Notes under the pieces: model-generated
What the model was told of the DNA's origin: nothing
The model's database searches: none
The model's input: the letters and a program-made list of their open reading frames with translations, nothing else
From: a virus
Length of the DNA stretch: 22,598 nucleotides
Direction: 5' to 3' (one strand)
Virus record (IMG/VR): IMGVR_UViG_3300033151_000583
Coordinates: 1-22,598 of that record
Position numbers and translations under genes: made by a program
Shown: in pieces, positions 1 to 22,598 of the stretch
Position numbering within the stretch: position 1 is the first letter of the stretch
How the letters are laid out: every line of letters begins with the position of its first letter

Positions 1-39
1 TTTTACGCTTCTCCGGCACCCCCCCCCATAAATTATTTT

Positions 40-291
40 TTAATCCGTGTTTAACGATTGCAATTCCTGGTGTGCTCTACACGTTTCCATTGCCTTTTTA
101 ATATCGCTAAAAATAGCGGTTATCAGATTAGGATTATCAATGCTGGCTGCTGCAAGTGAAGTGGATATTAATTTCTCTGCAGCTTGTTTTTTTCCTTGCT
201 TATATAGATAGCAGCCAACAAAAACAGAATCGATACATAACATCCTAATATTTTCATCCACTTGATCAAATACTTTAAATAGATCAGCCAT
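40..291 (-). CDS. Small hypothetical protein coupled to the repressor
   Basis: An 83-residue protein beginning MADLFKVFDQ. I do not recognise a family. It is largely helical in character, with an Ala/Lys-rich middle (KKQAAEKLISTSLAAAS) and two cysteines near residue 20-30. I chose the start at 291 rather than the ATG 33 bases upstream because GGAG sits about 7 bases before it and because this gives an 8-base overlap (ATGGCTGA) with the stop of the repressor gene. It is therefore probably translated from the repressor mRNA and expressed in the lysogen. A role in lysogeny maintenance or exclusion is possible but is inference from position only. Confidence 0.6.
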   Translation of the reverse strand: MADLFKVFDQVDENIRMLCIDSVFVGCYLYKQGKKQAAEKLISTSLAAASIDNPNLITAIFSDIKKAMETCRAHQELQSLNTD

Positions 292-730
292 TTTCTTTCT
301 CCAGTTGTTGTAAAAAATGCGCATACTGAGGAACAGAAAATTTAATCTGCATTTCCAGCCACGCTTGTTCGTCAGGGTTTGCGGTATCTATAAAGTCAGC
401 AATAAACCGCTGTAAACGCCAGGTTCTTGAATCCATTACACAATAATTACCGTGTGGCTCCTGGGCGGAGTTATGACAGGAAAACATTGATCCAGACCCA
501 GATAAAATCCAATCTATTGAAGCGCCGTATTTTAGGTGTAATTGCCGCAATAGCTGCCCGCCTATTGGCGAATTATTCCAAATAAAATTAGTTATTGTTC
601 GCTCTGAAATTTCAATTTCCTTAGCAATATCAATAGGTTTTTTATCTAGCGCTAAAAATAATTCTAATAATCTTGTGATTTCTGGTGTTTTTGCCTTTTT
701 ACTCGTTATATTACGTGTTACTGTATTCAT
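284..730 (-). CDS. CI-like phage repressor with N-terminal helix-turn-helix
   Basis: A 148-residue protein. Residues about 14-70 resemble the HTH domain of CI-type phage repressors: ITRLLELFLALDKKP, then KEIEISERTITNF, and the segment YGASIDWILSGSGSMF, which is typical of the end of these domains (the 'ID-WLLSG' signature). The C-terminal half, residues about 85-148, is short and has no visible LexA-type Ser/Lys autoprotease signature, so inactivation may depend on antirepressors rather than RecA cleavage. That fits the three antirepressor-type genes downstream. It is divergent from the small gene at 771. A candidate operator lies in the intergenic gap. No strong Shine-Dalgarno precedes the start codon. 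Confidence 0.8.
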   Translation of the reverse strand: MNTVTRNITSKKAKTPEITRLLELFLALDKKPIDIAKEIEISERTITNFIWNNSPIGGQLLRQLHLKYGASIDWILSGSGSMFSCHNSAQEPHGNYCVMDSRTWRLQRFIADFIDTANPDEQAWLEMQIKFSVPQYAHFLQQLEKENG

Positions 731-751
731 TAGTTTATTACCAATTTATAT

Positions 752-767
752 GTATACGGGATTATAC
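752..767. promoter_or_regulatory. Candidate operator between repressor and divergent gene
   Basis: Inverted repeat GTATA-CGGGAT-TATAC in the only gap between the leftward repressor and the rightward small gene. On the minus strand it contains TATAAT, a good -10 element for repressor transcription, so binding here would affect repressor expression directly. The half-sites are only 5 bp, which limits confidence. Confidence 0.45.
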
Positions 768-770
768 CAA

Positions 771-959
771 ATGCCACCTTTTAAAAAAGACCCAAAGGTT
801 GTTATGACCCTACGTCACAGCCCTTGTGTAAAAACTGCTGTAGATAATATCGCAGGGCTTGAAAACCTTGAGCCTACAACCATGTACCGTAAGATTTTTA
901 ATGCCGGACTGGAAGCGTTGTACGGCATTAAAGTACAGCACAATAAAATAGTCGATTAA
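771..959 (+). CDS. Small ribbon-helix-helix-like protein, possible Cro-position regulator
   Basis: A 62-residue protein starting MPPFKKDPKV. The pattern of a short basic beta-like strand (KVVMTLRHSPC) followed by two helices (TAVDNIAGLENLEPTTMYRKIFNAGLEALYGIK) is like ribbon-helix-helix DNA-binding proteins of the Arc/CopG kind. The open frame extends upstream, with an ATG at 750, but that start would run through the candidate operator. GGGA about 9 bases before 771 supports the later start. Its position, divergent from the repressor and followed by a terminator, is that of a Cro-like or early regulatory protein. The family call is tentative. Confidence 0.55.
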   Translation: MPPFKKDPKVVMTLRHSPCVKTAVDNIAGLENLEPTTMYRKIFNAGLEALYGIKVQHNKIVD

Positions 960-980
960 CCCTAGTAGGACCTCTAGCTT

Positions 981-1005
981 GCCCCCAATATTGGGGGCTT
1001 TTTTT
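981..1005 (+). terminator. Rho-independent terminator
   Basis: A near-perfect palindrome, GCCCCCAATATTGGGGGC (981-998), followed by seven T residues. It lies 20 bases after the stop of the small regulator gene and ends that leftmost rightward transcript. Confidence 0.93.
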
Positions 1006-1053
1006 CATTATCTCCTAATGATTCACCCCTGAAAATTAGCGGAAACACTAAAA

Positions 1054-1416
1054 ATGCATAAATTAACAGCGAAAATCATTAATAACGGGCCGTTGACTGA
1101 CAAAGAAGCGCAGGTATTACGCTATTTATGTATGGGCTACTATCGGCCTGAAATCGCACTTCATTTACACAGAACATTAAGCACTGTATCAAAGCATATC
1201 GAGCATATTGCTGAAAAACTGCATGCGCACGGCAGTACCGAAATTGTAGTGATTGCCGAAAAGCTGGGGCTGGTCGAAATACAACTGATTCAGCGTCATT
1301 ATGAAAATTTGATGCTGATTTTACTGATGGTTTGCCAGCTGTTTAGCTTTAATGGCAGACGGCCACCCAATCCACCTAGGCCACTGGTTCGCCTAGTACG
1401 TACGTCAAAATTCTAG
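1054..1416 (+). CDS. LuxR-type HTH protein with hydrophobic C-terminal segment
   Basis: A 120-residue protein. Residues about 10-68 match the LuxR/GerE helix-turn-helix: LTDKEAQVLRYLCMGYYRPEIA, then the recognition helix region LSTVSKHIEHIAEKLHAHG. There is no receiver or ligand-binding domain in front, so it is a stand-alone DNA-binding module. After the HTH comes a strongly hydrophobic stretch (LMLILLMVCQLFSF, about residues 88-101) and a Pro/Arg-rich basic tail. The hydrophobic part could be a membrane segment or a dimer surface. It is followed after 9 bases by the next gene, so the two are probably co-expressed. Its targets are unknown. Confidence 0.72.
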   Translation: MHKLTAKIINNGPLTDKEAQVLRYLCMGYYRPEIALHLHRTLSTVSKHIEHIAEKLHAHGSTEIVVIAEKLGLVEIQLIQRHYENLMLILLMVCQLFSFNGRRPPNPPRPLVRLVRTSKF

Positions 1417-1425
1417 GGCTGGATC

Positions 1426-1686
1426 ATGCCTGTCTTGCATAGCTTCCCATTGCCGCCGCCAATTGTGGCTGTTGATGATTCAGATAGATTAGTGAGCACA
1501 AATACATTGACTGAATCACAAAGACAACGGGTCTGGAGCGGCATTAAAGGCGATAACCCAGAACTGGCCAGAATTCTAAAGGAGGATGAAAATTTTAAGC
1601 ATCTTAAAGATGTTTTTCAGGCGCGGGTTGTATTCCCTGCGCAGGAACTGAACCGGTATATGCAAATCGGACAGGCTAAAAAATAA
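1426..1686 (+). CDS. Hypothetical phage protein
   Basis: An 86-residue protein that I do not recognise. It starts with a Pro-rich hydrophobic segment (LPLPPPIVAV after MPVLHSF) and continues with a hydrophilic, probably helical part containing a Glu/Lys/Asn-rich stretch (NPELARILKEDENFKHLKD). It lies 9 bases downstream of the LuxR-type HTH gene on the same strand, which suggests translational coupling. A short GCGC-rich hairpin (GCGCATTCCGCGC) follows the stop but lacks a T tract. No membrane segment or catalytic motif is evident. Confidence 0.5.
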   Translation: MPVLHSFPLPPPIVAVDDSDRLVSTNTLTESQRQRVWSGIKGDNPELARILKEDENFKHLKDVFQARVVFPAQELNRYMQIGQAKK

Positions 1687-1725
1687 CCGCGCATTCCGCG
1701 CAGTTTGTAACCGAGATCGTTAAAC

Positions 1726-2373
1726 ATGAATGAATTAAAAGTAACTGGCGTGATGCATTTTGCTAACCGTCCACACCTTACTTATACATTATGTGATACG
1801 CAATATATTTCATTGCGCCCTTTGGTGGATCAGATTGGTCTGGATTGGCGAACACAGAAAAAAGGGCTTCTTAGTGATGATTAAGTGCTTTTTTACGGAA
1901 CATTACTGCTAAAAGACGGAGAAATTTTGCAAGCTGCGTGCAAATATGACCTTAAAAACGACCTTTCACCGAGCTATAGCTCGGAAGAACCGCATAAAAT
2001 AGCCACTTTTTGCACAGAAAATGAGCAAAAAGACACGGTTTTTGTTCAGCTAAAACGGGTTTATATGTATTTAGCAAGAATCAGCCTGGGGCATGTAAAG
2101 GGAACAGGCGGAAATGAAAGTTCCGGGCAATATTTGCTTTCTCTTCAAGAGGAATGGGCACATGCCTTGTATGATTATGAAACAACAGGCATAGCAATAA
2201 AAACCACTCATGCAAAAATGAAATCAGATGATCTGAAAAACCTTGTTGCTGTCTGCAGGACTAAAAATCAAACAGAAGGGCAGGATGATAGAAACATGCT
2301 GAGTAGTGTAATGCGAGAACTAGCAGAAAAACTTGGACATCCTTACCAGGCCGATCTGCTAGACGAATCATAG
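1726..2373 (+). pseudogene. P22-type antirepressor (P22_AR_N) split by an in-frame TAA
   Basis: The first 52 codons (1726-1881) give the start of a P22_AR_N antirepressor domain, with ISLRPLVDQIGLDWRTQKKGLLSDD, then TAA at 1882-1884. The same frame continues without interruption to 2373 and supplies the rest of the domain: VFVQLKRVYMYLARIS, and SLQEEWAHALYDYETTGIAIK near residues 130-150. Joined, the product would be about 215 residues, normal for the family. A GTG directly follows the TAA, so re-initiation giving a 162-residue product is conceivable, but it would lack the N-terminal part of the domain. The simplest reading is a single-base nonsense mutation. Antirepressors of this kind bind a CI-like repressor and trigger induction; loss would stabilise lysogeny. 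Confidence 0.75.
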
Positions 2374-2394
2374 AAATTAAACCAAAAAACAACC

Positions 2395-2420
2395 CTAGCC
2401 ACCGGTCAGACAGTGGCTAG
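2395..2420. terminator. Hairpin after the antirepressor remnant
   Basis: CTAGCCAC and GTGGCTAG form a perfect 8-bp stem with a 10-base loop, 22 bases after the preceding stop. There is no T tract downstream, so it is either a weak or Rho-assisted terminator or simply an mRNA 3' end structure. Confidence 0.4.
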
Positions 2421-2495
2421 AACGTGCATTATATCACTGTAACAGCGCATAAACACTAGGAAAAAAGCATGATAAAAAAAACTTTAAATAAGTCA

Positions 2496-2524
2496 TTGAC
2501 ACCTTTCCGAAAAAAGAGCAAAAT
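2496..2524 (+). promoter_or_regulatory. Promoter of C4 module A
   Basis: A -35 element TTGACA (6/6 to consensus), a 17-base spacer and -10 CAAAAT (4/6). Transcription would start near 2531, just ahead of the structured leader, the C4-like RNA and the ORF6N operon. Confidence 0.65.
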
Positions 2525-2571
2525 GAAGTCGTCCTTACAAAAGGACAACGGTTTTAGTAGGCCGTTCGTGG

Positions 2572-2611
2572 TACGAGGTGTTAGCGCACCTTTCGGTAAT
2601 GCGCTTTTTTT
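2572..2611 (+). terminator. Conserved leader motif and T7-tailed hairpin, module A
   Basis: TACGAGGTGTTAG is followed by hairpin AGCGC-ACC-TTTC-GGT-aat-GCGCT (2583-2605) and a seven-T tract, then ATG. The same order (TACGAGGCGTAG, hairpin, seven Ts, ATG) occurs at 12518-12577. It looks like an intrinsic terminator placed between the promoter and the C4-like RNA, so it could act as an attenuator or as an end point for an upstream short RNA. Function is inferred. Confidence 0.55.
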
Positions 2612-2635
2612 ATGCCAAAAATTTACCATCATTAT

Positions 2636-2708
2636 GATGGGCGTATTCTGGGAGACTTCGGTCTGCCGTACCCTTGTACACGGTCTACTAACCCGATTTA
2701 CGCCCATC
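2636..2708 (+). ncRNA. c4: C4-type antisense RNA, copy A
   Basis: A 73-nt element closed by a perfect 10-bp stem, GATGGGCGTA with TACGCCCATC. Inside are the motif TTCTGGGAGA, hairpin 1 (GGAGAC-TTCG-GTCT(G)CC, 2651-2667), hairpin 2 (GTAC-CCTT-GTAC, 2668-2679) and the tract GGTCTACTAACCC. Hairpin 2 contains CCTTGTAC, an 8-nt perfect complement of GTACAAGG (2751-2758), the Shine-Dalgarno region of the next micro-ORF. CTACTAA (2685-2691) complements TTAGTAG (2718-2724), and GGTCTACTA (2682-2690) complements nine bases inside the micro-ORF (2789-2797). In phages P1/P7 the C4 RNA is cut from the same transcript and blocks translation of icd, and so of ant. The layout here is identical. The identification rests on structure, complementarity and context, not on a covariance-model search. 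Confidence 0.78.
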
Positions 2709-2766
2709 GCCCTATGTTTAGTAGCATTTCGCGCTGGTCTTCAATCTTTAGTACAAGGATCAGATC

Positions 2767-2913
2767 ATGAACAATCTATTCAACACGCTAGTAGACCTAG
2801 CACCCAACCGTTACAACTTCACACTGTTAGCCCTGCAATCTCGTTCACTGGATACTGTCAAGCGCGTGCGCTTTGCGGTGATGCTGCCTTTATTGCGTTT
2901 AATGGGGGTATAG
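2767..2913 (+). CDS. Icd-like micro-ORF, copy A
   Basis: A 48-residue ORF (MNNLFNTLVDLAPNR...) ending one base before the ORF6N gene start. AAGGA at 2754-2758 is its Shine-Dalgarno, and this is the sequence covered by the C4-like RNA. It is homologous to the micro-ORF at 12738: both have LFNTLV near the start, LALQSR in the middle and DTVKRVR-AV-LPLL at the end, with the last region basic then hydrophobic. In P1, icd is a short ORF whose translation is required for ant translation; the same coupling is expected here because the next start codon is one base away. Conservation of the peptide in two copies suggests that the product itself may matter, not only its translation. Confidence 0.75.
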   Translation: MNNLFNTLVDLAPNRYNFTLLALQSRSLDTVKRVRFAVMLPLLRLMGV

Positions 2914-2914
2914 C

Positions 2915-3505
2915 ATGAACTTCTTAAATCTTACTATCAATCATATCGACGTTCCTGAAATTGAATTTAAACAAGAGCGTGTTTTACCGCTTAAATTAAT
3001 TGACCAAATTCATGGCCGTCCTGATGGAACAGCAAGACAACGCTTTAACGACAACAAGCAATATTTTGTTGAAGATGAGGATTATTTTGCATTATCCGCG
3101 TCCGAATTTCATACGCGGATATGGGAAAGTTTTGGCTTTAAACCAAAATCAACCAATGGAACATTAGTCACAAAAACAGGCTATCTGTTACTAGTAAAAA
3201 GTTTTACTGATGATCTTGCCTGGGAAGTGCAGCGACAATTAATTGCCGGTTACTTTATTGATAAGCCCGATTATTTACAGCTTAAATTTTCTGATTTTAG
3301 CGGCAATCTTAAAGAGATCCGTGCTATTACACAGTTATTGCCCAGCGTCACCGATGCTTTGCTATTAAAAACCCTATGGCATGAACTAGAGCAACGTCAC
3401 TCATTTGCTGGATTGCCTTCACCCGATTTTACTCTTCTAGGTAAAGACTCTAAGCAAACCAGCTTACCCGGCTTTAATACAGAAATGCAGGGAGGCCAGT
3501 CATGA
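2915..3505 (+). CDS. ORF6N-domain antirepressor-type protein
   Basis: A 196-residue protein. Residues about 20-120 match the phage ORF6N domain: VLPLKLIDQIHGRPDGTARQ, DEDYFAL, the LVTKTGYLLLVKSFTDDLAW segment and VQRQLIAGYF. ORF6N domains are found in phage DNA-binding and antirepressor proteins, usually with a KilA-C or other C-terminal domain. Here the C-terminal 75 residues are of unknown type. It starts one base after the micro-ORF stop and overlaps the next gene by four bases (ATGA), so it heads the replication operon and is probably controlled by the C4-type RNA. By analogy to P1 Ant it would antagonise the CI-like repressor; this is inference. Confidence 0.8.
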   Translation: MNFLNLTINHIDVPEIEFKQERVLPLKLIDQIHGRPDGTARQRFNDNKQYFVEDEDYFALSASEFHTRIWESFGFKPKSTNGTLVTKTGYLLLVKSFTDDLAWEVQRQLIAGYFIDKPDYLQLKFSDFSGNLKEIRAITQLLPSVTDALLLKTLWHELEQRHSFAGLPSPDFTLLGKDSKQTSLPGFNTEMQGGQS

Positions 3506-3834
3506 ACACTATTAGCGTAGAAGAGCTAAAAAACAAATTTAAACAAGAGCAAGAAAGCAAGTTAGGCTATAAAGTTCCTGTTTTAGATACTGAATTTTTA
3601 CTGAAGCGTGTTAGGGATGGCGGACAATCAGGTGATTTTTTAGCAAGAGCCTTTTTGTCGGCTTACTTTCACAGCCCATTCAGCTTGTCATTAGGCCAGA
3701 TCACTAAAATTGATAGTGACGGGATGCGATTATTTCACGAGATCATGCATATTCGGCATGTTTCTGGTTGGTCTGATGATGAATATTACCGAATTGCGGT
3801 AAAAATTCAGGCATTAAATGGAGCTGGCTCATGA
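3502..3834 (+). CDS. Small phage protein, paralogue 1 (LLKRVR-GGQSG family)
   Basis: A 110-residue protein starting at an ATGA overlap with the ORF6N gene. It shares with the gene at 4019 the segments FLLKRVRDGGQSGDFLARAFLS, then a D-G-RLFH pattern (DSDGMRLFHEIMHIRHV) and a C-terminal helix following W-SD/SE. The overall shape resembles small phage proteins of the DUF7673 kind, but I am not sure of that link. No catalytic motif is visible. Its place between an antirepressor-type gene and DNA-modification and replication genes suggests an early function. Confidence 0.65.
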   Translation: MNTISVEELKNKFKQEQESKLGYKVPVLDTEFLLKRVRDGGQSGDFLARAFLSAYFHSPFSLSLGQITKIDSDGMRLFHEIMHIRHVSGWSDDEYYRIAVKIQALNGAGS

Positions 3835-4022
3835 ATACTGAATGTTTAGACTACGCCCTAGCCAAGCAAATCCCCCTGGGCGGTGAAAAAATAACTCTGG
3901 ATACTGACTTCGGAGCCTTAACACTGGAAGGCGATGTCGGGCGCAAAGCCGTTAAAGCCTTGCGTCTGGTAATTAATGGCGAATTAAAGCGCGTGGCAAA
4001 TGCGCAAGGGGGCCAGCGATGA
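3831..4022 (+). CDS. Hypothetical phage protein
   Basis: A 63-residue protein, unrecognised. It begins MNTECLDYALAKQIPLGGEK and has alternating hydrophobic residues in the middle (ITLDTDFGALTLEGDV) followed by a basic helix (RKAVKALRLVINGELKRV). It overlaps both neighbours by four bases (ATGA at each end), lying exactly between the two paralogous GGQSG genes, so the three are translationally coupled. Confidence 0.6.
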   Translation: MNTECLDYALAKQIPLGGEKITLDTDFGALTLEGDVGRKAVKALRLVINGELKRVANAQGGQR

Positions 4023-4372
4023 ATGCCCCAGTAACGTTAGTTAGTGGCAATGGACATAACGTCTCACTCGACGAAATATTGCAGCGCGAAGCTAAGGAGC
4101 GCGGCATCACCCCGATGCGGCTAGAGCGTGATTTACTGCTAAAGCGCGTTAGGGCTGGCGGCCAGTCTGGTGCTTTTCTGGGTAAGGCGTTTTTGTCGGT
4201 TTGCGATATGAGCAATTTTAAAGAGTCTCTGGGCCGTCTTGTTTATCTGGACGCTGAAGGATTTCGATTATTTCATCAGATATTACATATTCGCTATATA
4301 CCGCACTGGTCTGAAACTGAAAACCAGAAAATAGCCGATGAAATCGAAACGCTTTTAAGCCTACCATACTAA
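4019..4372 (+). CDS. Small phage protein, paralogue 2 (LLKRVR-GGQSG family)
   Basis: A 117-residue protein related to the gene at 3502. Shared features are LLLKRVRAGGQSGAFLGKAFLS, the DAEGFRLFHQILHIRYI block and W-SETE near the C-terminus. It has an extra N-terminal part (SLDEILQREAKERGITPMRLERD) not aligned to paralogue 1. Retention of two diverged copies in one operon, with a different small gene between them, suggests either subfunctions or a heteromeric complex; both readings are inference. The start is fixed by the ATGA overlap with the gene before it. Confidence 0.65.
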   Translation: MNAPVTLVSGNGHNVSLDEILQREAKERGITPMRLERDLLLKRVRAGGQSGAFLGKAFLSVCDMSNFKESLGRLVYLDAEGFRLFHQILHIRYIPHWSETENQKIADEIETLLSLPY

Positions 4373-4382
4373 AAGGATTGCT

Positions 4383-4571
4383 ATGTGCAGTATTCCACTG
4401 ACCAATAAAGGCTGGTTGCGGCAGCATTTGCCGCAGCTGACCAGGGATGATCTATCCCGATTCGAGCGGTTTTTTAATACCCGTATGCACGGTGTTAACA
4501 ATCCGACTACCGAGCAAATTAATCATGCACGTTGGGGTGCTTATCAGCGATTGATGGGGGTGGTGGCATGA
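4383..4571 (+). CDS. Hypothetical phage protein
   Basis: A 62-residue protein, unrecognised. It begins MCSIPLTNKGWLRQHLPQLT; the second half, FERFFNTRMHGVNNPTTEQINHARWGAYQRLM, looks like two helices with a Trp/Arg/His-rich surface. AAGGA lies 8 bases ahead of the start and its stop overlaps the methyltransferase start by four bases (ATGA). The gap of 10 bases from the previous gene keeps it in the same operon. Confidence 0.6.
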   Translation: MCSIPLTNKGWLRQHLPQLTRDDLSRFERFFNTRMHGVNNPTTEQINHARWGAYQRLMGVVA

Positions 4572-5479
4572 ACCACCTTGATTTATTTTCAGGCATAGGC
4601 GGTTTTAGTCTTGGGCTAGAACGTGCCGGAATGAATACAGTAGGGTTTTGTGAACAAGATCCCTATTGCTTGAGTAAGCTTGATAAACACTGGCCAGACG
4701 TGCCTAAACACAGCGATATAAAAACCTTAACAGGAGAGATAATTGAACGCGAAATGGGTCAAATCGATGTTATCAGTGGTGGATTTCCTTGCCAGCCCTT
4801 CAGCCACGCCGGACAGCAAAAAGGCCAGCAGGATGACCGCCACCTCTGGCCGGAGATGTTACGAATTATCGCCCAGACAAGACCCACTTGGATTATTGGC
4901 GAAAACGTTACTGGTATCATCGCCTTGGCACTCGATGATGTGCTTTATGACCTGGAGAGTCAAAACTACACCGCGCAACCGTTTATTATTCCAGCTGCAT
5001 CTGTTGGAGCCATCCATAGGCGCAACAGAGTGTGGATTGTGGCCCACACCCACACGATCGATAGCCGACAAAGAAGTAGCCAGCAGCCAGAAGGGGCGGA
5101 CGTTGATCGCCTTTGCCAAGGGATTACTACCCACACCAGTAGTGTCGGATTCCACGCGGGGGTCGAATATGCCCAACAACAAACGCGGCATGACACTAAC
5201 CGACCTATCCGGCAGCAACCATCAAAAGTGGGACAAGGTGATCATGCTACCCAACAGCCAGGAGCATTTGAGCAAAAAGAGAGTGCACCACGATCAACTC
5301 AACAATCGCGTTATTATAGAGACACATGCGAACCCATCGGAATGCCTACTCAACCCGCAATTTGTCCAAGAAATGATGGGCTTCCCGACAGGGTGGCTCG
5401 ATTAAAAGCGCTGGGTAATGCGGTGGTGCCGCAAATTCCAGAGATCATTGGTCGGGCTATAATGGGGGTGGGGGTATGA
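4568..5479 (+). CDS. dcm: DNA (cytosine-5) methyltransferase
   Basis: A 303-residue enzyme that transfers methyl from S-adenosylmethionine to C5 of cytosine in DNA. Motif I is DLFSGIGGF (residues 4-13); motif IV GGFPCQPFS (71-79) contains the catalytic Cys75; motif VI ENV is at 112-114; motif VIII HRRNRVW is at 150-156; and motif X ALGNAV is at 281-286. Residues 160-270 are the target-recognition region, rich in Gln/His/Arg. I start at 4568 because the ATG overlaps the preceding stop as ATGA and directly precedes motif I. No restriction enzyme is adjacent, so it is probably an orphan phage enzyme protecting DNA from host nucleases. A second open frame of 663 bases lies inside it (see the entry at 4743). 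Confidence 0.93.
   Translation: MNHLDLFSGIGGFSLGLERAGMNTVGFCEQDPYCLSKLDKHWPDVPKHSDIKTLTGEIIEREMGQIDVISGGFPCQPFSHAGQQKGQQDDRHLWPEMLRIIAQTRPTWIIGENVTGIIALALDDVLYDLESQNYTAQPFIIPAASVGAIHRRNRVWIVAHTHTIDSRQRSSQQPEGADVDRLCQGITTHTSSVGFHAGVEYAQQQTRHDTNRPIRQQPSKVGQGDHATQQPGAFEQKESAPRSTQQSRYYRDTCEPIGMPTQPAICPRNDGLPDRVARLKALGNAVVPQIPEIIGRAIMGVGV
4743..5405 (+). CDS. Overprinted ORF within dcm (WPTP / LNPxFV-MMGFPxGW family)
   Basis: The +1 frame of the dcm gene is open for 220 codons and its product does not look random. It reads ATSGRRCYELSPRQDPLGLLA, then FMTWRVKTTPRNRLLFQL, CGLWPTPTRS, LLPTPVVSDST and finally LNPQFVQEMMGFPTGW before the stop. From memory these blocks are the hallmarks of a common phage protein set usually annotated as methyltransferase-like or hypothetical. 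No Shine-Dalgarno is evident at the ATG, so expression could need internal initiation or a +1 frameshift. Either the overlap is translated, or the family's apparent conservation merely mirrors conservation of dcm in the other frame. I cannot tell which from one sequence. Confidence 0.35.
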   Translation: MNAKWVKSMLSVVDFLASPSATPDSKKASRMTATSGRRCYELSPRQDPLGLLAKTLLVSSPWHSMMCFMTWRVKTTPRNRLLFQLHLLEPSIGATECGLWPTPTRSIADKEVASSQKGRTLIAFAKGLLPTPVVSDSTRGSNMPNNKRGMTLTDLSGSNHQKWDKVIMLPNSQEHLSKKRVHHDQLNNRVIIETHANPSECLLNPQFVQEMMGFPTGWLD

Positions 5480-6198
5480 ACTGTAATAAATTGATTAATT
5501 TTATAGATAAAAATATCCCCATTTGTCCACAAGATTACCTAGCTAAAGTTAAGTATATTAAACAACTAATAATTGATTCTGTTAAATTCGATTTTATATC
5601 AACCTCTTTGATACATATAAAACACGAAGAAGAAATTAATTTTGTTAATTTACCATTCGATAAAATGTATTGTGAAATTAAAGAAAGTCATGGAGAAATA
5701 ATAGCCGTTGTTTTTGAAATGATCGAAGGTTATTTATACGGATATTATTTTAATCAAAATATGACCACAGGAATAGAATTCAACAAAGTAGGGCAAGATT
5801 TTAAAGTTCACAAAAATGGTGTAACTCCTCTTAGCCAGGTGGGAGCTGAGTATGTATTAAATAATGTATTAATAATACTTAAATTCATACAGTTATTAAA
5901 CTGCTCAAACATCACCACAGAAACCCACCAACCCTCAGAAAAATTAAATAAAAAAAGGCTAAAAAGAGGAAAACTCCCTTTATTTGAATATAAAACTTTA
6001 GTCCTGCCAGGCACTCACGTACAGGCACAAGAACATCAAGGCGGATCGCATGCAAGCCCTCGCTGGCATGTTAGACGCGGCCATATCAGACGATTACAAA
6101 ATGGTAATGAAATCTGGGTGGAATCTTGCTCAGTTGGATCTATAAAAACAGGGATCATCAATAAAGATTATCGTGTTGAATTAGGTGGCATTGAATGA
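5476..6198 (+). CDS. Conserved phage protein with basic C-terminal domain
   Basis: A 240-residue protein. The N-terminal two thirds is Asn/Ile/Lys-rich and AT-rich relative to neighbouring genes, with aromatic residues (EGYLYGYYFNQN). The C-terminal 85 residues are of a type I recall from many phage replication regions: LNKKRLKRGKLPLFEYKTLVL, then GGSHASPRWHVRRGHIRRL, and a final G-IKDY-like strand (GIINKDYRVE). The basic His/Arg cluster suggests nucleic acid binding, but the family has no established function that I know of. It is joined to both neighbours by ATGA overlaps, between dcm and the primase gene. Confidence 0.65.
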   Translation: MNCNKLINFIDKNIPICPQDYLAKVKYIKQLIIDSVKFDFISTSLIHIKHEEEINFVNLPFDKMYCEIKESHGEIIAVVFEMIEGYLYGYYFNQNMTTGIEFNKVGQDFKVHKNGVTPLSQVGAEYVLNNVLIILKFIQLLNCSNITTETHQPSEKLNKKRLKRGKLPLFEYKTLVLPGTHVQAQEHQGGSHASPRWHVRRGHIRRLQNGNEIWVESCSVGSIKTGIINKDYRVELGGIE

Positions 6199-8921
6199 AC
6201 TACGACCTAACCCCACAAATAACCGACCGCCTAAAAACCCATTACCATTTTAAACCCCGTGGCGAACACTTACGCGAAGGGGTTTGCCCTGAATGTGAGA
6301 AAAAATCATTATGGACCTGGAAAGCCACCCCCGGCATGGTGCAATGTAACCGCGTATCAAAATGCGGTTACACCGAAACCACTAAAAACCTGTTTCCTGA
6401 TCTATACCAGGAACTGGATAAAAAATACCCAGCCACCCAGGAAAACCCAAACGCCACAGCAGATTCCTATCTAGCCCTGGTGCGCGGGTTTCCACTGGAT
6501 AATCTGCGTGGTGCCTATACCCAGCATAGTTACTGGCACCCAAAAGGCGACCGTGGCAGCACCTCTATTCGGTTTTATCTGGATATGGCCAATGGCGTTT
6601 ACTGGGAGCGGTTAATTGATGATGTCACGCTAACACTCGACGATGGCTGTACAGAAATCCGTAATAAATCGTTTAAAGGCTCATTTCGCGGCCTTTGGTG
6701 GATGCCCCCAGGGCAAAAAATAGAGGCGCGTGATCAGGTTTATTTAACCGAGGGGGTTTTTGATGCGATTGCTCTATGGCTGTCTGGAAAAAAAGCCTGC
6801 GCGATTATGTCCGCCGGATCACTGCCCAAAGCAACCCTAGAAAAGCACTTTCATCTAAATATAGTTTGGGTACTAGCACTGGATAACGACAAAGCGGGGC
6901 GCAGCTACACGCGCAAACACGTTAAATGGCTAAAGGAGCACAACCAGAAAACCAGCGCCCTGTTTAGTAGCGATGGGGAGAGCAAACATGACTGGAATGA
7001 TTTATACCAGGAAAATAAACTGACTCAGGAGGATTTACGCGACTACCGATATTTCGGACGGCTGGAGCTGGTCAATAGTGCGCAGGATAAAGCGCAGTTA
7101 ATTTATGATCATCACCAGGGTAAAAAACGTTTTTTTGTGTTTAATCACTTTAACTGTATGTACCGATGCACCGTTAATAAAGAGAAATACGACGATGCCA
7201 GCAAAGATTTAAGCGATACAGAGAACAGCAAGGAAGCCCCCAAAAGCAGTACCGAAGTATTAAACGGATCTTTTTCTATGTCTGCCGAGGTGATGAAAGA
7301 ATCCAACTGCATTACCTCACTACTCTATGTGTTGGAAAGCAATATCGGCGAAGACCCGGTGTACTGTATTCGTGTTGATTTTGAGAATAGCACCCCAACC
7401 ACGCTGATATATTTTTCGGGTGCGGCGCTTAGTAGCCCCACCGAATTTAAAAAAGCGCTGTTTGTGAAAGCCCCTGGCGCACGGATTAAAAAGTCCGCTG
7501 CATCTCATGAAATGATGATAGAAGAATGGTATAAGGAGAAACTTATGAACGTAATTACCCTGGAATATGCGGGCTATAATAAAAGCAATCAGGCCTATAT
7601 CTTTAATGATTATGCGGTGCAGAATGGCAAAGTTATTAAGGTCAATCAGGATGATTATTTTGAATTAAAAGCCGGAGGGATGAAAACCGCCATTCCGTTA
7701 AAACAGAAACTGACCCAAACGCCGTCGGTTAACTGGTATCAGGATTTTAAAGCGGCCTATGGTATGGGCGGTCTGGTGTCATTATCCTGGTGGGTGGGCT
7801 CATTATTTGCCGAACAAATTCGCCAGGAATATCGAAGTTTTCCTTTTTTGGAAATTATTGGTGAGGCGGGGTCGGGTAAAACCGATCTGGAAACCTTTTT
7901 ATGGAAAATAACTGGACGAGAGGGTGATAATTTTAACCCTAACAGCTCCAGCTTTGTGGGGGTGACGCGGAAATTATCACAATTGTCGAATATGCCCATT
8001 GTGTTTAATGAAACCGATAACGAAACCGCCGCGAAAAGTAATCACCTGAAAAAGTTTAATTGGGATGAATGGAAGGGATTATATAATGGCGAAATTGACC
8101 GCCATACCGGGGTAAAAACCCAGGATAATAAAACCCGAAGCTCACCTTTTCGCGCGGCTTTATGTGCTATTCAAAATATCCCTGTGGTGGCTAGCGAAGC
8201 GATACTGTCCCGATTTTTACATGTACAAATAGACCGTGCGCACCATACGCCCGAGGGGAAAAAAGCCAGCGACCGGTTAAACAGTCTGGATATTGAACAG
8301 GTCAGTGGCTTTATGCTGCATGTGTTAACGCAAGAAAAAGCCATGTTAAAGCGGTTTTCAGCGCGGTTTATTGAGCATGTAATCACGCTATCTAATAATG
8401 AACTGGTTATGATGCATAGGATCATGGAAAACCACGCGCTATTGATGGCATTTACCGATTGCTTGCCGCTAGTGATTGATATCCCTGAGCAGGATATTAA
8501 CAAAATGCAAGATACGATTATCGGAATGGCAGAAACAAGGCAGCTGGCTTTAAAAATGGACAGTGTACAGGTGGTGCAATTCTGGGACAATTTTGACTAT
8601 TTAAATACCCGGTTTACCAGCCATAGAGGAACAGAGTCCGGTGTTGGTGAGCATGAGATCAATCATCATAAAACCCCGGAGGATTATATTGCGGTCAGTA
8701 TTCGCGAATATTTTCAGCTGGCCAGACGTTGTGAATTGCCGTTTATTGATCATACTGAGTTACATAAGATTTTAACCACCAGTGTAGAAAATGAGTATAT
8801 AAGCCACGGCACGGTGATTACCTCGCGTATTACTAAAAAACAGATACGGTGTTTTATGTTTAAAACGCCGGAGAAAAAGGCCAGGGACTTGAGGAATAAG
8901 GCGGAGCGGAAGGGGGGGTAA
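6195..8921 (+). CDS. Phage replication primase/helicase (zinc finger, TOPRIM, P-loop ATPase)
   Basis: A 908-residue multidomain replication protein. At the N-terminus Cys31, Cys34, Cys51 and Cys57 form a primase-type zinc ribbon. A TOPRIM fold follows: YLTEGVFDA with Glu186, and LALDNDKAGR with Asp230 and Asp232 for metal binding and primer synthesis. The C-terminal part has a Walker A motif GEAGSGKT (556-563) and a Walker B-like MPIVFNETD (600-608), as in helicases of the DUF927/P4-alpha kind. It probably primes and unwinds phage DNA. It is the last gene of the ATGA-linked operon. The gene ends with a seven-G run immediately before the stop. I cannot assign it to a named phage homologue. Confidence 0.88.
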   Translation: MNYDLTPQITDRLKTHYHFKPRGEHLREGVCPECEKKSLWTWKATPGMVQCNRVSKCGYTETTKNLFPDLYQELDKKYPATQENPNATADSYLALVRGFPLDNLRGAYTQHSYWHPKGDRGSTSIRFYLDMANGVYWERLIDDVTLTLDDGCTEIRNKSFKGSFRGLWWMPPGQKIEARDQVYLTEGVFDAIALWLSGKKACAIMSAGSLPKATLEKHFHLNIVWVLALDNDKAGRSYTRKHVKWLKEHNQKTSALFSSDGESKHDWNDLYQENKLTQEDLRDYRYFGRLELVNSAQDKAQLIYDHHQGKKRFFVFNHFNCMYRCTVNKEKYDDASKDLSDTENSKEAPKSSTEVLNGSFSMSAEVMKESNCITSLLYVLESNIGEDPVYCIRVDFENSTPTTLIYFSGAALSSPTEFKKALFVKAPGARIKKSAASHEMMIEEWYKEKLMNVITLEYAGYNKSNQAYIFNDYAVQNGKVIKVNQDDYFELKAGGMKTAIPLKQKLTQTPSVNWYQDFKAAYGMGGLVSLSWWVGSLFAEQIRQEYRSFPFLEIIGEAGSGKTDLETFLWKITGREGDNFNPNSSSFVGVTRKLSQLSNMPIVFNETDNETAAKSNHLKKFNWDEWKGLYNGEIDRHTGVKTQDNKTRSSPFRAALCAIQNIPVVASEAILSRFLHVQIDRAHHTPEGKKASDRLNSLDIEQVSGFMLHVLTQEKAMLKRFSARFIEHVITLSNNELVMMHRIMENHALLMAFTDCLPLVIDIPEQDINKMQDTIIGMAETRQLALKMDSVQVVQFWDNFDYLNTRFTSHRGTESGVGEHEINHHKTPEDYIAVSIREYFQLARRCELPFIDHTELHKILTTSVENEYISHGTVITSRITKKQIRCFMFKTPEKKARDLRNKAERKGG

Positions 8922-8934
8922 TGAGGATATTAAC

Positions 8935-8961
8935 GGGTATCGTCCCCTTTTATACCCTTTT
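8935..8961 (+). terminator. Weak terminator-like hairpin after the primase gene
   Basis: GGGTAT and ATACCC (8935-8940 / 8952-8957) form a 6-bp stem with an 11-base loop and are followed by four Ts. It lies 13 bases after the primase stop and separates the operon from the cassette array. Confidence 0.45.
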
Positions 8962-9018
8962 ATACTATTGCTAGAAAATCAATGTTTTGTAAAGTGAATT
9001 TTAAATTAAGGGTATCTT

Positions 9019-9222
9019 ATGAGTGAGTACAGCCAAGGAATTTGCGATGATGAAGCGGTAATACTTAAAAATGGACAGCCTTTAACTATTAAGCAAATAT
9101 TAATAGCGCTTAGAACGGTTGAAGAAATAAAGAACTGGGATGTCAATAATAAAATGAAACAGGGAGAGTTCTTATTGCCGCAGCGATTAAGAAAAAAAAT
9201 ACAACAGATTACAGAAACATAA
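9019..9222 (+). CDS. Cassette ORF 1, hypothetical
   Basis: A 67-residue protein, unrecognised, starting MSEYSQGICDDEAVILKNGQ. The middle is a helical segment (LTIKQILIALRTVEEIKNW) and the C-terminus is basic (LPQRLRKKIQQI). Its TAA stop forms part of the R'' box of the following attC site, typical of a cassette gene. AAGGG precedes the start. No attC is visible upstream, so it would be the first member of the array as preserved here. Confidence 0.6.
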   Translation: MSEYSQGICDDEAVILKNGQPLTIKQILIALRTVEEIKNWDVNNKMKQGEFLLPQRLRKKIQQITET

Positions 9223-9350
9223 CGACAGTAGTTTAGGTGAAACCGACTGGGCTACCACAGCCCTTTAAGAAAACGGTTTTCTTAAAGGACAAACTGAAAT
9301 TTTTTAAAAAAACCGCTCTGTCGGTTTTTACACTGCAACGTATTGTTATG
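9219..9350 (+). repeat. attC: attC site 1
   Basis: It begins ATAACGA at the stop of ORF 1 and ends TTGTTATG; these ends pair over seven positions with one G-T wobble. Inner structure includes AAACCGAC / GTCGGTTT and a 12-bp hairpin CCTTTAAGAAAA / TTTTCTTAAAGG. The expected cleavage point is between G9345 and T9346. It is less similar to the other two, which resemble each other closely. Confidence 0.62.
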
Positions 9351-9379
9351 TGGCGGTACTACTACGCGGAGATAAGTTT

Positions 9380-9628
9380 ATGGCATTAGAAATTCCATAT
9401 GTTTTAAAAAAAAATGGCATGTATTACGCCCATAAAGACTGTGGTTACGTTTCAAGGGTTTTACTAGCAGAATTGTATGAAGAACATTATGCCAAAAATT
9501 ATGCTAAAAAAAATGAAGACGTAAGTGCTATACCAATTAATGAATTATTAACTGGAGCCAGCGAGGTTAAAGAATATTTGGATAGAATGCAAATCATGTA
9601 TGACACAATGAAATTATTAGCCACATAA
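9380..9628 (+). CDS. Cassette ORF 2, hypothetical
   Basis: An 82-residue protein, unrecognised. It begins MALEIPYVLKKNGMYYAHKDCGY and has a C-terminal acidic/helical part (GASEVKEYLDRMQIMYDTMKLL). I place the start at 9380 because GGAG precedes it by 8 bases; the in-frame codons further upstream belong to the end of attC 1. The TAA stop lies within the R'' box of attC 2. The Tyr-rich centre (LYEEHYAKNYAKK) has no motif that I know. Confidence 0.62.
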   Translation: MALEIPYVLKKNGMYYAHKDCGYVSRVLLAELYEEHYAKNYAKKNEDVSAIPINELLTGASEVKEYLDRMQIMYDTMKLLAT

Positions 9629-9752
9629 CGCCCTGCTCAGGTGACGCAGGCAGGGCTACGAATGAGCTATTTAATAGCTCAGAAATTTAACTAAATGGCA
9701 ATCTACCCAAACGAACTGCGCGGCCTGCGGTCGCATGGAGTAGATTGTTATA
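9625..9752 (+). repeat. attC: attC site 2
   Basis: Ends ATAACG / TGTTAT pair (R boxes), then two unpaired bases, then CTGCTC / GAGTAG pair (L boxes, one G-T wobble): the R-spacer-L layout of attC. Inside are hairpins GCCCTGC / GCAGGGC, TGAGCTATT / AATAGCTCA and CAATCTAC / GTAGATTG. Confidence 0.75.
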
Positions 9753-9771
9753 AATTTTTACGAGGTGATTT

Positions 9772-9957
9772 ATGGATAGAGCAAATAAAGCACAAATAGC
9801 TCTAGCAATTAGTGCTCTTGATATTACTACACAAAACGAATCTGTTTTTGTGATAAAAAACCACAGGGCTGATTTTGTTGATGCACCTGTTATGGCTAGA
9901 AATGAATTTAACGGAAAAAAAGGAAAGAAAGGTAAATTCTTAAGGGATTGGGAATGA
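9772..9957 (+). CDS. Cassette ORF 3, hypothetical
   Basis: A 61-residue protein, unrecognised. It starts MDRANKAQIALAISALDITT after a good Shine-Dalgarno (GAGGTG, 6 bases before the ATG). The C-terminus is strongly basic and Gly/Lys-rich (NGKKGKKGKFLRDWE), which could contact nucleic acid or be unstructured. The stop is 3 bases before attC 3. Whole cassette length, from cut site to cut site, is about 335 bases. Confidence 0.6.
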   Translation: MDRANKAQIALAISALDITTQNESVFVIKNHRADFVDAPVMARNEFNGKKGKKGKFLRDWE

Positions 9958-9960
9958 TTT

Positions 9961-10087
9961 ATAACGCCCTGCTCAGCTGACGCAGGCAGGGCAACGAATG
10001 AGCTTAAGCAAAGCTCAGATTTTAACTAAACGACAACCTACTTCAACGAACTGCGCGGCCTGCGGTCGGCTGGAGCAGATTGTTATA
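9961..10087 (+). repeat. attC: attC site 3
   Basis: Very similar to attC 2. R boxes ATAACG / TGTTAT pair, two bases are unpaired, and L boxes CTGCTC / GAGCAG pair perfectly. GCCCTGC / GCAGGGC and TGAGCTT / AAGCTCA hairpins are kept with altered loops, so the stems are conserved while the loop sequence varies. Confidence 0.78.
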
Positions 10088-10139
10088 TGCGTATTTTTAT
10101 AATGAATTAAATTTATTTTACTTTATTTACATTCTTTTC

Positions 10140-10167
10140 TTTACTGTTACGCGTAACACTGTATAAT
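10140..10167 (+). promoter_or_regulatory. Cassette 4 promoter with palindromic operator
   Basis: -35 TTTACT and a perfect -10 TATAAT, spaced 16 bases. The spacer contains the 14-bp perfect palindrome TGTTACGCGTAACA (10145-10158). A palindrome between -35 and -10 is a typical repressor site. The core TTACGCGTAA recurs at 16771. Confidence 0.6.
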
Positions 10168-10211
10168 GGTACACAGAGTTTAGAAATTCTCTAAACAAAC
10201 GGAGTAAGAAA

Positions 10212-10526
10212 ATGAAAACAGTTGAAATTGAGAACGTTAGATTAGATGTTACATACAGAACTAATAGCGAAATGAGAACTAAATCCAGCTTTGCAGGAAA
10301 AACTTATAACCAAGGGCTTGCATGTGATGTTTACAATGTGTCTGGAGGTGAACATGTAGCGTTAATCTTAAACTCAGTAAACGGTGACATATTAAATTCT
10401 ACTACTGTTATCAGCATAGAAGAATATGATCAAATATTAGAACTTTACGAGCCAACAGCTGCTGGAAGATACCATACCGCGTTGCTTGAAAGATGTGGTG
10501 CTGAAAACCATTTACAAATACATTAA
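10212..10526 (+). CDS. Cassette ORF 4a, hypothetical
   Basis: A 104-residue protein, unrecognised. It starts MKTVEIENVRLDVTYRTNSEM after GGAGTAAGAAA. It alternates likely beta strands (VYNVSGGEHVALILNSVNGD) with a C-terminal helix (SIEEYDQILELYEPTAAGRYHTALL). It has its own promoter with an operator-like palindrome and a following small basic ORF two bases downstream. Such two-gene, self-promoted cassettes in integrons are often toxin-antitoxin pairs, but no toxin motif is visible, so that is only a suggestion. Confidence 0.6.
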   Translation: MKTVEIENVRLDVTYRTNSEMRTKSSFAGKTYNQGLACDVYNVSGGEHVALILNSVNGDILNSTTVISIEEYDQILELYEPTAAGRYHTALLERCGAENHLQIH

Positions 10527-10528
10527 TA

Positions 10529-10696
10529 GTGGCAACAACAAAAGAAAGACAAGCAGCGTTTCGTAAAAGAAACGCTGCACTTGGCAGGTCAGAGCTTCGC
10601 GGAATAATTGCAACTAAAGAAGAGCAAACATCATTAAAAATCATGATTAAATCAATGCTAAAAGAATTAAGAAAACAAACAGACCTAAGCATATAA
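10529..10696 (+). CDS. Cassette ORF 4b, small basic protein (GTG start)
   Basis: A 55-residue ORF from GTG 10529, two bases after the ORF 4a stop. The sequence KERQAAFRKRNAALGRSELRG, then TKEEQTSLKIMIKSMLKELRK, resembles a class of small phage and plasmid proteins with a KERQAA(F/L)RxR start that are probably ribbon-helix-helix-like DNA binders. There is no ATG in a sensible position, so the start depends on GTG and coupling to ORF 4a. It could be the regulator that binds the palindrome in the cassette 4 promoter; this is inference. Its TAA stop is embedded in an ATATAACG motif like those at the attC sites. Confidence 0.5.
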   Translation: MATTKERQAAFRKRNAALGRSELRGIIATKEEQTSLKIMIKSMLKELRKQTDLSI

Positions 10697-10740
10697 CGTT
10701 TCAGCTTACCTGCCACAAGCGGAAAACCACTAAATTATGA
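10693..10740 (+). repeat. Possible truncated attC 4
   Basis: ATAACG at the stop of ORF 4b repeats the R'' box seen at the other cassettes, followed by TTTCAGCTTACCTGCC. No matching GTTAT right end is found before the next gene. CCACAAGC (10712-10719) has its complement GCTTGTGG inside that next gene. It is probably a broken site marking the right edge of the array. Confidence 0.35.
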
Positions 10741-11435
10741 ACGGAGAAAAGACTTTGAATAACCAAAAAACTAACCCTGAAAACGGTGCTGCTTGTGGTC
10801 AGAGTACAGCGCCTTGTTCTGTCGCGGTATCGCTCTTTGATTACACTGGAAATATCTTGTTACCCTGGCTGAATGCTGGCTATAAATGCTATGCGCTCGA
10901 CTTGCAACACACTGGTAAAAAAGATGATGGAATAAACAGGATACATTACGATTTATCAAAACCATGGCTTCCACCATTCGCACAGCATGAGATTGCCGTG
11001 GTCTTTGCCTTTCCTCCTTGTGACCACCTAGCAGTGAGTGGAGCGAGATGGTTTAAAGGTAAAGGGCTTAGGAAACTGGCCGACAGTATAAACCTGTTTG
11101 CTACTGCTGCCGAGTTTTGCGAATGGGCGAAAGCACCCTACTTAATCGAAAACCCAGTAAGCACGATAAGCAGTTACTGGAGAAAGCCTGATTGTACCTT
11201 TAACCCTTCTGATTATACCGGCTTTTGCAGGGAGGACAATTACAATAAAAAGACCTGCTTATGGACAGGCAATGATTTTGTAATGCCCGAACCTTTTTTT
11301 GCAGATGATGTCGGAGAACCGGACGACAGGATACACCGAATGCCGCCTGGCGCTGATCGCAAAAACTTACGAAGTGCTACACCAATGGGATTTGCTCAAG
11401 CTGTTTTTGAGTCCAACTCCGGTGTTGGCCTGTAG
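10737..11435 (+). CDS. C5-type DNA methyltransferase-like protein (phage family)
   Basis: A 232-residue protein. SLFDYTGNILLPWL (32-45) is a variant of motif I (SAM binding) with YALD following. FAFPPCDHLAVSGARWF (90-106) is the motif IV region with Cys95 as probable nucleophile. IENPVST (137-143) stands where ENV is usual. STISSYWRKPDCTFNPSDYTGF and CLWTG are features I recall from a phage family annotated as DNA cytosine methyltransferases. A TRD and motif X are not obvious, so substrate and activity may differ, for example hydroxymethylated or other modified pyrimidines. The first 27 residues do not align and the true start may be later, because no Shine-Dalgarno precedes 10737. It lies next to the cassette array and may have been acquired with it. 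Confidence 0.7.
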   Translation: MNGEKTLNNQKTNPENGAACGQSTAPCSVAVSLFDYTGNILLPWLNAGYKCYALDLQHTGKKDDGINRIHYDLSKPWLPPFAQHEIAVVFAFPPCDHLAVSGARWFKGKGLRKLADSINLFATAAEFCEWAKAPYLIENPVSTISSYWRKPDCTFNPSDYTGFCREDNYNKKTCLWTGNDFVMPEPFFADDVGEPDDRIHRMPPGADRKNLRSATPMGFAQAVFESNSGVGL

Positions 11436-11504
11436 CAACAGAACAGTTAACTAGGTATATTCTATAATATCGAAATAGACAGAATTAAACTTTTATCACT
11501 GTAA

Positions 11505-11560
11505 AATGCTGGGTTACATCTCTTCGCTACGCTAGAAAATCTAACCCGGCCTACGGTTTA
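11505..11560. repeat. REP-like hairpin between convergent genes
   Basis: GGGTTA and TAACCC flank TCTTCGCTACGCTAGA, next to CCGGCCTACGG. Such GGGTTAC...GTAACCC palindromes near a CCGGCCTAC tail are common intergenic repeats in gammaproteobacteria. It sits between two convergent genes, where it may also act as a bidirectional 3' end. Confidence 0.45.
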
Positions 11561-11570
11561 TAATACGATA

Positions 11571-12143
11571 TTAATCACTCAGGTAATTTTTATTCAGACA
11601 CACATGCTGGCCGTGCAGGTACGCTGCCAAGGCTCTGGCATGGTTAAATACATCACTATGCCCTGATGCATTAAACAAGCGCTTGGTCTCATGATTTACC
11701 ACACGGCTATCATTTCCCTGATACCCATAACGGCCCATTTCTCCCCAGGGGCTAAAGGGGATAAATCGCGCGGTTGTTACTGTCACATCATCGACATTAT
11801 GCAACACATCAACCCGCCGCAACGTTTCCCAGGCGTCAAAATCCGTGTCTTTATCCAGTGCCGGGTTAATCAGAATCAAACGACTAAATTTAGCCCCTTG
11901 TTTGCACGCGCGTACTAAAATATCACAGCCATTAGAGTGTCCGATACCGATAGCACCCGCAGGCGTCATACCCGCCACTACTCGCGCAATATTTTTATTA
12001 AAAAACCGCACTCCGAACAGATCAAAAAAACCATAATCAGCCTGTAAAACTTTATGCTCGGGTAAATAGGGCAATAATGTATCAATGGTCTTTTTACCGT
12101 TATCGCGCACATTAAAACCGTGTACTAAAACTAAAGTGCTCAT
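11571..12143 (-). CDS. Alpha/beta hydrolase, phage-encoded
   Basis: A 190-residue single-domain alpha/beta hydrolase. LVLVHGF (4-10) supplies the oxyanion-hole HG, GIGHSNG (66-72) is the nucleophile elbow with Ser70, ASGHSDVF holds the probable catalytic His162, and the acid is likely in NVDDV (116-120). The substrate is not predictable; a lipase/esterase acting on host envelope or a metabolite is possible. No signal peptide is seen, so it is cytoplasmic. It overlaps the Ogr-like gene by four bases (ATGA) and is transcribed with it, so its expression is tied to the switch to late genes. A hydrolase paired with an Ogr-type regulator looks like accessory (moron) cargo. Confidence 0.8.
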   Translation of the reverse strand: MSTLVLVHGFNVRDNGKKTIDTLLPYLPEHKVLQADYGFFDLFGVRFFNKNIARVVAGMTPAGAIGIGHSNGCDILVRACKQGAKFSRLILINPALDKDTDFDAWETLRRVDVLHNVDDVTVTTARFIPFSPWGEMGRYGYQGNDSRVVNHETKRLFNASGHSDVFNHARALAAYLHGQHVCLNKNYLSD

Positions 12144-12394
12144 GTAAATAAATCTCCCTGAATAAGTTGCTGGCGCTCGCTATGCTCTAATTTATTAATT
12201 AAAGCGGCGGCAATTTGTAGCGTGGTTTTTTGGGGTGGGTTAATATCGTGCTTAAATGCCAGGGTCGCGACAAACGAAGCCCCGCATTTTTGCGTGTTGG
12301 TACATTGGCAGTATAAATCTTTGACCTTGATAGACAGGTCATTACTTGAGGTTATTAAGGCTTTGGTGTGGCAGTGCGGACACAATATGCGCAT
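12140..12394 (-). CDS. ogr: Ogr/Delta-type zinc-finger late transcription activator
   Basis: An 84-residue protein starting MRILCPHCHTKALIT. Cys5-x2-Cys8, then Cys29/Cys31 and Cys37 in YCQCTNTQKCGASFV, match the Ogr/Delta pattern (CX2C, a central gap, then CXC/CX4-5C before A/S-x-F). In P2, Ogr binds zinc and activates the late promoters of the head and tail genes with the host RNA polymerase alpha subunit. The P2-type head genes start 1.4 kb to the right. I start at 12394, where AGGAG precedes by about 9 bases; the open frame further upstream has no such signal. It overlaps the hydrolase start as ATGA. Confidence 0.85.
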   Translation of the reverse strand: MRILCPHCHTKALITSSNDLSIKVKDLYCQCTNTQKCGASFVATLAFKHDINPPQKTTLQIAAALINKLEHSERQQLIQGDLFT

Positions 12395-12422
12395 ACTATA
12401 AACTCCTGATTTAGAGAGTTTA

Positions 12423-12453
12423 ATTATACTGTATACAGTAAATATGGTGTAAA
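12423..12453 (-). promoter_or_regulatory. Promoter of the ogr-like gene with overlapping palindrome
   Basis: On the minus strand -10 TATAAT is at 12428-12423, with a possible -35 TTTACA at 12453-12448 (19-base spacing). The perfect 14-bp palindrome TACTGTATACAGTA (12427-12440) overlaps the -10. A repressor bound there would block expression of the late activator. It has CTGT and ACAG half-sites but is too short for a standard LexA box. Confidence 0.55.
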
Positions 12454-12484
12454 TATAGGGTTTGTGTTTTAAACACCCGTATAA

Positions 12485-12513
12485 TTGACCCTTAATAAAA
12501 TCCCTGCTATTAT
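12485..12513 (+). promoter_or_regulatory. Promoter of C4 module B
   Basis: -35 TTGACC (5/6), a 17-base spacer, -10 TATTAT (5/6). Predicted transcription starts near 12520, at the conserved TACGAGG motif. It has the same layout as the promoter at 2496, but is stronger at the -10. Confidence 0.7.
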
Positions 12514-12517
12514 TCTT

Positions 12518-12574
12518 TACGAGGCGTAGAAACCTTGAGAGCGGAACCCGCACCCGATAGATAGCGGTTTTTTT
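12518..12574 (+). terminator. Conserved leader motif and T7-tailed hairpin, module B
   Basis: TACGAGGCGTAG, then a stem AACC(C)GC / GCGGTT (12545-12551 / 12564-12569) ending in seven Ts followed by ATG. It is the counterpart of 2572-2611. Another hairpin, AGTTAT-A-CGG...CCG-A-ATAACT (12592-12616), follows before the C4-like RNA. Confidence 0.55.
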
Positions 12575-12624
12575 ATGACTAACGATTATTCAGTTATACG
12601 GAAATTCCGAATAACTAAGATTAT

Positions 12625-12692
12625 GAGTTAGGAGTCCTGGAGAATAACCAATATTCAGGGCAGTGCTTTCGCTGTTTCTACCCTCCTAACTC
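12625..12692 (+). ncRNA. c4: C4-type antisense RNA, copy B
   Basis: A 68-nt element closed by a perfect 10-bp stem GAGTTAGGAG / CTCCTAACTC, with the motif TCCTGGAGA, hairpin 1 (GAATA-ACCAA-TATTC), hairpin 2 (CAGTG-CTTT-CGCTG) and the tract TTTCTACCC, the same order of parts as copy A. Hairpin 2 positions 12666-12671 pair with TGAAGG (12724-12729), the Shine-Dalgarno of the next micro-ORF (6 pairs, 2 of them G-U). TTTCTAC (12675-12681) pairs perfectly with GTAGAAA (12714-12720). Both duplexes are collinear and separated by three bases on each strand. The parts that pair with the target differ from copy A, so the two RNAs should not cross-regulate. Confidence 0.78.
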
Positions 12693-12737
12693 TCCTTAAT
12701 TGGAGTTCATTAAGTAGAAAAAATGAAGGAAATCATC

Positions 12738-12893
12738 ATGCAAGTATTATTCAATACATTGGTGGCAATCGTGCCACTACACCATAAAACCTCAATCCTA
12801 GCCCTGCAAAGTCGCTATACCGATACGGTAAAGCGCGTGCGCCTTGCAGTGTTACTACCACTGTTGAAAACTCAGGAGGTGAACCATGGATAA
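12738..12893 (+). CDS. Icd-like micro-ORF, copy B
   Basis: A 51-residue ORF starting MQVLFNTLVAIVPLHH, homologous to the one at 2767 (shared LFNTLV, LALQSR, DTVKRVR-AV-LPLL). AAGGA lies 7 bases before the start, in the tract targeted by C4 copy B. Its stop lies 8 bases inside the Bro-N gene, so the two are translationally coupled. The peptide is amphipathic: a hydrophobic start, a basic middle and a hydrophobic LPLL end. Confidence 0.75.
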   Translation: MQVLFNTLVAIVPLHHKTSILALQSRYTDTVKRVRLAVLLPLLKTQEVNHG

Positions 12894-13422
12894 TTTAAAA
12901 ACCCTTGAAAACCCGTTACAGTTTCTTGAAAATGACGTGCGTACCGCCATCGACACTTATAATGAAGTCTGGTTTTGTGCGCGTGATGTCTGCGAAATTT
13001 TAGACATTACCTGGTCAGGTGCCACGCTTGAAAATGTCAAAAAAGAGTGGGTTATGATGTTGGAACTCAACACCATAAAGGGGAAAAGAGAGACAAATTT
13101 TATAAGCATTGGCGGCGTCTTTCATTTAATTATGCGCTCCAATAAACCCAATGTGATGGAATTTCAGCACTGGGTTTGTGGTGAGGTTCTGCCCTCTATC
13201 TGGAAAACGGGCGGTTATGGTCAGTTAGCCCCTAAAGATTATATTGCCGTGGTTAAACAAATTGCTGATTTAACCCAGCGACTCACCGACAGCAATAACG
13301 CCTTTACCCGCAAACTGCTCTTAAAACCTTTGCAAAATCTGTGCAATATGGCCGGCCATCCTATGCCTGAGTTAACTCTATTGTCTGTACAACTGGATCA
13401 GCTCGATTTATTTGAGGAGTAA
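12886..13422 (+). CDS. Bro-N-domain antirepressor-type protein
   Basis: A 178-residue protein. Residues about 12-105 form a BRO N-terminal domain: NDVRTAIDTYNEVWFCARDVCEILDI, then FISIGGVFHLIMRSNKPNVMEFQHWV and VLPSIWKTGGY. BRO-N is a DNA-binding domain found in phage antirepressors and insect-virus BRO proteins. The C-terminal 70 residues are helical and end with LDQLDLFEE; no ANT or KilA-C domain is evident. AGGAGG at 12873-12878 is a strong Shine-Dalgarno 7 bases before the ATG, within the overlapping micro-ORF, so its use may depend on micro-ORF translation. By analogy to P1 Ant it would relieve repression, but the target is unknown. Confidence 0.82.
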   Translation: MDNLKTLENPLQFLENDVRTAIDTYNEVWFCARDVCEILDITWSGATLENVKKEWVMMLELNTIKGKRETNFISIGGVFHLIMRSNKPNVMEFQHWVCGEVLPSIWKTGGYGQLAPKDYIAVVKQIADLTQRLTDSNNAFTRKLLLKPLQNLCNMAGHPMPELTLLSVQLDQLDLFEE

Positions 13423-13589
13423 TGATCGTGAAACCAGAAAAAACCCAAGAGCAAGAGAGGATTATCCAGGCGTTAAAGGGAGCAGTCGAAGGCGTATGTT
13501 GTGCCATGGAACAAGGAACCATCACCGCAACCCAGATCGACTGTCTTTTTCAATTAATTATTGGACAACTAAACCACAGCTTTAAGTAA
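13422..13589 (+). CDS. Small hypothetical protein after the Bro-N gene
   Basis: A 55-residue ORF starting at TAATG overlapping the Bro-N stop, with GAGGAG 6 bases upstream. It is unrecognised. It has an acidic/basic helical start (KPEKTQEQERIIQALKGA), a CC pair, and a second amphipathic helix (TQIDCLFQLIIGQLNH). Its position makes it the last gene of C4 module B. It ends before a stable hairpin. Confidence 0.6.
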   Translation: MIVKPEKTQEQERIIQALKGAVEGVCCAMEQGTITATQIDCLFQLIIGQLNHSFK

Positions 13590-13598
13590 AAAATGTAG

Positions 13599-13622
13599 GG
13601 TGGGCAATCTTTTCTGCCCACC
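13599..13622. terminator. Stable hairpin between convergent modules
   Basis: GGTGGGCA-ATCTTTTC-TGCCCACC, an 8-bp perfect stem without T tract. It lies between the rightward Bro-N module and the leftward portal gene and could end transcripts from either side. The GTAGGGTGGGCA sequence is also a common dispersed repeat in several bacterial groups. Confidence 0.5.
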
Positions 13623-13696
13623 ATTATATAAAATCACGTGCACCAGCTTAAATCCTGAGTAGTTTTACCCGCCAAACACCTCAGAATTCACGTAGC

Positions 13697-13714
13697 ACTT
13701 CGACTACGCTCAGT
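13697..13714. repeat. REP-like element, intergenic copy
   Basis: ACTTCGACTACGCTCAGT within GCACT...AGTGC. It matches 16 of 18 bases of the copy inside the portal gene at 14753. The rest of 13623-13780 holds no gene that I can support. Confidence 0.5.
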
Positions 13715-13780
13715 GCAGGCGCTCAGAGAACATTATATATTGTATGTCTTCATGTACTTCATGCCCTTCATGGTAAAAAC

Positions 13781-14806
13781 TTAGCTATCCTGGCTCTCTG
13801 TCCACACCGGCTCATTAAATTTAACCACCTCGGCATTTAATAAAGAATTTAACTCTAAAAATGGCTGTTGCAGTGCGGTCACTTCCAGATCGTAATACAC
13901 CTCTTTGATCTTATTCATATCACCAAAGCCCATCCCGTCAGGAATAACCCCGGATAATCCCGGTTGCATCCGGTGCATAGCCAGCATTTCACGCTCGGTA
14001 ATGCCTTTTATTTTCTCGTAATCATCTTTTGTGCCAATATTACCCACGGGGATAATCTGCACTGGCTCCCTGGCATTGGACCGGGAAATATTCAAATATA
14101 ACGAGCGTCCGTTCCCAGGGCCTTTACTCTGCTTAATCTGTTTTTTTATTTCCGCCGCGGTGTCATCATCAATATCAGCATCGTTGGTCACTAATATATA
14201 GCCCATATGCTGACCATTCAGGATATATTTGCGCCGAAACAAAGTCATATCCTCAGTTAATAAAACCGACTGAATCCCGCCCAGAAATTCAGGCACGCCA
14301 TATATATCCTGAATCAAGTCATATTCCAGCAAGTGTATGATTTCATCCTGTAAAAACTCAATCGACGACCCGTCTGCCTGTAATTTATGATATTGGCCTG
14401 GCTGCTTACCACTGCGCATTAGTGTAGATGGCTGGCTGATTAATTTAGTTACAGTGCCAAAGCGGTTGGTTAGTTTTTGCAGATAACCATTGCCAGTAGC
14501 AATATAGTTAAGCACTAGTTTTCTGAATTCAACGGTGCTTAATAGAGCGCTTTGTACATACCACTTAAGCACCATATTCTTTTTAAAATGCAGAATAGGC
14601 CCGTGGTAGGCATTGGCCCCCATGAGTTTTGCAAGGCCCATTAAATCAATCGGGGGCTGGTAATAATCGCCCTTCGTATCTAAGTATACACCCAGATAAC
14701 TGACCATTGGGCTATCTAAAATGGGCTCTGGATCGCCAAAGGAAAAGGCCATACTTCGGCTGCGCTCAGTACGGGTACTTTTACTGGTGCTTTTTGATTG
14801 ACTCAT
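13781..14806 (-). CDS. Q: P2-type portal protein (gpQ-like)
   Basis: A 341-residue portal protein, about the length of P2 gpQ (344). AFSFGDPEPILD near residues 20-31 corresponds to the AFTFGEP-PVLD start of P2 gpQ, followed by YYQPPIDLMGLAKL, VLNYIATGNGYLQ, EIIHLLEYD and GVPEFLGGIQS. Portal dodecamers form the DNA entry channel of the head. It lies directly downstream of the terminase ATPase gene (20-base gap), as in P2. The N-terminal peptide TERSRS is encoded by a REP-like sequence (14753-14770), a probable insertion into the dispensable leader. Confidence 0.93.
   Translation of the reverse strand: MSQSKSTSKSTRTERSRSMAFSFGDPEPILDSPMVSYLGVYLDTKGDYYQPPIDLMGLAKLMGANAYHGPILHFKKNMVLKWYVQSALLSTVEFRKLVLNYIATGNGYLQKLTNRFGTVTKLISQPSTLMRSGKQPGQYHKLQADGSSIEFLQDEIIHLLEYDLIQDIYGVPEFLGGIQSVLLTEDMTLFRRKYILNGQHMGYILVTNDADIDDDTAAEIKKQIKQSKGPGNGRSLYLNISRSNAREPVQIIPVGNIGTKDDYEKIKGITEREMLAMHRMQPGLSGVIPDGMGFGDMNKIKEVYYDLEVTALQQPFLELNSLLNAEVVKFNEPVWTESQDS
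14753..14770. repeat. REP-like element inside the portal gene
   Basis: ACTTCGGCTGCGCTCAGT, 16/18 identical to the intergenic copy at 13697. On the coding strand it reads as Thr-Glu-Arg-Ser-Arg-Ser in frame, within the unstructured N-terminus of the portal protein. Confidence 0.5.
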
Positions 14807-14826
14807 TTTTTTATCCTAATTAAAAC

Positions 14827-16620
14827 TTAATCACTAAAAACGGCGGTGGTTTTTGATTTATTCACAGCGATGGGTTCATATATCAATGCATGCATAATAG
14901 ACCAGGCAACGTCCGCATGCCCTGCCTCACTATTCCGGTTAGAAACATAAGTAATCATACCGCTAGGGGTCGTGGTTTTGCTGATCATCATAAACGCCTG
15001 CGTGATGGTTTTATTGCCCGCTTCATATTCAAAGCGGCCGTTTTCTATGACATCAATAGCCTTATTAACCAACATGGTTTTTGTTTCGTTGGAGTAGTTA
15101 ATAGGCGTTACCCGGCGGTAAAATCCTTCAACTAATTCAAACAATCCATAGCCCATCCCAGTGACATCAATACCGATATGCTGGACATTATGCGTCTGAC
15201 ATATTTCTTTTATGCGGTTCGCCTGGTACTGAAAATTTTGCCCATGAAAATACAGCGTTTGCAATACCCGCCATATATCCCCCGGCTTTAGCGGAATAGC
15301 TAAAACGCAAAGTGATGCATTATCCCGCGTACGCGAGGGATCATACCCAATCGACACCGGCTTATTAGCAAAAGGCCGCGCGGCTTTGGGTTTATAGTCG
15401 TTATAGTCTTCGGTGGCATAGCAGGTCATCATAATGCCAAGATTGAAAATACTCTTGGCATCATCAATAAACTGGCACATAAATAAATTAAGGTAATCAT
15501 CCTTACTGTATTCAGTCTGCAGCTCCTCGATGTCGAACAGGTCACAGCCCTGTTTTTCTGCATCTTTAACAGTGACCATATGCCGCCACCATTTATCTAC
15601 GCCTAAAGCACCGTTTTTAAGGGCTTTATGAGTGATGTCAAATTCAACCTTATCTTTGTCCGCTTTAGTTCGGTTAAAGTTTTCACCGGCCCACATCGGA
15701 TAAGCTTCATGGCTGATGGCTGACGGGGTACTAAATAAAGTACGCCGCCATTTTTTTTTTTTTTCTATACCTGACGCCACTTTCCACATTTTGGCAAAAT
15801 TAGGGATCCAAAAGCATTCATCTACATATAAATGGCCATGGTAGCTCTGGGCCGTACGTGAATTGGTGGACAGAAAGCGCAATTCTGCCCCGTTGGATAG
15901 AATAATCACCCCTTGCCCTTTTAACTCAACCTCAAAATATTCTAGGCAAAAGGCAATAATATAGGCCTTAAACACCTCCGCCTGATCGCGCGAGGCAGAA
16001 AGAAAAATATGGTTATCGCCGGTGCGTATCGCGTCGTCCAGCGCTTCAAACGCAAAATAAAAGGTAGCGCCAATCTGCCTACCTTTTAAGATAAAACGGT
16101 TACGCCGGGTAAGTAAATCGTTCTTCCTGGCATACCATTCCTTTTGATAATCAAAGAACAAATCCTCGCGTACTTCGTCCAGCTGCTCTTCAGTAATCCC
16201 TGAAATATCATTTTTAACTTTCTTTTCACGCTTCTTACGTGGTTTATTCTCTGCTTTTTCATCGTGCTCAACATCGCCATAGATAGGCGTGGGTTTTGCT
16301 GTGGGGATTAGCCCGGTTTGTATCGCATTAGCCGTGGCTTCATCTTTTTTAAAGCGTCCAAACGTTGCACACAGTCTATCCAGCTGGTTCAGCTGCGCGT
16401 CAGTCGGATCATCCAGCCCCGCGAGCGCATTTATTTTTTTAGCCAGGCCCATTTCTATGCTATCGACAGCAAAACTTTCTTCCCAGTTGCCTTTATCTTT
16501 CCAATTATATAGCGTGCGCGGGTCCACGTCGACACGCTCTGCAATCATATTAATACTCCAGCCCTGTACAAAAAATTTCTTGCATAGCTCTTTTGTCTCG
16601 GGGGGATAGTGTTTCGCCAT
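14827..16620 (-). CDS. P: P2-type terminase large subunit ATPase (gpP-like)
   Basis: A 597-residue packaging motor, close to P2 gpP (590). It has an N-terminal HTH (residues 5-46, with AERVDVDPRTLYNWKDKG) as in terminase families. The Walker A-like loop KGRQIGAT (179-186) lacks the canonical GKS/T, as is usual in this group. Walker B is LYVDE (264-268). C-terminal nuclease-fold segments are GYDPSRTRDNASL, IGIDVTGMGYG and HADVAW. It pumps DNA into the procapsid through the portal. A run of 14 A residues (coding strand) encodes Glu286-Lys290, just after Walker B; slippage there would shift the frame. Confidence 0.93.
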   Translation of the reverse strand: MAKHYPPETKELCKKFFVQGWSINMIAERVDVDPRTLYNWKDKGNWEESFAVDSIEMGLAKKINALAGLDDPTDAQLNQLDRLCATFGRFKKDEATANAIQTGLIPTAKPTPIYGDVEHDEKAENKPRKKREKKVKNDISGITEEQLDEVREDLFFDYQKEWYARKNDLLTRRNRFILKGRQIGATFYFAFEALDDAIRTGDNHIFLSASRDQAEVFKAYIIAFCLEYFEVELKGQGVIILSNGAELRFLSTNSRTAQSYHGHLYVDECFWIPNFAKMWKVASGIEKKKKWRRTLFSTPSAISHEAYPMWAGENFNRTKADKDKVEFDITHKALKNGALGVDKWWRHMVTVKDAEKQGCDLFDIEELQTEYSKDDYLNLFMCQFIDDAKSIFNLGIMMTCYATEDYNDYKPKAARPFANKPVSIGYDPSRTRDNASLCVLAIPLKPGDIWRVLQTLYFHGQNFQYQANRIKEICQTHNVQHIGIDVTGMGYGLFELVEGFYRRVTPINYSNETKTMLVNKAIDVIENGRFEYEAGNKTITQAFMMISKTTTPSGMITYVSNRNSEAGHADVAWSIMHALIYEPIAVNKSKTTAVFSD

Positions 16621-16660
16621 TGCGTATCTATAGTGTTAGTGGAATTAGCACGTATTTTAG

Positions 16661-16673
16661 GGTGTATTACACC
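16661..16673. promoter_or_regulatory. Palindrome GGTGTATTACACC upstream of the terminase gene
   Basis: A perfect 13-base palindrome in the gap between the divergent terminase and scaffold genes, 41 bases ahead of the terminase start. It has TGT and ACA half-sites, as Ogr sites do, but the spacing is much shorter than in P2 late promoters. It is a candidate activator or repressor site. Confidence 0.4.
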
Positions 16674-16743
16674 AAAAAAAGAGCGCTGCTGTTTTTGGGT
16701 ACTAGTGTTTGTTTTATATAGGAATTCTAAGGAATTAAACAGA

Positions 16744-16780
16744 TTGATTTAGTCGCATAAACCCCTAAAATTACGCGTAA
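16744..16780 (+). promoter_or_regulatory. Candidate late promoter of the scaffold-capsid operon
   Basis: TTGATT, 16 bases, TAAAAT (16766-16771), then the palindrome TTACGCGTAA (16771-16780) overlapping the -10 end. The same 10-base palindrome lies in the cassette 4 promoter (10147). The start codon follows 25 bases after the palindrome. Confidence 0.45.
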
Positions 16781-16804
16781 GTTTAACGTAAATCTAGGTG
16801 TTAC

Positions 16805-17674
16805 ATGGCAGTAAAAACAGGATGGGTAAGAATTGGTCGCAGCGGTGAAACCGTAGACGGTCGAGTTATCGAACCCGAATGGCTAACCCAGGCGGCAGAT
16901 AATTACGATAAGGAGTTTTTTAGTGCCCCGGTTTGGCCGGGTCATTCCACCTGGTATCGGCTTGGCACCGTACTGGTTTTAAAGGCGGAATCGAATCATG
17001 AAAACGGAGTGGATCTGTATGCGATTATCGAGCCGAACGAGTTTTACCGTCAGGCGGTGAAGTCCGGACAGATGCTACATACCAGCATGGAATTACGGCC
17101 TAATTTTCGCAATCAGGGTACTTGGTACTTACAAGGTCTCGCAGCAACAGACGAACCGGCCAGTGTAGCCACTCAGGAAATGAAATTCTCACAGCAAGGC
17201 GAGCACGCAGAATCTATTTTTAGTGGTTTTGTAGAGAATAAAGAACATATCTTTAATGATGATCAGCCCCCCGGCTGGTTTACCAAATTTTTTAAACACA
17301 ATTCAAACGAAAATGAGGCGGACATGGCTGATAAAAAAGAGCTGGAAGAATTAAAAACAGCAAACGCGGCACTATTGCTAAAACTAGAAAAGTTAGGCGC
17401 GGGTGGCGATGGCGGCACTGATGATGACAGCGGCGGTGGGGATGATACCGAAATGCATTATGCCACGGCTGATGATTTTAACGCGCTAAAAGACATGGTG
17501 CAGAAACTAACCGATCTTATGGCCAATAGTTCAGCGCCGGATGAAATTAAATTACTCACTGAAGAAGTAAAAACCCAGGGCGAACGCCTGGACATGGCTA
17601 TTAATGCCGCTAAAGGAACACAAACACCTAAAAATACGGGTGGCGGTGACTTCAAAGAATCGGATTATCAATAA
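16805..17674 (+). CDS. O: P2-type capsid scaffold / maturation protease (gpO-like)
   Basis: A 289-residue protein (P2 gpO 284). The N-terminal serine-protease domain has DGRVI with Asp18, GHSTW with His47 and HTSMELRPNF with Ser94, the expected Asp-His-Ser triad. LAATDEPAS marks the domain end. A Gly/Asp-rich linker (GGDGGTDDDSGGGDD, about residues 198-212) separates it from the C-terminal scaffolding helix region (ALKDMVQKLTDLM and EEVKTQGERLDMAI). It directs procapsid assembly and cleaves the capsid, portal and itself. It starts after AGGTG and is followed by the capsid gene after 12 bases. Confidence 0.93.
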   Translation: MAVKTGWVRIGRSGETVDGRVIEPEWLTQAADNYDKEFFSAPVWPGHSTWYRLGTVLVLKAESNHENGVDLYAIIEPNEFYRQAVKSGQMLHTSMELRPNFRNQGTWYLQGLAATDEPASVATQEMKFSQQGEHAESIFSGFVENKEHIFNDDQPPGWFTKFFKHNSNENEADMADKKELEELKTANAALLLKLEKLGAGGDGGTDDDSGGGDDTEMHYATADDFNALKDMVQKLTDLMANSSAPDEIKLLTEEVKTQGERLDMAINAAKGTQTPKNTGGGDFKESDYQ

Positions 17675-17686
17675 GGGAATAAACAC

Positions 17687-18697
17687 ATGAACCTAAGCGC
17701 ATCAGCAAAACTAATTTTACTGCAGCATTTTGCTAATACCGCAAAAGCCTACGGTATCGCAGCAGCCGACCCTAAAGTAGGCCAAGACTTTGCAGCAACA
17801 CCGGCGGCGGCCCAAACTATTTATAATAAAATTGTCGAAGACGGTAACGAGTTTTTACGCTCGATTAACCTAATGCCTGTTTCTGAAATCAAAGGCGAAA
17901 AAATTGGTATGAGCTTAAGCGGCAGTGTGGCCAGCCGTACTGATACCTCAGCCGCAGCAGAACGGACACCAAAACACTTAAACGCACTGGACACACAGGC
18001 TTATGAACTGTTCGCCACGGAATTTGATGTTGCGCTGAAATACTCGCTGATTGATGCCTGGGCAAAGTTCCCGGATTTCGCGGCCCGTTATATGGCTCTG
18101 GTGCGCCAGGCCATCGGTAACGACATGCTAAAAATAGGCTGGCTGGGTACGTCTGCTATTGCAGATACCGTGGCAGCGGATTTATCCGACGTCAATATCG
18201 GCTGGCTGGAATTAATCCGTAACTTTAACGCAGGATCACAACATGTCTTAGGTGCTGCCGGGTCTATTACGTTAGGCAGTGCAACTTTTGATAATCTGGA
18301 TGTCTTGGCCAAGTCAGCCAAGGATTTATTGCCGGTTTATCACCGCGAACGTGATGACCTGGTTCTATTGGTTGGCTCTAACGTACTCTCCTATCAGGAA
18401 GATACGTACTATGAAACCAACGGCAATACACCCACAGAAAAAGCGATGTTATCAGGGCGCATTACCCGCTCTTATGCCACCATGCCCACGATTCAGCCTG
18501 CATTTTTCCCTGCTGATTCAATACTGGTAACACCGCTCAGCAATTTATCTATCTATTATCAAGACAGCTCAGTACGTCGATTACAGAAAGACAAGCCAGA
18601 GAAAAATGAAGTGCAGGAATTTAACTCAGTTAATCAGGGTTATGTGGTCGAGGACGAAAAAATGACCGGATTTGTCGAAGGTATCGAATACGCATAA
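17687..18697 (+). CDS. N: P2-type major capsid protein (gpN-like)
   Basis: A 336-residue major capsid protein (P2 gpN 357). The HK97-fold family features are the start with short helices (SASAKLILLQHFANTAKAYGI), DGNEFLRSINLMPVSEIKGE, the SRTD segment, the FDVALKYSLIDAWAKFPDF and YHRERDDLVLLVGSNVLS blocks, and the end with VVEDEKMTGFVEGIEY. The N-terminal 20-30 residues would be removed by the gpO-like protease. Lies between the scaffold and the endonuclease gene, as in P2. Confidence 0.93.
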   Translation: MNLSASAKLILLQHFANTAKAYGIAAADPKVGQDFAATPAAAQTIYNKIVEDGNEFLRSINLMPVSEIKGEKIGMSLSGSVASRTDTSAAAERTPKHLNALDTQAYELFATEFDVALKYSLIDAWAKFPDFAARYMALVRQAIGNDMLKIGWLGTSAIADTVAADLSDVNIGWLELIRNFNAGSQHVLGAAGSITLGSATFDNLDVLAKSAKDLLPVYHRERDDLVLLVGSNVLSYQEDTYYETNGNTPTEKAMLSGRITRSYATMPTIQPAFFPADSILVTPLSNLSIYYQDSSVRRLQKDKPEKNEVQEFNSVNQGYVVEDEKMTGFVEGIEYA

Positions 18698-18707
18698 CAG
18701 GTGATTA

Positions 18708-19526
18708 ATGTCTCTATTACGTAAGATTAAAGCCGCCCAGATTGAAGCGGCTAATATCAACAAAGAAGATCAACCGGAACAAGACCAGGCTGAAACACAG
18801 CCTGAGACTGCACCGGTATCTAATAAGCGCATGGGTAAGCTGCAGCGCATTAAAGCTCAGCAGATTGACGATGCTGAAAAAAATGGCGAAGCAAATCCAT
18901 ACCAGACCGCTGCACCTGCTACAGAAAAAACAGCTAAAAAAGGGCTGGGTGATCTAAAGCACTACCAAACCGCGCTAGATGTTGATATTAGAAAGATTAG
19001 CAATCAAAAAAACTTGTTGGACAAAGCCAAGGTAAAGCAATCGGTATTACCGATCTATTTACCGTTTGTTGATGAATATGTGCTTAATGCAGAAAATTAC
19101 CCGAACACCGTAGCAGTACAGTGCATGATCTGGCTGCTGGATGTGGGTGAAATCGAGCACGGATTATACCTGGCATTACATTTGATTCAGCAAAGGCAGA
19201 AAATGCCAGAACGAATCAAGCGCGATATGCCCACCTTTTTGATTGATACGCTTTATGACTGGGCCAATGTCATGCTCAAGGACGATCATGGCGCCAGCCC
19301 ATATTTTGATGTGATGGTGGCAACAGCAGAAAAAGACGCCTGGGACGTGCATCCACTGTGCATGAGTAAATCCTATGCGATGCTGGCTAAACACCATGTA
19401 CGTAATGGTGAGTATGAAACTGCTCATGAACTATGCCTAAAGGCTAAAAAAGTGAACCCTGAAAAACACGGGGTAAAACTGCTCACAGATGAAATTGAAA
19501 AACATCTGGCTAAAAAAGCAGAGTAA
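18708..19526 (+). CDS. M: P2-type terminase endonuclease subunit (gpM-like)
   Basis: A 272-residue protein (P2 gpM 247). The core from residue about 80 matches the family: YQTALDVDIRKI, VLPIYLPFVDEYV, AVQCMIWLLDVGEIEHGL, and MSKSYAMLAKHHVRNGEYETAHE. It cuts the concatemer at cos together with the gpP-like ATPase. The N-terminus is longer than in P2 and holds two similar segments, LLRKIKAAQIEAA and KLQRIKAQQIDDA, about 35 residues apart. Probably a local duplication of a DNA- or ATPase-binding helix. Confidence 0.9.
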   Translation: MSLLRKIKAAQIEAANINKEDQPEQDQAETQPETAPVSNKRMGKLQRIKAQQIDDAEKNGEANPYQTAAPATEKTAKKGLGDLKHYQTALDVDIRKISNQKNLLDKAKVKQSVLPIYLPFVDEYVLNAENYPNTVAVQCMIWLLDVGEIEHGLYLALHLIQQRQKMPERIKRDMPTFLIDTLYDWANVMLKDDHGASPYFDVMVATAEKDAWDVHPLCMSKSYAMLAKHHVRNGEYETAHELCLKAKKVNPEKHGVKLLTDEIEKHLAKKAE

Positions 19527-19540
19527 CAACTCCCAAGACC

Positions 19541-19618
19541 AGGTGCAGACAGTCAATAGATAAGCTAAAGCGTGCTTCATACGTCTCTCCACTTATCCGA
19601 TTGTTTGCTCTGGCACCT
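19541..19618 (+). other. Long stem-loop between gpM-like and lipoprotein genes
   Basis: AGGTGC (19541) pairs with GCACCT (19613). Inside, CAAT-A-GATAAG (19554-19564) pairs with CTTATC-C-G/ATTG (19592-19603). The stem encloses a 27-base loop. No T tract follows. It fills most of the 109-base gap, just before the lipoprotein start. It could be an mRNA processing or attenuation site, or a small RNA. Confidence 0.5.
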
Positions 19619-19635
19619 AATCAACATAGGTAAAC

Positions 19636-19989
19636 ATGATCAAAGACATAGTTTTATTATTGTTCATCACCCTACTGTCATTAGCCGGCTGTCAGCAAGA
19701 GCTAAAAGACGGGTATCAATGGGGGGATGTGACCCATTTTAATGCCCGCAAACTGGATGCCATCCATCAGCACCGGGTTAATTACTGCTCAGTTTACAGC
19801 GCCTCAATCACAAGAAAAGTCGCCTTAGCCGCAATCAGGGCGCAATATCCATTAGTTCCTATAGATGGACTCTGTTTAGGGCTAACTACGGAGAAACCAA
19901 TTGCTGCGTTGCCCACCAACAGAATTCGGGAGGATCCGAGCAGTAATCAGAATCAGCCGCCTGTTTCTAACTATCAGTATCAGCAATAA
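19636..19989 (+). CDS. Small lipoprotein of unknown function
   Basis: A 117-residue protein with a lipoprotein signal peptide: hydrophobic IVLLLFITLLSLA followed by the lipobox LAGC with Cys19 as lipidation site. The mature part is basic/aromatic in the first half (YQWGDVTHFNARKLDAIHQ) and ends in an Asn/Gln-rich, probably disordered tail (NQNQPPVSNYQYQQ). It would be anchored in the inner or outer membrane. Possible roles are superinfection exclusion or a Rz1-like lysis protein, but no defining feature separates these. It interrupts the P2 order between M and L, so it is an inserted accessory gene. Confidence 0.7.
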   Translation: MIKDIVLLLFITLLSLAGCQQELKDGYQWGDVTHFNARKLDAIHQHRVNYCSVYSASITRKVALAAIRAQYPLVPIDGLCLGLTTEKPIAALPTNRIREDPSSNQNQPPVSNYQYQQ

Positions 19990-19998
19990 GAAAAAACT

Positions 19999-20502
19999 AT
20001 GGCACTTACTGGAAAACCCTCACTAACAACCGCAGCCCCTGTCACTAACGACGGCTTCTGGCCTGATTTAATGCTGGGCGATCTCATGGACAAATACCGG
20101 ATCCCCCCAGAATATGCCGATCAGGTAATTATCAGCGGTCTGGTGATGTCTATTATCCGGGTTAATGACCAGTTAGAATCAGTTAAAACAGCGTTAAAGG
20201 ATTTAGGATTTACTAGCTTGCTCGACTATTCACAGAGCAATACCCGCTTGATTAATGGCGAAGAGCTATTAATCACAGAATATCAAAACGCGATATTTTG
20301 CCGGGCAAAAGCAGGGCTATTACAGCAATTTAACTCGCTAAACAGAAAGCCCGTGGCTGAAAACGATGCCAAAGAAAGCGGCGATAACGAACAATATTGG
20401 ATGGATTTATCACAAGCCAGTATTGCCGTATTTTATAAAGAAGTGCTACCCGATGTAACCGTCCTGACCAAAGCTGGCGTTACTGTAGAGCTAATGTCAT
20501 GA
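19999..20502 (+). CDS. L: P2-type head completion protein (gpL-like)
   Basis: A 167-residue protein (P2 gpL 169). WPDLMLGDLMDKYRIP, then a helix (QVIISGLVMSIIRVNDQLESVKTALKDLGF), NGEELLITEYQNAIFCRAKAGLLQQF and a C-terminal helix with DLSQASIAVFYKEVLP fit the L family, which binds the portal ring to close the filled head. Sequence identity looks lower than for the other head proteins, so the call leans on position and length. It overlaps the endolysin gene by four bases (ATGA). Confidence 0.75.
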   Translation: MALTGKPSLTTAAPVTNDGFWPDLMLGDLMDKYRIPPEYADQVIISGLVMSIIRVNDQLESVKTALKDLGFTSLLDYSQSNTRLINGEELLITEYQNAIFCRAKAGLLQQFNSLNRKPVAENDAKESGDNEQYWMDLSQASIAVFYKEVLPDVTVLTKAGVTVELMS

Positions 20503-20840
20503 CCCTGGGACAACAACAAGAGCTTTTTATGCGCTTGTTACCCCGGTTAATAGATCAGGCGCATAGCCAGGGTTTTGATATTAGAGGTGGCGACCTATTT
20601 AGAGACCAGCGTATTCATGGCAGTTTTGGTACGCGCAAAGGTTATGGCCAGCCGCGATCATGTCACAAATTAAAATTGGCCATTGATTTAAACCTATTTT
20701 TAGCGGGTAAATTTATCAGCACCACATCAGGCCATAAAACCCTTGGTGAATGGTGGGAACAGCAACACCCGCTATGCCGGTGGGGTGGGCATTTTGGCGA
20801 TGGTAATCATTACTCGCTAGAGCGGTTTGGTAGTCAGTAA
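20499..20840 (+). CDS. M15-family peptidoglycan endopeptidase (endolysin)
   Basis: A 113-residue enzyme of the VanY/CwlK-like M15 group, which cleaves L-Ala-D-Glu bonds of the peptidoglycan stem. The zinc ligands are visible as SCHKLKLAIDL (His56, Asp63) and GNHYS (His104), with the acid probably Asp101. FRDQRIHGSFG is the usual helper segment. No signal peptide is seen, so it needs a holin or other export; none is recognised in the window. It is located right after the L-like gene. Confidence 0.87.
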   Translation: MTLGQQQELFMRLLPRLIDQAHSQGFDIRGGDLFRDQRIHGSFGTRKGYGQPRSCHKLKLAIDLNLFLAGKFISTTSGHKTLGEWWEQQHPLCRWGGHFGDGNHYSLERFGSQ

Positions 20841-20866
20841 ACATAAATAGACAATAAGGGTAAATA

Positions 20867-21256
20867 ATGGAAATTAAACGACTATATAAAAAACACGATG
20901 ACGGATCGCTTATTTTAGAAAAAGGCGAGCCAGTTGTTGACACAATCAAAGTGAAACGATTGTCAAAACGCCAGAACTTTACCCAGAAATTTATTGATAA
21001 CGCGGTGCGCGAAGGTTATGCAACACTCAGTAAGGGCAAGGTGATTTTGCATACACAGGACGGCGATCTTGAGTTTAAGATATTGCGCTCACCTGGTTAT
21101 TTCTGTTGCCACGATAATAAATCCCTGGGTGGCGAAAAAGAGTGTCGCAAATATGTGAAAGATAATTTTAATGACATAGCATCACCTGACAAAAACAATC
21201 CGTCTGGGTATCGTAAAGATAATTTCCATGCGTGTGAATTACTGGGGGAAGGCTAA
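20867..21256 (+). CDS. Conserved phage protein with Cys/His-rich C-terminal half
   Basis: A 129-residue protein, likely of tailed-phage structural or assembly type. The N-terminus is basic (MEIKRLYKKHDDGSLIL, KVKRLSKRQNF). The middle EGYATLSKGKVILHTQDGDLEF is strand-rich. The C-terminus has GYFCCHDNKSLG, ECRKYVKDNF, and SGYRKDNFHACELL, where Cys/His spacing could bind zinc. I recall similar phage proteins with a GYRR-NF-AC ending but no function. It ends one base before the start of the next gene is complete (shared A). Confidence 0.6.
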   Translation: MEIKRLYKKHDDGSLILEKGEPVVDTIKVKRLSKRQNFTQKFIDNAVREGYATLSKGKVILHTQDGDLEFKILRSPGYFCCHDNKSLGGEKECRKYVKDNFNDIASPDKNNPSGYRKDNFHACELLGEG

Positions 21257-21729
21257 TGGCTGATCAAGTGTTGAATATCGCTCTGGGCCGTGTGGCTGAG
21301 CTTTATAATCGCGTAGATTTAAGTGACCCGACTAATGCTGTGATTACTATCGTCGTTTTGGCAACAGCAGGCATAGAATCGGCTGCTGTTTTAAAAGACA
21401 AAGACACGTTAACTGATCTTGTCTCTGGGACGACTAATGAAGTGACTAACGCGGGTTATGCGCGTAAAGAGCTAACAGATGCAGACATTGTGGCGTTTGC
21501 GCCTGACGATACTAACGACCGTATGGATCTGGATATACCAGACCAAACATGGACAGGCGTAGCGGCTGGTGATGGCTGGAATGATTTTGTCACTAATTAT
21601 GACAGCGATTCAACCAGTGGAACAGATGCAAACATAGTCCCAATGACCATGCATGATTTTGTGGCAACGCCTGACGGTTCAGATATCACTGCGCAGATTA
21701 ATGCAGCAGGTTTTTATAGAGCAGAATAG
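21256..21729 (+). CDS. Phage structural protein, tail/virion type
   Basis: A 157-residue acidic protein, beginning MADQVLNIALGRVAELYNRVD. The segments LSDPTNAVITIVVLATAGIE, NAGYARKELTDADI, DIPDQTWTG and SGTDANIVPMTMHDF are of a kind conserved in small virion proteins of siphophage-like tail modules, known to me only as hypothetical. It is not a P2 protein. It overlaps the previous gene by one base (TAATG). Confidence 0.65.
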   Translation: MADQVLNIALGRVAELYNRVDLSDPTNAVITIVVLATAGIESAAVLKDKDTLTDLVSGTTNEVTNAGYARKELTDADIVAFAPDDTNDRMDLDIPDQTWTGVAAGDGWNDFVTNYDSDSTSGTDANIVPMTMHDFVATPDGSDITAQINAAGFYRAE

Positions 21730-21740
21730 GAAGTATTAAT

Positions 21741-22211
21741 ATGGCATTTGATAAAAATAACACGGCGCATTTAATATTATTGCGTGATGAACAGGCTAAT
21801 GATCCTATAGGTATGGGCTATGCGGCGATAGACGGGCAGACTAAGAAAACATTAGATTTGTTTAATGTTCCGGCTAATAACGTAGGGGGTGAAACGGTTA
21901 ATGAAATGTTAACACCTAGTTTATTACTTGAATCCATTGTTCCTGATGATTTGACGGTTGATAACAAATTCTCTGATGGAGCCAGAACATGGCTGCAATT
22001 ATTATTTGAAGGTACATCAGATTTATCGGATGACCTCTCAAATAATCGGGATAAAGTCCTAGAATTGTTCAATGAAAACCCACAAACAGACACTTATAAT
22101 GCCATCGCCGCACTTCAAAGAGCAATATCGCGGGCTGAGGTTTTATTTGGGGTTAATACGAATATCACAAAAGCAGACTGGTTTGCTGCGCGTGACTACG
22201 TAGGAGTATAA
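21741..22211 (+). CDS. Phage structural protein, virion type
   Basis: A 156-residue acidic protein, unrecognised in detail. Features: LILLRDEQANDPIGMGYAAI at the start, LLLESIVPDDL in the middle and the ending RAEVLFGVNTNITKADWFAARD, which I recall from neighbouring proteins in the same tail module type. Low cysteine and many Asp/Asn residues fit a virion surface or tail protein. AGGAAG precedes the start by 8 bases. Co-directional with its neighbours. Confidence 0.6.
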   Translation: MAFDKNNTAHLILLRDEQANDPIGMGYAAIDGQTKKTLDLFNVPANNVGGETVNEMLTPSLLLESIVPDDLTVDNKFSDGARTWLQLLFEGTSDLSDDLSNNRDKVLELFNENPQTDTYNAIAALQRAISRAEVLFGVNTNITKADWFAARDYVGV

Positions 22212-22214
22212 AGA

Positions 22215-22598
22215 ATGGCTATCGGTTCAGGTGCAGTGGTAGTTGAGTCGGCAACTCAAGATATAGTGATTTCTGATACTTCTGCTATCTCAGATGGTGC
22301 TATTAATGCAGGCACTAATACGGCGTTAGATTTGGCAGCGGATGACATTGTTTCTTTTGGTGATGCTGTGCTAGATGTTCAGTTTGGTACTGCCCCTGAT
22401 GTCGGGGGTGTGATGAAACTTTACCGCAGGGATTTGAATATCGAAGGAACGAATGACGCAGAAGCGCCATCAACTACGATAAAGCATATTTATGTAGGCT
22501 CGTTTCCTGTTGCGGCGATTACAACGCGTCAATATATACCATTGCCCAGAATACCCTTGTCAGAAGATCAAGAGTTCAGGCTTTTAAATAACGCTGGG
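22215..22598 (+). CDS. Phage structural protein (partial, runs off the window)
   Basis: The open frame from ATG 22215 continues past the end (128 codons visible). MAIGSGAVVVESATQDIVIS, then ISDGAINAGTNTALDLAADD, LDVQFGTAPDVGGVMKLYRRD and YIPLPRIPLSEDQEFRLLN: a beta-rich, low-charge protein typical of phage tail or decoration proteins. AGGAG lies about 8 bases before the start. The rest of the gene lies outside the window. Confidence 0.65.
   Translation, partial: MAIGSGAVVVESATQDIVISDTSAISDGAINAGTNTALDLAADDIVSFGDAVLDVQFGTAPDVGGVMKLYRRDLNIEGTNDAEAPSTTIKHIYVGSFPVAAITTRQYIPLPRIPLSEDQEFRLLNNAG

Follow-up and report, generated by a model that had tools for sequence, protein, structure and literature searches.

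Two modules of shared layout in a P2-like phage

The window is the whole 22,598-nt stretch of DNA analyzed here, IMG/VR record IMGVR_UViG_3300033151_000583. It comes from a phage of the P2 kind and contains two predicted RNA-switch modules, both on the plus strand. Module 1 (2496 to 3505) is made up as follows.

2496..2524, +, predicted sigma-70-type promoter, TTGACA-17-CAAAAT, 10 of 12 matches
2553..2560, +, a1 target site TTTAGTAG, pairing with a' CTACTAA of the C4 RNA
2571..2578, +, b1 target site GTACGAGG, 8 pairs with b' CCTTGTAC, one of them G-U
2584..2611, +, T7-tailed terminator hairpin of the leader, folded
2630..2714, +, C4 antisense RNA (Rfam RF01695, 53.5 bits, gathering cut-off 45, E = 6.1e-8): closing stem 2636-2645/2699-2708, hairpin 1 2652-2664, hairpin 2 2665-2684, b' 2672-2679 (in hairpin 2), a' 2685-2691
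2717..2724, +, a2 target site TTTAGTAG
2751..2758, +, b2 target site GTACAAGG, overlying the Shine-Dalgarno sequence of micro-ORF 1
2767..2913, +, micro-ORF 1, 48 aa, stop codon one base before the ATG of antirepressor 1
2915..3505, +, antirepressor 1, 196 aa, ORF6N domain (Pfam PF10543, 44.2 bits, E = 2.5e-11)

Module 2 (12485 to 13422) has the following parts.

12485..12513, +, predicted promoter, TTGACC-17-TATTAT, its -10 element preceded by TG, 10 of 12 matches
12519..12574, +, sRNA-Xcc1-class leader with a1 hairpin, b1, GCGG/CCGC/GCGG arms and T7
12526..12533, +, a1 target site GTAGAAAC
12536..12542, +, b1 target site TGAGAGC, pairing with GCTTTCG of hairpin 2, G-U included
12592..12616, +, hairpin immediately 5' of the RNA, folded
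12622..12696, +, antisense RNA of a class absent from Rfam (model R3, 70.7 bits, E = 4.6e-17, optimistic because the training loci were picked by resemblance to module 2): closing stem 12625-12634/12683-12692, hairpin 1 12636-12659 with AATAACCAATA loop, hairpin 2 12661-12674 holding b' 12665-12671, a' 12675-12681
12714..12720, +, a2 target site GTAGAAA, 7 pairs with a'
12724..12730, +, b2 target and Shine-Dalgarno sequence TGAAGGA of micro-ORF 2
12738..12893, +, micro-ORF 2, 51 aa, overlapping the antirepressor 2 start by 8 bases
12886..13422, +, antirepressor 2, 178 aa, Bro-N domain (Pfam PF02498, 72.1 bits, E = 6.2e-20)

This anatomy is read directly from the sequence. An earlier note on the same DNA had described one architecture for both modules, and we recovered these parts of it: the promoters, the T7 hairpins, the 10-bp closing stems, the inner hairpins, the micro-ORFs and the effector genes. 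The note was also right that the effectors differ in their domains and that the pairing sequences of module 1 are not those of module 2. It had further named TACGAGG as a common motif, which did not hold up; in module 1 the motif is the core of b1, whereas in module 2 it merely adjoins the a1 hairpin. Taken alone, the promoter patterns are weak evidence, with 2 sites found against 0.6 expected for module 1 and 1 against 1.4 expected for module 2.

The two micro-ORF products are 58% identical, scoring 127 where the best of 2000 shuffles reached 40, and translational coupling of micro-ORF 1 to antirepressor 1 is predicted. Relatives of the micro-ORFs (E = 0.002 to 0.008) were found only in whole genomes, and searches of viral contigs and phages returned none. 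In two of these relatives, L172 and L153, whose relationship is backed by reading of the loci and by shuffles, the micro-ORF sits between C4 and a Bro-N gene. Micro-ORF 1 had no protein-family match, and micro-ORF 2 gave no BLASTP alignment with P1 Icd at E ≤ 100. The micro-ORF is conserved but dissimilar to P1 Icd, and the name icd, which the micro-ORFs had been given, was dropped; orf45 of Gifsy-1 is a better analogue.

The module 1 RNA and its target sites

The module 1 RNA folds with its closing stem of 10 bp and two inner hairpins, and by its sequence it is a true member of Rfam C4. A C4-type antisense RNA is expected to be ~77 nt long and processed by RNase P. On the plus strand of the window, b1 (GTACGAGG) has no second copy and b2 (GTACAAGG) is likewise unique, while the a1 word recurs at 2717 as a2 and once more elsewhere. 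The helix of b' with b2 consists of 8 Watson-Crick pairs (shuffle P = 0.0025). The leader terminator lies at the position that it has in isrK/c4-a1b1 loci; the Rfam isrK model itself had no match in the window.

The module 2 RNA and its leader

The earlier note had taken both RNAs for C4 and had proposed a search with the Rfam C4 covariance model. This proved correct for module 1 but not for module 2, where the C4 model (45-bit cut-off) gave no match up to E = 5. The c4-2 model (RF02944) had no match in the window at E ≤ 1, a search in which no positive control matched either, and a cmscan of the window with all families likewise lacked a c4-2 match and gave nothing credible for module 2. The sRNA-Xcc1 model (53-bit cut-off) gave no match to module 2, and the relatives of module 2 reached at most 35 bits with it.

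We built model R3 of the module 2 RNA class from seven loci, all outside the window, which were chosen by eye for likeness to module 2; its calibration was short. In the R3 alignment, 11 of the 19 base pairs show compensatory changes, and none of 500 shuffles reached the score; the module 2 RNA folds, like that of module 1, with a closing stem of 10 bp and two inner hairpins. R3 also cross-matched one sRNA-Xcc1 member (E = 1.6e-4). A leader model, R1, matched the module 2 leader, whose T7-tailed hairpin ends at 12574, with 51.9 bits (E = 6.5e-10); the window was outside its training set. Judged by these matches, the leader is a member of the sRNA-Xcc1 leader class, and the RNA belongs to a small class that is missing from Rfam and related to sRNA-Xcc1 (RF02221). 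Module 2 shares with sRNA-Xcc1 the leader class, the placement of hairpin 2 and a', and the loop motif AATA..AATA; in contrast to sRNA-Xcc1, its hairpin 1 has no top hairpin ACCCGNAAGGG, and module 2 falls short of the Rfam model. The hairpin immediately 5' of the module 2 RNA has a look-alike in locus L012. Another model, R2, made for the sRNA-Xcc1 RNAs, rested on a poor alignment in which three base pairs were present; it missed module 2 and was discarded. A scan of genome contigs gave two loci.

Pairing of the module 2 RNA with its leader (-19.9 kcal/mol, shuffle P = 0.018) and with the a2/b2 region (a duplex of 6 + 7 pairs) was detected, and its own leader ranked best of 16. For a' against a1 and a2 jointly, P was about 6e-5, the same 7-base word being present in both sites. 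The b' helix is short, with 6 pairs, some of them G-U, and on own-leader shuffles the duplex reached only P = 0.05. The modules had been proposed to be independent switches. Their pairing words do differ, but the module 2 RNA paired with the module 1 leader at -12.4 kcal/mol, against -12.8 kcal/mol with its own.

Cognate pairing in the sRNA-Xcc1 class

Across the relatives, pairing with the locus's own leader covers the Shine-Dalgarno sequence and is far better than pairing with the leaders of others. In the sRNA-Xcc1 class (68 loci), the helix score was 18.5 with the own leader and 13.2 with others (permutation z = 18); in the new class, cognate pairing was significant both downstream and upstream (P ≤ 1e-4 each), and the window locus was best in both. 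Among 50 viral records bearing sRNA-Xcc1, 7 also carried C4 and 17 carried at least two sRNA-Xcc1 copies, counts that rule out the idea that two modules in one phage are exceptional. As multi-module phages are common, two modules per genome are not special in themselves. The earlier note suggested that the pair may provide staged control of induction.

sRNA-Xcc1 has been reported since 2010 as an integron-encoded small RNA of unknown role and has lately been given an inferred link to virulence in plants (PMC2996969, PMC12189769, PMC12444791). Our literature search did not find it named together with "antirepressor". Because its pairing is cognate and lies over the Shine-Dalgarno sequence, sRNA-Xcc1 most likely serves to control phage antirepressors as an RNA of the C4 type.

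A model for antirepressor control and its alternatives

The earlier note had put forward an antisense plan of the C4 type, coupled to an antirepressor, and for both modules this is supported by the pairing sites, the leader and RNA models and the protein domains. We consider it very likely that each module controls one antirepressor as an RNA switch of the C4 type. Expression, processing, repression, decoy action and the identity of the antagonized repressor are predictions from this evidence, and the switch would work as follows. The promoter would give a leader carrying a1/b1 and the terminator, and read-through transcripts would carry the folded antisense RNA (~70 to 85 nt) followed by the micro-ORF and the antirepressor gene. 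The RNA would then be excised, and the enzyme is probably RNase P, as it is in P1. Once freed, its a'/b' segments would pair with a2/b2 and mask the Shine-Dalgarno sequence of the micro-ORF; with the micro-ORF blocked, the coupled antirepressor start would stay silent and lysogeny would be maintained. The terminated leader RNA, which carries a1/b1, would bind the same antisense RNA and may be a decoy that lifts the block. Module 1 would use the C4 scaffold, and module 2 an unlisted one neighboring sRNA-Xcc1.

A different role for the leader is quite conceivable, although we stop short of calling it probable. It would be an attenuator, in which the antisense RNA, by binding at a1/b1, also ends its own transcription, as the CI RNA of P4 does. 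In module 2, arm 1 (GCGG, 12541-12544) would pair with arm 2 (CCGC, 12548-12551) and keep the terminator open, and RNA bound at a1/b1 would free arm 2 to pair with arm 3 (12564-12567), forming the terminator. The three arms are retained in nearly all of 33 aligned leaders and also in P1, b1 adjoins arm 1 in module 2, and the Gifsy-1 paper (PMC4825925) itself suggests that the processed RNA may act like CI. However, the arms are nearly invariant across the aligned leaders, too much so to show covariation. Attenuation would supplement the translational block described above and does not exclude it.

It is unlikely that the effectors act on other prophages or host genes rather than as antirepressors of their own phage's repressor. 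The ORF6N and Bro-N domains, both above the Pfam cut-off, by themselves indicate a regulator of the antirepressor kind, and related RNAs at times lie ahead of genes of another sort, among them a DNA-ligase-like ORF (L019) and a lipoprotein-like ORF (L198). Against this, the PHROG matches of the effectors are anti-repressors (antirepressor 1 matches PHROG 4608, E = 1.8e-33), and the commonest domains behind the same RNA plan are those of phage antirepressors; in 77 genes behind sRNA-Xcc1 RNAs, the commonest families were Bro-N, KilA-N, P22_AR, AntA, Rha and ORF6N. Relatives of antirepressor 2 (L002 to L009) lie downstream of C4 or sRNA-Xcc1-type elements; for the ORF6N effector, viral contigs yielded no confirmed relative.

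That module 2 is a decayed, nonworking C4 module, as its missing C4 match and weak b' helix might suggest, is highly improbable, since models made from other loci recognize its RNA and leader (70.7 and 51.9 bits), both of its reading frames are intact and its a1 and a2 share the 7-base word.

Comparison with known systems

The P1 annotation has the order a1, b1, C4, a2, b2, icd, ant, which is the plan seen here. The window resembles P1/P7 c4-icd-ant in the a1/b1 leader, the antisense RNA (that of module 1 being in the same family, RF01695), a2/b2 on the ribosome site, the small ORF and the adjacent antirepressor; it differs in that its small ORF is unrelated to Icd, its effectors are of the ORF6N and Bro-N kinds and its module 2 RNA is not C4.

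For Gifsy-1 isrK-orf45-anrP (RF01394, the leader), PMC4825925 describes a terminated leader RNA, IsrK, that activates translation of the read-through mRNA, an RNA of ~80 nt processed from the read-through transcript, and a short ORF (45 aa) translated ahead of anrP, with coupling to this antirepressor demonstrated. The window is predicted to share these elements but lacks an isrK match, and the published model has an activating leader and, in the passages considered, names no C4 RNA. The CI RNA of phage P4, as cited in PMC4825925, is likewise an antisense RNA cut from its own transcript, its targets lying to either side, but it works by ending transcription; the likeness is one of description only.

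Taking these systems together, C4, sRNA-Xcc1 and the module 2 class are probably scaffolds of one phage-borne plan whose RNA body, pairing words, micro-ORF and effector are each swapped independently of the rest, and the integron and plasmid copies of sRNA-Xcc1 would be captured pieces of such switches. If this is true, the virulence role proposed for sRNA-Xcc1 would need rereading, because those copies would be captured switch pieces. A likely function is now offered for sRNA-Xcc1, and an RNA class lacking in Rfam is added. A single immunity plan would be spread across several phage RNA scaffolds, each with readable target sites, so that the predictions are directly testable.

Module 1 follows the C4 plan

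As the earlier note had proposed, module 1 (2496-3505, with an ORF6N antirepressor gene) conforms to the C4 plan: the Rfam C4 model (RF01695) matches 2630-2714 at 53.5 bits, and the target sites lie in the same order as the annotated elements of P1. The leader carries TTTAGTAG at 2553 and then GTACGAGG at 2571, and the identical TTTAGTAG word at 2717 is the pairing partner of RNA segment a'. Segment b' (CCTTGTAC, in the hairpin 2 loop) has an 8-base pairing with GTACAAGG at 2751-2758, a word that overlies the Shine-Dalgarno sequence of the micro-ORF and occurs once on the plus strand of the window. The C4 RNA of P1/P7 is known to be processed by RNase P (cited in PMC5320573), and by analogy the window RNAs may be processed likewise.

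The expected sharing of sequence between the two micro-ORFs was borne out (58% identity). Relatives lie between C4 and Bro-N at two outside loci (L172 and L153), and the relative at L157 (the L027 locus) has an internal stop. No likeness to P1 Icd was found (BLASTP with micro-ORF 2, E<=100), and the designation of the micro-ORFs as icd was dropped. The nearest tested analogue is Gifsy-1 orf45, the translation of which drives anrP via coupling (PMC4825925). Because the effector start adjoins or overlaps the micro-ORF end in both modules, translational coupling is expected in the window. That paper describes STnc1160 as a processed RNA behind IsrK and likens it to P4 CI; STnc1160 probably serves the Gifsy-1 locus as its C4-like antisense RNA.

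The module 2 RNA belongs to a class outside Rfam

The reading of the module 2 RNA (RNA2) as C4 did not survive, since an Rfam search of module 2 (12485-13422, with a Bro-N antirepressor gene) gave no credible match; the c4-2 model (RF02944), searched without a positive control, gave none either. In viral contigs, genes related to the Bro-N effector are mostly found downstream of C4 with isrK/c4-a1b1 leaders, and one (L007) lies downstream of sRNA-Xcc1 (RF02221), the core pattern of which occurs in at least 120 viral stretches. Tandem cores spaced about 250 to 550 bases apart were seen at L105 (7043-7309), L096 (1198-1470), and L068 (2286-2843).

A leader model, R1, built from an alignment of 33 sRNA-Xcc1-class leaders, matched the window at 12519-12574 (51.9 bits, E 6.5e-10) and the leader of outside locus L013 at 42 bits. 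A three-arm GCGG/CCGC/GCGG-T arrangement, common in such leaders and present at 12541-12574 and in the P1 locus (L191, 2248-2312), looks like an attenuator.

Scanning 237 genomes of one family with R1 turned up loci at which the next RNA had the module 2 shape and was neither C4 nor sRNA-Xcc1. Seven such loci, including L013 and excluding the window, were aligned; under a structure written by hand, pairing held in 94.7% of cells and 11 of 19 pairs showed two-sided changes; the covariation score was 0.594, against 0.188 in shuffles (reached by 0 of 500). The resulting model, R3, had a sole match in the window, at 12622-12696 (70.7 bits, with an E value of 4.6e-17 that is flattered by the choice of the seven loci by eye), and matched 20 places in 15 of the 237 genomes, training loci counted. 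At 15 loci of this class, the RNA itself matched no Rfam family at the cutoff, the closest being sRNA-Xcc1 at 35 bits; conversely, R3 picks up sRNA-Xcc1 loci, such as L036 at E 1.6e-4. Both classes have AATA..AATA, whereas the top hairpin of sRNA-Xcc1, ACCCGNAAGGG, is absent from the module 2 class, which thus reads like a short sRNA-Xcc1 minus that hairpin. At L156 (about 1250-1500), another RNA scaffold, by eye unlike C4 and sRNA-Xcc1, lies 5' of a Bro-N gene, with the word GTGAGAT flanking both sides.

Predicted pairing is better with an RNA's own leader

Across 68 nonredundant sRNA-Xcc1 loci (segment, hairpin 2 plus a'; 10,000 permutations), the helix score was 18.5 with an RNA's own leader and 13.2 with others', the highest permutation mean being 14.4. 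For the short class, own and others' pairing energies were -14.4 and -8.1 kcal/mol downstream (16 loci) and -22.6 and -12.1 kcal/mol upstream (15 loci), each with p<=1e-4, and the window was the best fit in both cross-tests. In module 2, GTAGAAA at 12526 and 12714 faces TTTCTAC of the RNA (product of shuffle p values, 6e-5); the b' helix is weak. The pairing words of the two modules differ, as the proposal of independent switches held, but independence is not established: the computed energy for RNA2 is -12.4 kcal/mol with the module 1 leader, against -12.8 with its own. All support for both switch modules comes from sequence.

Effectors, host, and number of modules

In the literature, sRNA-Xcc1 is an integron sRNA of unknown role, perhaps virulence related (PMC2996969, PMC12189769, PMC12444791). 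In viral contigs L031-L149, it lies immediately 5' of antirepressor-type genes and shows cognate pairing with their ribosome sites, and a Pantoea plasmid has a copy upstream of a Rha regulator. Among 77 adjoining ORFs, the commonest Pfam matches (several per protein possible) were to Bro-N (18), P22_AR_C (15), KilA-N (15), AntA (12), Rha (11), P22_AR_N (7), and ORF6N (7). Effectors besides antirepressors seem to occur, because RNAs of these classes precede ORFs named by eye as DNA ligase-like (L019, 1611-2534) and lipoprotein-like (L198, 1689-1970).

The viral record (22,598 bases) encodes a portal protein matching PHROG 68, with <60% identity to P2-like phage portal genes, and the following:
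6195-8921, primase
12140-12409, minus strand, late activator of the Ogr/Delta type

Adjacent ORFs 3502-3834 and 4019-4372 have no Pfam or NCBIfam match and look like paralogues, with LLKRVRxGGQSGxFLxxAFLS common to both. A methanotroph host is likely, since one Bro-N effector relative (L012) sits in a Methylovulum genome.

Several modules per phage is ordinary: among 50 viral records in which sRNA-Xcc1 occurs, C4 is present as well in 7, and 17 contain at least two copies of sRNA-Xcc1.
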